The notes under the pieces are model-generated. The model was not told where the DNA came from and searched no databases. It worked only from the letters and a program-made list of their open reading frames with translations. A stretch of DNA of 64,000 nt from Salarchaeum japonicum (GTDB lineage: Archaea > Halobacteriota > Halobacteria > Halobacteriales > Halobacteriaceae): positions 2,113,564 through 2,177,563 of the forward strand of contig NZ_CP085324.1 of assembly GCF_020614395.1 (NCBI RefSeq). The letters are read 5' to 3'. A program made the translations under genes and the position numbers. This document shows, piece by piece, positions 1-64,000 of the stretch; positions within the stretch are counted from its first letter, which is position 1; every line of letters starts with the position of its first letter.

Positions 1-140
1 CCTCCACACTCTCACCCCCCGAACTATCCATACGTCCACACCACACACAAAAACACAAAATAGTATTGGAGAACCGACACCGAAAAACCACCCTGGCACA
101 CTCCACACCCTCAAAAGTAAACAAGCCACTCATCAACTGC

Positions 141-165
141 CGAACAGAATAGCGGGCTCGACGGG
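141..165 (+). repeat. Partial tRNA-Arg 3'-end copy (att scar 1)
   Basis: Positions 153-166 repeat the last 14 bases of the tRNA-Arg gene end (CGGGCTCGACGGGA as read on the plus strand). With its flank, 141-165 is a perfect 25-bp direct repeat of 363-387. It is probably a leftover attachment site from an earlier integration event. Confidence 0.65.
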
Positions 166-204
166 AGTCACGCGAGCGAACAAAGTGAGCGAGTGTGACT
201 AAGC

Positions 205-223
205 GAGACGCCTCCGGCGTCTC
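205..223. repeat. Perfect 8-bp stem-loop
   Basis: GAGACGCC and GGCGTCTC are separated by TCC. It lies between att scars 1 and 2 and has no known role. Confidence 0.5.
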
Positions 224-233
224 GCGGAGTCGC

Positions 234-271
234 CCCGTTTTTCGGCGAACTTCGTTCGCCGTAAAAACGGG
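234..271. repeat. Long hairpin next to att copy 2
   Basis: CCCGTTTTT-CGGCGAAC pairs with GTTCGCCG-TAAAAACGGG around a TTC loop, giving a long near-perfect stem. Its right arm runs into the tRNA-end copy at 267-288. It could be a terminator-like or recombination-associated structure. Confidence 0.55.
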
Positions 272-288
272 CTCGACGGGATTTGAAC
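267..288 (+). repeat. attL-like 22-bp copy of tRNA-Arg 3' end
   Basis: Identical to 11295-11316 at the intact tRNA-Arg gene and covers the acceptor 3' strand plus part of the T arm. It is the longest of three copies at this edge and the best candidate for the proviral left attachment site or that of a previous insertion. Confidence 0.7.
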
Positions 289-362
289 TAACGCGAGACT
301 CGCTTCGCTCGCCTCGCTGAGTTCAGAATCCCACTCGCTGCGCTATTCGTTCTCGCTTCACT

Positions 363-387
363 CGAACAGAATAGCGGGCTCGACGGG
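363..387 (+). repeat. Partial tRNA-Arg 3'-end copy (att scar 3)
   Basis: A 13-bp match to the tRNA end (375-387), within a 25-bp direct repeat of 141-165. It is the copy closest to the integrase stop codon, so it may be the true attL. A 13-14 bp core would match the 14-bp core known for SNJ2. Confidence 0.6.
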
Positions 388-429
388 TCTTCGCTTCCGA
401 GGTTGCGCATGGGGTGGGGGTTATCGTTC

Positions 430-1491
430 TCAGTCATCGTTCAGGAACTGCCAGCGACGATCTGCTTTCTCGCGCTGCGATGCTCGGTCGTAGTGCTTGT
501 CCAGCACGTCCTCGCTCGCGTCGAGGCGGTCGGAGACGACGCCGCGCGGCACGCCGTCGTTCCGGTACTTCGTCACGCGCGCTTTCCGCACGTCGTGTGG
601 ACTCCGCGCTGAGGGGCAGCTGCTCGCGCCGTCCGCGGTCGCCCACTCGCACGTATCGGGTTCCTCTCCGTGCGGGCAGACCACGCCGACACGGCAGGGC
701 CGCGTCCACCGATAGAACGTCTGGCGAATCGACGAGGATGAAACGCGCCCATACCTGGTAGTGACGAGCGGCCGCCGCCCGTGGTCGTCCTCGACGTTCT
801 TCCGGGGGCCGTCGATGTAGTCCTGGAGCGTCGAGGCGACCGACCGACTGATTCGGTTGTACCGCTCGCCGTCGTCGTCGTTCTTCAGGGGAGTTCCAGA
901 CCCGGGCCGATGCACGTAGTTCAGTCCCGGCGTGTCCGTGTCGAGGTCAGCGTCTCGGAGGTCGAGCGCGCGCACGCCGCCGCTCCGCGCGCCGGTGTGC
1001 CAGATGAGCGTCCAGATCACGTGCTCCCGACTCGCGTACTCGTACTGCGAGAGGTAATCGAGAATCGGCGGCACTCGCTCGGGTTCTATCGTCGAATCGC
1101 TCACTTCCTCGTGCTTCGACAGCGAGGGCAGCGGCACCTTCTCGTAGAGGTCTTCTTCGACGGCCTCGATCTGCGCGCAGAACCGAAGGAACGAGCGGAG
1201 CGTCGCCAGCGCGCCGTGAATCGTCTTCGGTGCGAGTTCGTCTGTCTTCCCCTTCGAGTACCCGCCGTTTCTGCGCCAGATACGGAACTGGTAGAGATCG
1301 CGTCCGTCGAGGTCGGCCATGCTGTCGATGCCGCCGTGCTCCCGACACCACTCGACGAACGCACGCAGATGACTCTCGTGAGACACCTGCGTCCAATCCG
1401 CCGCGTCGTGCTCCATCGACTCCAGATGCATCTCTACAGCATCCGAAGGCGGAATCGGTTCGAGATTGGTATCAGCCATATACCCCACCAT
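430..1491 (-). CDS. int: SNJ2-type tyrosine integrase
   Basis: Site-specific recombinase for integration and excision at tRNA-Arg. The protein has 353 residues, with an N-terminal SAM-like core-binding region (about residues 20-110) and a C-terminal catalytic domain. The catalytic Arg box is HTGARSGGVRALDLRD. A HDVRK box and a terminal LDKHYDRAS segment carry the nucleophilic Tyr. A Cys/His cluster (VCPHGEEPDTCEW) sits between the two catalytic halves. The start at 1491 is favoured over an in-frame ATG at 1479 because a TATA-like ACTATATC lies about 25 nt upstream, fitting leaderless transcription. IntSNJ2 needs two small accessory proteins for integration. Here the candidate partners are divergent rather than in the same operon. 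Confidence 0.9.
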   Translation of the reverse strand: MVGYMADTNLEPIPPSDAVEMHLESMEHDAADWTQVSHESHLRAFVEWCREHGGIDSMADLDGRDLYQFRIWRRNGGYSKGKTDELAPKTIHGALATLRSFLRFCAQIEAVEEDLYEKVPLPSLSKHEEVSDSTIEPERVPPILDYLSQYEYASREHVIWTLIWHTGARSGGVRALDLRDADLDTDTPGLNYVHRPGSGTPLKNDDDGERYNRISRSVASTLQDYIDGPRKNVEDDHGRRPLVTTRYGRVSSSSIRQTFYRWTRPCRVGVVCPHGEEPDTCEWATADGASSCPSARSPHDVRKARVTKYRNDGVPRGVVSDRLDASEDVLDKHYDRASQREKADRRWQFLNDD

Positions 1492-1544
1492 ACTGGACTA
1501 GGTTTGATATAGTTAACGACGATTGTAATCGCACCACTACCAGG

Positions 1545-1552
1545 TATATAAC
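1545..1552 (+). promoter_or_regulatory. TATA box of the wHTH pair
   Basis: A TATATAAC element lies about 28 nt before the ATG at 1576, and a GGAG 4 nt before that ATG could serve as a ribosome-binding site. It is back-to-back with the integrase promoter, so one regulator could act on both. Confidence 0.6.
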
Positions 1553-1575
1553 ACACCGGACGTGCGATAAGGAGT

Positions 1576-1890
1576 ATGAGAAAATCGGGGAAGTGGATGG
1601 TTCTCCTCGACGACAGAATCCTCGAACTGTTCGAGGAGACGGGAGAGGAATATATGTCCCCGAGCGAAATCGCCGGGCACAACGTGATTCCGTACAGCGT
1701 GAGCTACGTCAGCCAGCGGTGTAAGAAACTGGCCGAGCACGGGCTGTTACAGCCGGTCGGGAACGGAGTCTACACGATGACCGACGAGGGACGCGCGTAC
1801 CTCCGCGAGGAGTACAACACAGCAGAGAACAGCGGAATCGAGGTAGAGAACGAGAACGCTACCGGAGTGAGTGAGGAGGACGAAGCGTAA
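1576..1890 (+). CDS. PhiH1-repressor-like winged-helix protein
   Basis: Small DNA-binding protein of 104 residues. It begins RKSGKWMVLLDDRILELFEE, the usual opening of the haloviral PhiH1-repressor-like family. A helix-turn-helix core follows (SPSEIAGHN...SVSYVSQRCKKLAEHGLL) and then a wing ending in MTDEGRAYL. The acidic tail is probably disordered. It lies divergent to the integrase. The gene's TAA overlaps the ATG of the next gene (TAATG), so the two are probably co-translated. It may be a lysogeny repressor or a partner of the integrase like Orf2/Orf3 of SNJ2; the sequence alone does not decide. Confidence 0.8.
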   Translation: MRKSGKWMVLLDDRILELFEETGEEYMSPSEIAGHNVIPYSVSYVSQRCKKLAEHGLLQPVGNGVYTMTDEGRAYLREEYNTAENSGIEVENENATGVSEEDEA

Positions 1891-2174
1891 TGTCGGTTCG
1901 CCGGATGGGACGATGGATGTACCCCGTAGACGAGCGCATCCTCGAGCACCTGGACGACACCAACTGGGCGACACCGCAGACGATGGCGCGCGAGTTGGAG
2001 TTCGCCCAGATCGACGCGGACGAGCGCACCATCGAGAAGCGTTGCCAGCTCCTCATCGAGCGCGAACTCGTCGCGCCCGTAGTTGAGGACAGCGAGATGG
2101 TTGAGATTACGACGTGGGGGCAGGCCTACCTTCGAGGCGACGTAGCCGCGGATATGTTGCGGTCGTACCCGTAG
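1890..2174 (+). CDS. Second winged-helix protein of the divergent pair
   Basis: 94 residues with the same plan as the preceding protein (RRMGRWMYPVDERILEHL, helix-turn-helix around residues 30-65, wing ending TTWGQAYLRGD). The two are diverged paralogues. The start codon overlaps the stop of the upstream gene. Role inferred as regulator or recombination accessory factor of the provirus. Confidence 0.75.
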   Translation: MSVRRMGRWMYPVDERILEHLDDTNWATPQTMARELEFAQIDADERTIEKRCQLLIERELVAPVVEDSEMVEITTWGQAYLRGDVAADMLRSYP

Positions 2175-2206
2175 CGAATATTACGGCGCGGGTTTTCTGT
2201 CGGTTC

Positions 2207-3007
2207 GTGTACCGATTCGAGCCGGACGAGATAGACGCCGAACGAGCAGACCATCAGGCCCTCCTCCAGGGCACGAAGGGCGACGACCGAGACGCGAAAC
2301 GAGTTGGTAACCTCGGAGAAATCGCGTTCGAGCGGTTCTGCCGCGAGTACCTACCGGCGGAGATGTGGACGTGGATGAACGAGGAAGCGATTCGGCGGTG
2401 TAACCCGGAAAGCTTCTCGAAGTACGACTTCGAGGTGTTCGGCTTCGAGGTGGACGTGAAGACTTCCCGCGACATCTCCGCGTTCACACCCGAAGCACTC
2501 GCGGAGAACGACGACGAGGACGACATCATCGTGATGGTGTGGCACCGCGACAACGAGGACGCCCTGATTCTGCTCGGCTGGGAGTGGGTAGACACCATCA
2601 CGACGAAGATCGAGATGGAGGAGAAGTACACGGGCGAAACGCCCGCGAAGCTCGAACCCATCGCCGCGAGTCCGATGAACGAACTCATCGACCTCGGTCC
2701 GAACACCGCGCACCTGAACCAGATGCCGGAAAATCCGTTCTCACCGGGCGACCGTGTGAAGAAGAAGGAGGGGCATCGCGGAGATCCCGCTGTGGTCATC
2801 GAGGTGCTGCCGCCGGAGACGGAGGCGAGTATCTACGGGAACACGATGGAGGAGGAAGCGGTGAACGTCGCGTTCCCCGACCACCTCGACGGCGGGCCGG
2901 GCGACTGGGAAACAATTCACGAGGCGAAACTGGCGTCGTACTGCGACGACCAAGACATCAAGCTGTACACCTACAAGCACTCGAACTTAGAATTTGCAGA
3001 GGAATAG
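2207..3007 (+). CDS. Predicted PD-(D/E)XK-like nuclease with C-terminal SH3/KOW-like domain
   Basis: The GTG at 2207 is chosen because the frame further upstream overlaps the previous gene and lacks conserved-looking sequence; this gives 266 residues. GNLGEIAFERFCREYL is an alpha-helix carrying a Glu. It is followed by YDFEVFGFEVDVKTS, which fits the D-x(n)-(D/E)xK core of the restriction-endonuclease fold. The C-terminal part (FSPGDRVKKKEGHRGDPAVVIEV) looks like a small beta-barrel of the KOW/SH3 type. It is the last gene of the plus-strand early module. It might act in DNA processing, host takeover or exclusion of other elements. The motif is read by eye, so function is tentative. Confidence 0.55.
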   Translation: MYRFEPDEIDAERADHQALLQGTKGDDRDAKRVGNLGEIAFERFCREYLPAEMWTWMNEEAIRRCNPESFSKYDFEVFGFEVDVKTSRDISAFTPEALAENDDEDDIIVMVWHRDNEDALILLGWEWVDTITTKIEMEEKYTGETPAKLEPIAASPMNELIDLGPNTAHLNQMPENPFSPGDRVKKKEGHRGDPAVVIEVLPPETEASIYGNTMEEEAVNVAFPDHLDGGPGDWETIHEAKLASYCDDQDIKLYTYKHSNLEFAEE

Positions 3008-3406
3008 AGACCAGAGTAACTGTAACCCTTGGTTCAACCTCCTCCAGCAATAAGTATAGATTTCTTACACATATTGCCTCGGGGGTAATTATATCAAACT
3101 GTTAAGTTGATCTATTAGTTACCATCAGGTACCGGGACGGGATGTTCCGGTGTCTACTGTGCATTGGACACAGTTGGGTTAGGTAGCTACCGAGAACGGT
3201 GCCAAACCGGGCGCGAGAAACGTCACACACTTCTCGCATTCACACCCCGGTTGACCGCACTGTTCTTCGCAAAAACAACTGGATAGTCACAACTAACCAC
3301 TTACCCCAGACGGCGGCCGTCACCCCCCATTGAGGGGGGATTCGGCCGCCCGTCCGACCGCCCGGAACGACGCCGGGACGGGACAGCATCAGTCACGAGA
3401 CGGCCG
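3008..3406. other. Non-coding interval between convergent proviral modules
   Basis: About 400 bases with no gene. The first part (roughly 3040-3130) is conspicuously AT-rich for this window. The last part holds a strong nested hairpin (3312-3350). Both plus- and minus-strand modules end here, so bidirectional termination or a replication origin is possible. Confidence 0.6.
3312..3350. repeat. Nested perfect hairpin
   Basis: GGCGGCCG pairs with CGGCCGCC (8 bp) and, inside it, CCCCCC pairs with GGGGGG around ATTGA. It sits 57 bases beyond the stop codon of the ATPase gene. It could be a terminator for the minus-strand virion operon or a single-strand origin. No T-run follows on the minus strand, which speaks against a simple terminator. 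Confidence 0.6.
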
Positions 3407-4315
3407 CTATCCACCGAACAACTGGTGGGCGACAGCGTCCGGGTGGTACTCCGTATCTGCTTCGGGGAGGTTCCCGAGGTCGCGAACCGTCTCCGCATCC
3501 TCACCGACACCAGACCGGAGTTCCGCCGCGTACTCCTCAACGTGTCCGTCCTCGTCGAGCACACGCTGACAGTGCAACTGTACCGAGTCCGGCATCTCCC
3601 GCAGGTGCTTCGCAACACCCATACCGTCCTCGCGGTGGGCGAGAAACAGCATCACCGCGTGCCGCTTCGCAGCGAGCCGCGTAATCTCACCCATCCGCTC
3701 GCGTACCTGGTGCGAGTTCGACGTGCCTTCCGCGTGGTCGAGCGACGCGTCGTCAACCAGCACGAGCTTCCGCCGCTCCGGCTCCGCTTCGAGGACGTCT
3801 TCGAGTTCGTCGATAGACTCGACTTCCTGGTAGTCGTCAATCCAGCGCGCCGAGATATCGTCCCGCGGGACGTTCCCGACGACGAGCAAGTCCTCGACGA
3901 ATCGATCCGTGAGATCGACGCCGAGGAACCCGACGTTCGTCTTGCCGTTGTTCGTCCCGCCGGTCAGCACGATGATGCGACCGACGTACCGCAGCACCTT
4001 CCAGAACTCCGCGAGGCTCTTCACGTACCCCGTATCGAGGTCGTTGTCCGTGATGCCCGTCTCGAACGCGACTTGCGACGAGTTCCCGGCGGCAATCGCC
4101 TTCGTCGTCCGTTCGGAGCCGGTAATCCCGATCGCGTCACGGGCGCGCGCCGTCGCCGCGAACGACCCGTCCTTCCCGGACTTCTCCCACGCACGGGCAC
4201 GCCACGAGAGGTTCCGAGCCAACTCAGCCGGGACGCGGCCAGTCCACTCGGGGAGTTCTACTTCGTCCTCTGCACGCAGCGCCTCTCTCAGCTTCGCAGG
4301 GTCGAGGTCACCCAT
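3407..4315 (-). CDS. VP8-like P-loop ATPase of pleolipovirus
   Basis: 302 residues from the ATG at 4315 (an upstream GTG at 4324 is also possible). It has a Walker A TGGTNNGKT around residue 120, a Walker B KLVLVDDAS about 70 residues later, and a following QVRERMGEITRLAAKRHAVMLFLAHR segment with sensor-like features. VP8-type ATPases end the conserved pleolipovirus structural cluster and are virion-associated in some members; a role in genome packaging or virion assembly is usually assumed. The start overlaps the tail of the membrane-protein gene upstream, so the two are probably translationally coupled. Confidence 0.75.
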   Translation of the reverse strand: MGDLDPAKLREALRAEDEVELPEWTGRVPAELARNLSWRARAWEKSGKDGSFAATARARDAIGITGSERTTKAIAAGNSSQVAFETGITDNDLDTGYVKSLAEFWKVLRYVGRIIVLTGGTNNGKTNVGFLGVDLTDRFVEDLLVVGNVPRDDISARWIDDYQEVESIDELEDVLEAEPERRKLVLVDDASLDHAEGTSNSHQVRERMGEITRLAAKRHAVMLFLAHREDGMGVAKHLREMPDSVQLHCQRVLDEDGHVEEYAAELRSGVGEDAETVRDLGNLPEADTEYHPDAVAHQLFGG

Positions 4316-5123
4316 CGGTATCACCGCCGTCGTCGCGCGCGAGGTCGTTCGCCTTCTCGATTACTTCCTTCTCCAGTTCGTCGCCGGCACCGTCGCCGTC
4401 AGCAGCCCCATCTTCTTCCTGGAAGGCGTCGGCTTCATCGGGGCGCTCGTCACCAAGCGAGTCGAGCATCTGACTGATACCCTGTCCGTTCGGCAGGGTC
4501 AGCTCGTCGTACGTCGCGTCCGACTCCGCGACCAGCGACTCAGCCATCCGCCGAACCTGCGCGCGGAACGTCCGTTCGAGTTCCCCGAGCTTCACGAGTT
4601 CCTCTTCCTGCTCCTCCCAGATCTGCGACGTGTAGAACAGCATGTTCTCCATCTCGTGCGGACTCATCACCGAGCGCGTCGTCCCGATCGCCTCGAGGGC
4701 GTCACGATCGAACATCAACACGAGGTGCAGGGGTGGCGACGTACCGAGCGACACGGCGTCTCCCCACAGCATTTCTAGCTCCTCGAACTCACCGGGGTCG
4801 AGCCACTTCAGCCCGAACTTCGGCGGATGATGCCGCGGGTCGAAGTACACGATACCGTGCTGTTCGGGAGCGCGCGCCCGGTAAATCGCGAGCGGCACAG
4901 CGACGAGTGTCGCCGCGCCTTGCCCGACGAGGAACGCGAGCACGAGCACGGGAAGCCACGCCGGAATCGACGGCAGACCGACCGTGACGGCCGCGACCGA
5001 TAGCGCGAGACCGCCAGCGACAACGAGGACAGCGGCAGCGAGCAGCCACCAGCGCCAGCGGTACAGGACGCCGCCCTCGGACTCGTGCACCGCAGGCAGG
5101 TTCTCCGGGTTCGCGTCGCTCAT
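4308..5123 (-). CDS. Two-TM proviral membrane protein (ORF7-like)
   Basis: 271 residues. A short N-terminal segment is followed by two transmembrane helices (about residues 25-50 and 55-80), then a large soluble domain with FDPRHHPPKFGLKWLDP. Then comes a Gln/Glu-rich helical stretch likely to form a coiled coil (SQIWEEQEEELVKLGELERTF), and a very acidic tail. Its ATG overlaps the stop of the preceding gene (ATGA). Position between the ORF6-like protein and the VP8-like ATPase matches the conserved pleolipovirus order. Molecular function is unknown. Confidence 0.65.
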   Translation of the reverse strand: MSDANPENLPAVHESEGGVLYRWRWWLLAAAVLVVAGGLALSVAAVTVGLPSIPAWLPVLVLAFLVGQGAATLVAVPLAIYRARAPEQHGIVYFDPRHHPPKFGLKWLDPGEFEELEMLWGDAVSLGTSPPLHLVLMFDRDALEAIGTTRSVMSPHEMENMLFYTSQIWEEQEEELVKLGELERTFRAQVRRMAESLVAESDATYDELTLPNGQGISQMLDSLGDERPDEADAFQEEDGAADGDGAGDELEKEVIEKANDLARDDGGDTDG

Positions 5124-5749
5124 ACGATATCATCCCGGCTTTTCAGCCGCTTGCTGACAAGACCGAAGATGATAGTCGTCGAGACGACGCCACCCGTCGA
5201 ACCGGCAAGCGCGACGAACCACATCGCACCAGTCGGGACGAGTCCCGGGCCGACACCGCCACCGGGTTCAACCGGGTTCGACCATGCGAACTGGTGTTCC
5301 ACGTCGAGCGACACGACGATAGTCTGGTCACCGTCCCGAACGGACGCCGGCACCTTCACGAGCACGCTCGTTTGGGGCGGGACCGTGAACGAGACACCGG
5401 CCACACGACCGTGCCCGGACGCCACGATCGAGTTCGAGTCCGTCGCACCGAGCGTCATCGCGACCTGCTTCGTGTTCCGAACCTGGACGAGCGCGTAGCC
5501 CTCGCTGTGCCACTCCACGTTGTGCACGGTGACGCCCTCGATAATCGTCTCCTCGACACTCCCGAGGTCGCCGTCGTCCTCGAGCAGCGCGACGATACCG
5601 TAGCCCGTGCTCCGGTAGTCGTTCGCGCCCGACGCCGGCCCGCTCGTCGTCGTGTTCGTCCCGACAGGCAACTCCTGAGCAGCCACAGGCGCACCAAACG
5701 CGGGCAGCGTTACAGCGACAACCAGCAGTATGAGTATAAGTTTGCGCAT
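5120..5749 (-). CDS. Secreted, C-terminally anchored proviral protein (ORF6-like)
   Basis: 209 residues. It begins with a clear signal peptide (RKLILILLVVAVTLPAFG...AQELP). Next is an extracellular domain rich in beta-type sequence, and then a single C-terminal TM helix (WFVALAGSTGGVVSTTIIFG) with a basic cytoplasmic end KRLKSRD. It lies between the spike and the two-TM protein, with 4-base overlap to the latter. It is probably a membrane-bound virion or assembly protein facing the outside. Confidence 0.65.
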   Translation of the reverse strand: MRKLILILLVVAVTLPAFGAPVAAQELPVGTNTTTSGPASGANDYRSTGYGIVALLEDDGDLGSVEETIIEGVTVHNVEWHSEGYALVQVRNTKQVAMTLGATDSNSIVASGHGRVAGVSFTVPPQTSVLVKVPASVRDGDQTIVVSLDVEHQFAWSNPVEPGGGVGPGLVPTGAMWFVALAGSTGGVVSTTIIFGLVSKRLKSRDDIV

Positions 5750-5761
5750 AAAGAGAGAAGG

Positions 5762-7906
5762 TTAGAGTCGGCTCCAGAGTGCGATTAGGAACGGCCCGAG
5801 GATCGGTCCGACGAGCAGGACGATGCCGAATCCTGCGATGCCGATACCGATCAAGCCGTACGGGAGATCGGGGACAACGTCACCGGGAGTCGGCACCCAG
5901 TCGAACCAACCCGATGGGTCGAAGTTGGGGCCGTTGCCACCGCCGCCGGTGGCGTCGGACTCGTCACCGTCGTTGTCCTCGTCCATCATCTCCACGAGTT
6001 CCTTGTACTGCTCTTGGTTCGCCTTAACCTGCTCGAGCACCTTCGTCAGGTTCGACTCGTTCGGGTCGTTCGCGTGTTGCGTCGCGTTCTCGACCTCCTC
6101 GCCGTCGGCGTTCGTGATAGACTGCACCGTGATGTCGCCGCTCGACACCACAGCCGTCCGCGAGGTCACATCCGTCTCGTAGGTGCCGTTCACCCACTCA
6201 CCGGTCTCATCGGTGTAGATGATGTGCACGGGCTTCGTGAGGTCGGCACCGTCGCCAACTGAGTACGTCATATCGTTCGTCCACGTGCCGTTCGGCGGGG
6301 TCGAGTCCGTCGCTATCCAGCCTGAGTACGTGTTCGTACTGTTGATTTGCTGGCCGTCAACGACCGATCCGGCCAGCACGTCAACCTCTACGGTCTTGCT
6401 CACGTCCGTGAGCGAGTACCCCAGAGAGGACAGCAACATCGCGCGCCACGACTGGTCGCCGCGATCGCTGGTCTCCATCGAGTGCTGGATGTACCAGCTG
6501 GTCGTGTGGTAGTCCTGCGCGCTGACGTTCCCTGACTGGAGTTTCTCGTACAGCTGGGACAACAGCCCACCGTTCGAGTCACCGAGCACCTCGATGACCG
6601 CGTTATCAACGCTCTCCAGTTCGTCGTGACGAGCGCGGAACTGGTTCGTGTAGGACTCCCGCGTGGTGACGTTGTACACCCGAATATTGTTCATATTCGT
6701 GTGGTCGCCATCAGTCAGTTCGAGCGTCCTATCCGACGGCGTGAACGTGTGTACCGGCCCGTTCGAGTTCGAGATCGTCACCTCGCCCTCGTTGTATGTC
6801 ACGGTCACCGTGACACCCGACCCGGATTTCTGCGGGCTGGGTGTGTTGGGGCCGTTGATGTCCGTCCAGTACGAATACTGACCTTGGCGGGTCTCCACGG
6901 TCACGTCTCCAATCTGGAGCATCGTATCGGACTCGCCGTCAACGGGGAGATTTCCGAGCGAGAGATCTACCTTAACCTTCTTCGCTTTGGTCAGGTCGAT
7001 ACTCCGCGGGAGACCCGTCCCGTCGTACGTCGGGCCGAGCGATTGCGTGAACGTCGCCGTGTTGATAAGGTCTACCCAACTGCCGGTTTCAGGATTCCAG
7101 ACCTGCACGAGCACATCCTGTGTGAGCGGGTTCACCGTGTCGATAGCGCCACCGGACTCAAGGCTGTCACTACTATCGTTGTACTTCCAGAGTGTCGGCA
7201 CCACGACCTGCTCGCCGCTCGCGGTCACGACCGTCGTCGCCGTGGACTTGTTCGCCGCGAAGTCCGGACTGGTGACACGGGAGACCTTATAGCCGGTCTT
7301 GTACGTGCCGTTATCGTTGATGTAGCCGATACGGATGTTGTCAGCGACGCCCGCGTCTTGAGCCTGGTAGACGAGACCCGCAAGCGCGTTGGTTTGCGAG
7401 AGGTACTGCCGCCACAGGTGCAGCTGCTGTTTAGCGACGCGCTCGTGAGCGGCGGTATGCGCGTCGGTCACAGCACTGATTTCCTCAGAGCCGTTGGTGA
7501 CGGACTCGATGAACGCCGTCCGACCGTCACCGATAGCCGGGTTCTGGAGGCGCTGGGCGTAGTTATCCCACTGGTCGAAGTACTGCATCGTGAACGCCTT
7601 GTCCTCGAGCGCGAGCGACGCGAGCCGCCGCGCCGCCTCCGTCTCCGTGTCACCATCGATGGTGTTACCCTGCATATAGCACGGATTCGGATTCGCGTGC
7701 GTCACGCCGTCCTCCTGCGAGTACGCATTCGTGCCGCCGTACCCACGGAAGAAGCCAGAGAGCCAGCCGAGCATGTTCTCCTCGCTGTTACAGACTGTCA
7801 CGTCGTCGCTCGACGCCGCGGCCGGTGTGGCGGCGAAGCCGACACCTCCGAGGACAGTCGAGACAACGACGAGCGCAGCCAACAGCGATGCAAAACGATT
7901 GGTCAT
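5762..7906 (-). CDS. Spike glycoprotein-like virion protein (VP4-like)
   Basis: 714 residues from the ATG at 7906. The N-terminal signal peptide (TNRFASLLAALVVVSTVLGG...AAAS) starts it. A long extracellular domain with many N-x-S/T sites follows. Near the C-terminus a heptad-like helix (LTKVLEQVKANQEQYKELVEMM) precedes an Asp/Gly linker and one membrane anchor (LIGIGIAGFGIVLLVGPILG), ending in WSRL. Size, topology and place next to the VP3-like protein fit the receptor-binding and fusion spike of pleolipoviruses. The extracellular part shows no motif I recognise, as expected for a fast-evolving spike. Confidence 0.75.
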   Translation of the reverse strand: MTNRFASLLAALVVVSTVLGGVGFAATPAAASSDDVTVCNSEENMLGWLSGFFRGYGGTNAYSQEDGVTHANPNPCYMQGNTIDGDTETEAARRLASLALEDKAFTMQYFDQWDNYAQRLQNPAIGDGRTAFIESVTNGSEEISAVTDAHTAAHERVAKQQLHLWRQYLSQTNALAGLVYQAQDAGVADNIRIGYINDNGTYKTGYKVSRVTSPDFAANKSTATTVVTASGEQVVVPTLWKYNDSSDSLESGGAIDTVNPLTQDVLVQVWNPETGSWVDLINTATFTQSLGPTYDGTGLPRSIDLTKAKKVKVDLSLGNLPVDGESDTMLQIGDVTVETRQGQYSYWTDINGPNTPSPQKSGSGVTVTVTYNEGEVTISNSNGPVHTFTPSDRTLELTDGDHTNMNNIRVYNVTTRESYTNQFRARHDELESVDNAVIEVLGDSNGGLLSQLYEKLQSGNVSAQDYHTTSWYIQHSMETSDRGDQSWRAMLLSSLGYSLTDVSKTVEVDVLAGSVVDGQQINSTNTYSGWIATDSTPPNGTWTNDMTYSVGDGADLTKPVHIIYTDETGEWVNGTYETDVTSRTAVVSSGDITVQSITNADGEEVENATQHANDPNESNLTKVLEQVKANQEQYKELVEMMDEDNDGDESDATGGGGNGPNFDPSGWFDWVPTPGDVVPDLPYGLIGIGIAGFGIVLLVGPILGPFLIALWSRL

Positions 7907-7913
7907 CACTCGG

Positions 7914-8297
7914 TCACCGTGAGACGATCGCACCGACGACCATCATCGCGGTGAAGAACCCGATGCGGCCGTAGATGCCGAACGCATGCACTCCATCCTG
8001 CACAACAGGCAGGGCACTATACGCGACCATCAACGCCGTGACGACCGCCACGTACCCTTTCTCGAATTGGTGGTAGTAGCGGAAGTCACGCGTGTTCGAG
8101 GATGCGAACGCGAGCGCGAAGAACGCGAGCGTCGCCCCCAGCGGGTAGTACTTGTGCTGGGTGAGGAACGCCACCACGGGGTCAAGCAGCCCCGTCATGA
8201 TGAGCGAACTCAGGCCGAACGCAACGGCCAGCGCAGCACTCCCGACGTTGATGAACGAGAACGACTTCTGCCACGACGACCGACTATTGCGAGCCAT
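7914..8297 (-). CDS. VP3-like internal membrane protein
   Basis: 127 residues from the ATG at 8297; the longer upstream frame overlaps the preceding gene. Basic N-terminus (ARNSRSSWQKS) and four predicted TM helices with short loops, ending AIVSR. Small multi-spanning proteins directly before the spike gene are the internal membrane proteins (VP3 or equivalents) of pleolipovirus vesicle-like virions. It is separated from the spike ATG by only 7 bases. Confidence 0.7.
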   Translation of the reverse strand: MARNSRSSWQKSFSFINVGSAALAVAFGLSSLIMTGLLDPVVAFLTQHKYYPLGATLAFFALAFASSNTRDFRYYHQFEKGYVAVVTALMVAYSALPVVQDGVHAFGIYGRIGFFTAMMVVGAIVSR

Positions 8298-8301
8298 CGG
8301 T

Positions 8302-8658
8302 CTACTCCGTGCGCACCTCGTAGCGCACACCTTCGCCGCGTTCAGTTTCGTACGTTTCACCAGTGTTCTTGATGCCAACCACGTCGCCGCGGCCGACGTT
8401 CGCCTGGTCGATTTGCCGATCAACCGAGGCGTTACCCCACATCAGCTTCTCCTCACCGGGGCCGAGGCTAAGCCGGTAGACGCGGCTGTTGTACTCCCCG
8501 CAATCCTCCCGGATTTTGCGGAGTTCACCGACGACAGACTCACCGTCTTCGAGGTCGAGCCAGTCATCCGAGTCGTCTCCGAGATCGTCTTCGTCGTAGT
8601 CTCCCTCGACGGGACTCAATGCAGCGAAACCGCCCGAATCGTCCTGGTCAGATGCCAT
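8302..8658 (-). CDS. Small acidic protein before the virion cluster
   Basis: 118 residues. An acidic N-terminal half (EGDYDEDDLGDDSDDWLDLEDGES) is followed by a compact beta-rich part (VVGELRKIREDCGEYNSRVYRLSLG...VGRGDVVGIKNTGETY) that looks like an OB-type fold. OB-fold proteins in this position could bind single-stranded DNA, but I see no decisive motif. First gene after the CTAG-rich gap and only 4 bases upstream of the VP3-like gene. Confidence 0.55.
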   Translation of the reverse strand: MASDQDDSGGFAALSPVEGDYDEDDLGDDSDDWLDLEDGESVVGELRKIREDCGEYNSRVYRLSLGPGEEKLMWGNASVDRQIDQANVGRGDVVGIKNTGETYETERGEGVRYEVRTE

Positions 8659-8727
8659 GACATACTAGGGTACTAGACGTACAGACTAGGTGCTAAGCGT
8701 CCCTCAGTGAAAGTAAAACTCGACACG
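8659..8727 (-). promoter_or_regulatory. CTAG-rich gap before the virion operon
   Basis: CTAG occurs three times in 25 bases (8665, 8673, 8686), part of TACTAG-type direct repeats. The gap separates Rep from the small acidic protein and may hold the promoter or operator of the structural genes, or a Rep recognition site. Confidence 0.4.
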
Positions 8728-10716
8728 CTATGCCCGCGCCTCCTCGATGAGTTCCAGTCCCGACTCGAAGTGTTCCGGCGCAAGACCGGCTTGCGCCAGC
8801 ACACCGAGCGGGTCGAGGGTCGTGTTCACCGCGAGGGTTCGCACGCGCTCGAACGCCTCATCGAGTTCTTGCTGTTCAGCAAACGAGCGCTCTCGAACCA
8901 CCGGGTCGGGGTGCAACAGCGCGACCCACTGCTCCACGGGCAGCGCACCGAGCGTCCAGTCATCGACAACGTTCGCGAGACGCAACTCGCATCCGCAGCT
9001 GCACTCGTCCGGCGTCCCGTCACGCCACGGGTCGAGACTGCGCGCGAGCACGTCACACTCACACAGCACGTAGGTCGCCGGGTCGTTCAAGAACTGCGCG
9101 ACCTCGCCACGTGTTTTCGGAAGAGTAGGAAGCATCAACGGCCGCATATCTACGCCACCACCGCTGGCAGGCCGTTCCTCACCGTCAGATTCGATAATCG
9201 CGTCCATCCGCCAAGACGGGGGCCGCTCTACAGATTCCGTGACTGTTCGGACGCCCCAGTTGGGATCAACGCCCGTTTTCCGTTCCACCGCCTCCGTCGC
9301 TGACGGCCATCGTTCACCGACCGGCTTGTCGAGCCAGTCTTCCTCGTCCTCCTCGAGGCCGTCCACGTCACCAGCACCGTCCGTAACAGGTACCTGCGTA
9401 CCGTGTTCACGGCGTGCAGCGGTCAGCGTCTCGTAGTGCTGGGGAATCTGCCAGGGGCTTCCACAGCAGCCACACTCGTATTCGACGCCGCGACGCGACG
9501 AGCGTACGATACGCTCACCGTGGTTGAGCGTCTGCTTAGCGCGGTCGGACTCGGCTCGTTGTTTGCACGCGTCCGCAGCGATCGCGCTGTTCGCGGTCAT
9601 CGAACGGGTCGCCTTCTGGCTCATCGTGCTCCACTGCGTCGCCGCCCACGCGATGTACGCGGGCGGCCGTTCCAGGAAGTCCTCCTCGGCGCTGCTGATG
9701 TACTCCGCCGCATAGGCACTCCACGACTGCACGTCGTCCTCACCGTCCCACGGGTCGTCGCCTGCGACCCGTCGCACGGAGACCGCATCGTCGCCATGTC
9801 CGCCTTCGCCTGCGAGGTCGCAAACATCGACGTGCTTCTCAACGACCGAACGAAGCTCGTTCTCGAGAACGGTGGTGCAGTCTCCAGCTCCAATCGGGGC
9901 AGCGTCGAGCAGCACCATCACGTGATGGTGACCGTATCCGTGGTTCAGACCACCGCCGGGGTGTGGTTCGCCCTGCTTGTGGTACACCCAATCCGCAACA
10001 CCAAGCGCATCCAGCTTGTTATACAGCGTACGGTAGACACCGTTACTCCACGAGTTGGCTATAGCGCGGTCGTGGTCGGCAGGGCCGACGCGTTCGTCAT
10101 CGGGTTTCGACGAGGCGGAGAGTGTGAGAATCACGCTGTGCGGGTTCTCGTACTCACCGCTCGCCTCCACACCAGTCGGGCGTTCGCCGCCGACCGTTTC
10201 GCGTTCGATGGCCTTGAGACGAGCAATCTCGCGGGCGCAGTAACTCGGTTGCCACGAGTTTTCGAGTTCAATCTCGAACTCGGCGTACTCAGCATCGCCT
10301 TCGTAGCCGCGTGCGAGTCGCCCACGACGCCCGCGAGCGCGTTCGTACCACGCGAGCATCGATGCAATCCCATCGAGCCACGTCGCAGCGTACCGTTCTG
10401 ACACCTCCGTCACAGTCACCGACTTCTCCATCGGACGCAGTGGTTCCGTTTGGGACTCCGTGATGACCTCTTCCGTGACTTCTCCGCGGAGAGTCATTTC
10501 ATTCGACTCAGATAGCGGCACGAGCAGGCGCGAACCGAACTCGTCCCAGACCTCTGCGAGGCGATGCGCCGGGTGCGGTAGCTCCCGGTCTGGGTCAATC
10601 TCGATTTCATCGAGACCCGAATTCTTAATCGCGCGTTTCAGCGCCCGAGACGCATTTGTCGAGTTAGTCTGGTTGGCGGGCCGAGACCGCACCGCAGGGG
10701 GTCCCGAGGTACTCAC
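8728..10716 (-). CDS. rep: HUH-type replication initiator (Rep)
   Basis: 662 residues. A metal-binding HUH-like motif is at about residues 263-270 (HHHVMVLL). About 70 residues later a YAAEY pair supplies the likely catalytic tyrosines (335 and 339). These are the core elements of rolling-circle initiators and match haloarchaeal plasmid and virus Reps. Two Cys-rich sites follow: CGCCG near residue 415 and a CEC...CSCGC cluster near 560-585, probably zinc-binding. The C-terminus (from about 600) is helical. It is the first large gene of the minus-strand module and presumably replicates the excised circular form by nicking one strand. Confidence 0.8.
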   Translation of the reverse strand: MSTSGPPAVRSRPANQTNSTNASRALKRAIKNSGLDEIEIDPDRELPHPAHRLAEVWDEFGSRLLVPLSESNEMTLRGEVTEEVITESQTEPLRPMEKSVTVTEVSERYAATWLDGIASMLAWYERARGRRGRLARGYEGDAEYAEFEIELENSWQPSYCAREIARLKAIERETVGGERPTGVEASGEYENPHSVILTLSASSKPDDERVGPADHDRAIANSWSNGVYRTLYNKLDALGVADWVYHKQGEPHPGGGLNHGYGHHHVMVLLDAAPIGAGDCTTVLENELRSVVEKHVDVCDLAGEGGHGDDAVSVRRVAGDDPWDGEDDVQSWSAYAAEYISSAEEDFLERPPAYIAWAATQWSTMSQKATRSMTANSAIAADACKQRAESDRAKQTLNHGERIVRSSRRGVEYECGCCGSPWQIPQHYETLTAARREHGTQVPVTDGAGDVDGLEEDEEDWLDKPVGERWPSATEAVERKTGVDPNWGVRTVTESVERPPSWRMDAIIESDGEERPASGGGVDMRPLMLPTLPKTRGEVAQFLNDPATYVLCECDVLARSLDPWRDGTPDECSCGCELRLANVVDDWTLGALPVEQWVALLHPDPVVRERSFAEQQELDEAFERVRTLAVNTTLDPLGVLAQAGLAPEHFESGLELIEEARA

Positions 10717-10921
10717 AGCACCACCCCAGCAACAGCTACACGCACAGCCGCTCCGTTCCGGAACGAGGACGGTCGCCTTCGGCTCCCTGTGTTCCGGGCG
10801 CGTCGGCGCCGGTCGCTACGCTCCCGGCGTCGCCGTGCCGGGCTTTCACCCGTCCTCCACTCCGCTACAGAGTACTCAGACGGGAACCCGCATCCCCGCC
10901 GTTGGCGGTGGGCAGGTCCGG
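10717..10921. other. Non-coding gap upstream of rep
   Basis: About 205 bases rich in short inverted repeats, for example CCCGCC-GTT-GGCGG around 10895. A basic, low-complexity frame crosses it but does not look like a protein. Candidate location of the rep promoter or the double-strand origin nicked by Rep. Confidence 0.4.
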
Positions 10922-11122
10922 TCACGCTTCAGCGAGACCCACACGCGTCGCCCAGCGGAGATCGGGTTCGATCTGGTCAACCGGCTCACCGCGCTCGAGC
11001 ACGGGAACCGAGTGACAGCCGCGGCACTCGCGGTAGCGAGTGCAGCTGTCCGTCACCGGGTTGAAGCAGACCTCGTGACAGGAGTGGCAATGATAGAGGA
11101 GCCACGAAGCGAAATCCGACAC
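10922..11122 (-). CDS. Small CxxC zinc-finger protein
   Basis: 66 residues from a GTG start. Two knuckles, CHSC and CRGC, are separated by about 20 residues and should hold one zinc ion. Between them sit CFNPVTDSC and a Tyr/Arg segment. The rest is short and acidic. Small zinc-finger proteins of this kind are common in haloviruses and usually have unknown, possibly DNA-binding, roles. It lies upstream of rep on the same strand. Confidence 0.55.
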   Translation of the reverse strand: MSDFASWLLYHCHSCHEVCFNPVTDSCTRYRECRGCHSVPVLERGEPVDQIEPDLRWATRVGLAEA

Positions 11123-11296
11123 TACGCACCACCCCGGTTTGCGAACGTCAGGCCACGACGGCGTGGGGGCGCGTTCAGGAGGTTGTTTGTGTCGTTATTT
11201 GACGGTGGGCAGAAACCAGAGACGCGGCCGTTCGGGGCCGTTACGCTACGCTGAGAGGTGTTTTGGGTTTGTATCCAGAACGAGCCGCTACGGTAC

Positions 11297-11368
11297 GGGC
11301 TCGACGGGATTTGAACCCGCGGCATCTTGGTCCGGAACCAAGTGCTCTGTCCACTGAGCTACGAGCCC
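11297..11368 (-). tRNA. tRNA-Arg (anticodon CCG)
   Basis: On the minus strand it starts GGGCTCGTAGCTCAG. The anticodon stem CTTGG/CCAAG encloses TTCCGGA, giving anticodon CCG. The T arm is CGGGTTCAAATCCCG and the acceptor closes with CGAGCCC. It is intact and serves as the integration site: its last 20-22 bases are repeated at the far end of the provirus. Confidence 0.95.
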
Positions 11369-11447
11369 TCACGTTCGCTAGCGGTGTTGCGGCTTTAACG
11401 CTTCTGGAATGGGTAGGTCGAAGGGGCCGCGGGCGGAAACCGAGGGT

Positions 11448-11783
11448 ATGGAGGTCGTTCACGGCCGGGAGGTGTACGGAGTGGGTGTGGGGCCGGAGAC
11501 GCGGTGTGCGCACTACGATTCCGCCGTGGACGTGATTGCGATTCGGTTCGCGTGTTGCGGGGAGTACTATCCGTGTTACGAGTGCCACGAGTCGGTGGCC
11601 GACCACGAGGCGGCGGTGTGGGAGGACGCGTCGGCGCGCGCGGTGCTCTGCGGGGTGTGCGGGCGGGAGTTGACGGTGGGCGAGTATCTCGATTGCGAGA
11701 ACACGTGTCCCGGCTGTGGGGCGGCGTTCAATCCGGGGTGTCGCCGGCACTACGACCGGTACTTCGCGGCGGACGTACGCTAG
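11448..11783 (+). CDS. CHY-type zinc finger protein
   Basis: 111 residues from the ATG at 11448; an upstream in-frame ATG at 11409 would add 13 residues. It starts with EVVHGREVYGVGVG and carries the CHY signature (TRCAHYDSAVDVIAIRFACCGEYYPCYECH), followed by further zinc pairs CGVCGREL, CENTCPGCG and CRRHYDRYF. CHY zinc fingers bind several zinc ions; the cellular role in archaea is unknown. It is the first host gene beyond the integration site and overlaps the convergent MATE gene by 4 bases. Confidence 0.85.
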   Translation: MEVVHGREVYGVGVGPETRCAHYDSAVDVIAIRFACCGEYYPCYECHESVADHEAAVWEDASARAVLCGVCGRELTVGEYLDCENTCPGCGAAFNPGCRRHYDRYFAADVR

Positions 11784-13240
11784 GCGTCCGAGGAGTCGGG
11801 GCTGGGGCCGGAACCGGGGCCGGAGCCGTCGTCGGGGCCGTCGTCGGGGCCGTCGTCGATGACGGTTCGCTTCCAGGTGCCGCGGAGGAACCACGCGACG
11901 CCGACGATTGCGCCGAGGACGTTCCCGCACATCATGCCGAGCCAGATGCCGGTCGCGCCCATGTCGAGGACGAACACGAGGAGGTAGACGGTGGCGACGC
12001 GGCCGAGCCAGAGCGTCACCATCGAAATCGCCATCGCGGTCTTGGTGCTTCCCGCGCCGCGGAACGCGCCGAGGACGACCTGGAGGACGCCGATGAACAC
12101 GAACTCGATGGCGCGGATGCGGACGTACTCGCTCCCGAACGCGATGGTGGCTTCGGCGTTCTCGACGCCGGGTTCGATGAAGACGGAGACGATCGGGCGC
12201 GGGAAGAGCGCGGCGACGACCGCGATGCAGAACAGGACGGCGGCGGCGACTTTCGCGGCGAGCCAGACGGCGCGCTCGGCGCGCTCAGCCTGGTTCGCGC
12301 CGAGGTTCTGGCCGACCATCGTGTTCGTCGCGCGGCCGAGCCCCATCGCGGGGAGGAAGACGAGGCTGACGAGGCGGTTCCCGAGGCCGAACGCGGCGAC
12401 CACGGCGGGGCCGAAGGACGCGACCATCGCGGTCAGGGAAATCATCGCGAGCGCACTCGTGGACTGCTCGGCGGCGCTCGGCGTGCCGACGCGCACGATT
12501 TTCGACACGAACCCGAGGTCGGGGTAGAAGTCGGCGAGCGCGACGTCCGGGCCGGCGTCCGTGAAGAAGAGGACGTACGCGCCCATGATGGCGGCGACGA
12601 ACCGCGCGAAGATTGTGGCGATAGCGGCTCCGACGATACCCATCTCGGGGAACACCCACCAGCCGAAGATGAGGAAGGGGTCGAGGACGACGTTAATGGC
12701 GACGCTGACGAACATCACGCGCATCGGCGTGCGGGTGTTCCCGTACCCCCGCATCAGACTGGAGAACACGAAGAACCCGAAGAGGGCGGGCATCCCGAGG
12801 AAGAACACCTCCATGTAGTCGGCGGCCAGCGGGATGACGACCGCGGCGGTCTCGGCGTCCGCGGGGAGCAGGGAGAGCATGTCCCGCGTGATGAAGTGGC
12901 CGACGACGCCGAAGACGGCGGCGAGCGAGCAGACGAACCCCATGGTCTGCGCGGCGACCTTCCCCGCCGACCCCTCGCTCTTCGCGCCCGTGTACTGCGC
13001 GACGAGAATCGAGCCGGCGGTGGTGAACCCGCCGCCGACCGAGATGAGGAAGAAGATGAGGGGGAAGGCGAGGCTGAGGGCGGCGACGGCGTTCGACGAC
13101 AGCCTCCCGAGCCAGAAGGTGTCGGCGAGGTTGTACGCCACCTGGAGGAGCTGAATGACGACCATCGGCCAGGCGAGCGCCAGCATCGGCCGAATCAGGT
13201 CGCCTTCCGTGATACTACTCTCGACGCGGGGCTCTGACAC
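11780..13240 (-). CDS. MATE family multidrug/metabolite exporter
   Basis: 486 residues with about 12 TM helices in two related halves. Typical MATE segments are present (LALAWPMVVIQLLQVAYNLADTFWLGRL at the N-terminus; VGTPSAAEQS and VGQNLGANQ in the second half). It is a sodium- or proton-coupled exporter in the cytoplasmic membrane; the substrate cannot be told from sequence. GTG start. The C-terminus is a run of Asp/Gly/Pro repeats (DDGPDDGPDDG), which is probably disordered. Confidence 0.9.
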   Translation of the reverse strand: MSEPRVESSITEGDLIRPMLALAWPMVVIQLLQVAYNLADTFWLGRLSSNAVAALSLAFPLIFFLISVGGGFTTAGSILVAQYTGAKSEGSAGKVAAQTMGFVCSLAAVFGVVGHFITRDMLSLLPADAETAAVVIPLAADYMEVFFLGMPALFGFFVFSSLMRGYGNTRTPMRVMFVSVAINVVLDPFLIFGWWVFPEMGIVGAAIATIFARFVAAIMGAYVLFFTDAGPDVALADFYPDLGFVSKIVRVGTPSAAEQSTSALAMISLTAMVASFGPAVVAAFGLGNRLVSLVFLPAMGLGRATNTMVGQNLGANQAERAERAVWLAAKVAAAVLFCIAVVAALFPRPIVSVFIEPGVENAEATIAFGSEYVRIRAIEFVFIGVLQVVLGAFRGAGSTKTAMAISMVTLWLGRVATVYLLVFVLDMGATGIWLGMMCGNVLGAIVGVAWFLRGTWKRTVIDDGPDDGPDDGSGPGSGPSPDSSDA

Positions 13241-13362
13241 TACCCGAGACTAGCTACGAATCGAAATGAGCGCTTCGACTTCAGCGCCGCGACGATACGG
13301 CCGCACCGACGGAACGGTCGGGCGCGGGCGAACGTTTTGGTGTCGGCGCGCGAATCCCCGGT

Positions 13363-13962
13363 ATGGACAGAGAGCGCATCCAGACCGTGTCCGTCCTCGT
13401 CTACGACGGATTCGACGAACTCGACGCCGTCGCGCCCTACGAGGTGTTCGCGAACGCCGGCCTCGACGCCAGCATCGTCAGCCCGCACGGCGCGTCGGTC
13501 GTGGAAGCCAGCCACGGCCTCCGCGTCGAAACCGACCCCGACCACGACCAGCCCGACCTCGTGCTCGCGCCCGGCGGCGGCTGGAACGACCGCGACCGAC
13601 CGGGCGCGTGGACGGAGTACGAGGACGACACCATCCCCCAGTACCTCGCCGACGCCCACGAATCCGGCGCGACCGTCGCCGGCGTCTGCACCGGCGGCAT
13701 GCTCCTCGCGCAAGCCGGCCTCCTCGACGACCGCCCCGCCACCACACACCACACCGCCACCGCCGACCTCGAAGACGCCGGCGCACGCCTCGCCGACGCA
13801 CGCGTCGTCGACTGCGGCGACGTCCTCACCGCCGCCGGCGTCACCTCCGGCCTCGACCTCGCCTTCCAGCTCGTCGAAACCATCCGCAGCCAAGACGTCG
13901 CCACCGACGTCAAACGAGAAATGGAGTACGAACCCCGCGGCAAAACCCTCGTCGCGCGCTAA
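13363..13962 (+). CDS. DJ-1/PfpI family protein
   Basis: 199 residues. Flavodoxin-like class I glutamine-amidotransferase fold: VSVLVYDGFDELDAVAPYEVF at the start carries the conserved Glu, and the nucleophile-elbow Cys is at 109 in VAGVCTGGMLLAQAGLL. A TTHHTA segment follows. Members act as glyoxalases, chaperones or amidases, and the precise activity cannot be assigned. Monocistronic. Confidence 0.85.
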   Translation: MDRERIQTVSVLVYDGFDELDAVAPYEVFANAGLDASIVSPHGASVVEASHGLRVETDPDHDQPDLVLAPGGGWNDRDRPGAWTEYEDDTIPQYLADAHESGATVAGVCTGGMLLAQAGLLDDRPATTHHTATADLEDAGARLADARVVDCGDVLTAAGVTSGLDLAFQLVETIRSQDVATDVKREMEYEPRGKTLVAR

Positions 13963-14223
13963 CAGCCCCCAGTCTGGCGCTCACTCGCTGCGAACCACGT
14001 CGGCTCGCGGCTACCGCCGCTCGCTATTTCGTGCCTCACGCCTCACTCCGTTCAGCGTTCGGCTGTATCGTGGTTCTCGCTCGTTCGCTTCGCTCACTCG
14101 CTGCGAACCACGTCGGCTCACGGGTCGCATCCGCTCCCCGTTCGCGTATTCCGTGGCGCTCACTTCGTTCGCGCCACGACGGCTCGCGCCTCGTCACACT
14201 CAGCGCTCGCTAGTCCGTCGCCC
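13963..14223. other. Repetitive non-coding gap
   Basis: No gene. It is built of short repeats of the kind TCACTCGCTGCGAACCACGT, seen twice (near 13980 and 14095), each followed by CGGCTC. It lies between the convergent DJ-1 and gnd genes. Possibly degraded repeats or a termination zone. Confidence 0.5.
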
Positions 14224-15129
14224 TCACTCGCTTCGCTCGTTGCGGGCGACTTCGTGCCGCCCGAACCCGTACCGCAATCGATTCGCGAGGCGGCGGGAGA
14301 ACCGGCCGTCGCTCCGGGAGTCGAAGCGTTCGGCGAGCGCCTGGTAGATGAGGGGAACGGGGACTTCCTGGCGGAGGGCTTCCTGCACGGTCCAGGTGCC
14401 CGTGCTTCCGCCTTCGACGCGGTCCGCCACGTCGCCGAGGTCGTTTCCTTCCTCGCGGAAGGCTTCCTCGCAGAGTTCGAGGAGCCAGCTTCGGATGACC
14501 GCGCCGTTGTTCCACGTGCGAGAGACTTTTTCGAGGTCGAGGTCGTACCGGCCGTTCGCGAGGAGTTCGAACCCTTCGCCGTAGGCCTGCATGAGCGCGT
14601 ACTCGACGCCGTTGTGCACCATCTTCACGTAGTGGCCGCTCCCGGTGTCGCCCATGTGGTCGTGGCCGTCGGGGCCGGTGGCGACGGCGTCGAAGACGGG
14701 CGCGAGTTCGTCGTACGCCCACTCGGGGCCGCCGACCATCAGGCTGAAGCCGAGTTCCGCGCCCGCGGGGCCGCCCGAGGTGCCGCAGTCGAGGTAGGCG
14801 GCGGGGCAGAACTCCGCGCGCCGAATCGAGTCCTCGAAGTAGGAGTTCCCGCCGTCCACCACGATATCCTCCGACTCAAGATGGGGTTCGAGGTCGTCGA
14901 GCGCGGCGTCCACGGGGTCGCCCGCGGGCACCATCATCCAGATGCGTTTCTCCTCGCCGAGGGTCTCCGCGAGTTCGTCGATGGAGTGCGCGGGCGTCGC
15001 GCCGGCGTCAGCCGCCGATTCGACCGCGTCCTCGTCGATGTCGAACGCGACCACGTCGATGCCCGCGTCCAGGCATCGGTCTACCACGATTCGCCCCATC
15101 CGTCCGAGGCCGAGCACGCCGAGTTCCAT
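14224..15129 (-). CDS. gnd: 6-phosphogluconate dehydrogenase (short archaeal type)
   Basis: Oxidative decarboxylation of 6-phosphogluconate to ribulose 5-phosphate. It has 301 residues, the short form rather than the 470-residue bacterial form. An N-terminal Rossmann fold (LGVLGLGRMGRIVVDRC) is followed by GTSGGPAGAELG in the substrate site. The helical domain contains HYVKMVHNGVEYALMQAYGEG. In haloarchaea this enzyme supports the oxidative pentose phosphate route to pentoses and NADPH. Confidence 0.9.
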   Translation of the reverse strand: MELGVLGLGRMGRIVVDRCLDAGIDVVAFDIDEDAVESAADAGATPAHSIDELAETLGEEKRIWMMVPAGDPVDAALDDLEPHLESEDIVVDGGNSYFEDSIRRAEFCPAAYLDCGTSGGPAGAELGFSLMVGGPEWAYDELAPVFDAVATGPDGHDHMGDTGSGHYVKMVHNGVEYALMQAYGEGFELLANGRYDLDLEKVSRTWNNGAVIRSWLLELCEEAFREEGNDLGDVADRVEGGSTGTWTVQEALRQEVPVPLIYQALAERFDSRSDGRFSRRLANRLRYGFGRHEVARNERSE

Positions 15130-15167
15130 GTAGGAAGGGAGTGCTCCGCCCTCTTAGCGGTGGGTGA

Positions 15168-17102
15168 TTAGGTCTCGATGTCGAGTTCTTGTTTGAGGCG
15201 GTCGCGGTCGCCGGTCTGGGCGTTCCAGAGCGCCGCGTACACGCCGTCGGCGTCGAGGAGTTCCTGGTGCGTGCCGCGCTCCGCGACCTCGCCGGCTTCC
15301 ACGACGAGAATCTGGTCGGCGTTCTTCACCGTGGAGAGCCGGTGCGCGATGCTGAACGTCGTGCGGTCTTCGCTCAGGCGGTCGAGACTGCGCTGGATGA
15401 GGAACTCGGTCTCGGTGTCCACCGCGGACGTGGCTTCGTCCAGAATCAATATCTCGGGGTCTTGGAGGACGGTGCGGGCGATGCTGACGCGCTGGCGCTG
15501 GCCGCCGGAGAGCTTCACGCCCCGCTCGCCGACCCGGGTGTCGTAGCCGTTCGGCATCTCCGTGATGAACTGGTGGGCTTCCGCGGCCTTCGCGGCCTCC
15601 ACCACGTCCTCGCGGTCGGCGTCGAACTCGCCGTACTTGATGTTCTCCGCGATGGTGCCGTCGAACAGGAAGGTGTCCTGGCCGACGTACCCGATAGCGC
15701 CGCGCAAACTTTCGAGGGTCACGTCCCGGATGTCGTGGCCGTCCACGCGGATTTCGCCGCCGTCCACGTCGTACAGCCGCAGCAGGAGTTTCAGAATCGT
15801 GGACTTCCCCGCGCCCGTCGGCCCGACGAGCGCGGTGGTCTCGCCGGGGTCGGCGTCGAAGCTCACGCCGTCGAGAATCACGTCCTCGTCGGCGAGCGGG
15901 TCGGGGGTGTCGTCGTCGGGGTCGCCGTAGGGGTCGCTCTCGTAGCCGAACGTCACGTCGTCGTACTCGACGCGGCCCTCGACGGGCGAGATGTCGGTGG
16001 CGTCCGCGTCGTCCTGAATGCGGACGGGGATGTCGCGCAGGCCGAACACGCGCTCCGAGGACGCCTTCGCGTTCTCGTACTGGTCGACGATGTTCGACAC
16101 CTCGGCGAGCGGCGTGACGAACCGCTGGGTGAGCAGGATGAACGTCACGAACTCGCCCGTGGAGAGCGTGCCGGAGAAGAACAGCGGCGGCCCCTGAAAG
16201 AGCCAGATGCCGCCGACGACGAAGGTCACTGCAAAGGAGAGGCCGGCGAGCAGTTCCATGCCCGGCCGGTAGAGGTAGTTGAGCTTCAGGACGCTCATCG
16301 TGTCCCGGAAGAAACTGTAGGAGGCGTCGCGGACGCGCCCGGTCTCGTAGGACTCCGTGTTCGAGGTCTTCACGAGTTCGACGCCCGACAGGGCGTTCTC
16401 CAATCGGGTGTTGAGGTCGCCGATGCTCTGGCGCTGGGCGACGTACCGGGGTTCGACCGTCCGCATGAACCAGAGGGTGAGGACGACGATGAGGGGGATG
16501 GCGGCGAGCGTCACGATTGCGAGCTGCCAGTTCATCCAGAGCATGATACCGGCGATGCCGACGACCATCACGGCGAGCCGCGCGGTGTTCTGGAGGGCGT
16601 TGTCGAGGAAGACTTCGAGATTGCTCGCGTCGTTGTTCAGGACGGACATGACCTCTCCCGTCTGTTTGTCGTCGAAGAACGTCATGTCGAGGCGCTGCAT
16701 CTTCTCGAAGGAGTCGGTGCGCACGGCGTGCATCACGCGGTGCGCGAACAGGTTCGCCGCCACGCCGTACAGCCACGTGAACACCGCCGTCACGAAGAAC
16801 GCGACGACGATGGCCACCGCGGCGAACTGGAACTGCGCCGCGTCGGGCGCGGTCGCGGGCAGCCACGACGCGGGCACCACGGGGAGCGAGAACGCCGAAT
16901 CCCCCGTGAACACGCTGTCGATAGCCGCACCCAGCAAGAGCGGGGGCAGGAGGCTCGCGGCGCGCGCGACGACGTTCGCCGCCATCCCGCCCGCGAAGTA
17001 CTTCCACTCCGGCACACCGTACTCCGAGAACAACCGATAGAGCGGTCGTTCGACGCGGTCGCGGTACGTGTCGAACACGCTCTCCTCCTCCGGCGTAGAC
17101 AT
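15168..17102 (-). CDS. ABC exporter with fused membrane and ATPase domains
   Basis: 644 residues, a half-transporter that should dimerise. Residues 1 to about 345 form the six-helix type I exporter domain. The remainder is the nucleotide-binding domain with Walker A GPTGAGKS, signature LSGGQRQR, Walker B ILILDEATS and the switch His in SIAHRLSTV. An insertion rich in Asp/Pro (SDPYGDPDDDTPDPLADED) lies at the start of the ATPase domain, a typical halophilic loop. Substrate unknown (lipid, drug or peptide). Confidence 0.9.
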   Translation of the reverse strand: MSTPEEESVFDTYRDRVERPLYRLFSEYGVPEWKYFAGGMAANVVARAASLLPPLLLGAAIDSVFTGDSAFSLPVVPASWLPATAPDAAQFQFAAVAIVVAFFVTAVFTWLYGVAANLFAHRVMHAVRTDSFEKMQRLDMTFFDDKQTGEVMSVLNNDASNLEVFLDNALQNTARLAVMVVGIAGIMLWMNWQLAIVTLAAIPLIVVLTLWFMRTVEPRYVAQRQSIGDLNTRLENALSGVELVKTSNTESYETGRVRDASYSFFRDTMSVLKLNYLYRPGMELLAGLSFAVTFVVGGIWLFQGPPLFFSGTLSTGEFVTFILLTQRFVTPLAEVSNIVDQYENAKASSERVFGLRDIPVRIQDDADATDISPVEGRVEYDDVTFGYESDPYGDPDDDTPDPLADEDVILDGVSFDADPGETTALVGPTGAGKSTILKLLLRLYDVDGGEIRVDGHDIRDVTLESLRGAIGYVGQDTFLFDGTIAENIKYGEFDADREDVVEAAKAAEAHQFITEMPNGYDTRVGERGVKLSGGQRQRVSIARTVLQDPEILILDEATSAVDTETEFLIQRSLDRLSEDRTTFSIAHRLSTVKNADQILVVEAGEVAERGTHQELLDADGVYAALWNAQTGDRDRLKQELDIET

Positions 17103-17152
17103 CTACCCGTACGTCGAGAAGCAGGGGGATGAGGGCTGTGGTAGCGGCCAGC

Positions 17153-17995
17153 CTATCGGTCTAACGCCCGCCGCGGGAGGATGCGGGGGTCGCCGTCGTC
17201 GAAGTCCACCGCGGCGTCCACGCCGAACACGTCCGCGAGCAACTCCTCGGTGACCACGTCCTCGGGCGGCCCCCAGTCGTACACCTGGCCGTCCCGCAGG
17301 GCGACGAGGTAGTCCGCGAACCGCGCGGCCTGCTGGAGGTCGTGCAGGACGACGCAGACCGTCGCGCCGCGCTCCTCGTTGAGTTCGTGGATGACGTCCA
17401 TCACGCGGAGCTGGTGGTGGAGGTCGAGGTACGTCGTCGGTTCGTCCAGCAGGATGGTGTCGGTCTGCTGGGCGAGCGTCATCGCGATCCAGACGAGCTG
17501 TTTCTGGCCGCCGCTGAGGTTCCCGAGGTCCTCGTCGCGGAGGTGGGTGATTCCCGTGAGTTCGATGGCGCGCTCGACGGCCTCTTCGTCCTCGGTGGTG
17601 CGGCCGTCGAAGAAGCCCTTGTGGGGGTAGCGGCCGTGGTGGACGAGGTCTTCGACGGTGAGGCCGCCGGGCGCGTTGTTCTCCTGGGAGAGCAGGCCGA
17701 GTTCGCGCGCGAACTCCTTGTCCCCGAGGTCGGCGATGTCGCGGCCGTCGAGCACGATGTCGCCGCCCGCGGGCGCGAGGTGGCGGGCGAGCCCGCGCAG
17801 GAGCGTGCTCTTCCCGCTGCCGTTCGGCCCGACGAGCGCGGTTATCTCGCCCTCGGGGATGACGAGCGTGTCGCAGTCGACGACGGGTTCGCCGACGTTC
17901 GCGTACCGGAGTTCCAGGTCGCTCGCGCGGAGCTTCGCGTCCGGCGTCTCGTTCGCGGTGCCGTCGGTCGAATCGGTGGAGTGTGTCTGTGACAT
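17153..17995 (-). CDS. Iron/siderophore-type ABC importer ATPase
   Basis: 280 residues, from the ATG at 17995. FecE/BtuD-like ATPase with Walker A GPNGSGKST, signature LSGGQKQ and Walker B ILLDEPTTYLD, plus the switch His in VLHDL. The N-terminal 30 residues are Thr/Ser/Asp-rich. It begins directly after the stop of the permease gene, so it is the last gene of the binding-protein - permease - ATPase unit. The iron-box sites upstream point to ferric-siderophore or haem uptake rather than cobalamin. Confidence 0.9.
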   Translation of the reverse strand: MSQTHSTDSTDGTANETPDAKLRASDLELRYANVGEPVVDCDTLVIPEGEITALVGPNGSGKSTLLRGLARHLAPAGGDIVLDGRDIADLGDKEFARELGLLSQENNAPGGLTVEDLVHHGRYPHKGFFDGRTTEDEEAVERAIELTGITHLRDEDLGNLSGGQKQLVWIAMTLAQQTDTILLDEPTTYLDLHHQLRVMDVIHELNEERGATVCVVLHDLQQAARFADYLVALRDGQVYDWGPPEDVVTEELLADVFGVDAAVDFDDGDPRILPRRALDR

Positions 17996-17997
17996 GG

Positions 17998-19134
17998 CTA
18001 GAACTCGCTGACGTCGCCGTTCCGGCGCATCAGGTAGAGGAAGTACGGGCCGCCGATGAGGCCGGTGACGATGCCGACGGGAACCTGCACCGGCATCAGC
18101 GCGAGGCGCGCGACCACGTCCGCGACGACGACCAGCGCCGGCCCGAGGAAGAGCGAGCCGAGGACGAGCCGTCGGTAGTCGCTCCCGACGACGGTGCGGA
18201 CGGCGTGCGGGACGACGAGGCCGACGAACCCGACGAGGCCCGCGACCGAGACGGCGGTCGCGGCGGCGAGGATGGCGAGCGTGGACACGCCGAACCGGAC
18301 GAGTTCGACCGGCATCCCGAGCGAGCGCGCGGTGTCCTCGCCGAGCAGGAGGACGTTCAGGTGGCGGGCGGCGAGGAAGATGGCGGGCACGACGAACAGC
18401 GTGGGGAGCGCGGCGAGCCGGAACTGCTCCCAGTCCACGCCGGTGAGAGAGCCGGTCGTCCACGCGATGGCGGTCTTCACGGCCGCCGTGCTGTCGAGGA
18501 AGTAGAACAGGCCGGTCTGGAGGGACTGGAAGATGGTGGCGACGATGACGCCCGCGAGGACGAGGCGGACGGGACTCGTGCCGCCCTGCCACGCGATGGC
18601 GTACACGAGGAAGAACGCGATGGAGCCGCCGACCGCCGCGGCGAACGGGAGCGCGGAGAACTGGATGCCGACGACGGGGAGGACGACGTACGCGCTGGAG
18701 AAGAACACGAGCGTGAGGAGGACGGCGAGTCCCGCGCCGCCGCTCACGCCGAGGATGTACGGGCTCGCGAGTTCGTTCCGCGTGACGGCCTGGAACACCG
18801 CGCCGGAGATGGCGAGGTTCATGCCGACGAGGATGCCGATGAACACGCGCGGCATCCGGATGTTCCAGACGATAATCTGGGGCGTCGTCATCCACTCCGG
18901 GAACTCGTTCCCGAGGAGGGCGGCCGCCCACACGTCCGGGTTGAAGACGATGCGGGGGTTGGTGACGACGGAGAACGTCTGGGCGATGGTCATGTCGTAC
19001 GACCCGAACCAGACCTGGACGAACCCGGCGACGAGGACGGCGAGGACGCTCCCCGCCATGAGCGTCAGGAGGCGCTTATCGCGCGGCGCGACCAGCGACC
19101 GAATCGACTCTCGCGTGGTCGTCTCGTTACTCAT
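17998..19134 (-). CDS. FecCD/BtuC-type ABC importer permease
   Basis: 378 residues with about ten TM helices. FecCD family signatures include MPRVFIGILVGMNLAISGAV near the N-terminal third and VGLVGFVGLVVPHAVR near the C-terminus. It forms the membrane channel of the importer with the adjacent ATPase and the Tat lipoprotein. An iron-box palindrome (19199-19212) lies 65 bases upstream of the start, so it may also have its own iron-controlled promoter. Confidence 0.9.
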   Translation of the reverse strand: MSNETTTRESIRSLVAPRDKRLLTLMAGSVLAVLVAGFVQVWFGSYDMTIAQTFSVVTNPRIVFNPDVWAAALLGNEFPEWMTTPQIIVWNIRMPRVFIGILVGMNLAISGAVFQAVTRNELASPYILGVSGGAGLAVLLTLVFFSSAYVVLPVVGIQFSALPFAAAVGGSIAFFLVYAIAWQGGTSPVRLVLAGVIVATIFQSLQTGLFYFLDSTAAVKTAIAWTTGSLTGVDWEQFRLAALPTLFVVPAIFLAARHLNVLLLGEDTARSLGMPVELVRFGVSTLAILAAATAVSVAGLVGFVGLVVPHAVRTVVGSDYRRLVLGSLFLGPALVVVADVVARLALMPVQVPVGIVTGLIGGPYFLYLMRRNGDVSEF

Positions 19135-19198
19135 CGAGCGACCCCCGTTCGCGGGATGTCACTCGTCGCCTGGTTCGCGTCATCTACCCCAAGAAAGC

Positions 19199-19212
19199 TT
19201 AGGGACGCCTAA
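19199..19212 (-). promoter_or_regulatory. Iron-box-like palindrome before the permease
   Basis: TTAGGGACGCCTAA is nearly palindromic, matching the TTAGG-n4-CCTAA type bound by DtxR/SirR-family metal regulators. It is in the 89-base gap between the binding-protein and permease genes. Confidence 0.55.
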
Positions 19213-19223
19213 ATCCGTTGCGG

Positions 19224-20372
19224 TTAGGCGTTCCCGTTCGCGATGTCGGAGACGCGCTGCGGGTCGTACAGCATCTCTTCGACGCCGTAGAGCTGTTCGG
19301 CGGCGCGCTGGGTCACGACGAGGTTCGAAATCGGGCCCTGGTAGAGCGGGCCGCCGCGGTACACGTCGCCGTTCTGGACGGCGGTGAGCTGGCTCGCCGT
19401 GTTGTCCGCCTCCATCGGCGCGACGACGGACTCCTGGAACTCGTCCGCGGTCATGCTCTCGCGGCCGCGAATCATGAGCGCGTCCGGGTCAACTTCGAGC
19501 AGGGTCTCGTAGTCGATGGTACCGCGACTGGAGAGGAAGTCCTGGACGTTCGCCTCCGCGAGCGCGTCCCGGACGTTCAGGTCGCGCCACTGCTTGTGGC
19601 TCGTGCCGCCGCCGACGAGGTAGGGGTAGAACGAGGACTCGGAGGCGGGCCAGAGGATGGCGATGCGGGGACGCTCGGAGTCCGCGGTGGGGACGAAGTC
19701 GAGGTTCGACTGGAAGTCGTCGTGCAGGCTCGCGAACGCCTCGTAGCGCTCCTGCGCCTGGAATATCTCCGCGACCTTCTCGAACGCCTCGTACAGCGTG
19801 TAGTACTCGTAGTCCTCGTGCCAGGGGTAGGTCTGGGAGAAGATGGAGTTCCCGATGATGGGCGCGACGCCGTTCGCTATCTCGTCCACGTCGGCCTGAT
19901 TCCACCCGAAGCGGTTGATGAGGAAGTTCGGGTCGAACACCTGCACGTCGATGCCGTGTTCCTGTTCGAGCGAGTAGAACAGTTCCTTCGAGACGCCGTC
20001 CTGGTAGAGCGACGTGGTGTCGCTCTTGTCCGCGGAGACGCCGGGAATCTCGTCGTAGTAGTTCGTGTGCCAGCGGTTCGCGAGCCAGAGCGCCTTCGGC
20101 TCCTCGACGCCGAGCGCGAGCCCCATGTCGGCGTAACTGCCGTTGTTCGCGATCCACGTCTCGGGCACCTCCTCGAACGTCACGTCGCCCGTGGGCACCA
20201 TCGACACCGTGTACGGCGTGCTGGACTCCGTGGTGGTCTGTTCGGTGGTCGTCGATTCCGTGGTCGTGGCGTCGGTCGTCGTGCTGGTGGTCGAGTCGCC
20301 GCTACTCTGACAGCCCGCGAGGGCCGCGCCGAGCACAGCGCCGGTCGTGCCGAGGAACTTCCGTCGATCCAT
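19224..20372 (-). CDS. ABC importer substrate-binding lipoprotein
   Basis: 382 residues. Tat lipoprotein signal with twin Arg (DRRKFLGTTGAVLGAALAGCQS), so it is exported folded and lipid-anchored at the Cys. A Thr-rich linker follows, then a type III periplasmic-binding fold of the iron-siderophore type (ESKP-like segments such as RPRIAILWPASESSFYP and EVDPDALMIRGRESM). Transcribed first in the unit and headed by a perfect iron-box palindrome 5 bases before the start codon. Confidence 0.9.
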   Translation of the reverse strand: MDRRKFLGTTGAVLGAALAGCQSSGDSTTSTTTDATTTESTTTEQTTTESSTPYTVSMVPTGDVTFEEVPETWIANNGSYADMGLALGVEEPKALWLANRWHTNYYDEIPGVSADKSDTTSLYQDGVSKELFYSLEQEHGIDVQVFDPNFLINRFGWNQADVDEIANGVAPIIGNSIFSQTYPWHEDYEYYTLYEAFEKVAEIFQAQERYEAFASLHDDFQSNLDFVPTADSERPRIAILWPASESSFYPYLVGGGTSHKQWRDLNVRDALAEANVQDFLSSRGTIDYETLLEVDPDALMIRGRESMTADEFQESVVAPMEADNTASQLTAVQNGDVYRGGPLYQGPISNLVVTQRAAEQLYGVEEMLYDPQRVSDIANGNA

Positions 20373-20376
20373 ACCT

Positions 20377-20394
20377 GTTTAGGCCAGCCTAAAC
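20377..20394 (-). promoter_or_regulatory. Iron-box palindrome at the importer start
   Basis: GTTTAGGCCAGCCTAAAC: two 8-base arms are perfectly complementary around a 2-base centre. It lies between a TATA-like CTTATC (about 20396-20400) and the ATG at 20372. A DtxR/SirR-type repressor with Fe2+ bound here would block transcription of a leaderless mRNA. Confidence 0.7.
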
Positions 20395-20444
20395 GATAAG
20401 AAACCACCGGTTTTTCGGCGGCCCTAAACGCCGGGGACGGGAAC

Positions 20445-20450
20445 TTTTAA
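20445..20450 (+). promoter_or_regulatory. TATA box of the valS leader transcript
   Basis: TTTTAA is centred about 28 nt before the ATG at 20476. This is the usual distance from TATA to the start codon for leaderless haloarchaeal mRNAs, so transcription should begin at or next to the leader ORF. Confidence 0.55.
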
Positions 20451-20475
20451 GCACGCACGACCGCACGATTCGGGT

Positions 20476-20508
20476 ATGCGCGTCGCTCTCTCGGTAGTAC
20501 GTGGATAA
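20476..20508 (+). CDS. Putative Val leader peptide of valS
   Basis: A 10-residue ORF, MRVALSVVRG, ending in TAA 60 bases before the valS ATG. Three of ten residues are Val and two adjacent ones use GTA, a codon that looks rare in the surrounding GC-rich genes. The TATA element is placed for leaderless start at this ATG. The segment GGTAGTACGTGG (20493-20504) carrying the GTA pair can pair in 9 of 12 positions with 20540-20551, just before valS. This is as expected if ribosome stalling at Val codons changes the mRNA fold. Too short for statistical support, so it remains a hypothesis. Confidence 0.5.
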   Translation: MRVALSVVRG

Positions 20509-20568
20509 CGCCCTCGCCGTTTCTGACGCGCGAACCGCCCACGACCGACCAGCGACGACTCTCCAGTC

Positions 20569-23202
20569 ATGACAGACGTTCCAGCGGACTACGACCCCGA
20601 CGAACTCGAACCGCGCCTCCAAGAGCGATGGCTCGACGAGGAAACCTACGCGTACGACGGCGACGCCGACACCGCGTACGTCATCGACACGCCGCCGCCC
20701 TACCCCACGGGCAACCTCCACATCGGGCACGCGCTCGGCTGGAGTTACATGGACTTCACCGCGCGCTACCACCGGATGCAGGGCCGCGACGTGCTGTTCC
20801 CGCAGGGCTGGGACTGCCACGGCCTCCCGACCGAGGTGAAAGTCGAGGAGAACGAGGACATCCACCGCACGGACGTGTCCCGCCAGGAGTTCCGGCAGAT
20901 GTGCATCGACCACACCGACGCCCAGATCGCGTCGATGAAGGACACGATGCAGGAACTCGGGTTCAGCCAGGACTGGAACCACGAGTTCCGGACGATGAAC
21001 CCCGAGTACTGGGGGAAGACCCAGCACTCCTTCACGGAGATGGCGGACGAGGGCATGGTGTACCGGGACGAACACCCCGTGAACTGGTGTCCGCGCTGCG
21101 AGACCGCTATCGCGGACGCCGAGGTCGAACCAATCGAGCGCGACGGCACCCTCCACTACGTCACGTTCCCCGGCGTCGATAACGACGACCTCGAAATCGC
21201 CACCACCCGCCCCGAACTGATGGCGGCGTGCGTCGCGATGGCCGTCCACCCCGACGACGACCGCTACGACGGACGGGAGGACGACACGTTCGAGGTGCCG
21301 CTGTTCGGCCACGAGGTCGGCATCATCGAGGACGAGGAGGTCGACCCCGACTTCGGGTCGGGCGCGGTGATGATCTGTACGTTCGGGGACAAACAGGACG
21401 TGGACTGGTGGGCCGAGTACGACCTCGACCTCCGCGCCGTCTTCACGGAGGACGGCCACCTGAACGAGGACGCCGGCGACTACGCCGGCCTCACCATCGA
21501 CGAGGCGAAGGAAGCCATCGCGGACGACCTCGACGCCGAGGGCTACCTGAACGACACCGAACCCACCGAGCAGTCGGTGGGCGCGTGCTGGCGGTGCGAC
21601 ACGCCCATCGAGATTCTCTCGAAGGAACAGTGGTTCGTCGAGGTGGACGAAGACCTCGTGCTCGACCTCGCGGAGGACGTGGAGTGGATTCCCGAGCACA
21701 TGCACGACCGCCTCGTGGACTGGGCGGAGGGCATGGAGTGGGACTGGGTCATCAGCCGCCAGCGCGTGTTCGCGACGCCGATTCCCGCGTGGGAGTGCGA
21801 GGACTGCGGGCACTGGCACATCGCGGACGCCGCCGAAACCCCGGTCGACCCCACCGAGGAAGACCCCGCCGTCGGGACCTGTCCCGAGTGCGACTCCGCG
21901 AACTGGACGGGCGAGACGGACGTGATGGACACGTGGATGGACTCCTCCATCACGCCCCTCCACATCTCGGGCTGGCCCGAGGACATCGACCTCGACGAGT
22001 TCGACCCCGTGTCGCTGCGGCCGCAGGGCCACGACATCATCCGGACGTGGGCGTTCTACACGCTCCTCCGCACCGGCACGCTCACCGACGAGAAGCCGTG
22101 GGAGGACATCCTCGTGAACGGGATGGTGTTCGGGCCGGACGGGAACAAGATGAGCAAGAGCCGGGGGAACGTCGTCGCGCCCGACGACGCCGTCGAGGAG
22201 TACTCGGCGGACGCGCTCCGGCAGGCGCTCGCGCTCGGCGGACAGCCCGGGAGCGACGTGCAGTTCCAGTGGAAGGAAGCGAAGTCCGCGAGCCGCTTCC
22301 TCACGAAACTCTGGAACATCTTCCAGTTCGCGAGCGGGCACTTCGACGAGGACACGCCCGACATCGACGCGCCCGCGTACCGGGACGCCGACGCCTGGAT
22401 ACTCTCGAAACTCACGCGGGTCGCGGACGACATGGAGGCCGAGATGGAGGCGTACCGGTTCGACGCCGCGCTCCGCGAACTCCGCGAGTTCGCGTGGAAC
22501 GACCTCGCCGACGACTACGTCGAACTCGCGAAGGGCCGCCTCTACAACGGCCGGCCCGGCGAGCGGGACGCCGCCCGGCACGCGCTCTACACGACCGTCT
22601 CCGCCGTCACGCGGATGCTCGCGCCGTTCAGCCCCCACCTCGCGGAGGAAATCTGGACGTACCTCCCCGGCACCGAAGGCAGCGTCCACAACGCCGAGTG
22701 GCCCGACCTCGAGTTCCACGACGAGAACGCCGAAGCGAAGGGCAGCGTCATCGCCGAAACCGCGAGCGACGTGCGCGCGTGGAAGTCCGAGACCGGCCGC
22801 CCGCTGAACGCCGAACTCGACCGCATCGAACTCTACCTCGAAACCGACGTCGAGGGAGCCATCGACACCTACGACCTCTCCGAAACCGTCAACGCACCCG
22901 TGAAAATCGAGACCGGACGGCCGAACGTCGAACTCGTCCCCGTCGACGTCGACCCGGACGACTCCCTCATCGGCCCCGAATTCCGGAGTCAGGCCGGCGC
23001 GGTCATCCAGGCGCTCCAGGACGCCGACCCCGCCGTCATCAAAGCCCGGAAAACCGAGGGCTCGATACCGCTCGACCTCGACGGCGAAACCGTCGAACTC
23101 GACCCCGAGATGGTCGACATCGAGGAAGACTACCGCGCCGAATCCGGCGAAGAAGTCGCCGTCCTCGAAACCGAGTTCGGGACGGTGCTCGTCTACCCCT
23201 GA
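20569..23202 (+). CDS. valS: Valyl-tRNA synthetase
   Basis: 877 residues, class I synthetase charging tRNA-Val. The HIGH motif is present ([12 protein letters not shown] near residue 52) and the KMSKS motif is in NKMSKSRGN. Between them lies the CP1 editing domain (about 190-390; [20 protein letters not shown]). Zinc-type Cys pairs are at [16 protein letters not shown] and CEDCG/CPECD. A helical anticodon-binding domain follows KMSKS and a short C-terminal domain ends the protein. It is preceded by a Val-containing leader ORF and an approximately 95-nt 5' region, unusual for haloarchaea where most mRNAs are leaderless. Confidence 0.97.
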
Positions 23203-23210
23203 ACCGTTTT

Positions 23211-23313
23211 CCGGATCGAGGTCGCTGACGCGACCCGCTCCCCGCAAAAATCTTCACCACCGCCAGACGTCTTTGACTTCTGGCTGTTCAGCCAGAACGC
23301 ATCGCGTTCTGGC
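23211..23313. repeat. Two-hairpin intergenic element, copy A
   Basis: Hairpin 1 GGTCGC-TGAC-GCGACC (23220-23235) is followed by CGCTCCCCGCAAAA. Hairpin 2 is the perfect GCCAGAACGC-ATC-GCGTTCTGGC (23291-23313). A related arrangement lies after pyrD (56944-57011), where 18 of 20 bases after hairpin 1 match. Probable terminator-like or dispersed repeat element. Confidence 0.55.
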
Positions 23314-23405
23314 GATAAAAAGCGCGACGCGGCGAAGCCGCGCCGTGCGGAAGCGGAGACGCATCCCGCACCGCCGCCGTCCCGCACCGCCGCACCGGCG
23401 AAAGG

Positions 23406-23726
23406 TTGGAGGGACTGGACGGTGACGCGACGGACGTGACGCTCGCCGGGTGGCTGATTGCCGTGGGCCTCGTCGCGCTCCCCGTTCTATTCGGGTACGC
23501 GTACTGGCGGTACCGGCGTGGCGACCGGAACCGTAAGGCCCTGCTCGTCGGGGTTGGTGCCGGCGGCGTGGGCTGGGCCGGCCTCCTCCTCCAAGCCGAG
23601 GAGCGGTGGCTCGCGAGTCCGTGGGACGACGCGGCCGCCGTCCTCGCGGTCGCCTCGGTCGCTGTCGGCTTCTACGCGCTCTACCTCGCCTACTGGCGGG
23701 AACCCGACGCGGACGGAACCGGATAG
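23406..23726 (+). CDS. Small three-TM membrane protein
   Basis: 106 residues if started at the TTG at 23406; a GTG at 23436 would remove ten acidic residues and start just before the first TM helix. Three TM helices (LAGWLIAVGLVALPVLFGYAYW, LLVGVGAGGVGWAGLLLQ, AAVLAVASVAVGFYALYLAYW) are separated by a basic RYRRGDRNRK loop. No family recognised. Confidence 0.6.
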   Translation: MEGLDGDATDVTLAGWLIAVGLVALPVLFGYAYWRYRRGDRNRKALLVGVGAGGVGWAGLLLQAEERWLASPWDDAAAVLAVASVAVGFYALYLAYWREPDADGTG

Positions 23727-23774
23727 CCCTCGTCGAACCCGATTGTTTTTGCGGGCGGCGGAGTGAGCGACTGT

Positions 23775-24878
23775 ATGGACGACCGAGTGCGAGAGCATGC
23801 GGAGACGCTGGTGGATTGGAGCGCGCGAATCAGCGAGGGCGACGACGTGGTGCTCTCGGTGTCGGAGGACGCGCACGAACTGGGTGTCGCGGTCGCGGAA
23901 GCGCTGGGGGAGCGCGGCGCGAACGTCCACACGACGTACGGGTCGGCGGAGGTGTCGCGGGCGTACCTGCGCGCGCACGACGGCGACTTCGACGAGAACC
24001 CGGAGTTCGAGCGCGCGCTCTACGAGCACGCGGACGCCGTGCTCCGCCTGGGCGGCGGCCGGAACACCGCCGCGAGCGCGGACGTGCCATCGGAGACCCG
24101 GCAGGCGTACGGGAAGGCCCGCGAGGGGATTCGGGAGGCCCGCATGGACACCGACTGGGTGAGCACGGTGCACCCGACGCGGTCGCTCGCCCAGCAGGCC
24201 GGGATGAGCTACGAGGCCTACCAGGAGTTCGTCTACGCGGCGGTGAACCGGGACTGGCAGGAGCTCGCGGACGAACAGGCGAAACTCAAGGAGGTTCTGG
24301 ACGACGGCGAGGAGGTTCGCATCGTCTCCGAGGGGACGGATTTGACGATGCGCATCGACGACCGGGTCGCCGTGAACTCCTGTGCGAGCGTGGCGTACGA
24401 CTCCCACAACCTCCCCTCGGGAGAAGTGTTCACCGCGCCGTACGCGACCGAGGGCGAGGTGCTGTTCGACGTGCCGATGACTATCAACGGCAAGCGCGTG
24501 CGCGACGTGCGCCTGACGTTCGAGGACGGCGAGGTCGTGGACTATTCGGCTGCCCAGAACGAGGAGGTCATCCGGGAGGTCGTGGAGACGGACGAAGGAG
24601 CGCGACGGCTCGGCGAGCTCGGCGTCGGGATGAACCGCGGCATCGACCGCGTAACCGATAGCATCCTGTTCGACGAGAAGATGGGCGGGACGGTTCACCT
24701 CGCGCTCGGCCGGGCGTACACGTCGAACTTCCCCGAGGGTCGGGAGGGCGACGCGAACGACTCGGCGGTGCACGTCGACCTCATCACCGACCTCCGGACG
24801 GGCGGCCGTCTCGTCGTGGACGGCGAGACCGTGCAGAAGGACGGCGTCTTCCGCTGGGAGGACGGCTTCGACGGATAG
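23775..24878 (+). CDS. M29-family metallo-aminopeptidase
   Basis: 367 residues from the ATG at 23775. The thermophilic aminopeptidase (M29) family binds two metal ions. Candidate ligands lie in LPSGEVFTAP (Glu), RRLGELGVGMN (Glu), GGTVHLALGRAY (His), and HVDLITDLR (His/Asp) near the C-terminus. It is a cytosolic enzyme that removes N-terminal residues from peptides. Monocistronic. Confidence 0.85.
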   Translation: MDDRVREHAETLVDWSARISEGDDVVLSVSEDAHELGVAVAEALGERGANVHTTYGSAEVSRAYLRAHDGDFDENPEFERALYEHADAVLRLGGGRNTAASADVPSETRQAYGKAREGIREARMDTDWVSTVHPTRSLAQQAGMSYEAYQEFVYAAVNRDWQELADEQAKLKEVLDDGEEVRIVSEGTDLTMRIDDRVAVNSCASVAYDSHNLPSGEVFTAPYATEGEVLFDVPMTINGKRVRDVRLTFEDGEVVDYSAAQNEEVIREVVETDEGARRLGELGVGMNRGIDRVTDSILFDEKMGGTVHLALGRAYTSNFPEGREGDANDSAVHVDLITDLRTGGRLVVDGETVQKDGVFRWEDGFDG

Positions 24879-25083
24879 CGCGTGCTGGTCGGGGCTAGCA
24901 GGCGGCGCTACGGGTTCCGGGCGCGGCGCGCCGCGCAACCGCGGGACGCGCCCGGTCGACGGTTACGTCACGCCCGGTCTGGTTCCGTGTTCCTATGTGA
25001 AGGTTCGGCGGTGCTGGCGGAACTGACGCCGACCGCGAACGAAGTGAGCGGGCCGACGAGCGACCAGCGCTGCTTCTCGCGAC
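24879..25083. other. Non-coding gap with inverted repeat
   Basis: No gene. CCGGGCGCG (24917) and CGCGCCCGG (24947) form a 9-bp inverted repeat just after the aminopeptidase gene, possibly its terminator. The remainder shows nothing recognisable. Confidence 0.4.
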
Positions 25084-25143
25084 TGGTCGAGATTTTGCCG
25101 AGCGCTGTCGCTGCGCGACAGCGCGCAGCGCAAAAGGTCGAGC
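25084..25143 (-). repeat. Element at the 3' end of RNase P RNA
   Basis: Read on the minus strand: CGACCTTTTGCGCTGCGCGC, then a hairpin, then GCTCGGCAAAATCTCGACCA. A very similar string (ACCTTTTGCGCTGCGCG...CGCTCGGCAAAATCTGGACCA) occurs at 44191-44240 after a tRNA-Lys 3'-end copy. Arms CTTTTGC and GCAAAA pair around the central hairpin, so it may act as a stable-RNA terminator. Confidence 0.55.
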
Positions 25144-25459
25144 TGCGGGGAGTAAGCCCCCTTCTGTTCGGTCCGGCATTCGGCTGAGCGTCCGCGCGGG
25201 TGCCCGAGCTACCGTGGTCGCACGGACTTGCACCGGCGGGGGTGGCCGTTCCATCGGTTCTCCCGGGTCTGCCCTCTGTGGGTTACTTCCCCTTCTCGCG
25301 TCGGGGGTCGCGCACGTCCTCGGTCGCCGGGAGGCGTGTCGTGTCTGTTCCAGTGCCAGCGGTCTCCCGCTCCGGACGTGTGTCCGGCCGCCTGCTCGAG
25401 CGGTGGGGGGACTTTCCTCATGCGTGTGCACGGGAGCCGGACTCCCGCTGCCCGACTGG
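25136..25459 (-). ncRNA. rnpB: RNase P RNA (archaeal type A)
   Basis: Catalytic RNA that matures tRNA 5' ends. On the minus strand it carries the universal GAGGAAAGTCC block (near 25415) and the 3' block ACAGAAGGGGGCTTAC (near 25165). Its ends GTCGGGC (25451-25457) and GCTCGAC (25137-25143) pair to make helix P1. Exact ends are set by P1 and could shift a few bases. A TTAAC element about 20-25 bases upstream could be its promoter. The remaining conserved core (AGAGGGCAGACCC...GGTGCAAGTCC) is also seen. Confidence 0.92.
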
Positions 25460-25649
25460 TAGTGGGGGCGAGCGCGGGTTAAGGCGTTCGGTACCCGGGG
25501 GTGTTTTGTGGCCGCCGGACTGTTCGTTCGCGTGGTTGACATTCCTGGAAGGCGTGTTTTCGGGGGCGACGGGCGTCGAGAACGGTCTGTCACGATTGTG
25601 GATGTGAAGGGAAGGGTTGAAGTTGGAATCGTACATATATGTGCTCGTA
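25460..25649. other. Divergent promoter region of rnpB and AMMECR1
   Basis: No gene. It holds the start side of RNase P RNA on the minus strand and, towards 25630, an AT-rich ATCGTACATATATGTGC that may be the TATA region of the AMMECR1 gene. Confidence 0.45.
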
Positions 25650-26279
25650 ATGTCCGAGGCCCAGTCAGTCCACCTCTCCTTCGAAGACGGCGCTCGGGCG
25701 GTCGAACTCGCACGGGACTCCGTGGAGGCGTTCGTCCGCAACGGGCAGCGAGAGCAGCCGGGCAGTATGCGGGACGCGTTCTACAACCGTACGGGCGCGT
25801 TCGTCCGGCTCGAATCGACACGCGGCCGCGGCCGGCTCCGGGGGTGTGCGGGGGCACACGAAACGGCCCGGGAGCTCGGGAACGGCACGAAGCAGCTCGG
25901 TCACGCTATCGTCGACGCCGCAATCAAGGCCGCGAGCGACGACTCCTGCGGTTCGGAAGTCGAACCCGCTGAGCTCGGGACGACCCGGGTCTCGGTCTGT
26001 ACCGTCTCCAACCTCCTCCTCACGGACAACCCGGACGAGGACCTCGAACTCGGCACGCACGGCGTCGCCGTGGACGGGAACGGCCAACACGGCTGGATGT
26101 ATCCGACGGTGCCCGTGGAGAACGACTGGAGCGTCTACGAGTACCTCGACCGCACGTGCCGGAAGGCCGGCCTCGCACCTGGGGCGTGGGAGGACGACGA
26201 CGTGATGGTGACGCTGTTCGAGGGCCAGGTGTTCCAGGAGCGCGAACCCGAGGGAAGCGTCGAGCAGCTCTCGAACTAG
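25650..26279 (+). CDS. AMMECR1-family protein
   Basis: 209 residues from the ATG at 25650. The family core is visible: GAFVRLESTRGRGRLRGCAGAHE, and later ELGTTRVSVCTVSNLLL and ELGTHGVAVDGNGQHGWMYPTVPVE. Proteins of this family are universal in archaea and, as part of the Memo-AMMECR1 group, are of uncertain biochemical function. The start codon follows TATATATG-type sequence. The stop overlaps the convergent pncB stop by 4 bases. Confidence 0.85.
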   Translation: MSEAQSVHLSFEDGARAVELARDSVEAFVRNGQREQPGSMRDAFYNRTGAFVRLESTRGRGRLRGCAGAHETARELGNGTKQLGHAIVDAAIKAASDDSCGSEVEPAELGTTRVSVCTVSNLLLTDNPDEDLELGTHGVAVDGNGQHGWMYPTVPVENDWSVYEYLDRTCRKAGLAPGAWEDDDVMVTLFEGQVFQEREPEGSVEQLSN

Positions 26280-27421
26280 AAGACTCGTTCTGCGTCCTCG
26301 CGGGCGTGTTCTCGCGACTCGTCGAGGTCGAACTCGCGGACGAGTTCGCCGTCCCGAATCAGCGGCTGGAGGAGCGACTCGGCGTCGTCGGGGCCGCGGC
26401 CGGCGAGCGCGACCTCGTGGCCGCCCTCGCGGGTTCGATAAACGTCTTTCTTCCCGGAGAGTTTCCCGCGTTTCGCGCAGGGGTCGCCGTCGCGTTCGAC
26501 GATGTCGAGCGCGAAGTCCACGGGGTCGGCGTTCGAGACGTAGCCGCCGACGCCGAACCCCTGTACGTGCTCGCGGAGCGCGTCGAGGTCGCTGGGGCCG
26601 AGGCCGCCGCTGACGAAGATGCCCACGTCGTCGTGGCCGCGGGCGTCGAGTTCCCAGCGGACTTCCCGGATGATGTGTTCGAAGTTCCCGCGCCGGCTGC
26701 CGGTGGTGTCGAGGCGGATGCTGTCGAGGGCGTCCCCGAGCGTGTCGGCGGCGCGGAGGGCTTCGTCCTTCTCGTCGGAGTACGTGTCCACGAGCGCGAC
26801 CCGCGGCACCTCGGCGGGGACGGCGTCGTCGAACGCGCGCCACGCGTCCTCCTGGTGGCCCGCGCCGAACGCGATGACGAGCGCGTGCGGCATCGTCCCG
26901 GACGCCTCGCGTTCCAGAACGTCGCCCGCGGCGACGTGACTGAAGCCGTCGAGGCCCGCGAGGAGGGCGGAGCGCTCTATCATCGCGGCGATGCTCGGGT
27001 GGACGTGGCGCGCGCCGAAACTCAACACCTGGGAGTCGGGGGCGGCGCGGCGGGCGTCGAGCGCGGCGGTGGCGACGCCGGACGCGTGCGAGAGGAAGCC
27101 GAGGAGGCTGGTCTCGTAGCGCGCGAACTCGCGGTACCGTCCTTCGATTCGCAGGACGGGGCCGCCGTCGAACAGGGTTCCCTCGGGGAGCGCGTCCACG
27201 TCTATCGGGAGGCCGGCGAGGAGGTGGGCGGCGTCCTTCACGCCCGCGAAGAGTTCGAACTCACCCGTAGGGAACTGGTCTGCGGTGACCTCCGCGACGA
27301 CCCGCGGGTTCTTCCCGGCGTGGTCGAGGGTTTCGAGCGTCCGGTCGAAGTACGCGTCGGTCGCACGGCCGTCGGCGATGGCGTCCGTGGGCACGATGTC
27401 GAAGCCGTGGGACTCACTCAT
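26276..27421 (-). CDS. pncB: Nicotinate phosphoribosyltransferase
   Basis: 381 residues from the ATG at 27421. It makes nicotinate mononucleotide from nicotinate and PRPP in NAD salvage. Features of the NAPRTase family: GGPVLRIEGRYREFARYETSLLGFLSHASGVAT, then FGARHVHP with the catalytic His. The phosphate-binding segments are LDTTGSRRGNFEH and IFVSGGLGPSDL. A nicotinamidase-like gene about 3 kb away (30536) would supply its substrate. Confidence 0.88.
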   Translation of the reverse strand: MSESHGFDIVPTDAIADGRATDAYFDRTLETLDHAGKNPRVVAEVTADQFPTGEFELFAGVKDAAHLLAGLPIDVDALPEGTLFDGGPVLRIEGRYREFARYETSLLGFLSHASGVATAALDARRAAPDSQVLSFGARHVHPSIAAMIERSALLAGLDGFSHVAAGDVLEREASGTMPHALVIAFGAGHQEDAWRAFDDAVPAEVPRVALVDTYSDEKDEALRAADTLGDALDSIRLDTTGSRRGNFEHIIREVRWELDARGHDDVGIFVSGGLGPSDLDALREHVQGFGVGGYVSNADPVDFALDIVERDGDPCAKRGKLSGKKDVYRTREGGHEVALAGRGPDDAESLLQPLIRDGELVREFDLDESREHAREDAERVF

Positions 27422-27452
27422 ACCCGGTGGTCTCGCGCCGCGTCGAAAAAGA

Positions 27453-28922
27453 CTACGACGTGGGGGTGCCGGCGTGCACGTCGTCGAGTTCACTCGGGCG
27501 CGGCGCGTTCACGATGGTGACCGTGTCGCCGGAGACGGAGACGTGGAAGGCGTCCGCGAACTCGCTCGCGCCGTCCGGAATCGTGTAGACGCCGTTCCCC
27601 TGGGACTGTGCGCCCCAGTACGCGAGGAGGTCGCGGTAGGTCGCGGCGAACTCGCGGGCGTCCGCGGGAGAGTCCCAGACGGACTTCCAGACGTACGCGG
27701 CGTCGCCGCTATTCTTGTACGCGTAGAGCTTGTCGCCGTCCCAGCCGTCCACGGGCGTCGTCGTGTAGTTGATGGGGTCGGACGAATCGACGTTCCCGGC
27801 GTCGTTCCGGTTCAGGAACTCGTTCGGGCTGAGGACGTACGGCCGGGCGGCGGTGTCGTCCATCGAGGACTCGTAGGCGGGGTACGCGAACATCCCGGTG
27901 AGGCCGGCGACGCCGAACTCCGCGTACGGCGCGCCGCTCGACCGCGTGAGCCGCGTCCAGTCGCCGTCGGAGCGGTCTTCGAGACTGACCGCGGTGGGTT
28001 CGTCCACGCCGTACGTCTCGGGCTGGGCGACCTGCTCCGAACTCGCGGGCGGGTCGGCGTAGAGGTCGCTCACGGCGTCCCAGCCGCCGGACTGCTCGAC
28101 GGACGCGACGAATCCGGGGCCGTCGCTGTACGGGAAGTACTGCGTGAAGTAGATGCCGTAGTGCAGGCCGCTCCCGCCACTCCCGCTATCCCCGCCGTCG
28201 TCGCTCCCGGAGGACGCGGGCTGACTGACGCACGCCCAGTCGTCGCCGCAGTGCGCCTCGTAGCGCTGCGCGACGAGTTCGGCGTCGCCCTCGATGAGGC
28301 CGAGCGCGGCGCTCCGCGCCTCCAGCGTGGAGCCGGAGAACCCGAGGTCGAAGTTCCGGTACTGGAGCGCGTGCACGAGTTCGTGGCCGAGCGTCGTCTC
28401 GGAGAGCACGGGCGTCGCGGTGTCGCTGATGATGACGATGCGGTCGGCGCTCGGACTGTAGTAGCCCGCGACGCTGGACGACGTGGTCTCCGAGGACTCC
28501 TCGCTCCCGCTCTCGCTCTCGCCGACGAGGAACAGCGCCTCGTAGCGCACGTCGTCGAACGTGATGCCGGTACTCGACCCCGACCCGCCACTGCCGCTTC
28601 CGGTCTGTTCGCGGTAGGTCTCGCGGCTGATGACGGAGACGGGCACGTCCTCCTCGAACTCGATTCCCCGAATGTGTTCGACGCGCGCCATCGCGCGGTG
28701 GACGACCGCGTCCTGTTCAGTCGCGTTCAGGCCGTCGGAGACGGTGACGGGGAGCGATTCGTTGTACCAGTAGCCGTGCTCCCAGCCCAGTCGGTCGGAC
28801 GCGGGGTCGGCGGGCGCGTCCGCCGCGCCGGCGAGCGTGGGGTCGTCCGTCGGCGCGTTCGCACAGCCCGCGAGCGCGAGCAGGCACGCGAGGCCGAGGA
28901 CGGCGGCGAGCCGAGTGTTCAC
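27453..28922 (-). CDS. Hvo_1808-type surface lipoprotein with HExxH motif
   Basis: 489 residues, GTG start. Lipoprotein signal ending LALAGC (Cys20). The exported domain starts with DRLGWEHGYWYNESLPV. It contains TLGHELVHALQ (His180-Glu181...His184), a zinc-metallopeptidase HExxH motif, and LIEGDAELV about 25 residues later, whose Glu could be the third ligand. The family is a conserved haloarchaeal surface protein of unknown activity. The next gene on the same strand is a paralogue lacking the first His. Whether this protein is an active protease is not known. Confidence 0.75.
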   Translation of the reverse strand: MNTRLAAVLGLACLLALAGCANAPTDDPTLAGAADAPADPASDRLGWEHGYWYNESLPVTVSDGLNATEQDAVVHRAMARVEHIRGIEFEEDVPVSVISRETYREQTGSGSGGSGSSTGITFDDVRYEALFLVGESESGSEESSETTSSSVAGYYSPSADRIVIISDTATPVLSETTLGHELVHALQYRNFDLGFSGSTLEARSAALGLIEGDAELVAQRYEAHCGDDWACVSQPASSGSDDGGDSGSGGSGLHYGIYFTQYFPYSDGPGFVASVEQSGGWDAVSDLYADPPASSEQVAQPETYGVDEPTAVSLEDRSDGDWTRLTRSSGAPYAEFGVAGLTGMFAYPAYESSMDDTAARPYVLSPNEFLNRNDAGNVDSSDPINYTTTPVDGWDGDKLYAYKNSGDAAYVWKSVWDSPADAREFAATYRDLLAYWGAQSQGNGVYTIPDGASEFADAFHVSVSGDTVTIVNAPRPSELDDVHAGTPTS

Positions 28923-28969
28923 ACGCGTACTGCGGTCACGAGGAAGAAAAGGCTACCGTCGCCGGACGG

Positions 28970-30451
28970 TCAGGCGGTCTCGTGCACGTCGTCGAGTTCC
29001 TCGACGGTCGGCGCGTTCACGATGGTGACCGTGTCGCCGGACACCTCGACGGAGAACGCGTCCGCGTACTTCCCGTCCGGAATCCGGTACGTATCAGTGG
29101 ACACCTCGGTCGCGCCGAGGTGGTCGAGGACGGCGCGGTAGCCCTCGACGAACTCCTGGGCGTCCTGCGGGGAGTCCCAGACGGACTTCCAGACGTACCC
29201 GGTCTCGTTCGTCTCTGTGGAGTCGTCGCGGACGTACGGCACGAGTTTGTCGCCGTCCCAGCCGGCGGTCATCTCGTGGTCGTAGTTGTACGCGTCGAGT
29301 TCACCCGAGGCGGAGAAGAAGTCCTGGTAGGGGATGGCGACGTTCCGCACCGCGCCCGCCTCGTTGGACGCGACGTAGCTCTGGTACCAGAGCGCGACGT
29401 ACATCCCGCCCTCACCGAACTCCGCGTAATCGACGCTGTTCGGGCCGAGGTCGGGCACCGACCACTCCGCCGTGCTCGTGTCCGCGACGGACACCTCGGT
29501 GGGCGCGTCCTCGCCGTACGTCGCGGGGTGGATGGTCTGCTCCGTGCTCGCCGGCGGGTTCTCGTACACGGCGTTCACGGCTTCCCAGCCGCCGTTCTCC
29601 CGAATCTGCTGGACGAACGGCGGGCCGTCGCTGTACGGCTGGAACGTGATGGCGTACATGCCGACGTGGAGGTCGGACGACGACCCACCGCCGCCGGAGG
29701 ACTCCGGCATCAGGCAGTCCCAGTCCTCGGTACACCGCTGTTCGTAGAGGTAGTCCACGTAGTTCCCGTCGCCCTCGATGATGCCGTCGATGGCGTTGTG
29801 GGACTCGGTCGTGGACTGGTCGTAGCGCGTGATGTTGAACCGCTGGTCTTGGAGCGCGTGGAAGAGCTCCTGGGAGAGCGTCACCTCGTTCATCTGGGGG
29901 TTCTCGCTGTCCGAGACGATGACGATGCGGTCTTCGCTCGGACTGTAGTAGCCGCCGACGCTCCCGGCGGTGTTCGAGCGCTGCGCGGCGATAGCGCTCT
30001 CGTTCTCGCCAGTCATGAACACGGCCTCCCACTTCACGTTCTGGTGGAGGCTCGCGTTCCGGGACGGCTCACCGCCCGACTGCGTCTGGTTCCGGAACTC
30101 GGCGCGCGTGATGATGGAGACGGGAACCGTGGTCTCGAACTCCAGCTGGCGCACCTGCTCGACGCGCGCCATCGACCGGTTCACGACCGCGGCGAGTTCG
30201 CTGTCGTTCAGGCCGTCAGAGCGATCCACTTGAATCGGTTCGTCGTACCAGAGTCCGCCCTCCCAGCCGAGGCGGTCGGTCTCGGGGTCGGCGTACTCGT
30301 CGGTGTTCGTGCCGTCCGTGCTCGTCGCGTGGGTCGTCGTCGCGTCCGTGCTCGTCGGCGCGGGCGTCGTCGTCTCGGAGGAGAACGGGCTCTGACAGCC
30401 CGCGAGGGCGACCATCGCGACCAGGGCGACGGCGAGTATTCGACGGTCCAT
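28970..30451 (-). CDS. Paralogous surface lipoprotein with degenerate HExxH (QELFH)
   Basis: 493 residues from the ATG at 30451. Lipobox ALAGC (Cys19), then a Thr-rich linker and the same domain order as the neighbouring gene: DRLGWEGGLWYDEPIQV, GYYSPSEDRIVIVSD and GFVWKSVWDSPQDAQEF-like C-terminal motifs. The motif corresponding to HELVH reads QELFH (194-198), so the first zinc ligand is lost although IIEGDGNYV is kept. It is transcribed just upstream of the paralogue (48-base gap). Probably a tandem duplication followed by loss of catalysis in one copy. Confidence 0.75.
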   Translation of the reverse strand: MDRRILAVALVAMVALAGCQSPFSSETTTPAPTSTDATTTHATSTDGTNTDEYADPETDRLGWEGGLWYDEPIQVDRSDGLNDSELAAVVNRSMARVEQVRQLEFETTVPVSIITRAEFRNQTQSGGEPSRNASLHQNVKWEAVFMTGENESAIAAQRSNTAGSVGGYYSPSEDRIVIVSDSENPQMNEVTLSQELFHALQDQRFNITRYDQSTTESHNAIDGIIEGDGNYVDYLYEQRCTEDWDCLMPESSGGGGSSSDLHVGMYAITFQPYSDGPPFVQQIRENGGWEAVNAVYENPPASTEQTIHPATYGEDAPTEVSVADTSTAEWSVPDLGPNSVDYAEFGEGGMYVALWYQSYVASNEAGAVRNVAIPYQDFFSASGELDAYNYDHEMTAGWDGDKLVPYVRDDSTETNETGYVWKSVWDSPQDAQEFVEGYRAVLDHLGATEVSTDTYRIPDGKYADAFSVEVSGDTVTIVNAPTVEELDDVHETA

Positions 30452-30535
30452 ATCCGAACCCCGACCTCGAACAACTAAAACCCCGTACACGTCCGGCGCG
30501 TAACCGTTTTGCCGGCCGCGGGAGACACCCCCTGC

Positions 30536-31108
30536 ATGGAGTTCGACCCCGACCGAACCGCGCTGGTCGTCGTGGACATGCAGAACGGCTTCTGTCACCC
30601 CGAGGGAAGTCTGTACGCGCCCGCGAGCGGCGACGCGGTCGACCCCGTCGCGAGCCTCGCCGAGCGCGCCCGCGACGCGGGCGTCACCCTCGTGTACACC
30701 CGGGACGTGCACCCGCCCGGCCAGTTCGACGACACCCACTACTACGACGAGTTCGAGCGCTGGGGCGAACACGTCGTCGAGGACTCCTGGGACGCCGAAC
30801 TCGTCGCCGGCCTCCCCGACCCCGACCACGTCGTCGAGAAGCACACCTACGACGCCTTCCACGAGACCGAACTCGACGGCTGGCTCACCGCGAGGGGGAT
30901 CGACGACCTCCTCGTCTGCGGGACGCTCGCGAACGTCTGCGTCCTCCACACCGCGTCCTCCGCCGGCCTCCGCGACTACCGGCCCGTCGTCGTCACCGAC
31001 GCCCTCGGCTACATCGAACCCGACCACAAGGAGTACGCCACAGACCACGCCGACTGGCTGTTCGGCGAACTCACCGACCGCGACAGTATCGACTTTGCGC
31101 CGAACTGA
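30536..31108 (+). CDS. pncA: Nicotinamidase/isochorismatase-family hydrolase
   Basis: 190 residues from the ATG at 30536. The cysteine hydrolase fold is shown by ALVVVDMQNGFC (catalytic Asp), DVHPPGQFDD with metal-type residues, and VCGTLANVCVLHTA holding the catalytic Cys. The most likely reaction is nicotinamide to nicotinate, given the nearby pncB, but other isochorismatase-like amidases share these motifs. Confidence 0.75.
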   Translation: MEFDPDRTALVVVDMQNGFCHPEGSLYAPASGDAVDPVASLAERARDAGVTLVYTRDVHPPGQFDDTHYYDEFERWGEHVVEDSWDAELVAGLPDPDHVVEKHTYDAFHETELDGWLTARGIDDLLVCGTLANVCVLHTASSAGLRDYRPVVVTDALGYIEPDHKEYATDHADWLFGELTDRDSIDFAPN

Positions 31109-31132
31109 ACGCGCCGAGCGCGGTAGCGCACC

Positions 31133-31618
31133 GTGACCGACCTTCCGCCGCCCGCCGAAGTAGACTCGCTCGACGACTTGCCGGCGGACGAGAACGGCGT
31201 GTACTGCGTGGATTTCCGCGAGCATCCCGAGTACTATCGAATCGACCGCGGCGAGCAGGGGGTGTTCAAGGTGGAGCCGTACAAGTCGGAGTTGTTGCCG
31301 CTGTGGGGGTACGCGGACGCGGGGACGGCGGCGGAGAGCGCGGTAGCGATTCGGGAGAGATTCGAGGAATACCGCGAGCGTGGGGAGTTCGTGGGGATGG
31401 ATATGGCGCGGAAGTACCTGCGGATGGGGTACACGCGGGCGATGCGGTACGCGCGGTATCCGGGCGGCCGGAAGTACGTCGATGGGGAGGAGCGCGACCC
31501 GGTGGAGTGGGCGGACGCGGAGAAGCGGCGGGCGGCCCGAATCTACTGGCACGCGCTCCAGTCCGTGACGGCAGACTCCGTGTACCGGGCGTTCCGGGAG
31601 CGCTGGCCGCGCGTCTAG
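31133..31618 (+). CDS. Conserved protein, DUF4385-like
   Basis: 161 residues, GTG start. Contains FREHPEYYRIDRGEQGVFKVEPYKSELLPLW and FVGMDMARKYLRMGYTRAMRYARYPGGRKY, which resemble the DUF4385 family found in archaea and bacteria. No catalytic motif known. It overlaps the convergent M23-like gene by 4 bases. Confidence 0.65.
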   Translation: MTDLPPPAEVDSLDDLPADENGVYCVDFREHPEYYRIDRGEQGVFKVEPYKSELLPLWGYADAGTAAESAVAIRERFEEYRERGEFVGMDMARKYLRMGYTRAMRYARYPGGRKYVDGEERDPVEWADAEKRRAARIYWHALQSVTADSVYRAFRERWPRV

Positions 31619-32451
31619 TCGAGGCGGACGGGGTCGTCGGTCGGGCGGAGAGTCACGGTCACGTCGTCCCCGGGAGCGAGGTCGTGGCCGTCGGCGAACA
31701 CGAGTTTCGCGCGGAGGCTGTCGCGGCCGCAGAACAGGGAGAGACCGGTGGCGGGCCGGTCGTTCGCCCGCACCTCGACGCCCGCCCACGTCACGTCGCG
31801 GCCGTCCGGCGTTCCGAGCGCGGCGTCGAGGAGCGGCAGGGGGGCGTCGCTGCCGCCGAGCTGGCCGCCGTGGCGGTAGTGGGGGATGCCGCCGTCGAGC
31901 GGGCGGCCGTCGTCGCTCCCGACCGCGGCGAACGTTCCCGGATTCGGGTGGGTGGGCGCGTCGAGCGCGACGTACGTCCTGCCGGTCTCAGCGACGGTTC
32001 CGGTGCCGTCCCACGGGACGCCGCGCACGCCGATGTCGATGTCGAGGGGGAGATTGCCGGACGCGCGCACGGGGTCGGCGTCGCGGGCGCGGAAGCCGAG
32101 GTGGAGGTGGTTGTCCACCCAGGGCGCGAAGAACCCCGAGCGCACCAGCTCGCCGAGGGAGTCCCCGACGGCGACCTCGTCGCCGACTTCGACCGCGGGT
32201 TCGACGTGGAGGACGCGCGCGAGGCGGTCGCCGGTGTCGATGACGACGAGGTGGTCGCGGTCGCTCGCGTACGGTTTCGGGGGACAGCGGACGGTTCGGA
32301 CGTGCGTGACGGTGCCGGCGACGGGGCTGGGCGCGTCGTTCGAGTCGGGGTAGAGGTCGATTGCGCGGCCGGCGTCGTGCGCGGGATACGGCGAGTTGTA
32401 GAGGGAGAATCGGGGGTAGCGTTCGAGGACGGCGGCCGGCAGGCAGACCAT
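31615..32451 (-). CDS. M23/LytM-like metallopeptidase-fold protein
   Basis: 278 residues. Residues 20-125 match a LytM-type barrel: PAHDAGRAIDLYP gives His25 and Asp32, PSPVAGTVTHV is the typical strand, and NHLHLGF (115-121) is the HxH ligand pair. The C-terminal 150 residues are a second domain without recognised motif, ending DDVTVTLRP. There is no signal peptide, and archaea lack murein, so the substrate is unclear; it may be a non-enzymatic or biotin-lipoyl-like fold. Confidence 0.6.
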   Translation of the reverse strand: MVCLPAAVLERYPRFSLYNSPYPAHDAGRAIDLYPDSNDAPSPVAGTVTHVRTVRCPPKPYASDRDHLVVIDTGDRLARVLHVEPAVEVGDEVAVGDSLGELVRSGFFAPWVDNHLHLGFRARDADPVRASGNLPLDIDIGVRGVPWDGTGTVAETGRTYVALDAPTHPNPGTFAAVGSDDGRPLDGGIPHYRHGGQLGGSDAPLPLLDAALGTPDGRDVTWAGVEVRANDRPATGLSLFCGRDSLRAKLVFADGHDLAPGDDVTVTLRPTDDPVRLD

Positions 32452-32502
32452 ACGGGTGGGTTACACCGAGCGCATTTACCCGTGTCGCGCGAAGGGAGGG
32501 GT

Positions 32503-33183
32503 ATGCGCGTGGTTCGTGGCGTGGCTGACACGCGGACGGGGGACGGCGAGGTGACCCGGCGGCTCACGGAGCAGGTCGGGGAGTCCGGCGAGCCAGCCGT
32601 GCGGGTGTGGCGGCCGGATCGGCAGGTGGCGTTCGGGCGGCGGGACGCGCGGGCGGACGGCTACGAGGCGGCGCGCGAGGCGGCGCGCGAGCACGGGTTC
32701 GCGTCCGTGGAGCGGAGCGTCGGCGGGCGCGCGGTGGCGTACACGGGAACGACCGTCGCGTTCGCGCGCGTCGAACCCATCGACGACATCCGGAGCGGCA
32801 TGGAGGAACGCTACGAGGCGATGGTGTCGGACGTACAGCGGGCGTGCTGGCGGCTCGGCGCGCCCGCGCAGCGCGGCGAACCCCCGGAGTCGTTCTGTCC
32901 GGGCGCGTACAGCCTCCAGTACCGGGGGAAACTGGCGGGGGTCGCCCAGCGCGTCACGTCGAACGCCGCGCTCGTCTCCGGCGTGCTCGTGGTCGAAGAC
33001 CACCGCGAGATTGGGCGCGTGCTCGCCGACGTGTACGGCGAACTCGGCCTCGCGTTCGACCCGCGGTCGGTCGGGAGTCTGGAGCGCGCGGGCGCGACCA
33101 CCGACCCCGTCGAGGTCTTATCGGAACTGGAGACGGCGCTCGCGGGCGCGACCTATCGAACCGAGAGCGTCCGTCAGACTTAG
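32503..33183 (+). CDS. Lipoate-protein ligase family protein
   Basis: 226 residues from the ATG at 32503. BPL/LplA/LipB fold: AVRVWRPDRQVAFGRRDARADGY opens it, RSVGGRAVAYTGTTVAFARV carries the ligand-binding glycine loop, and YSLQYRGKLAGVAQRVTSNAALVSGVLVV holds the Lys/Gly segment of the active site. It could attach lipoate or octanoate to 2-oxoacid dehydrogenase E2 or glycine cleavage H protein. The exact substrate is not readable. Confidence 0.8.
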   Translation: MRVVRGVADTRTGDGEVTRRLTEQVGESGEPAVRVWRPDRQVAFGRRDARADGYEAAREAAREHGFASVERSVGGRAVAYTGTTVAFARVEPIDDIRSGMEERYEAMVSDVQRACWRLGAPAQRGEPPESFCPGAYSLQYRGKLAGVAQRVTSNAALVSGVLVVEDHREIGRVLADVYGELGLAFDPRSVGSLERAGATTDPVEVLSELETALAGATYRTESVRQT

Positions 33184-33207
33184 GCCCGTACTCGCCGCAC
33201 TCGACGT

Positions 33208-34479
33208 ATGCGCGTGATTCGGAACGCGGCGCTCGCCGACGGCCGCCGAGTGGACGTTCGACTCGACGGCGGCCGCATCGACGCCGTGGGCGACGACCTG
33301 GACGGCGAACTGCTCGTGGACGCGAACGGGAAACGCCTCCTGCCGGGAATGATAGACGTGCACGTTCACTTCCGCCAGCCGGGCGCGAGCCAGAAGGAAA
33401 CCTGGACGACGGGGAGTCAGTCGGCGGCCGCGGGCGGCGTCACCACCGTTGTCGACCAGCCGAACACGAACCCGCCCACCGTCACGGGCGCGGCGTTCGA
33501 CGAGAAGGACGAACTCGCGAGCGAGTCGCTCGTGGACTACGGCGTCAACGGCGGCGTCACCGAGAACTGGGAGCCGGACTCGCTGTTCGAGAGGCCGCTG
33601 TTCGCGCTGGGCGAGGTGTTCCTCGCCGACTCGACCGGAAACATGGGTATCGACGCGGCGCTGTTCGCGGCGGCGGTGGAGCGCGCGGCCGACGAGGACG
33701 TGCCCGTCACCGTGCACGCGGAGGACGCCGACCTGTTCTCAGAGGACGCCCGGGAGCGCTCGGACGCGGACGCGTGGAGCGCGTACCGCACGCCGGAGGC
33801 GGAGGAAGCGGCGGTGGAGCGCGCGGTCGCGGTCGCGGAGGGGTCGGGCGCGCAGGTGCACATCGCGCACACCAGCACGCCGGAGGGCGTGGACGCGGCG
33901 CGCGCGGGCGGCGCGACCTGCGAGGTGACGCCCCACCACCTCTTCCTCTCCCGGGACGACCTCCCCGACCTCGGGACGTTCGGGCGGATGAACCCGCCGC
34001 TTCGCTCCGAAGAACGGCGAGAAGCGGTGTTCGAGCGGCTCCAATCGGGTGCGGTGGACGTGGTGGCGACCGACCACGCGCCGCACACCCGCGAGGAGAA
34101 GGACGCGGGCATCTGGGACGCGCCCTCGGGCGTGCCGGGCGTCGAGACGGCGCTCCCGCTCCTCCTGAACGCCGCGCGCGAGGGCGAGTTGTCCTACGAG
34201 CGCGTGCGGGACGTGACCGCCGCGAACCCCGCTCGAATCTTCGACCTCCCGCGGAAGGGACGAATCGAGGCCGGCCGGGACGCGGATTTGGTGCTCGTCG
34301 ACCCCGAGAACGTGCAGGAAATCCGGGGCGACGACCTGCACTCGAAATGTGGGTGGACGCCGTTCGAAGGCTTCGCGGGCGTGTTCCCGGAGTGGACGAT
34401 GGTGCGGGGCGAGTTCGCCTACCGGGAGGGGAAGTTCGGGAGCGCGCGCGGCGAGAACGTGCGGCGTCAGAGGTCGTAG
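33208..34479 (+). CDS. pyrC: Dihydroorotase
   Basis: 423 residues. Third step of pyrimidine synthesis, closing carbamoyl-aspartate to dihydroorotate. Amidohydrolase barrel with the first metal motif DVHVHFRQPG (near residue 50), the catalytic-loop HAED near 170, IAHTS, and VATDHAPHTREEK with the final Asp. A C-terminal cap follows. Starts 24 bases after the lipoate-ligase-like gene. Another pathway gene, pyrD, is at 55874 and not linked. Confidence 0.92.
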   Translation: MRVIRNAALADGRRVDVRLDGGRIDAVGDDLDGELLVDANGKRLLPGMIDVHVHFRQPGASQKETWTTGSQSAAAGGVTTVVDQPNTNPPTVTGAAFDEKDELASESLVDYGVNGGVTENWEPDSLFERPLFALGEVFLADSTGNMGIDAALFAAAVERAADEDVPVTVHAEDADLFSEDARERSDADAWSAYRTPEAEEAAVERAVAVAEGSGAQVHIAHTSTPEGVDAARAGGATCEVTPHHLFLSRDDLPDLGTFGRMNPPLRSEERREAVFERLQSGAVDVVATDHAPHTREEKDAGIWDAPSGVPGVETALPLLLNAAREGELSYERVRDVTAANPARIFDLPRKGRIEAGRDADLVLVDPENVQEIRGDDLHSKCGWTPFEGFAGVFPEWTMVRGEFAYREGKFGSARGENVRRQRS

Positions 34480-34910
34480 CCGCCGTCGGCGCGCGTCGAC
34501 ACGTCGTACCACGAGAACGCGCCGGTGTCCTCGACGACCAGCGACACCCAGGAGTCGTCCTTGCCGTAGGGTTCGAACGCCATCGTCCGCGCGTCCTCGC
34601 GTTCCGGCGGGTCGCCGTCGACGGTGAAGGAGAGCGTGTACGTCGTCTCCTCGGTGAAGACGCTCGGAACGAACACCGCTTCGCCGGGCCGGAGGGACAC
34701 CGTCGACTCGACGGGCTGCCGTCCTTGGTCGGAGCCTGCGGTGTCCGTGAGTTCGACGCCGAGCGTGTGCGGGAGACGATGGCGGTTCTTGAATCCGAGA
34801 CTGCCGACGGGTGGTTCTCGGGAGTCGGTCGCGGTTTGACAGCCCGCGAGCGCCCCGGCAGCGCCCGCTCCGAGGGCGGTGAGGAGGGCGCGTCGCGTCG
34901 GGAGACGCAT
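34467..34910 (-). CDS. Tat-exported lipoprotein
   Basis: 147 residues from the ATG at 34910. Signal RLPTRRALLTALGAGAAGALAGCQT has twin Arg and a lipobox Cys. The mature part is a single small beta-rich domain (FKNRHRLPHTLGVELTDTAG...VSLRPGEAVFVPSVF...YTLSFTVDGDPP), a pattern seen in haloarchaeal secreted proteins of unknown function. The 3' end overlaps pyrC by 13 bases. Confidence 0.7.
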   Translation of the reverse strand: MRLPTRRALLTALGAGAAGALAGCQTATDSREPPVGSLGFKNRHRLPHTLGVELTDTAGSDQGRQPVESTVSLRPGEAVFVPSVFTEETTYTLSFTVDGDPPEREDARTMAFEPYGKDDSWVSLVVEDTGAFSWYDVSTRADGGYDL

Positions 34911-34992
34911 ACCCGAACCCATTCGTTTTTTGTTAATAACATTTCGCTCTGCGAGGGGAATTCTTTTCGGCGCGGCACGCGCCCGTAGTGGC

Positions 34993-35463
34993 ATGAGCGA
35001 GGACGTGACAGACCCGCGGGCGGGTGCGTGGGCGGCGACGGTCGAGGACATGGCGGCGACCGCTGACGCCTACGACGACGCCGGCTGGGACACGTACGAG
35101 GTAGAGCCGGGCGACACGACACTGCTGGCGACCGAGGACGCCGAGCGCGCGGACCTCGACGTGGTCGTCACCGGGCCGGACTACGAGACGGTCACGGGCC
35201 TCATCGAGGACGGCGTCTCCTTCACCGAGTACGAGGTGCTCACCGCGACCGAAGCGGGGACGGTGTACGTCGTGGTCGTGATGGAAGACCCCGACCGCGA
35301 GGTCGCGCTGTTGTTCGCGGGGATGTACGGCGAAGACGACGCCGCGGACGCCGCGGACGCGGCCGCGGAGCGCGGCGAGTTCGTGGTTCACCTCCGCGGC
35401 CTGGAGGAAGAACCGGTCGAGTTCGTGTACGAAGACCCCGGGTTGTTCGCGGGCGAGGACTAG
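34993..35463 (+). CDS. Conserved haloarchaeal protein of unknown function
   Basis: 156 residues. WAATVEDMAATADAYDDAGWDTYEVEPGDTTLL opens a compact alpha/beta domain that ends YEDPGLFAGED. The plan resembles uncharacterised haloarchaeal families (DUF7529-like); I cannot name it firmly. Soluble, very acidic. Stop overlaps the next, convergent gene by 4 bases. Confidence 0.65.
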   Translation: MSEDVTDPRAGAWAATVEDMAATADAYDDAGWDTYEVEPGDTTLLATEDAERADLDVVVTGPDYETVTGLIEDGVSFTEYEVLTATEAGTVYVVVVMEDPDREVALLFAGMYGEDDAADAADAAAERGEFVVHLRGLEEEPVEFVYEDPGLFAGED

Positions 35464-36182
35464 TACGGACGGCGTTTCACGTCCCGGTAGTAGTGGAGGT
35501 AGACGACGTGCATGAACGCGGACGCGAGCACGGTGAGCGCCGCGGCGACGAGCGCGCCGGGCGTCAGCGAGAACGCGGCGTCCCGCGGGACGGCGTCCGT
35601 GAGGAAGAGGAAGGCGACGGCGGGCGGGAGCGTGACGGCGAGGCGGGCGACCGCGAACGCGACCGCTCCGCCGGTGTTCTCGGAGACGAACTCCTTGCTC
35701 TCCCGGAGGGCGTTCGGGCCGCCGACGTCGTCCACGACGACCGCGGCGGAGACGAACTGCAGGACGAACACGGCGACGAGCACGCCGAAGACGAACGTGA
35801 TGACCGCCACGACGTTGAGGACGGGTATGAACGCGAGCACGACGAGCGCGAACGTGGCGGCGACGACGAGACCGAGAATCGTGAGGTTCGCGCCGAGGAG
35901 GTGGAGGACGCGCTCGCCGTACGTCTCGAACGCGGCGGAGAGCGGGACGCGGTCGTCGCGCTCGGCGTCCGCGTACACCAGCGACAGCGCGGGTATCGTG
36001 AGGAAGGGCGCGACGAACATCGAGAGCGCGGACCCGACGAGGTTCGCGGCCTGCCCGCGAAGGACGAACCGCGGGGCGTTGAGCGCCTGCACGGCGGCGA
36101 GGAGGGCGACGACGACCGCGAACGCGTCGGGCCGTCGTTTCACGAACGATGCGGCGCGGCCGAACGCCGTTCCGAGCGACAT
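35460..36182 (-). CDS. Six-TM haloarchaeal membrane protein
   Basis: 240 residues from the ATG at 36182. About six TM helices, including a long LGLVVAATFALVVLAFIPVLNVVAVITFVFGVLVAVFVLQF stretch (two helices), with DDVGGPNALRESKEFVSENTGG as a cytoplasmic loop. The loop plus following helices resembles the uncharacterised DUF7847-type membrane proteins. Function unknown. Confidence 0.65.
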   Translation of the reverse strand: MSLGTAFGRAASFVKRRPDAFAVVVALLAAVQALNAPRFVLRGQAANLVGSALSMFVAPFLTIPALSLVYADAERDDRVPLSAAFETYGERVLHLLGANLTILGLVVAATFALVVLAFIPVLNVVAVITFVFGVLVAVFVLQFVSAAVVVDDVGGPNALRESKEFVSENTGGAVAFAVARLAVTLPPAVAFLFLTDAVPRDAAFSLTPGALVAAALTVLASAFMHVVYLHYYRDVKRRPY

Positions 36183-36225
36183 ACAGGCCTGATTTCTGCG
36201 AACCCGAAAAAACGGTTGTGGGAGA

Positions 36226-36873
36226 TTAGTCCGCGGTGGTGAGGTCGCCGCCGCAGTGCGGGCACTCCTCGCCGTGGCGGAGTTCGTCGCTCGCCTCCCG
36301 GACCTCCCGCATGACGCTGGAGATGCGTTCCTCGGCGTCGAGTTCGTCTTCGACGGCGAGGTCGACACCCTCGACTTCCAGCAGGAACTTCGCGACCTCC
36401 GTGGCTTCGTACATCACGTCGTCCAGTTCGTCCGCGGTGAAGAAGTCGCTCATCGCGCCGTAGAGGAAGGTCGCGCCCGCGGTTCGAACCTTGTCCTCGA
36501 ACGCCGCACGCGCCTGATTCACCGCCTGCGGCGTGTACGTGTCCGTCATGAACGGCACGAGCTCCGGGAGGTTCTCCCCGATCTTCGTCATCTCCACGCC
36601 CGTCTCCGTCCGGAAGTCCGCGCAGAGCCGCGCAATCGCCCACTCGCGGGCCGTGATGTAGGTGCGGTCGCGGAGGAACTCGTTCACGCGCTCGTACTGC
36701 GCGCCGTCCATCTTCGTGAAGCGGTCGTAGGAGACCACGTCCTCGGGCACGTCGTCCGCGTCCTCGCTCCCGGTGTCCTCGGGGACGCCGGGCGTGGCGT
36801 CTGATTCCGGTTCGTCGTCTTGCGCGTCCGCCCGAGCGGCGCGCTCCCCGGCGGGTTCGGCGTCCTCAGTCAT
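36226..36873 (-). CDS. Conserved haloarchaeal protein, DUF5806-like
   Basis: 215 residues from the ATG at 36873. The first 55 residues are acidic and probably disordered. The conserved core (YDRFTKMDGAQYERVNEFLRDRTYITAREWAIARLCADFRTETGVEMTKIG) is helical. The C-terminus ends with a CPHCGG knuckle. No enzymatic motif is seen; a nucleic-acid role is possible given the Cys pair, but unproven. Confidence 0.65.
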   Translation of the reverse strand: MTEDAEPAGERAARADAQDDEPESDATPGVPEDTGSEDADDVPEDVVSYDRFTKMDGAQYERVNEFLRDRTYITAREWAIARLCADFRTETGVEMTKIGENLPELVPFMTDTYTPQAVNQARAAFEDKVRTAGATFLYGAMSDFFTADELDDVMYEATEVAKFLLEVEGVDLAVEDELDAEERISSVMREVREASDELRHGEECPHCGGDLTTAD

Positions 36874-36952
36874 ACTCCCGGATAGCGAGTACGGCCGCAA
36901 AAGGGTGTCGGGGAGGACAACGCTTTACTCGGGAGAGGGCGACGACTCGGAC

Positions 36953-37321
36953 ATGAAGGTCTTGCTCGGAATCGGCGGCAGCGAGGACTCCCTCGACGCG
37001 CTCTCGAAGACCGCGGAGCGCGCGCGGGAGGCCGGCGACGACCTCACGGTCGCCATCGTGGAGAACCCGGAGAGCGACCGGACGCCTGACGAAATCGAGG
37101 ACGCCGTCGCGCGCGTGCTCGACGAGTACGACATCGACGCGACCGTCCGGCACGTCTCCGGCGACCCCGGCAGTCAGCTCGTGACCATCGCGGAGTCGGA
37201 GGACTTCGACCAGATAGCGCTCGGCGGCGGTGAGCGCAGTCCGATGGGGAAACTCCGACTCGGCCACATCGCCGAGTTCGTACTCCTGAACGCGCACGTC
37301 TCAGTCACCCTCGTCCGATGA
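36953..37321 (+). CDS. Universal stress protein-like protein
   Basis: 122 residues. UspA fold shown by VLLGIGGSEDSLDALSKTAERA at the start and FDQIALGGGERSPMGKLRLGHIAEFVLLNAHVSVTLV at the end, where GxGERSP replaces the usual ATP-binding G-x2-G-x9-G(S/T) pattern. A TCC/TAC-type loop is short, so it may not bind ATP. TGA overlaps the ATG of the acetyltransferase gene, so the two are likely co-translated. Confidence 0.8.
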   Translation: MKVLLGIGGSEDSLDALSKTAERAREAGDDLTVAIVENPESDRTPDEIEDAVARVLDEYDIDATVRHVSGDPGSQLVTIAESEDFDQIALGGGERSPMGKLRLGHIAEFVLLNAHVSVTLVR

Positions 37322-37836
37322 CCGTCGACGAATATCCCGACACGGCGTCCGGGCCGTTCCCGTCCCCGCCGTCGTCGTTCGTGGACGGCGACGACCGCGA
37401 CATCGAGGTGCGGGCGTTCGACGAGGACACGGACGCGCTCGTGGAGATGTACGTGGACTTCTCGCAGGAAGACCGCGCGCAGGGCGTGCCGCCCGTCGGC
37501 GAGGACCGCGTGCGGGACTGGCTGGACACCCTCACCGCGGACGGCTACAACGTCGTCGCGTGGCACGACGACCGCGCGGTCGGGCACGCCACGCTCGTCC
37601 CGGACGGCACGGGCGGGTACGAACTCGCCATCTTCGTCCACCAGGACTACCAGGGCGCGGGCATCGGCACCCGCCTCCTCCGGAACCTCCTCGGGCACGG
37701 GGCCGAACAGGGCGTCGAGCGCGTGTGGCTCACCGTCGAGCGCTGGAACCGCGCGGCGGTCGCGCTCTACGAGAAGGTCGGGTTCGAGACCGTGGACACG
37801 GAGAGCTTCGAACTCGAAATGGCCATCCGCGTCTAA
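37318..37836 (+). CDS. GNAT-family N-acetyltransferase
   Basis: 172 residues. Acetyl-CoA binding motif A is VHQDYQGAGIGTRLLRNLL, preceded by strand YELAIFV and followed by VWLTVERWNRAAVALYEKVGF, the standard GNAT C-terminal half. Acidic N-terminal extension of about 30 residues. Substrate unknown. Overlaps the Usp gene by 4 bases, which hints at a shared stress-related role. Confidence 0.85.
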   Translation: MTVDEYPDTASGPFPSPPSSFVDGDDRDIEVRAFDEDTDALVEMYVDFSQEDRAQGVPPVGEDRVRDWLDTLTADGYNVVAWHDDRAVGHATLVPDGTGGYELAIFVHQDYQGAGIGTRLLRNLLGHGAEQGVERVWLTVERWNRAAVALYEKVGFETVDTESFELEMAIRV

Positions 37837-38273
37837 ACCGAGAGAACGGGCTGGCTCGCGTAGAGAAGGACGTACTCGGCCGCTTTTTCGAGAACCGCGG
37901 AGCTGTCGTCGCCGGTCTCGCGGGGGACGACGAGGAAGTCCGCGTCCAGGTCGTCGGCGGCGTCGAGGATGACGCTCCCCGGGTGCGTCATCTTCCGCGT
38001 GGTGGAGAACCCGAGCGCGATGGATACGTCGAGGGGGACGCGGTCGTCCGCGACCGCGCGGAGGTCGTCCGCGAACGCCTCGGACTGGTCTGCGACGGCG
38101 TCCTCCGACACCTCGCCGGACTCCACGCGGCGCGACACCTGTTCGCCGGCGACGAAGAGCGCGTGGAGGGTGGCGTCGTACTTCTCGGCGATGGCGACCG
38201 CGTACTCGGCGGCGTTGACGGACTCCGCGCCGCCGTCCACGGGAACGAGCACGGTGTCCACGTCGAGGGGCAT
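37833..38273 (-). CDS. Universal stress protein (UspA family)
   Basis: 146 residues from the ATG at 38273. VDTVLVPVDGGAESVNAAEYAVAIAEKYDATLHALFV opens the fold. ADFLVVPRETGDDSSAVLEKAAEYVLLYASQPVL closes it. The ATP-loop glycines are only partly kept (VPRETGDDSS), so nucleotide binding is doubtful. Convergent with the GNAT gene. Confidence 0.8.
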   Translation of the reverse strand: MPLDVDTVLVPVDGGAESVNAAEYAVAIAEKYDATLHALFVAGEQVSRRVESGEVSEDAVADQSEAFADDLRAVADDRVPLDVSIALGFSTTRKMTHPGSVILDAADDLDADFLVVPRETGDDSSAVLEKAAEYVLLYASQPVLSV

Positions 38274-38354
38274 ACGCGGACGTGCGTCCCGGGACGGTAA
38301 AAAGACTCCGCGCTCCGCAAGCGCTAAGCCGCCGGGTGCGAACCATCGGAGTCC

Positions 38355-39140
38355 ATGCGCTCGCTCGACCTCGGCTTCACGCTCGGCCTGGAGATGTCGT
38401 TCGCCCCCACGGTTCGCTGGGCGGCCGACGAGGGGTTCGACTTCGTGGAACTCCTCCTCGACGGCCCGTACGCCCGCCAGCGCGTCGAACCCCGGACTGG
38501 GGAGATGGCGGACGCGCTCGACGACCACGGCGTCGGCGTCGTGGTGCACTTGCCGTTCAACCCCGACCCCGGGTCGCCGTTCGCGCCCGTCCGCGAGGGC
38601 GTCGTCGAGGAACTCGTCGCGGGCATGGACACCGCGGTCGAACTCGGCGCGGAGAAAGTCGTCTTCCACCCGTCCTCGGACGCCTGGCGGCTCGGCTGGA
38701 GCGACGAGGAGACCCGGGAGTTCGTGCACGACAGCCTCGACGCGCTCGTCCCCGCGGCGCGCGAACGCGGCCTCGACCCCTGCCTCGAAAACATCGTCTC
38801 CAGTTACTACGACGCCACGACGTTCCCCGAACTCCTCGAACGCTACCCCGAGGCGTCGATGACGTTCGACACGAGCCACGCCCATCTCGCCGGCGTGAGC
38901 GCCGACGAGATGGGGGCGTTCCTGCGCGCGCACGGCGAGCGCGTCCACCACCTCCACCTCGTGGACACGCGGGGCGACGCCGACGAACACCTCCCCGTCG
39001 GGATGGGGCGTCTCGACTTCGACCCCGTGTTCGACGCGCTCCGGGAGACCGAGTGGGCGGGGACGGCGACGCTCGAAATCGGGACGAGCGACCTCGACAC
39101 CATCGCGGTCGGGAAGAAGCACGTGGACGCCTACGAGTGA
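38355..39140 (+). CDS. TIM-barrel sugar phosphate isomerase/epimerase family protein
   Basis: 261 residues. AP-endonuclease-2/xylose-isomerase-like barrel: DFVELLLDGPYAR, KVVFHPSSDAW, CLENIVSSYYDATTFPELL, MTFDTSHAHLAGV and VHHLHLVDTRGDADEHLPVGMGRLDF carry the expected metal-binding Glu, Asp and His. It could be an isomerase/epimerase or an endonuclease IV-like enzyme; the His/Glu pattern favours a metal-dependent isomerase. Confidence 0.75.
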   Translation: MRSLDLGFTLGLEMSFAPTVRWAADEGFDFVELLLDGPYARQRVEPRTGEMADALDDHGVGVVVHLPFNPDPGSPFAPVREGVVEELVAGMDTAVELGAEKVVFHPSSDAWRLGWSDEETREFVHDSLDALVPAARERGLDPCLENIVSSYYDATTFPELLERYPEASMTFDTSHAHLAGVSADEMGAFLRAHGERVHHLHLVDTRGDADEHLPVGMGRLDFDPVFDALRETEWAGTATLEIGTSDLDTIAVGKKHVDAYE

Positions 39141-39186
39141 GGGGGTCGCGCCATCATTTATGTCCCGGGGTGTAGAAGACGCGAGT

Positions 39187-39624
39187 ATGATAGGGACGGT
39201 CGTCATCGCGACGGACGGCTCGGAGAGCGTCGAGCGCGCCGTCGCGGTCGCCTTGGACCTCGCGGAGCGCTTCGACGCGGACGTGCACGCGCTCTACGTC
39301 GTGGACGCCGGCGAGGTGGAGAACGCGCCCATCGACCTCCGGGAGGAACTCCGCGCCGCCCTGACCGAGCGCGGGGAGACGGCGACCGGGCACGTCGTCG
39401 AGCGCGCGAACACCGGGGTGACCACGGCCGTCCGGGAGGGCCGGCCCGCGAACGAGATTCGGGCGTACGCCCGCGAGGTGGACGCGGACGTGGTGGCGAC
39501 GGGCACCCGCGGCCGCCACGGCGAGAACCGCTTTCTCGTCGGATCCGTCGCGGAACGAGTCGTGCGGACGTGTCCCGTGCCCGTGTTGACGGTGCGGCAG
39601 ATGGCGAGCGACGAGTCCGCATAG
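39187..39624 (+). CDS. Universal stress protein (UspA family)
   Basis: 145 residues from the ATG at 39187. Full ATP-binding motif G-x2-G-x9-G-S is visible in VATGTRGRHGENRFLVGSVAERVVRTCPVPVLTV, unlike the other two Usp proteins nearby. The opening is GTVVIATDGSESVERAVAVALDLAE. Of the three Usp genes in this area this one should bind ATP. Confidence 0.88.
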   Translation: MIGTVVIATDGSESVERAVAVALDLAERFDADVHALYVVDAGEVENAPIDLREELRAALTERGETATGHVVERANTGVTTAVREGRPANEIRAYAREVDADVVATGTRGRHGENRFLVGSVAERVVRTCPVPVLTVRQMASDESA

Positions 39625-39660
39625 CGGCGTCCTTTTCACCCGAGGTGTTCTCTCCCGTGT

Positions 39661-40752
39661 ATGAAGGACTGGGTTATCGACGACGAGAACCTCTCCCTGG
39701 AGCGCAAATCCCTCCTCCCGGGGACGGGATTTTTCGTCCCGGACGGCATCGAAGACGAGCGCGAAGACCGCGAAATCGAGGCGCGCGCGCAGGACGCCGG
39801 CGTCATCGTGGTCACCGACCCGGACGCCGACGGCCTCGCGTGCGCCGCCATCATCCGCGAAGTGTACGGCGAGGGCGCGCTCATCCCGACCGGCCCGCAC
39901 GAGCTCGCGGACGGCATCCGGCGCGCCGCCGAGTACGGCGAAGCGGGCGCGCGCGTGTTCATCTGCGACCTCTGCCCGGACGACTACGCGGACGTGGAGG
40001 TCGAACTCGGCCTCCTCACCGAGCACGCGGCGTCCGTGCGGTGGTTCGACCACCACCAGTGGACGGACAGCGCGAAACGCGGCGTCCGCGACGCCGGCGT
40101 CGACCTGGTCGTCGGCGAGTCCGACGAGGAGTGCACGGCGGACGTGGCCGTCCGCAGCATCGAAGAGGACATCCCCCGCCACCTCATCGAACTCGCGGCG
40201 GTGACGCGCGACCACGACCTCTGGCTGAAAGAAGACCCGCGCTCGGACGACCTCGCGGACTACTCGCACTGGGTGGACGACGAGGAGTACGCCGACACCG
40301 TGCAGGAACACGGCCCCGACCTCCCCGAGTCGGCCCAGGAGTACCTCGCGGAGCGCCGCGTCGAGAAGAACGACCTCATCGAGCGCGCGGTGAGTCGCGC
40401 CGAGATGAAATCGGTGAACGGCGTGACCGTGGGCGTGACCTACGGGCGGTGTTCGCAGAACGAGGTCGCGGACGAACTCCGCGAGCAGGGCGCGGACGCC
40501 GCCGTCGTCGTGAAACCCTCGGGGAGCGCGAGCATCCGCGGGAGCGAGGACTTCGAGCGGTGTCACGAGGTCGCGCGCCAAGTGCAGGGCGGCGGCCACC
40601 CGCGCGCCGCGGGCTGTAAACCCCACATCTACGACGACATGATGGACTACGCCCACCACTGGACGACGCAGGGCGCGGTCGCGAAACAGAAAATCCTGGA
40701 CGCGTTCGCCTCCCTCCCCGACGACGAGGAGGGCGCGGACACCGAGCGCTAG
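39661..40752 (+). CDS. DHH-family phosphoesterase
   Basis: 363 residues. The DHH core is visible as VTDPDADGLACAAIIREVYG, VFICDLCPDDY and VRWFDHHQW (DHH itself), with DHDLWLK later. A C-terminal DHHA1-type part has GGGHPRAAGCKPHI. Such enzymes cleave small phosphodiesters or short RNA/DNA (RecJ-like or nanoRNase-like). The CPDD and GGGHPRAAG features resemble the archaeal RecJ-like group, exact substrate unknown. Confidence 0.85.
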   Translation: MKDWVIDDENLSLERKSLLPGTGFFVPDGIEDEREDREIEARAQDAGVIVVTDPDADGLACAAIIREVYGEGALIPTGPHELADGIRRAAEYGEAGARVFICDLCPDDYADVEVELGLLTEHAASVRWFDHHQWTDSAKRGVRDAGVDLVVGESDEECTADVAVRSIEEDIPRHLIELAAVTRDHDLWLKEDPRSDDLADYSHWVDDEEYADTVQEHGPDLPESAQEYLAERRVEKNDLIERAVSRAEMKSVNGVTVGVTYGRCSQNEVADELREQGADAAVVVKPSGSASIRGSEDFERCHEVARQVQGGGHPRAAGCKPHIYDDMMDYAHHWTTQGAVAKQKILDAFASLPDDEEGADTER

Positions 40753-41177
40753 ACGACCCAGCGGTCGGAGTACGCGGTGCCGCACTCGCAGTACGCGTAC
40801 GCGTGCATCACGTCGCCCTCCGCGTACAGACCGCCGACTTCCTCGTTTTGCTCCTCGAAGAACGCGAACACGAACTCCGTCTCGTGGTCGCTCGCCGGTT
40901 CGTCGGGGTGCTTGCTCGGGCAGTCGCCGCCCGCGAGCGAGTCCGCGATGTCGCCGTTCGTCCCCATCGCCTGCTGGCTGAACTGCATCGCCTCCATCCC
41001 TGTCACCTGCTTGAAGACGCTACGGCCCTGGTCGCCGGGGACGACGAGGACGATGCCGTCGTCGGTGCGTTCGCCGTACTGTTCGAGCGGCCCGAGGTCG
41101 CCCACCATCCCCTCGGTGAGGTAGACGGCGACGTGTTCGGGGTGCTCGCCGTCGAGGAACTCCTCGTACGTACTCAT
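40749..41177 (-). CDS. Conserved haloarchaeal protein, DUF5807-like
   Basis: 142 residues. Begins STYEEFLDGEHPEHVAVYLTEGMVGDLGPLEQYGE and ends YAYCECGTAYSDRWVV with a Cys-x-Cys pair. Another Cys (GGDCPSKHP) may complete a metal site. No known function. Convergent with the DHH gene, 4-base overlap. Confidence 0.6.
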   Translation of the reverse strand: MSTYEEFLDGEHPEHVAVYLTEGMVGDLGPLEQYGERTDDGIVLVVPGDQGRSVFKQVTGMEAMQFSQQAMGTNGDIADSLAGGDCPSKHPDEPASDHETEFVFAFFEEQNEEVGGLYAEGDVMHAYAYCECGTAYSDRWVV

Positions 41178-41217
41178 CGCTGGTGGTTCGTGGCGTACGC
41201 GAAAAAGCGCGGCGACT

Positions 41218-41613
41218 CTACTCGGCGTCTTCGTCCTCGCCGAGCAGGGAGGCGACGGATTCCTCGCCGTACTCGGTGATTTTGACGTTGAGCTGGGCGG
41301 TCTCCTCGGAGACCTCGCGGCCGCGAACGCTCACGCGCTTGCGTTCGCCGTCGCGGCTGGGGTTGAACCCGGGGCCGCCGCCGAGCAGGAGGTCGGCGAG
41401 CCCGCTCCCGCGGACGTCGGGGCGCATCGGACGGCCGGCGGCGTCGCTGCCGCCAGTCAGTTCGACCGTGTAGCCGGTCAGTCCCACGGCGTCGCCGTCC
41501 ACTTCGTCGCCGAGTTCCCGACCGAGGAATCGATTGGCGTCCTGTCCGTCAACTTCGAACTGGTGGCTCTCACCCGCCTCGGGGTCGGCCACCACGACAT
41601 CGAACGTAGCCAT
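41218..41613 (-). CDS. rps6e: 30S ribosomal protein eS6
   Basis: 131 residues. Archaeal S6e starts [22 protein letters not shown], with [34 protein letters not shown] and [28 protein letters not shown] at the end. These match the S6e family closely. Component of the small subunit; expected to be abundantly expressed. Confidence 0.95.
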
Positions 41614-41697
41614 ACCCGATAGGAGAGGGAGAGTGCCCTAAAACCCGTCGAATACGCGTCCCGAGCGTTGAAGGCCGCGCGAGGCGAATCCCGGAGC

Positions 41698-41967
41698 GTG
41701 AACCGTGACCGCGTGCGGGGTGCGCTCTCGGAGTTCGCGGGGAGCGACGCCGAACGCCGCGCGGTCGCGCGCGCCGCCGGCGACCTCGCGGACAGCGGCC
41801 GGTACGAGGACGCGACGGGCCGCGAACTCACCGCGGCGGAACTCCTCGAACACCTCCGGGACGCCCCAGAGGAGTTGGTCGCGAGCCGGTGGAACTGGTG
41901 GATGGGAAGCCTCGACCTCGCCTACGGGGGGTTCGGCGAGTTCCAGGTGCGGCGGTGGCGGGAGTAG
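41698..41967 (+). CDS. Small helical protein of unknown function
   Basis: 89 residues with GTG start at 41698 (an upstream TTG at 41668 would extend it). Predicted helical: RVRGALSEFAGSDAERRAVARAAGDLADSGRYEDATGRELTAAELLEHLRDAPEELVASRWNWWMG. A Trp-rich WNWWMG stretch follows. No family recognised. Confidence 0.55.
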   Translation: MNRDRVRGALSEFAGSDAERRAVARAAGDLADSGRYEDATGRELTAAELLEHLRDAPEELVASRWNWWMGSLDLAYGGFGEFQVRRWRE

Positions 41968-42005
41968 CGACGAACCCAAACCGCCGGGGCGGATAGACTG
42001 GCGTG

Positions 42006-43259
42006 ATGGAGATACGGTTTCTCGGTGGCGCGCGCGAGGTCGGGCGGAGCGCGATTCTCGTGGACGACAGCCTCCTGCTCGACTACGGGATGCGCACCGG
42101 GAACCCGCCGCAGTTCCCGTTGGACGCCGACCCGGACGCGGTCGTCGCCTCGCACGGCCACCTCGACCACGTCGGCGCGCTCCCGAGTCTCCTCTCCGGG
42201 GACGCGCGGCCGCCGATTCACTGGACGCCGCCGACGCGAGACCTCGCGAACACGCTCGCCAGGGACACCCTGAAACTGCACGGCGGCACGCTCGCGTGCC
42301 CGTTCACGGAGACGGACGTCCACCGGATGAGCGAGGTATCAGTGACGCACGGCTACGGCGAGTCGTTCGAGGCGGCGGGGTACGAGGTGACGTTCTACGA
42401 CGCCGGCCACATCCCCGGGAGCGCGCACGTCCTCGTCGACGACGGGGAGACGCGCCTGCTCTACACGGGCGATTTCCACGTGGACGACCCGGACGCGGAC
42501 GGCGTGGGCGGTCAGCGACTCGTCGCGGGGTCGCGGGCGCGCCCGGACGCGGACGCCGTCATCGTCGAGAGCACGTACAGCGACGTACACCACGACCCCC
42601 GGGGCGCGGTCGAGGAGCGGTTCGCGGAACGGGTCGCGAACACCGTCTGGGAGGGCGGCACGGTCGTCGTGCCCGCGTTCGCCATCGGCCGCACCCAGGA
42701 GGTGCTCATGGTGTGCGACGCGTACGACATCGACTGCTACGTGGACGGGATGGGGAAGGACGTGACGCGGAGCGTCCTCCAACACCCCGCGTTCCTCCGG
42801 GACGCGGACGCGCTCCGGCGAGCGAAGGGACACGCGCGGTTCGTCACCGGACGGCAGGGACAGAAGAAACGCATCGCCGACCAGAACACGGTCGTCGTCA
42901 CCACGTCCGGGATGCTCTCGGGCGGCCCCGCGATGACGTACGTCCCCGAAATCGCCGGCCACCCCCGGAACCTCGTCGCGTTCACCGGCCACCAGGTCGA
43001 GGGAACGCCCGGCCGGGAGTTGCTCGACACCGGCCAGACGGAACTCGACGGCCGGCGGATGCGGGTGAGCGCGCGCATCGACCAGTACGACTTCTCGGCG
43101 CACGCCGACCGCGACGGCATCCGCGGATTCCTCGATTCCTATCGGGACGCCGCGGTGCTCGTGAACCACGGCGACCGCTGTCCGGCGTTCGCGGCCGAAC
43201 TCCGCGAGGACGGCTGGGACACCCGTGCGCCCGAGCGCGGCGAGCCCGTCAGGGTCTGA
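42006..43259 (+). CDS. Beta-CASP metallo-beta-lactamase ribonuclease (aCPSF2/RNase J-like)
   Basis: 417 residues from the ATG at 42006. Metal motif SHGHLDHVG (HxHxDH), a second His in AGHIPGSAHVLV, Asp in TGDFHVDDP, and beta-CASP features (TVVVPAFAIGRTQEVL, TTSGMLSGGPAMTYV, SAHADRDG). No KH domains, so it resembles the short archaeal CPSF-like type rather than aCPSF1. It should act in RNA 3'-end processing or decay, as endo- or 5'-3' exonuclease. Confidence 0.85.
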   Translation: MEIRFLGGAREVGRSAILVDDSLLLDYGMRTGNPPQFPLDADPDAVVASHGHLDHVGALPSLLSGDARPPIHWTPPTRDLANTLARDTLKLHGGTLACPFTETDVHRMSEVSVTHGYGESFEAAGYEVTFYDAGHIPGSAHVLVDDGETRLLYTGDFHVDDPDADGVGGQRLVAGSRARPDADAVIVESTYSDVHHDPRGAVEERFAERVANTVWEGGTVVVPAFAIGRTQEVLMVCDAYDIDCYVDGMGKDVTRSVLQHPAFLRDADALRRAKGHARFVTGRQGQKKRIADQNTVVVTTSGMLSGGPAMTYVPEIAGHPRNLVAFTGHQVEGTPGRELLDTGQTELDGRRMRVSARIDQYDFSAHADRDGIRGFLDSYRDAAVLVNHGDRCPAFAAELREDGWDTRAPERGEPVRV

Positions 43260-43301
43260 CGCGACGAACAGACGTTTGTACGGACGGCGGCTACACCGGG
43301 T

Positions 43302-43967
43302 ATGACCGAGACGCCGGACGACCTCCCGCCGACGGACCGCGAATCCCCCGTGGGGGAACCCGTCATTCGCGGTGACGAACGCGTCGTCGGCGACCACGCC
43401 GCGAACGCGGTCTCCTTCGACCCCGACGACCCCGAGCGCGTCGCCGCCGCCGCGGACACCGTGCGCGCGTTCGCCACCGGCGACCTCGGGGACGACCACC
43501 TCGCGATGCTCCGCGGGGCCGCCGCGTGCGCCGCGCTCGTCCGCGCCGAACAGTCCTACAAGGCCGCCGCCGAACGCGCCGGCGACGACGTGACCGTCCC
43601 GTTCATCCGGAAGTGGGCGCGCGTCCACGACCTCCCCCAGCCGGTTCGCCGGCACGTCGCCGTCGGCCACATCCCGCCGACCGCCGCGAAACACATCGCG
43701 CGCGTCGGCGGCGACGCCCGCTACCGGCTCGCGTGGGCCGTCCTCGACAACGACCTCACCGTCCGCCAGGTGCGGCAGGTCGCGAGCGACGTGAACGACG
43801 GCCGCGCCCTCGGGGACGCCCTCCGCGACCACGGCGTCACTCCCGGCGAACTCACCCTCACCCTCCCCGCGAACGCCTACCGCGACCTCCGCCGCCGCGC
43901 CGCCATGACCGACACAGACCCCGGCGACATCGTCGCGGACGCCCTCGACGCCTACCTCGACGAGTAA
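43302..43967 (+). CDS. ParB-like helix-turn-helix protein (haloarchaeal)
   Basis: 221 residues. Middle part (VPFIRKWARVHDLPQPVRRHVAVGHIPPTAAKHIARVGGDARYRLAWAVLDNDLTVRQVRQVASDV, written here in pieces only as motif summary) has the alternating helices of the ParB/Spo0J DNA-binding core. The N-terminal ParB CTPase-type domain is missing, and the C-terminal ANAYRDLRRRAAMTDTDPGDIVADAL is compatible with a ribbon-helix-helix. May be a DNA-binding regulator. Confidence 0.65.
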   Translation: MTETPDDLPPTDRESPVGEPVIRGDERVVGDHAANAVSFDPDDPERVAAAADTVRAFATGDLGDDHLAMLRGAAACAALVRAEQSYKAAAERAGDDVTVPFIRKWARVHDLPQPVRRHVAVGHIPPTAAKHIARVGGDARYRLAWAVLDNDLTVRQVRQVASDVNDGRALGDALRDHGVTPGELTLTLPANAYRDLRRRAAMTDTDPGDIVADALDAYLDE

Positions 43968-44012
43968 CCGGATGGTAAACGTTTAACCACGCCAGCACCC
44001 AGATGGGAATGA

Positions 44013-44086
<74 letters not shown>

Positions 44087-44164
44087 CTTTTGCGACGACT
44101 AACGGTGCGGAGCAACGCGGCCAGCGATTTGGACGCAGCGAACAACGCGACGCGTTGTGAGTGA

Positions 44165-44189
44165 GTGTTCAAATCGCGCCCGGCCCGCT
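44165..44189 (+). repeat. tRNA-Lys 3'-end copy 2
   Basis: Perfect 25-bp match to 44064-44088 (GTGTTCAAATCGCGCC then CGGCCCGCT). It looks like an attachment-site scar 101 bp downstream of the tRNA end. Confidence 0.75.
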
Positions 44190-44190
44190 C

Positions 44191-44240
44191 CACCTTTTGC
44201 GCTGCGCGAGCCTTCGGCTCGCTCGGCAAAATCTGGACCA
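44191..44240 (+). repeat. Stable-RNA tail element, copy B
   Basis: ACCTTTTGCGCTGCGCG, a small hairpin GAGCC-TTC-GGCTC, then GCTCGGCAAAATCTGGACCA. It resembles the element at the 3' end of RNase P RNA (25084-25143). Both follow a stable-RNA end, or a copy of one, which suggests a common termination or processing function. Confidence 0.5.
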
Positions 44241-44353
44241 AAAGCACTCCTCCTTCGCTCCACTTCGTTCCGCTCAGTCGTCGGCCTCGCGCTTCGCGCG
44301 AGTGAACCGGCGACCTACCGGGCTCTGCGAGCCACTCGGTCGCCAGATGCATA

Positions 44354-44376
44354 TTCAAATCGCGCCCGGCCCGCTC
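44354..44376 (+). repeat. tRNA-Lys 3'-end copy 3
   Basis: 23-bp match to the tRNA-Lys end (TTCAAATCGCGCCCGGCCC then GCTC), 189 bp beyond copy 2. Third attachment-site-like scar. No integrase gene or element lies between copies, so these are empty. Confidence 0.7.
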
Positions 44377-44461
44377 CTCTTTGAACAACGCCCGCGAGAG
44401 ACCGGCGTGTGCGGGAGGTTGTTCCGGTAGTGCTTTTGGTGTCGAGTTCGAGGTGGCGGGT

Positions 44462-44674
44462 ATGAACCTGGATATCGGCGTTTTCGAGGACGAACTCGAC
44501 GTTCTCGGTGTGGTTGTCGGCGTGCTGGTCGCGCTGATGGGCGTGGGGACGCTCGTCGGGATGCCGTGGCAGTACGCGAACAGTGCGGTGGTGACGGTCG
44601 GACAGATAGTGGGTGCGGTGTCGGCTATCGTCATCGGCGCGGGGTTGGCGTACTTCGTGCACTCAACGGCGTAA
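44462..44674 (+). CDS. Two-TM small membrane protein
   Basis: 70 residues from the ATG at 44462. Acidic NLDIGVFEDELD head, then two TM helices (VLGVVVGVLVALMGVGTLVG and VVTVGQIVGAVSAIVIGAGLAYFV). No family recognised; haloarchaeal small membrane proteins of this layout are common and uncharacterised. Confidence 0.65.
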   Translation: MNLDIGVFEDELDVLGVVVGVLVALMGVGTLVGMPWQYANSAVVTVGQIVGAVSAIVIGAGLAYFVHSTA

Positions 44675-44722
44675 CTCTCTGTTTTAGGAAGGGATAACGG
44701 ACGCGAGCGCGTACGTGTCGGT

Positions 44723-44977
44723 ATGTCGGTTCGGGTGACGGTGTACTCGCGGGCGGACTGCCACCTCTGCGAGGACGCCATCGAGACCATCGAGTCCGTC
44801 CGGGAACGCGTGCGGGTGGACGTTGCTATCGAGGAGGTGGACGTGGACGACGACCCCGAGTTGCGGGCGGCGTACGGCGAGCGCGTGCCGTACGTGTTCG
44901 TGGACGGCGACCCGGCGTTCAAGTTCCGCGTGGACGCTGACGAACTCGAAGAACGACTCAGTCGTCCACGTCGATAA
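44723..44977 (+). CDS. Glutaredoxin-family protein
   Basis: 84 residues. Thioredoxin fold with redox CHLC (Cys13, Cys16) near the N-terminus (VTVYSRADCHLCEDA) and cis-Pro segment VPYVFVDG. Small thiol-disulfide protein of the DUF836/glutaredoxin type. Its 3' end overlaps by 20 bases the hidden membrane protein gene on the opposite strand. Confidence 0.85.
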   Translation: MSVRVTVYSRADCHLCEDAIETIESVRERVRVDVAIEEVDVDDDPELRAAYGERVPYVFVDGDPAFKFRVDADELEERLSRPRR

Positions 44978-45131
44978 ACACGGTCAGGAGACCGAGAACG
45001 AGACCGAGGAGCGCGGCGGGAATCGCGTACGCGCCGGCCGCACCGCCGAGCGCGGCGGTGAGGAGGAGTAATCCGAGGAGTTTCGACCCCACATCGAGCG
45101 CGCGGTACGCCCGAGGGGCCAGGGACACCAT
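44958..45131 (-). CDS. Small two-TM protein coupled to cytochrome b
   Basis: 57 residues, below usual gene-finding size. Starts VSLAPRAYRALDVGSKLLG, then two TM helices (LLLLTAALGGAAGAYA, AALLGLVLGLLTVFI), and ends DVDD. Its ATG overlaps the cytochrome b stop (CTGATGG: TGA and ATG share two bases), strongly suggesting translational coupling and a role as a small subunit of the bc-type complex. Confidence 0.75.
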   Translation of the reverse strand: MVSLAPRAYRALDVGSKLLGLLLLTAALGGAAGAYAIPAALLGLVLGLLTVFIDVDD

Positions 45132-46636
45132 CAGTCGTCCTGGCTGGCGGCGCGCGCGGCGGCCGCCTCGCTCGAATCCTCGATGCCCTTCCGTTTCTTG
45201 CGCCGAGCGAGCATCACGTAGACGAGGACGCCCTCGACGAGCGGCACGGCGACGGTCGCGACCTGGAGGGGGAGCGTGACCTCCGCCGTCGTCACGGGCG
45301 GCTGCGTGAACACGAACGTGAACAGGCCGCCGAGCACCGGAATCGGTGCCGCCCAGTGCACGATACCGCTGACGACCGTCGCGACGGTCGCGTTCATGCC
45401 GGCCATGGAGAGCATCACGATGAGCGCGATAGCTCCCACGCCGACGGCGGTCGGGAACGGCCGGTCGAGCGGGTCGGCCGTGAAGTGGACTTCGTTCTTC
45501 GAGTAGTCGATGAACGGCCAGAGCGCGAGCACCGTCGCGATGATACCGGGGACGATGACGCCCGCGACGAACTCACCGACCGGGATACCGCCGAGCGCGC
45601 TCGAAATCGCGTCGTGGAACGGGATGGCCGGGATGATTTTCAGCACGCCAAACACCCACATGAAGTACCAGTCCGGCCCGACGTTCGCCGGCGTGCTCGT
45701 CGGGTCGCTCGGCCCCCAGATGGGGAGGCGCTGAACGGGGAAGAACGCCGCCAGCAGGAACAACACCGCGAACGTCATCAGGAACACGACGATGGTCACC
45801 ATCGCCTGGTTCGGGAACAGCGGCGTGCCGACGACGTAACTCTGGTCGTCGGAGTCAGGGCCGCCGTCGGACTCGTGGCGCTCGCCCTTCTGTTCCGTGT
45901 GCTTCTGGCGCACCAGCAGGAACATGTGGACGGCGATGAGGCCGCCGATGACGAGCGGCACGAGGAACACGTGCATGAAGAACAACCGCGGAATAACCGT
46001 CTCCGAGGCCGCCGGCCACGCACCGCCGAACACGAGGTACTGGAGCTGCTCGCCGATGAACGGAATCGTCCCCGCTATCTCGTACCCGATACCGGTCGCG
46101 GTCGCGCTGTACTCGTCGAACGGGAGCGCGTACCCGAGGAAGCCCTCAAGGATACCGAGGAAGATGAGGGCGGTGCCGACGAGCCAGTTCAGCTCGCGGG
46201 GGTTCCGGTAGGAGCCCGCGAAGAACACGCGGAGCATGTGGAGGCCCATCGCGGCGACGAACAGGAACGCCGCCCAGTGGTGCACCATCCGGAGCGTCAT
46301 CCCGAACCGCGTACCGTACGTTATCTGGAGGACGGACGCGAACGCCGCCGGCACCTCCGTGCCCGCGTACGCCGCGACACGACCCGTGTACTCCACGGCC
46401 GTGGTGCTCGGCGTGTAAATCAGACCGAGGAACGTCCCCGTCAGAACGAGGATGACGAACGTGAACAGACTCACCTCACCGAGGAGGAACGAGCCGTACG
46501 CGTCCTCCGGGAACGCCTTCCCGAGGAACGTATCCCCGAGGTCGAGACGGTCGTCGAGCCAGCGGTAGACACGGCTCGGGTTCTCGTCCTCAGACGCCGT
46601 CCCCTCCGCGGGCTGCTGCTCTGTTTCCGTACTCAT
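45131..46636 (-). CDS. Cytochrome b subunit of a bc-type complex (long form)
   Basis: 501 residues, fusing the b6-like and subunit-IV-like parts. The four haem-ligand His lie in MTLRMVHHWAAFLFVAAMGLHMLRVFF and FFMHVFLVPLVIGGLIAVHMFLLVRQ. The later half has PIWGPSDPTSTPANVGPDWYF (quinol-site PDWY type). About eight to ten TM helices. Acidic N-terminal extension. Oxidises quinol and passes electrons to the Rieske protein and halocyanin. Second-last gene of the operon. Confidence 0.92.
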   Translation of the reverse strand: MSTETEQQPAEGTASEDENPSRVYRWLDDRLDLGDTFLGKAFPEDAYGSFLLGEVSLFTFVILVLTGTFLGLIYTPSTTAVEYTGRVAAYAGTEVPAAFASVLQITYGTRFGMTLRMVHHWAAFLFVAAMGLHMLRVFFAGSYRNPRELNWLVGTALIFLGILEGFLGYALPFDEYSATATGIGYEIAGTIPFIGEQLQYLVFGGAWPAASETVIPRLFFMHVFLVPLVIGGLIAVHMFLLVRQKHTEQKGERHESDGGPDSDDQSYVVGTPLFPNQAMVTIVVFLMTFAVLFLLAAFFPVQRLPIWGPSDPTSTPANVGPDWYFMWVFGVLKIIPAIPFHDAISSALGGIPVGEFVAGVIVPGIIATVLALWPFIDYSKNEVHFTADPLDRPFPTAVGVGAIALIVMLSMAGMNATVATVVSGIVHWAAPIPVLGGLFTFVFTQPPVTTAEVTLPLQVATVAVPLVEGVLVYVMLARRKKRKGIEDSSEAAAARAASQDD

Positions 46637-46637
46637 A

Positions 46638-47321
46638 TCACTCTCCGCCTCCCGCCCCGATGGGCGCTTCGAAGTGCCCGGTCGCCATCAAGAGGTCGCC
46701 CTCCTCCGTCACGCCGATTGGGAGCTGGGGGAGCGGGCGCGGCGCCGGCCCACCGACGACCTCACAGCCGTTCAGGGGGTCGAACACGCTCTGGTGGCAC
46801 GGACACAGGAGGTCTTGGCCGTCGCGCTGACTGACCTGACAGCCCGCGTGCGTGCACACCTTCGAGTACGCCGCGTACCCCTCGACGACGCCGTCGAGAT
46901 TCGTCGGCTCCGCGTACTGATCCTGCTCGAAACGGATGAGGAGGGTCGCGGTCTGTCCCGCGGCCGTGAGCGCGCCGCCGCCCTCGGCCTCTGGGAACAC
47001 AGTCATCATCTCCCCGCTCCCGGCCGGAATCGCATCCAGGCCGACGCGGTTCCCCTCCTGGTCGACCAGGTGGGTGCCGCTCACGTACATCGTCTCGTAC
47101 GTCAGCGTCGTCGTGTCCTTCACGGCCGCGGAATCGACACCAACGAGGCCGTTCACCGCGAACGACCCGATAGCAGCCGACCCCGCGATACCCGCGAAGA
47201 GCTTCGCCGCGTTCCGACGAGTCTCCACGAGCGTATCCCGCTCGGGAATCTGCTCGGGTTCTCCCTCTGGCTCCGGTTCCTGTTCCGCCTCCGCCGTCGT
47301 GGTGTCGTCGTTCGTGGACAT
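46638..47321 (-). CDS. Rieske iron-sulfur protein
   Basis: 227 residues from the ATG at 47321. A Glu/Thr-rich head is followed by RRNAAKLFAGIAGSAAIGSFAVNGLV, a Tat-like TM anchor with twin Arg. The 2Fe-2S cluster motifs CTHAGC and CPCHQS are about 18 residues apart, then GPAPRPLPQLP. Electron acceptor from quinol in the bc-type complex. The preceding gene's TAA overlaps its ATG (TAATG). Confidence 0.93.
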   Translation of the reverse strand: MSTNDDTTTAEAEQEPEPEGEPEQIPERDTLVETRRNAAKLFAGIAGSAAIGSFAVNGLVGVDSAAVKDTTTLTYETMYVSGTHLVDQEGNRVGLDAIPAGSGEMMTVFPEAEGGGALTAAGQTATLLIRFEQDQYAEPTNLDGVVEGYAAYSKVCTHAGCQVSQRDGQDLLCPCHQSVFDPLNGCEVVGGPAPRPLPQLPIGVTEEGDLLMATGHFEAPIGAGGGE

Positions 47322-47920
47322 TAGTGGTCGCGTTCCTCCGCAACGTCGATACTCGGGATGAAGTACGTGTAGTAGAGCAACACCGTCTCCGCGAGGCTCA
47401 CGCACAACAACGCCCCGTAGAACCCGAGGAACTGGTGGCGGGCCGCGCCGAACACTTCGCCCGCGAACAACGCCGCGAACACGACGGTCGCGAACGTGAA
47501 CCCGCCGACGAGCCACACGCCGGTCAGGTTCGCCTTCGCGGGCCAGTACGCGACGACGCTCCGGTACTCGGACTCCAAGTAATCGGGGAGGTCGAGGTCT
47601 GTTCCATCGGTCGGTTCGATCGGCTCACCCGAACGCCCCACGCGGTGCGCGAACCGAATGCTCGCGAAGAGCACCCCGAACAGTCCGAACAGACCCAGCC
47701 AGGTCACGACACCCGCGACGTTGACGTTAATCTCCGTCGGCGCGTCGATGAAGTACCCGGTCGGGTTCAGCGAACTGTTCGGCGCCGGCTGGAGAGCGAT
47801 CTCCTCGCCCCCCGCGTGGCCGCCGCTCGCCAGAGCGACGAACCACATCGGCACCAGTACGGCGCTGATGAGCAGTACGATGACAGCGGTTTCCCGTCTC
47901 ATATCAAGCTTCGTGTCCAT
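47321..47920 (-). CDS. Four-TM membrane protein of the bc-complex operon
   Basis: 199 residues from the ATG at 47920 (start MDTKLDMRRETAV; ATG at 47902 also possible). TM helices at the N-terminus (AVIVLLISAVLVPMWFVALA), WLGLFGLFGVLFAS, WLVGGFTFATVVFAALFAG and FYGALLCVSLAETVLLYYTYF. First gene of the operon ahead of Rieske and cytochrome b. A small accessory subunit is likely; no metal ligands are evident. Known only as an uncharacterised haloarchaeal family. Confidence 0.7.
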   Translation of the reverse strand: MDTKLDMRRETAVIVLLISAVLVPMWFVALASGGHAGGEEIALQPAPNSSLNPTGYFIDAPTEINVNVAGVVTWLGLFGLFGVLFASIRFAHRVGRSGEPIEPTDGTDLDLPDYLESEYRSVVAYWPAKANLTGVWLVGGFTFATVVFAALFAGEVFGAARHQFLGFYGALLCVSLAETVLLYYTYFIPSIDVAEERDH

Positions 47921-48093
47921 GACGCCGCCCGGAACCGGACGACAGTCGATAGTTGGACTTCTAGTGGGGAAATTGGGAGAGACATACATCGTTGTTTCGG
48001 TTACGACGAAGGCGAGACGGCCGCCCAACCGAAACCACTTCAACGCTCGCCGTCCCAACCCCAACTAGAACCGTCCACACGGACACACTAACC

Positions 48094-48786
48094 ATGAACA
48101 GGAGGGAATTCCTCGCGGGCGCGGCCGGGACGAGCGCAGTCGCGCTCACCAGCACCACGGCCACCGCCCAAGAAGACGGCGAAGGCAGCGACCCCCGGCA
48201 AGGAAGCGGCACCGAGGACGACCCGTACGTCGTCAACATGTACACGGAGAGTAGCGAATACTACTTCGACCCCGTCGGCCTCCACATCGAACCCGGCGAC
48301 ACCGTCCAGTGGGTGAACGCGTCCGGCGACCACAGCGCAACCTCCTACACCACGGACAACCCCAGCGCGTCCGTCCGCCGCGTCCCCGAAGGAGCCGCGA
48401 GCTTCAACAGCGGCACCCTCACTGAGGACGGCGCGACCTACACGCACACCTTCGAAACCGAAGGCACCTACGACTACTACTGCATCCCCCACAAGACGCT
48501 CGGCATGGTCGCCCGCCTCGTCGTCGGCGAACCCGGCGGCCCCGCCACCGAAGGCTCCATCCCCGACAGCGTCGGCTCCGGCGTCGTCCCCGACTCCGAA
48601 ACCATCGTCGAAGAACAAGCCCTCTCCTACCCCTTCATCCCCAACACCGGCGCGGGCTCCCTCCCCGGACTCGCCGTCGGCGCACTCGCACTCTTCGGCC
48701 TCGGGAACGCCTACATGCTCAGCGAGTACGACGTCCTCTCCGGCCGCTACAAGAACTCCGACGACACCCAGACCGGACTCGAATAA
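48094..48786 (+). CDS. Halocyanin (blue copper protein)
   Basis: 230 residues from the ATG at 48094. Tat signal NRREFLAGAAGTSAVALTST, then a plastocyanin domain with ligands His (SGDHSATS), Cys, His and Met in YYCIPHKTLGMVARLVVG. A C-terminal TM helix (LPGLAVGALALFGLGNAYML) holds it to the membrane outside. Divergent to the bc-type operon, so it is probably the electron acceptor of that complex. Confidence 0.92.
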   Translation: MNRREFLAGAAGTSAVALTSTTATAQEDGEGSDPRQGSGTEDDPYVVNMYTESSEYYFDPVGLHIEPGDTVQWVNASGDHSATSYTTDNPSASVRRVPEGAASFNSGTLTEDGATYTHTFETEGTYDYYCIPHKTLGMVARLVVGEPGGPATEGSIPDSVGSGVVPDSETIVEEQALSYPFIPNTGAGSLPGLAVGALALFGLGNAYMLSEYDVLSGRYKNSDDTQTGLE

Positions 48787-48953
48787 CCACTCCACTCCTT
48801 CTCGCGACCCCACTCCGACACACGCAACCCCGGGTTCACGCCCGCGAAACTACCCTCCGGAACCACGGCGTTGCCACTCGACGACACAGCAAGACACGAC
48901 AGCTCGACGGCTCTCGTCGAACCACCGGCTACCGAACGACGAGGACAGTAGAA

Positions 48954-49029
48954 AGCCAAGGGCCGGATTTGAACCGGCGATGGGCGGCTCTGCAGGCCGC
49001 TGCGTTAGGCCGGACTCTGCCACCTTGGC
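48954..49029 (-). tRNA. tRNA-Cys (anticodon GCA)
   Basis: On the minus strand GCCAAGGTGGCAGAG opens it. The anticodon arm GCGGC-CTGCAGA-GCCGC has anticodon GCA. The end is CCGGTTCAAATCCGG and CCTTGGC. Last gene of the rRNA operon, after 5S rRNA, a classical haloarchaeal arrangement. Confidence 0.95.
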
Positions 49030-49155
49030 ACACCTCTCGCTTAACCGCCAGCCGATTTAGGGATTGCGGAACGCCACCGCACAGCGCAACCGCTCCCCGA
49101 CATAAATGCAAAAAGCCCCGAACAGCACGACTGCTGTTCGAGGCTAAGTATGAAT

Positions 49156-49278
49156 GGTAGGCGGCGAACCGGATTTCCCAGAGGCTCGCGCACTCCAGTA
49201 CTGACCGGAACGCAGGCGGGCTTATCTTCCGTGTTCGGGATGGGTACGGGAGTCGCCCCGCCGCTATGGCCGCCTTAA
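49156..49278 (-). rRNA. rrf: 5S rRNA
   Basis: On the minus strand TTAAGGCGGCCATAGC starts it, with CCCGTACCCATCCCGAAC and GTGCGCGAGCCTCTGGGAA inside. The end GCCGCCTACC pairs with the start. About 122 nt. Ends are accurate to a few bases. Confidence 0.95.
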
Positions 49279-49341
49279 CGCCGACCCACGGAATCGAACC
49301 GTGGTACGCCAAACGTCGGTGGTCAAACTGACCGTGTAATA

Positions 49342-49369
49342 CGTGCAATCCAAATTGCGCCTGGACTCG
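49342..49369 (-). repeat. 23S processing stem, right arm
   Basis: CGTGCAATCCA (49342-49352) and CTGGACTCG (49361-49369) are perfect complements of 52402-52412 and 52385-52393 on the far side of 23S. They form the helix with bulges used by the archaeal splicing endonuclease to excise pre-23S rRNA. Confidence 0.65.
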
Positions 49370-49399
49370 CTCAACATCGTGTCGAGCGTACGAATGTGT

Positions 49400-52305
<2,906 letters not shown>

Positions 52306-52384
52306 TTGATACTCACCACAGAGTGGTGAGAGACTCACCATAGAAATGGTGAGGATTTGGATTTCGCTCATCACGAATGATGAA

Positions 52385-52412
52385 CGAGTCCAGTGGACGC
52401 CTGGATTGCACG
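52385..52412 (-). repeat. 23S processing stem, left arm
   Basis: CGAGTCCAG (52385-52393) and TGGATTGCACG (52402-52412) pair with the arm beyond the 23S 3' end. See the right arm at 49342-49369. Confidence 0.65.
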
Positions 52413-52569
52413 TACACACGGTCTTCATCGCACGTCCCGTGGGTGACACGGGAGCGTACATCGACCCTTCCCAGCCACGCTCTCGCCGGCTGGTGCATCA
52501 GTCGAACTCAACTCATCGTTGCGCCGTGTTCCACTTAAGGGACACGGTTCACGACCGAGTCGAGAGTAA

Positions 52570-52641
52570 TGGACCCACTGGGATTCGAACCCAGGGCATC
52601 CTCCTTGCAAAGGAGGCACTCTACCACTGAGCTATGGGCCC
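52570..52641 (-). tRNA. tRNA-Ala (anticodon TGC)
   Basis: Located in the 16S-23S spacer. On the minus strand GGGCCCATAGCTCAG, anticodon arm CCTCC-TTTGCAA-GGAGG giving TGC, then GGGTTCGAATCCCAG and TGGGTCC. The usual spacer tRNA of haloarchaeal rRNA operons. Confidence 0.96.
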
Positions 52642-52660
52642 ACCTCCGAACTGGAGGTTC

Positions 52661-52697
52661 GTTAGCCCTGATGGATTGTAGGTGTCCGATTGGGCTC
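52661..52697 (-). repeat. 16S processing stem, right arm
   Basis: GTTAGCCCTGATGGATTG (52661-52678) is a perfect 18-base complement of 54336-54353. TCCGATTGGGCTC (52685-52697) is a near-perfect complement of 54317-54329. The interrupted helix fits the bulge-helix-bulge cut by EndA (gene at 62016). Confidence 0.8.
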
Positions 52698-52750
52698 AAG
52701 AGAGCCAATCGCCAAAGGTGAGCCAGAGCAACGCTCTGGTCTCGATCGTT

Positions 52751-54222
<1,472 letters not shown>

Positions 54223-54316
54223 GTGCTGGGATAAACCCAGCTGCTGGAGGTCAAGCCTCCAGCTTGGCGGGAGCACCAAGTACATGGTGCTTCCATTGCA
54301 AATGATTGGCTCTAAT

Positions 54317-54353
54317 GAGGCCAATCGGATATCACCAATCCATCAGGGCTAAC
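54317..54353 (-). repeat. 16S processing stem, left arm
   Basis: GAGGCCAATCGGA and CAATCCATCAGGGCTAAC, partners of the arm after 16S (52661-52697). Confidence 0.8.
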
Positions 54354-54491
54354 ATCAGATCCCATCTGTACGGCGGACCGCAGGGGTAGGATCCTCATTT
54401 CCTTCGGATCTGAACATAGGGAGTTTCGGGTATTAAACCCATCGGAACTCCACAGATCCGAGCCGTGGAAGCGAGGGGCGCTTCCACGCGA

Positions 54492-54530
54492 CGTTCGCAT
54501 TCCATCCAACGTCCGGGTATCACTTAAGGC
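54492..54530 (-). promoter_or_regulatory. rRNA promoter module 1 (closest to 16S)
   Basis: On the minus strand a CCTTAAGTG TATA region (about 54521-54529) stands about 25 nt before TGCGAACG (54492-54499), the start-site motif of haloarchaeal rRNA promoters. Confidence 0.7.
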
Positions 54531-54540
54531 CATTGAATCA

Positions 54541-54559
54541 GATTCGCCGAAGGCGAATC
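54541..54559. repeat. Hairpin upstream of promoter module 1
   Basis: GATTCGCC-GAA-GGCGAATC, 8-bp stem. A similar CAAGTTCGTC-GAA-GACGACTTG hairpin (54796-54817) lies upstream of module 3, so hairpin plus TATA seems to repeat as a unit. Confidence 0.5.
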
Positions 54560-54618
54560 GAGGCCACCCCTCGTTGAACGTAGAACATCAGTGACGTAGG
54601 AGTACTACGCCACCTCGT

Positions 54619-54656
54619 CGTTCACATTCATTCCGAAGGGAGATAACCACTTAAGG
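54619..54656 (-). promoter_or_regulatory. rRNA promoter module 2
   Basis: TTAAGTGG TATA region near 54648-54655 precedes a TGTGAACG start motif (54619-54626), one base off the consensus. The core repeats about 27 bases of module 3, including ACGTAGGAGTACTACGCC-type sequence. Confidence 0.65.
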
Positions 54657-54748
54657 GCATCGTTCCCACCTCGCGAGAGGTAGATTGCATACCGACCCGG
54701 AACGTCGAATGCGTGCGTCAGTAGCGTAGGAGTACTACGCCACCTCGT

Positions 54749-54786
54749 CGTTCGCATTCGTACGAAAGTCCGAGTGCCACTTAAGG
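54749..54786 (-). promoter_or_regulatory. rRNA promoter module 3
   Basis: CCTTAAGTGG (about 54777-54786) and TGCGAACG (54749-54756) with the usual spacing. Duplicate of module 2. Confidence 0.7.
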
Positions 54787-54883
54787 GTGTTGAATCAAGT
54801 TCGTCGAAGACGACTTGGATTCGAAGCCGAACAGGTTGGACGGGCGTGCGTCGGTGGCTCCGGGCGACCGGGCCACGTCACGT

Positions 54884-54920
54884 CGTTCGCATTCAATCCG
54901 AGTGCCGGGTCACACTTAAC
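54884..54920 (-). promoter_or_regulatory. rRNA promoter module 4 (distal)
   Basis: GTTAAGTGTG (about 54911-54920) and TGCGAACG (54884-54891). Farthest from 16S. Confidence 0.65.
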
Positions 54921-55176
54921 GCCGTCGAACCACCACCCTGTTCGGGAGACGGCGACACGGTGAGCCGTCGCACGAATTGTAGACGCGGCTGTGGGAAGTC
55001 GGGTCGAGAGAACTGTGGCGCGGGCGGAGGCCGACGGGTCATCCCTCGGTCGTCCGTTCGGTCGGGTCGGGTGTTTCCCGCGCGTACATGCGTACACGGC
55101 GGACGGTGTTAACGGCGCGGGTTCCGCGACGCGGAGCTACCCGCCCCGAGCTCGCACGCGCGAGTACGTAGGGAAG

Positions 55177-55491
55177 CTAGATGTCGTCGACGTGTTCGAT
55201 GCCCTGCTTCGAGACGTTCGCCTTGGTGATGCGGCCGGGCATCCAGTCGGGCGAGTCGTCGGGCGCGTCTTCCTCCCACGCCCAGGCTTCGTAGATGTGT
55301 ACCTTGTCCGAGCCCTTCTCGCGGAGCCGGATGTCGTGGCGTTCTGCGTTCTGTTCACCGTCGGCGACGTCTTCGAGCCGTCGGGCCGCCTTGAGCGCGG
55401 CCTGTCGGGGCGTGTTTCCGCTGAAGACACTGGTCTCGTTACCGTCGACGTCGCGGAGCGCGAAGTTCCGTTTACCGTCCTCACGTGCCAT
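55177..55491 (-). CDS. Chromosomal protein MC1
   Basis: 104 residues from the ATG at 55491. Non-histone DNA-bending protein of methanogens and haloarchaea: GKRNFALRDVDGNETSVFSGNTPRQAALKAARRLEDV and RLREKGSDKVHIYEAWAWEEDAP with the conserved Trp. A strong TATA (55530-55537) lies about 40 nt upstream. Located next to the rRNA operon start, it may be abundant like other nucleoid proteins. Confidence 0.92.
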   Translation of the reverse strand: MAREDGKRNFALRDVDGNETSVFSGNTPRQAALKAARRLEDVADGEQNAERHDIRLREKGSDKVHIYEAWAWEEDAPDDSPDWMPGRITKANVSKQGIEHVDDI

Positions 55492-55529
55492 GGTTTTGCA
55501 CCATGCCAACCAAGCACAGGCCCTCTCAT

Positions 55530-55537
55530 AAATATAT
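55530..55537 (-). promoter_or_regulatory. TATA box of the MC1 gene
   Basis: ATATATTT on the minus strand, within GATATATTTATGAG, about 40 nt before the ATG, predicting a leader of about 15 nt. Confidence 0.6.
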
Positions 55538-55631
55538 CGGCAAATTCAACCGGATACGGCGGGGTTCCCGGGAGGAACCGCGCGGAAGAGCGGCGCAACG
55601 ACCGGGACGAGCGACGGCAAGAGGTAAGGGC

Positions 55632-55639
55632 TTAAGTAC
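55632..55639 (+). promoter_or_regulatory. TATA-like element of the AbrB-like/pyrD pair
   Basis: CTTAAGTA about 37 nt before the ATG at 55673, giving a predicted short leader of about 10 nt with GGAGGGGA in it. Confidence 0.5.
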
Positions 55640-55672
55640 GTGCTACGGCGAAGGAGGGGATACAGTAGCTCG

Positions 55673-55870
55673 ATGGTTCGCAAGAAGAAACTCAGCCCGA
55701 GTGGCGCGAAAGGCGAGGACGGCGAGTACCACAACGCCCACGTGAACCTCCACGAGGACGAACTCGCCGTCGCCGGCCTCGAAATCGGCGACGAGGTGTT
55801 CGTGCGCGTGCGTGAGGACAAGATTATCATCCAGAAGGCGGACCCGGACGAGGTCGAACACGACTTCTGA
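55673..55870 (+). CDS. AbrB/SpoVT-like small protein before pyrD
   Basis: 65 residues from the ATG at 55673. Basic VRKKKLSPSG head, then a swapped-hairpin-like barrel: VNLHEDELAVAGLEIGDEVFVRVREDKIIIQKADPDE, typical of AbrB-type DNA-binding proteins (GLxxGDxVxVxxxDxxIxI). Three bases before pyrD's GTG, so co-transcribed. Could be a regulator of pyrD or simply its operon partner. Confidence 0.75.
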   Translation: MVRKKKLSPSGAKGEDGEYHNAHVNLHEDELAVAGLEIGDEVFVRVREDKIIIQKADPDEVEHDF

Positions 55871-55873
55871 GCC

Positions 55874-56923
55874 GTGTCCCTCTACAGCGCGGTTAAACCC
55901 CTGCTGTTTCGCCTCCCCGCGGAGACGGCGCACGCGACGGTTCACGCCGGACTGCGCACGCTCCAGCGAACCCCGTTTCTCTCGACCGTAGACGACGCGT
56001 TGTCCGTGGAGTCGTCGCGCCTACGCGTGCGCGCGTTCGACAACACGTTCCCGACGCCCGTCGGCGTCGCCGCGGGATTCGACAAGAACGCGGAGATTCC
56101 GCGGGCGCTCGACGCGCTCGGGTTCGGGCACGTCGAGGTCGGCGGCGTCACGGCCGACCAGCAGGACGGAAACCCCCGCCCCCGGATGTTCCGCCTGCGC
56201 GAGGACGACGCCATCGTGAACCGCATGGGCTTCAACAACGACGGCGCGGACGCGGTGGGGCGACGGCTCCGCGAACAACCTCTGCCGGACAGTCCCGTCG
56301 GCGTGAACATCGGGAAGTCGAAGGCCGCGGACGACGCGCCCGCTGACTACCGCTACACGTACGAGCGCGTCGCGGACGCCGGGGACTACTTCGTCGTGAA
56401 CGTCTCCAGCCCGAACACGCCCGGCCTCCGCGACCTCCAGCACCGCGACCACCTCGAAGCCATCTTCGCGGAACTCCTCGACGCGGGTGCGAGCCCGCTC
56501 CTCGTGAAGTTCTCCCCCGACCTCTCCCGGGACGCCATCGCGGACGGCGTCGCGCTCGCCGAGGAACTCGGCCTCGACGGCATCGTCGCCACGAACACCA
56601 CCACGGAACGCGACGACAGCCTCCGCAGCCCCGCGCGCTTCGAACAGGGCGGCCTCTCCGGAAAACCGCTCCAGGAGCGCGCGACCTCCCTCGTCCGCTT
56701 CGTCGCCGAGCGCACCGACCTCCCCGTCGTCGGCGTCGGCGGCGTGTTCACCGCCGAGGACGCCTACGAGAAGATACGCAACGGCGCGTCCGTCGTCCAG
56801 CTCTACACCGGCCTCGTCTACCGCGGCCCGACCATCGCCCGCGACATCAACCAAGGCCTCCTCGAACTCCTCGACCGCGACGGCTTCGACACCATCGAAG
56901 ACGCCGTCGGCGCGGATCTCTAA
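55874..56923 (+). CDS. pyrD: Quinone-dependent dihydroorotate dehydrogenase
   Basis: 349 residues, GTG start. Class 2 enzyme with an N-terminal helical extension (VSLYSAVKPLLFRLPAETAHATVHAGL) for quinone-membrane contact. FMN barrel: GVAAGFDKNAEIPRALDALGFGHVEVGGVT, NRMGFNNDGAD, VNVSSPNTPGLRDLQ with the catalytic Ser. DGIVATNTT and GVGGVFTAEDAYEKIRNGASVVQLYTG follow. Oxidises dihydroorotate to orotate at the membrane. Confidence 0.95.
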   Translation: MSLYSAVKPLLFRLPAETAHATVHAGLRTLQRTPFLSTVDDALSVESSRLRVRAFDNTFPTPVGVAAGFDKNAEIPRALDALGFGHVEVGGVTADQQDGNPRPRMFRLREDDAIVNRMGFNNDGADAVGRRLREQPLPDSPVGVNIGKSKAADDAPADYRYTYERVADAGDYFVVNVSSPNTPGLRDLQHRDHLEAIFAELLDAGASPLLVKFSPDLSRDAIADGVALAEELGLDGIVATNTTTERDDSLRSPARFEQGGLSGKPLQERATSLVRFVAERTDLPVVGVGGVFTAEDAYEKIRNGASVVQLYTGLVYRGPTIARDINQGLLELLDRDGFDTIEDAVGADL

Positions 56924-56943
56924 ACGGACTTTTTTCCAGTTCG

Positions 56944-57011
56944 GGGTCGCTACCGCGACCCGCTCACTGCAAAACCCTCCACTAAAGAGGCCGCGAACGC
57001 TCCGCGTTCGC
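56944..57011. repeat. Two-hairpin intergenic element, copy B
   Basis: GGGTCGC-TACC-GCGACCC (56944-56961), then GCTCACTGCAAAA, then GCGAACGC-TCC-GCGTTCGC (56993-57011). Counterpart of the element after valS (23211-23313). Lies between the convergent pyrD and pheT ends. Confidence 0.55.
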
Positions 57012-57031
57012 AGTACGTGACCGCAGCCGGG

Positions 57032-58753
57032 CTATTCGAGTGCGTCCCGCCGCAGTTCGAATCCGGCGACCGGGACTTCCAGGTCGTGTTCGACGAGGAC
57101 TTCGGGGTGGAGTTCGCCGATAACGCCCACGTGTTCGCCGTCGATTTCGATGGCGGCGGTGCGGCCGTCGATGAACGACGGGTGGGTGGTGGGCGGGGTT
57201 TCGAGGGTGGCGTCGAACGCCCGGCAGAGCGACTGGAGCCGTGATTTCGCGTCCTCGTAGGAGGCGTCGTGGCGCGCGACGACGGCGGCGACCGTGTCGC
57301 GTTCGGCGACGCCCGTGTTCTCCGCGTCGTCGAGTTCGGCGGCGAACCCGACCTCGCCGAGGTTTTGGGGGTACGCGCGGTGCGTGTTGTTTTCGAGAAC
57401 CATCAGGAGGCTGGGGAGCGCCCAGGTGCGCAGAATCTCGTAGTCCTCGCTGTAGGGTTCTGCGATGGTCGCCGCGCGGCCGCCGCCGACGGCGTCGGTG
57501 TCGGGCGCGAGGTTCATTCGGTCGTAGTTCTCGTCCTCGGCAATCATGTGGAAGTTCAGGAGGCCCTCGAACCCGAGGCCGGCGAGCGTGTTCCGGACGG
57601 CGCGCGCGTGCCGGGAGTCGCTCGTGCGACCGCCGACGGTGCCGACTTCGGGATACCGGGGGACGAGTTCGTTGAAGCCGTGCGCGCGCCCCACGTCGTC
57701 CACGATGTCGACGGCGTGCAACACGTCCACGCGGTACGGCGGGACTTCGACGTCGTAGTCCACACCGTCGCCCCAGACTTCGGTTTCGACGCCCAATCCG
57801 GCGCGCTCCATGTAGTCCACGACCTCGTCCTCGGTGAGGTCGACGCCGAGCAGGGTCTCGATGCGGTCGTGCGTGACGTGTTTCTCCGTCGTCTCGAAGT
57901 CGGGGCGGACGAGCGTGCGGTCGGGGTACTCCACGTCCACGGACTCGATCTGGCCGCCGCGGGCGGAGAGCGCGTAGCAGAGGATGACGCACATCTTGTC
58001 GATAGTCCACTGGTCGGTGCCCGTGAGTTCGATGAGGAGGTCGCGGGAGTCCGTGGTGACTTCGGTGCGGCGGCCGTTGATGACGGGCGGGAAGCTGAAC
58101 AGCCCGAGGTCGTCGTAGATGGCCGGATACGTGTCGTGGCCCTCCACGAGGTCGGCGTACGTCTCGCCCGTGGGGTGGTCGGTGAGCACCTCGTCGGGCG
58201 TGAGTTCGCGGTCGGAGTCGAGCGCGACGAACATGTCGCCGTCGGGGCTGACGCCGCGGTACTCGATGGAGTTGGAGTCCTCTGCGGCGTCCGGCCCCAG
58301 CGAGCCGCCCTTCAGCATCGTGAGGTCGTGGATGCCGATAGCGCCCTTCGCGCGCTTGCGCCCCATCGTCGCGTGCAGTTTCTCCTGGAGCTGGATGAGG
58401 GAGTCGAGCGCGTCCTCGGTGAGGTTCACGTCCCGGACGATTGCGCCGGTGACGTACGGCCGGTAGTCGGGGACGGACTCGGCCACTTCGATAGTCCACT
58501 CGGGGTCGTTCGCGTCCGGCACGAAGATGCCGCGGGTGTCGCCGTACTGGTAGCGAAGCGAGCGCGCGACGCCCTCGACGCTCAATCGGTCGAGGCGGTC
58601 GGGCGCGAACTCCAGTTGGAACGCGCCGTCGTCGGTTTCGCCCTCGAATTCGAGGCCGAGCGCGAACAGGTCGTCCTTCAGTTCGTCGTCCGACTTCTCG
58701 TCGTGGCCCGTGAGCGTGCGGAGTTCGTCGGGGTCGATTTCGACGACGACCAT
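57032..58753 (-). CDS. pheT: Phenylalanyl-tRNA synthetase beta subunit
   Basis: 573 residues, archaeal-type short beta. B3/B4 region (DALDSLIQLQEKLHATMGRKRAKGAIGIHDL), B5 (VTHDRIETLLGVDLTEDEVVDYMERAGLGVE), then the catalytic-like domain with DIVDDVGRAHGFNELVPRYPEVGTVGG. No N-terminal tRNA-binding EMAP domain, as usual for archaea. Its ATG and the pheS stop share position 58753. Confidence 0.95.
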   Translation of the reverse strand: MVVVEIDPDELRTLTGHDEKSDDELKDDLFALGLEFEGETDDGAFQLEFAPDRLDRLSVEGVARSLRYQYGDTRGIFVPDANDPEWTIEVAESVPDYRPYVTGAIVRDVNLTEDALDSLIQLQEKLHATMGRKRAKGAIGIHDLTMLKGGSLGPDAAEDSNSIEYRGVSPDGDMFVALDSDRELTPDEVLTDHPTGETYADLVEGHDTYPAIYDDLGLFSFPPVINGRRTEVTTDSRDLLIELTGTDQWTIDKMCVILCYALSARGGQIESVDVEYPDRTLVRPDFETTEKHVTHDRIETLLGVDLTEDEVVDYMERAGLGVETEVWGDGVDYDVEVPPYRVDVLHAVDIVDDVGRAHGFNELVPRYPEVGTVGGRTSDSRHARAVRNTLAGLGFEGLLNFHMIAEDENYDRMNLAPDTDAVGGGRAATIAEPYSEDYEILRTWALPSLLMVLENNTHRAYPQNLGEVGFAAELDDAENTGVAERDTVAAVVARHDASYEDAKSRLQSLCRAFDATLETPPTTHPSFIDGRTAAIEIDGEHVGVIGELHPEVLVEHDLEVPVAGFELRRDALE

Positions 58754-60261
58754 CAGTACATCACCTCCTCATTGCGGAGGTAGTCGAGGTCGACGAGCGT
58801 GCCGTGCACGTCCCGAATGTCCTCCGCGCCGGTGACGAGCATCATCAGGCGTTCGAGCGCGAGCCCCCACGCCATCACGTCGCAGTCCACGCCGAGCGGT
58901 TCCAGCACCTCGGGCCGGAAGATGCCGGAGTTCCCGATTTCGATGATTTCGCCCGTCCGCGGGTGGCGGCCGAACAGTTCGAACGACGGCTCCGTGTATG
59001 GGTTGTAGTGGGGTTTGAACGTCACGTCCTCAATGCCGAACTGGCTGTAGAACTCCGTGAAGGTCCCCATCAAGTCCCTGACGCTGAGGTCGTCCGCCAT
59101 CACCCAGCCCTCGATCTGGAAGAATTCGAGGAGGTGCGTGGCGTCGAGCGTGTCGTTCCGGTACACTTTCTCGACGCTGAAGTACCGCTGCGGCGGTTCG
59201 AGGTCGCCCTCGGCCTCCCCGGAGAGGTAGCGCATCGAGAGCGACGTGGTGTGGCCGCGGAGGTCGAGGCCGCGCGCCATCTCCTCCGTCCACGGGCTGT
59301 GATAGCCCTCGCCGTCCTCGCCGACGCCGTTCCGGTGCGCGTCCTCGACCCGGGAGACGAGGTCGTCGGGGAGGTCGCGGATTTCGCTCGGCTGGGAGAG
59401 CGCGAACTGGTCCCAGTGGGTGCGCGCGGGGTGGTCTTGAGGCATGAACAACGCGTCGTTGATCCAGAACTCCGCGTCCACGTGCGGGCCCGCCATCTCC
59501 TGGAATCCCATACCGGTGAGGACGTCCTTGACGGTCTCCGCCATCTCGCGGAGCGGGTGGGTGCGGCCGGCGTTCACGTCCTCCGCGTCGGCTTCCACGT
59601 CGTACGACCGGAAGTCGGCGTCCCGCCACTCGCCGGAGGAGAGCACGTCGGGCGTGAGCTGTCCGAGGCCGCCCTCGGTTTCGACGCCCTCCATGAGCGC
59701 GGTGACGCCCGCGTCGGTGAGTTGGACGGTTCGGACGGTGCGTTCGGTGCGCGCGACGAGGTCGCGGCGCACGAGCGCGTCCACGACGGACTCGTCGGTG
59801 ACGGGTTCGCCGTCGGCGAGGCTCGCGAGCGCCGCGGCCTCCGCGTCGCCGTCCGGGTCGGCGTCGGGGTTCGCAGCGACGCTCCCGGCGTCGATGGTGC
59901 CGTAGCCCTTCCGCGCGAGGTTCGACAGCGCGATGTCCACCTGCGGGCCGTCCAGTCCGGCGCGCCCGAGGAGCTCCCCGAGCGACACGGGGTCGTCGGT
60001 CGCGCCCGCCTCGACGGCCGCGCGGTAGAGCCGGACTTCGGGCAGGCCGTCGTCGAGGTACTCGCGGGCTTCCTCGGTGAGTTCGAGGTCTTCCTCCACC
60101 GTCTCGGTGACGGAGAGCAAGCCCTCGTCTTCGAGTTCGAACGCCGCGCCCGTCACCGTCTCCGGCGGCAGGTCGGCCTCCGCGGCGATGTCGTCGATTC
60201 GTCTGGGTTCGTCCGCGCTCGCGGTTTCGAGCACCGCGAGCTGGTGTCGTGGTAGTTGCAT
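58753..60261 (-). CDS. pheS: Phenylalanyl-tRNA synthetase alpha subunit
   Basis: 502 residues from the ATG at 60261. An N-terminal winged-helix repeat region (about residues 1-180) precedes the class II catalytic core: HPLREMAETVKDVLTGMGFQEM, FSVEKVYRNDTLDATHLLEFFQIEGWV (motif 2), PSFELFGRHP and GLALERLMML (motif 3). Partner of pheT. An 88-nt interval to a Phe-rich leader ORF lies upstream. Confidence 0.96.
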   Translation of the reverse strand: MQLPRHQLAVLETASADEPRRIDDIAAEADLPPETVTGAAFELEDEGLLSVTETVEEDLELTEEAREYLDDGLPEVRLYRAAVEAGATDDPVSLGELLGRAGLDGPQVDIALSNLARKGYGTIDAGSVAANPDADPDGDAEAAALASLADGEPVTDESVVDALVRRDLVARTERTVRTVQLTDAGVTALMEGVETEGGLGQLTPDVLSSGEWRDADFRSYDVEADAEDVNAGRTHPLREMAETVKDVLTGMGFQEMAGPHVDAEFWINDALFMPQDHPARTHWDQFALSQPSEIRDLPDDLVSRVEDAHRNGVGEDGEGYHSPWTEEMARGLDLRGHTTSLSMRYLSGEAEGDLEPPQRYFSVEKVYRNDTLDATHLLEFFQIEGWVMADDLSVRDLMGTFTEFYSQFGIEDVTFKPHYNPYTEPSFELFGRHPRTGEIIEIGNSGIFRPEVLEPLGVDCDVMAWGLALERLMMLVTGAEDIRDVHGTLVDLDYLRNEEVMY

Positions 60262-60283
60262 TGTGCGTGTGCGCGTAGAGTAT

Positions 60284-60338
60284 TCGGAAAGCGATTCCGA
60301 TGCCCGCACGAGCGGTTTCAGCGCCGACCGGCCGGCGC
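60284..60338 (-). promoter_or_regulatory. Hairpins between the Phe leader ORF and pheS
   Basis: On the minus strand, after the leader: GCGCCG-GCCGGT-CGGCGC (60338-60321), then GAAACCG (60319-60313), then TCGGAA-TCGCT-TTCCGA (60300-60284). GAAACCG is a perfect complement of CGGTTTC within the leader's Phe-Gly-Phe codons (60371-60365). Two alternative folds, set by ribosome position, are therefore possible. Confidence 0.5.
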
Positions 60339-60349
60339 GTCCACCCTCG

Positions 60350-60427
60350 TTACGGGTCGAAAAAGAAACCGAACCCCGGGCCGTCGGCTTCGCGAACGAT
60401 GCGGCGCGCGTGGGATTCGGACGCCAT
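60350..60427 (-). CDS. Putative Phe leader peptide of pheS-pheT
   Basis: A 25-residue ORF ending GFGFFFDP and TAA, 88 nt before the pheS start. Four of the last seven residues are Phe (codons TTC, TTC, TTT, TTC). TTT looks uncommon in this GC-rich window. A TATA-like GTTTTTGC lies about 28 nt before the ATG (60451-60458), fitting a leaderless transcript that begins at this ORF. The architecture parallels the bacterial PheM leader of pheST (a short Phe-rich ORF before pheST). It may report Phe-tRNA shortage by ribosome stalling, with opposing RNA folds downstream. No experimental support known to me. Confidence 0.7.
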   Translation of the reverse strand: MASESHARRIVREADGPGFGFFFDP

Positions 60428-60465
60428 ACCCACACGGTCAGGGGGCGTCGGCAAAAACGTGTCGT

Positions 60466-62019
60466 CTACGCCCGCGTGGACGTGAGCTGGATGTCCGCGT
60501 CCGCCAGGAGGTCTTCGACTTCCGCGCGCTTCTCCTGGTGGTCGGCGAGGAACTCCTCCATCAACCGGGCGGCCTGCTCCTTGCAGTCCCCACAGAGCCG
60601 CTCGCCCTCGCGGCACTCCTCGTAGACGCGTTCGGCGAACTCGTCGTCGTCCGCGGCGAGGAGGTACGCGTACAGTTCGTAGACCGGGCAGTCGTCGGGC
60701 CGTCCGCCCTTCTCGCGCTGTTCCTCCGCGCTCTGCCGTCCGCCCGTCGTCGCGGACTTGACCTTGTCGTAGCCAGTCTCGGGGTCGTCGAGGAGGCTGA
60801 TGTGGCTCGCGGGAATCGAGGAGCTCATCTTCCCGCCCGTGAGCCCCGTCATGAACCGGTGATAGACCGACGAAGGCGGGACGAACCCGTAGCCGCCGTG
60901 TTCGACCTCCACGTCCTGCGCGAGGTCGCGGGCCTCGGCCTCGGTGAGGTCGAACGCGTCCACGTGCCCCTCGAACACGCGTTTCTCGCCCTCGACGGCG
61001 TCGATGAGCGCGTCGAACGCATCCGGCGTGGCGTTCCGGTCGAAGAAGCGGGTGCGGGGGCGGAGCGGTTCCATCCCGGCGTTCTCCAGTTTCTCCACTG
61101 TGGCCGAGAGCGTCGCCTCGTCCACGCCCTCGGGGAACGCGTCCGCGCCCTGTTCGGCGAGCCACTCCGCGGCCTCCGTACACCGCGGCGTCTCGGCGTC
61201 CTCGGCGTACTCGTCGCGGGCGTCGTAGGCGCGGGCGACGAGCGAGCGTTCGGCGTCGGTGAGTTCGAAGCTCGCGTACGCCTCGGTGACCTTGAAGTAG
61301 CGGGCGCGGGAGGCGAGGTCGCGCGCCAGCCGGATGTGCGGGTCTTGGTCGGGGCCGACGGGAATCACGGTCGGCTTCGGTTCCTCCAACTGGGGGTAGA
61401 GGATGTCCGCCATCTGCGTGACGACGGACTGCATGTGCGAGACGTCCGTCTCGCCGCCGAACCCGTAGATTGCTTCGAGCTCGCTGAAGTTCGCTTCCGC
61501 GCCGAGTTCGAACGCCAAGTCCTGGAGTTCGCGGTTCTCGGACTGCCGGTAGAGCGTCCCCTCCTCGGGGTCGAACCCGAGCGCGAGCAGGCTCAGGAGG
61601 TAGTTCCGCGAGTGTTCGTCTATCTCCTCCCAGGTAAGGCCGCGCGCGGCGTGCGCTTCCAGGTCGGCGATGAGCGCGTACGCGTCCCCGCCCTGCTGTT
61701 GGTGCCAGATTATCTCGTCGAACACGAGCTTGTGTCCGATGTGGGGGTCGCCGGTCGGCATGAACCCGGAGAGCGCCGCGAACGGTTCGTCCGCGCGCAT
61801 CGCGTCGAGGACGCGGCGGTAATCCCGGTGGCCGAAGATGATGGCGCGCCGCATCAGGTAGTGGGGGTTCGGCACCTCGTCGAGGAGGTCGTCGAACGCC
61901 TCGATGCCGAACTCGCCGAACAGTTTCTCGTAGTCGGAGACGGTCGACGACCCCCAGGGGTCGAGGGTCACGTCGTCCGCGCCGGCCGTGCCGTCGTCGC
62001 GTGGTGTGTCGTCAGTCAT
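60466..62019 (-). CDS. trpS: Tryptophanyl-tRNA synthetase
   Basis: 517 residues from the ATG at 62019. Class I synthetase with FMPTGDPHIGHKL (HIGH) and TGGKMSSS (KMSKS type). VPVGPDQDPHIRLARDLASR and the long C-terminal helical part are as in archaeal TrpRS. It overlaps endA by 4 bases (ATGA), so the two are co-translated. Unlike pheS and valS it has no leader ORF of its own. Confidence 0.95.
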   Translation of the reverse strand: MTDDTPRDDGTAGADDVTLDPWGSSTVSDYEKLFGEFGIEAFDDLLDEVPNPHYLMRRAIIFGHRDYRRVLDAMRADEPFAALSGFMPTGDPHIGHKLVFDEIIWHQQQGGDAYALIADLEAHAARGLTWEEIDEHSRNYLLSLLALGFDPEEGTLYRQSENRELQDLAFELGAEANFSELEAIYGFGGETDVSHMQSVVTQMADILYPQLEEPKPTVIPVGPDQDPHIRLARDLASRARYFKVTEAYASFELTDAERSLVARAYDARDEYAEDAETPRCTEAAEWLAEQGADAFPEGVDEATLSATVEKLENAGMEPLRPRTRFFDRNATPDAFDALIDAVEGEKRVFEGHVDAFDLTEAEARDLAQDVEVEHGGYGFVPPSSVYHRFMTGLTGGKMSSSIPASHISLLDDPETGYDKVKSATTGGRQSAEEQREKGGRPDDCPVYELYAYLLAADDDEFAERVYEECREGERLCGDCKEQAARLMEEFLADHQEKRAEVEDLLADADIQLTSTRA

Positions 62020-63047
62020 GGAGTGAGTCGAGAGACCGCGAGCCAGTCGGGTGAATCCTGTGCGTCCAGCGCAAAAACCATTCGCTTCCGCACGCCGTGC
62101 GCGAGCCGAACGTCGAGCGCCACGTCCCGCGGGGAGAACGTGTGGTCGGCGGGGAGCGCCCGCACGAGCCACGGCGAGTGCCCGAGGTTGTCGGCGTCCT
62201 CGATGTCGTGGTACACCCGGAAGTCCGCGCCGAACTTGAACCCGGTCTTGGGCGTGTAGCCGGCGTCGCGGAGCGCGCGGTACGCGCGGAGCCGCCGGTC
62301 GAACCGGTCGCCCTCGGCGTCCCGGCCGTGCGCGACGACGGCTTCGACGCCGCCCTCGACGGACAGCGCGCCGACCGCGGCGAGGTGCGCGGCCTCCACG
62401 AGCGACAGCTGGAGGGGCGCGTGCTCGGCGGCGCGCCCGGTGAGCGGCTGGCCGTAGAAGAACGCGTGGTGGAGGCGTTCGGGCGGCTCCCAGACGACGA
62501 CGCGGTCGTCCAGCAGGACGCCGTCCGCAGTGGGCGGCGTCTCCGGCGCGTCGTCGGGGAGCGCGAGGCGTTCGGTCTCGAAGTACGTGATGTCGCTCTC
62601 CTCGTCCACGACGGCGAGCGTCACGTCCCCGAGCGCGCCCGCGGCCACGTCGGCGCGTTCGGAGACGGTGCGAATCCGGTACGCCTCGGTGTCGTCCCAC
62701 GGCCCGTCCCCGCGCGGATAGACGACGAAGTCGATTCCCTCGGAGTCCGCGACCCAGCCGTCGCGGGCGGGCGAGAGGTAGAACCCGCGGTCGCGGAGGT
62801 CGGCGTACACGACGAACCGCGCGCCGAACCCCGGGCCCTGGCGGGCGAGGTAGTCCGCGAACCCGCAGTCGCGTCCCTCGACTTCGACGGCGTCGAGGTC
62901 GCCGCGGAAGAGGAGGTGGGCGGCCTCGACGGGCGCGAGCACCACGTCGTCGCCCTCCCGCGGCCGGCCGTACCCCCGGGAGTCGTAGAAGCGCTGGCGG
63001 GCGTCCCCTCCCACGTGAACGAGCCCATCGCGCGCGTGTCCCTTCAT
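62016..63047 (-). CDS. endA: tRNA-splicing endonuclease EndA (haloarchaeal long form)
   Basis: 343 residues from the ATG at 63047. Two tandem EndA repeats; haloarchaeal enzymes are dimers of such fused subunits. In the C-terminal repeat FRVYHDIEDADNLGHSPWLVRALP gives the catalytic Tyr and His, with Lys nearby in KRMVF. The N-terminal repeat lacks these and is structural. Cuts bulge-helix-bulge sites in pre-tRNA and pre-rRNA. Confidence 0.9.
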   Translation of the reverse strand: MKGHARDGLVHVGGDARQRFYDSRGYGRPREGDDVVLAPVEAAHLLFRGDLDAVEVEGRDCGFADYLARQGPGFGARFVVYADLRDRGFYLSPARDGWVADSEGIDFVVYPRGDGPWDDTEAYRIRTVSERADVAAGALGDVTLAVVDEESDITYFETERLALPDDAPETPPTADGVLLDDRVVVWEPPERLHHAFFYGQPLTGRAAEHAPLQLSLVEAAHLAAVGALSVEGGVEAVVAHGRDAEGDRFDRRLRAYRALRDAGYTPKTGFKFGADFRVYHDIEDADNLGHSPWLVRALPADHTFSPRDVALDVRLAHGVRKRMVFALDAQDSPDWLAVSRLTP

Positions 63048-63072
63048 ACCCGCTGGGAGTCCGGCGAGCGCC

Positions 63073-63795
63073 CTATTGGTTGCGGTCGCAGGTCGCGTCC
63101 AGACACCGCCGGCCGCTCGGCGTGTCGAACGCGGGGAGCCCGCAGTCGCAGGTGCCGTCCACGACGCCCGAGGGAATCCGGTAGACTGCGTCGCAGTCGT
63201 CACAGACGGCGTCGAGCGCGCGCCGCCGCTCGATACCGAGGATGCTCCCACACCGGCACGACCACTCGGCGTCGAACGCGTCGATGACGGCGTCGTCGAG
63301 CGATTCGCAGGTGCGGTCGAGACAGCACTCGAAGGTGTCGCCGCGGTCGGCGCGGAACGTGGGGAGGCCGCAGTCCTCGCAGGTGTTCTCGGTGAGCGTC
63401 GCGTCCCGAGGGAGCGCGTAGGCGGTGCGACAGCCGAGACAGGTGACGCGCGCGCCGTCCCGCACCAGCACCGAGTCGCAGTCGGGACACCGACCGACGG
63501 TCGGGCCGGCGGGCGTGACGGGGTAGTGCGCGCTCCCGTAGTCGGCGTGGGAATCGACGCGGAGGCGTTCGTCGTTCTTGGTCGCGACGAGCGCGAACCC
63601 GGACGTGTCGCGCTCGAACTGCACGGAGTTCGGGCGGGTGAGCCAGGCCGCGGGCTGGTAGCCCGAGTCGTCGTGGACGAGGACGGTGTTGTCGGGTTTC
63701 ACGAGCACGACGACTTCGCCGCGCTGTGTCGTTGTGCGGCCGTTGTCGTAGGTGACGGTGCAGTCGCCGGCGAGGACGCGGGTGGAGTCCTGCAT
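63073..63795 (-). CDS. NucS-like N-terminal domain fused to zinc ribbons
   Basis: 240 residues. First 90 residues (VLAGDCTVTYDNGRTTTQRGEVVVLVKPDNTVLVHDDSGYQPAAWLTRP) resemble the N-terminal DNA-binding domain of NucS/DUF91 nucleases. The nuclease half is replaced by Cys pairs typical of topoisomerase zinc ribbons (CPDCDS..CLGC, CEDCGLPTF..CCLDRTC, CRCGS..CDDCD, CDCGLPAF..CLDATC). Likely binds DNA without cutting. Confidence 0.65.
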   Translation of the reverse strand: MQDSTRVLAGDCTVTYDNGRTTTQRGEVVVLVKPDNTVLVHDDSGYQPAAWLTRPNSVQFERDTSGFALVATKNDERLRVDSHADYGSAHYPVTPAGPTVGRCPDCDSVLVRDGARVTCLGCRTAYALPRDATLTENTCEDCGLPTFRADRGDTFECCLDRTCESLDDAVIDAFDAEWSCRCGSILGIERRRALDAVCDDCDAVYRIPSGVVDGTCDCGLPAFDTPSGRRCLDATCDRNQ

Positions 63796-63834
63796 ACCGC
63801 GGGGTGGCCGCGGCTTCGTACGTGAACTCTCGGC

Positions 63835-64000
63835 CTACTCGACGCGCACCGTCCGCGTCTCGGAGACCGGGCGGAGCGGGAGGTCGGGGAAGACGACCTC
63901 GACCTCGTAGGTGAGTTCGTCCGCGCTCGCGCCGAACACGCCCACGGGAACCTGGAGGGAGTCCGCGAGGAAGGCGGTCTTCTCCGTCATCTCGGTGTCG
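63835..64000 (-). CDS. 3' end of an unidentified gene
   Basis: Partial: the last 55 residues to stop. Its tail reads TEKTAFLADSLQVPVGVFGASADELTYEVEVVFPDLPLRP and ends RTVRVE. The gene extends past the window edge, so no family is assigned. Confidence 0.5.
   Translation of the reverse strand, partial: DTEMTEKTAFLADSLQVPVGVFGASADELTYEVEVVFPDLPLRPVSETRTVRVE

Follow-up and report, generated by a model that had tools for sequence, protein, structure and literature searches.

A conserved Phe-rich leader ORF and RNA hairpin upstream of haloarchaeal pheST, a probable ribosome-mediated phenylalanine sensor

In Salarchaeum japonicum and many other haloarchaea, the genes for phenylalanyl-tRNA synthetase (PheRS) are preceded by a short, conserved open reading frame (ORF) that ends in a cluster of Phe codons and is followed, directly after its stop codon, by a hairpin with a GGA/GAA internal loop. 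We interpret this element as a ribosome-mediated phenylalanine sensor for pheST and assign a probability of roughly 0.7 to this sensing principle; the particular output step, survival of the transcript or its extension into pheST, is a tentative suggestion to which we give clearly less than even odds. Leaders of the same general design precede genes for other aminoacyl-tRNA synthetases (aaRS), and it appears probable, albeit with somewhat less confidence than for the Phe sensor itself, that haloarchaea possess a general, hitherto undescribed system for the control of at least four aaRS (Phe, Met, Trp, and Val) by short leaderless ORFs containing hungry cognate codons. For two of these enzymes, control would be exerted through a new RNA switch common to both, the GGA/GAA hairpin, which sits exactly behind the stop codon of the leader and would operate without a bacterial-type terminator. 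Such a system would be the archaeal counterpart of attenuation and T-boxes.

A Phe-rich leader ORF and its promoter

The window analyzed here is a stretch of 64,000 nucleotides of the S. japonicum genome, in which trpS, the leader ORF, pheS, and pheT follow one another on the minus strand. The leader ORF (60350..60427; MASESHARRIVREADGPGFGFFFDP), with its ATG at 60427 and a TAA stop codon at 60352-60350, comprises 25 codons, ends with GFGFFFDP, and is separated by 88 nt from the ATG of pheS (60261), precisely as described in the sequence-only reading from which this analysis started. The putative regulatory codons, GGG TTC GGT TTC TTT TTC, encode GFGFFF (60359..60376) and include a T5 run (CTTTTTC). 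Downstream lie pheS, encoding the PheRS alpha subunit (58753..60261; PF01409, E = 2.7e-78), and pheT, encoding the beta subunit (57032..58753; PF17759 and PF03484). The upstream neighbor is trpS, the first gene for TrpRS (60466..62019), ahead of which no leader was detected.

Homologs of the leader are found upstream of pheS throughout the order. A search with the peptide as a query against 243 genomes of the same order (haloarchaea), 241 of which contain a detectable pheS, yielded full-length matches across many families; pheS follows closely in nearly all of the top matches whose surroundings were examined. When pheS upstream regions were drawn from approximately 120 genomes and reduced to 135 distinct regions, a Phe-rich ORF was present in 114 and absent from 21, under a criterion (a pair of Phe only a few residues apart, close to the ORF end) that may admit a few doubtful cases; this and all other conservation counts given here refer to a single order, with related species counted together. 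Close relatives thus carry the Phe-rich ORF that the sequence-only reading expected to be conserved ahead of pheS, and the observation is real and far beyond chance. The leader was identified in genomes of Halobacterium, Halorussus, Halorubrum, Haloferax larsenii, Haloarcula, Natrinema, and Natrialba; no leader of this kind was seen in the Halarchaeum genomes inspected. Given that about 15% of the pheS regions have no recognizable copy, the leader is dispensable.

The consensus of the leader peptides is MxSE(P/S)H...GFGFFFA, followed by the stop codon, with a mean of 3.6 Phe within the last 10 residues. Apart from the conserved ends, substitutions are largely nonsynonymous: across 34 close pairs, 210 of the 299 differing codons are nonsynonymous. 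The Phe cluster is thus retained in a peptide whose middle part is free to drift. A short upstream ORF in which cognate codons are clustered toward the stop, the feature of leader peptides as a class, is found here for Phe, as it is ahead of the genes for MetRS, the second TrpRS, and ValRS (see below). Codon usage within the cluster is skewed as well. In leaders with the GFGF motif, the first Phe codon is invariably TTC (77/77), and the next two Phe positions are TTT in 23/77 and 24/73 cases, an approximately fivefold enrichment over the background of 5.8%; a T5 run occurs near the end of 60 of the 114 leaders. The first Gly codon of GFGF (60374-60376 in the window) is GGG or GGA in 75 of 77 leaders, compared with 31% expected from the pheS coding sequence, a bias for which we found no explanation. 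One conceivable cause, base pairing between the conserved GGG-TTC codons and the hairpin's 5' arm, was rejected, being no better than with shuffled partners.

The leader ORF is preceded by a promoter, P1 (60428..60465, minus strand), consisting of a BRE-like ACACG and a TATA-like TTTTT that occupies positions -30 to -26 relative to the leader ATG (60457-60453). Alignment of 113 loci on the leader ATG revealed an A/T block at the same -30 to -26 positions, along with smaller blocks at -34/-33 and -11/-10, and the first TTTW begins at -30 or -29 in 91 of these loci. Judged by its sequence, P1 has the geometry of a leaderless haloarchaeal transcript; the TATA-like element that had been singled out in the window as suitably spaced for a leaderless start thus belongs to a spacing that is fixed in 113 loci.

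Published data on another species agree with this promoter geometry. Babski et al. (2016; PMC4983044) studied Haloferax volcanii by differential RNA sequencing, and their Table 2 includes a 26-aa upstream ORF (uORF) within a 150-250-nt 5'-UTR of pheS (HVO_2948; row 13) and a 23-aa uORF ahead of a tryptophan-tRNA ligase gene (HVO_A0127; row 12), and gives no additional start site at the main gene for either locus. These two entries are very probably members of the leader families described here, and Hfx. volcanii very probably carries the Phe leader element, although the Haloferax leaders in our sequences have 28 residues rather than the 26 aa of row 13, so that we infer the identity with that entry. 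The table places the uORF, presumably the leader, within the pheS transcript of Hfx. volcanii, which speaks against a transcription start downstream of the ORF, the outcome that the sequence-only reading had named as damaging to its proposal.

A second conserved element lies close to pheS (60281..60300, minus strand; TCGGAATCGCTTTCCGAATA here and CGGAACCGCTAACTGA elsewhere). It is located 24-33 nt ahead of the pheS ATG in most loci, matches a strict pattern in 79 of the 135 regions, and is also present in 14 loci without the leader. By its sequence, the element resembles a second promoter, P2, but because Table 2 of PMC4983044 lists no start site at pheS of Hfx. volcanii, we regard it as a candidate only; a promoter at this position could possibly bypass the leader.

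A covarying hairpin after the leader stop codon

Directly downstream of the leader stop codon, the transcript can form a hairpin, CGAGGGU-GGAC-GCGCCG...CGGCGC-UGAA-ACCGCUCG (60309..60349, minus strand), in which the outer and inner stems flank a GGA/GAA internal loop, usually of the form YGGAC/CGAAA. In the window, the minimum-energy fold is this hairpin, with an energy that is ordinary for the nucleotide composition (z -0.70). A fixed scoring rule identified the hairpin in 96 of the 114 leader loci, compared with 2.9% of shuffled sequences reaching the same score. In a set of 66 sequences, 89.5% of the cells are paired versus 64.4% in shuffles, a percentage inflated by the use of a pairing criterion in choosing the sequences; the stronger evidence comes from the number and kinds of two-sided changes in the stems, of which there are 195 versus 70.5 in shuffles. 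The covariation score is 0.642 compared with 0.190 in shuffles, with none of the 500 shuffles scoring as high, and the signal is lost when the partner strand is slid by one to three columns.

The placement of the hairpin relative to the ORF is equally constrained. It starts 1-4 nt past the leader stop, and in 88 of the 96 loci, the distance from the stop to GGA is 7-12 nt. Likewise in 88 of 96, the stem begins 12-18 nt away when counted from the first nucleotide of the last Phe codon.

An Rfam scan of positions 59900-60700 detected no plausible family, and the T-box model produced no match up to an E value of 5. Mimicry of tRNA by the hairpin, through GAA or through the CAU-like apical loops seen ahead of MetRS genes, was considered on inspection by eye and is disfavored, given that the GAA loop is common to the Phe and Met loci. 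A search with a covariance model of the hairpin recovered pheS sites in most genomes, and a few sites elsewhere, one of them ahead of a MetRS gene; several secondary matches inside coding regions look like chance. Three methyltransferase genes of Halorussus are also preceded by the hairpin, and in two of these, the stop codon of a short ORF falls inside it.

Leaders of other synthetase genes

The promoter-leader-hairpin layout recurs ahead of genes for MetRS, with Met codons replacing the Phe codons. Among 29 MetRS upstream regions inspected by eye, about half contain a short ORF with Met codons near the stop, followed by the same kind of hairpin; examples of the peptides, each running to the stop codon, are VIATGLPDNMRMRLLF in Haloferax, ...RAMRMRSDA in Halorussus, and VTRVASLVRSMRPR in the Salarchaeum genome. 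Some of the MetRS-leader hairpins have a similar apical loop, UCAUACGG. A scan for the combination of ORF, TATA element, and hairpin gave 63 matches in 1.8 Mb (both strands), nearly all ahead of pheS or metS; the scanned sequence consisted of loci picked around aaRS genes, and the count is not a genome-wide rate. An attempt to build a second model from a joint alignment of the Phe and Met elements was abandoned, the alignment being too ragged for use.

Leaders ending in a WRW motif precede the gene for a second TrpRS in 10 of 15 genomes by automatic scan and in at least one more by eye. One such leader lies in the Salarchaeum genome, near position 2196812. On a plasmid of Hfx. mediterranei, the WRW leader ahead of TrpRS, MVSTSHANCWRWHAFREVDSIAV to its stop codon, has 23 aa, the length of the uORF that row 12 of Table 2 in PMC4983044 reports in the same place. 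In many WRW leaders, the Trp codons are enclosed by a complementary stem, GTCCGCTCYC...GRGAGCGGAC, with changes on both sides.

In the window itself, valS (ATG at 20569, plus strand) is preceded, at a distance of 60 nt, by the leader ORF MRVALSVVRG (20476..20508, plus strand), which contains the codons GTA GTA CGT. The ValRS leaders have 9-11 residues ending in VVR(x), and GTA GTA CG is invariant in the 18 examined genomes with the same ValRS type; GTA accounts for 1 of 190 Val codons in the sampled valS coding sequence. The Val leaders do not have the GGA/GAA hairpin but keep the codons. For the synthetases of Ile, Leu, Thr, Ser, Pro, Tyr, and His, no leader with a convincing cognate pattern was found in the sampled genomes.

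The hairpin is common to the Phe and Met genes, and the codons match the enzyme encoded downstream, as a codon-reading sensor would predict; the simplest reader of these codons is hence a ribosome that stalls when the cognate tRNA is uncharged. Overall, ribosome-mediated, amino acid-specific control is the best explanation for the leaders of these aaRS genes.

Proposed mechanism and relation to known systems

We propose that the leaderless transcript begins at the leader ATG and that a ribosome translates the short ORF up to the GFGFFF codons. The leading edge of a ribosome reaches about 12 nt past the A-site codon. With ample Phe-tRNA, the ribosome would proceed to the stop codon and mask the hairpin's 5' arm with its leading edge. 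When Phe-tRNA is scarce, the ribosome would stall on the Phe codons with its leading edge approximately at the stop codon, leaving the GGA/GAA hairpin free to fold. The hairpin folded beside the stalled ribosome might then allow the long transcript to survive or to extend into pheST, such that starvation would raise the level of PheRS. Our preferred, unproven output is protection from termination by FttA/aCPSF1 or from RNA decay, perhaps via a bound protein; coupling of transcription and translation with FttA in archaea has been described in the literature as proposed. Several findings weigh against the scheme: no terminator is visible after the hairpin, and no covarying competing structure was found; some pheS regions have no recognizable leader; P2 might bypass it; the window hairpin is not unusually stable; and most substitutions outside the conserved ends of the leader are nonsynonymous.

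Of the alternatives, the one that fares best, though we deem it rather unlikely, dispenses with switching: stalled ribosomes would protect the leaderless pheST mRNA against decay at its 5' end, with the hairpin acting as a plain barrier. Stalled ribosomes protect erm leader mRNAs from decay in bacteria, and with transcription starting at the leader ATG in haloarchaea, a ribosome arrested 50-70 nt into the mRNA would shield the 5' end; the Val leaders, with their codons kept and no GGA/GAA hairpin, are compatible with such a role. The strict distance between the stop codon and the hairpin and the conserved GGA/GAA loop, however, suggest that the position of the ribosome with respect to the hairpin matters, as it would in the sensor that we favor.

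Bacterial-type attenuation, with a terminator/antiterminator switch operating through alternative pairing, would draw on the functional parallel with the E. coli pheM-pheST leader and on the T5 run found in more than half of the leaders. In Hfx. volcanii, transcription ends at some hairpins as well as at T stretches with a C behind them, T5C being the strong terminator motif in this organism (PMC7237163). However, the T5 run lies within the Phe codons and would already have been passed by RNA polymerase when the ribosome stalls. None of the 96 hairpin-pheS spacers contains TTTT, in line with the expectation of the sequence-only reading that the output is not of the bacterial type; terminators past the hairpin in the form of T stretches or AGATC were sought as well and are absent or not enriched. 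That reading had also pointed to a perfect complementarity between CGGTTTC in the leader (60365-60371) and GAAACCG (60313-60319). Both segments exist and are complementary in the window, but GAAACCG, rather than lying between two hairpins, forms the 3' side (internal loop and outer stem) of the single hairpin at 60309-60349, to which GAAACC belongs, and the complementarity is not conserved: in 49 of 77 leaders, GGC at the second Gly position disrupts the pairing, which is thus not supported as a switch. More generally, pairing of the leader with the 5' arm, of the leader with the 3' arm, and of the arms with downstream sequence was no better than with shuffled partners, and only the one hairpin covaries. 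With no TTTT in the 96 spacers and no pairing that surpasses the shuffled partners, a pheM-type switch is unlikely and unsupported, and we give bacterial-type attenuation in general a slim chance. What stands of the attenuation-like control originally suggested is the conserved leader, the leaderless start, the pheST target, and the nonbacterial output; the CGGTTTC:GAAACCG switch does not.

Slimmer still is the chance of autoregulation, in which the hairpin would be bound by PheRS or another protein that thereby represses or activates its own synthesis, with only an incidental ORF. The conserved GGA/GAA internal loop does resemble a protein-binding or structured-loop motif, but the same loop ahead of MetRS genes is not specific to PheRS, and conservation extends beyond the hairpin to the Phe codons and the leaderless promoter. 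A functional small protein that merely precedes pheS is comparably improbable: the N-terminal MxSE(P/S)H is conserved too, but the middle of the peptide drifts freely, and the peptides of the other aaRS genes are unrelated, sharing only their cognate codons.

We know of no ribosome-mediated, amino acid-specific leader-peptide control that has been worked out in Archaea. A limited literature search, covering open-license papers, identified no earlier regulatory interpretation of these leaders. In PMC4983044, the uORFs are tabulated as small proteins in 5'-UTRs; unlike the present work, the main text of that study does not contain the string "attenuat" and, as far as this text goes, offers no analysis of cognate codons, hairpins, or conservation.

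Control of pheST by a leader has a well-known bacterial precedent. In E. coli, pheST is controlled via the Phe-rich pheM leader peptide and an attenuator, and the haloarchaeal element similarly comprises a short Phe-rich ORF upstream of pheST, with the Phe codons as the presumed sensor. It differs from pheM in the leaderless archaeal transcript, in having neither a terminator-like T run across 96 loci nor an alternative pairing that we could find, and in the hairpin with the GGA/GAA loop past the stop codon, which is shared with MetRS; we do not claim a sequence relationship to pheM. The trp, his, and ilv attenuators of Proteobacteria and Actinobacteria likewise rely on leader peptides rich in regulatory codons, but they are usually found ahead of biosynthesis operons, with an intrinsic terminator at their end, whereas the haloarchaeal leaders precede aaRS genes and no such terminator was seen. 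T-box riboswitches of Gram-positive bacteria resemble the system described here in providing amino acid-specific control of aaRS through the 5' part of the mRNA, but unlike it, they read uncharged tRNA directly, without a leader ORF. If our interpretation is right, control of aaRS by the reading of codons extends to a second domain of life, where it employs a different RNA device on leaderless mRNAs, with implications for how archaea couple transcription to translation and for termination by FttA, a possibility that is directly testable in the genetically tractable Hfx. volcanii.
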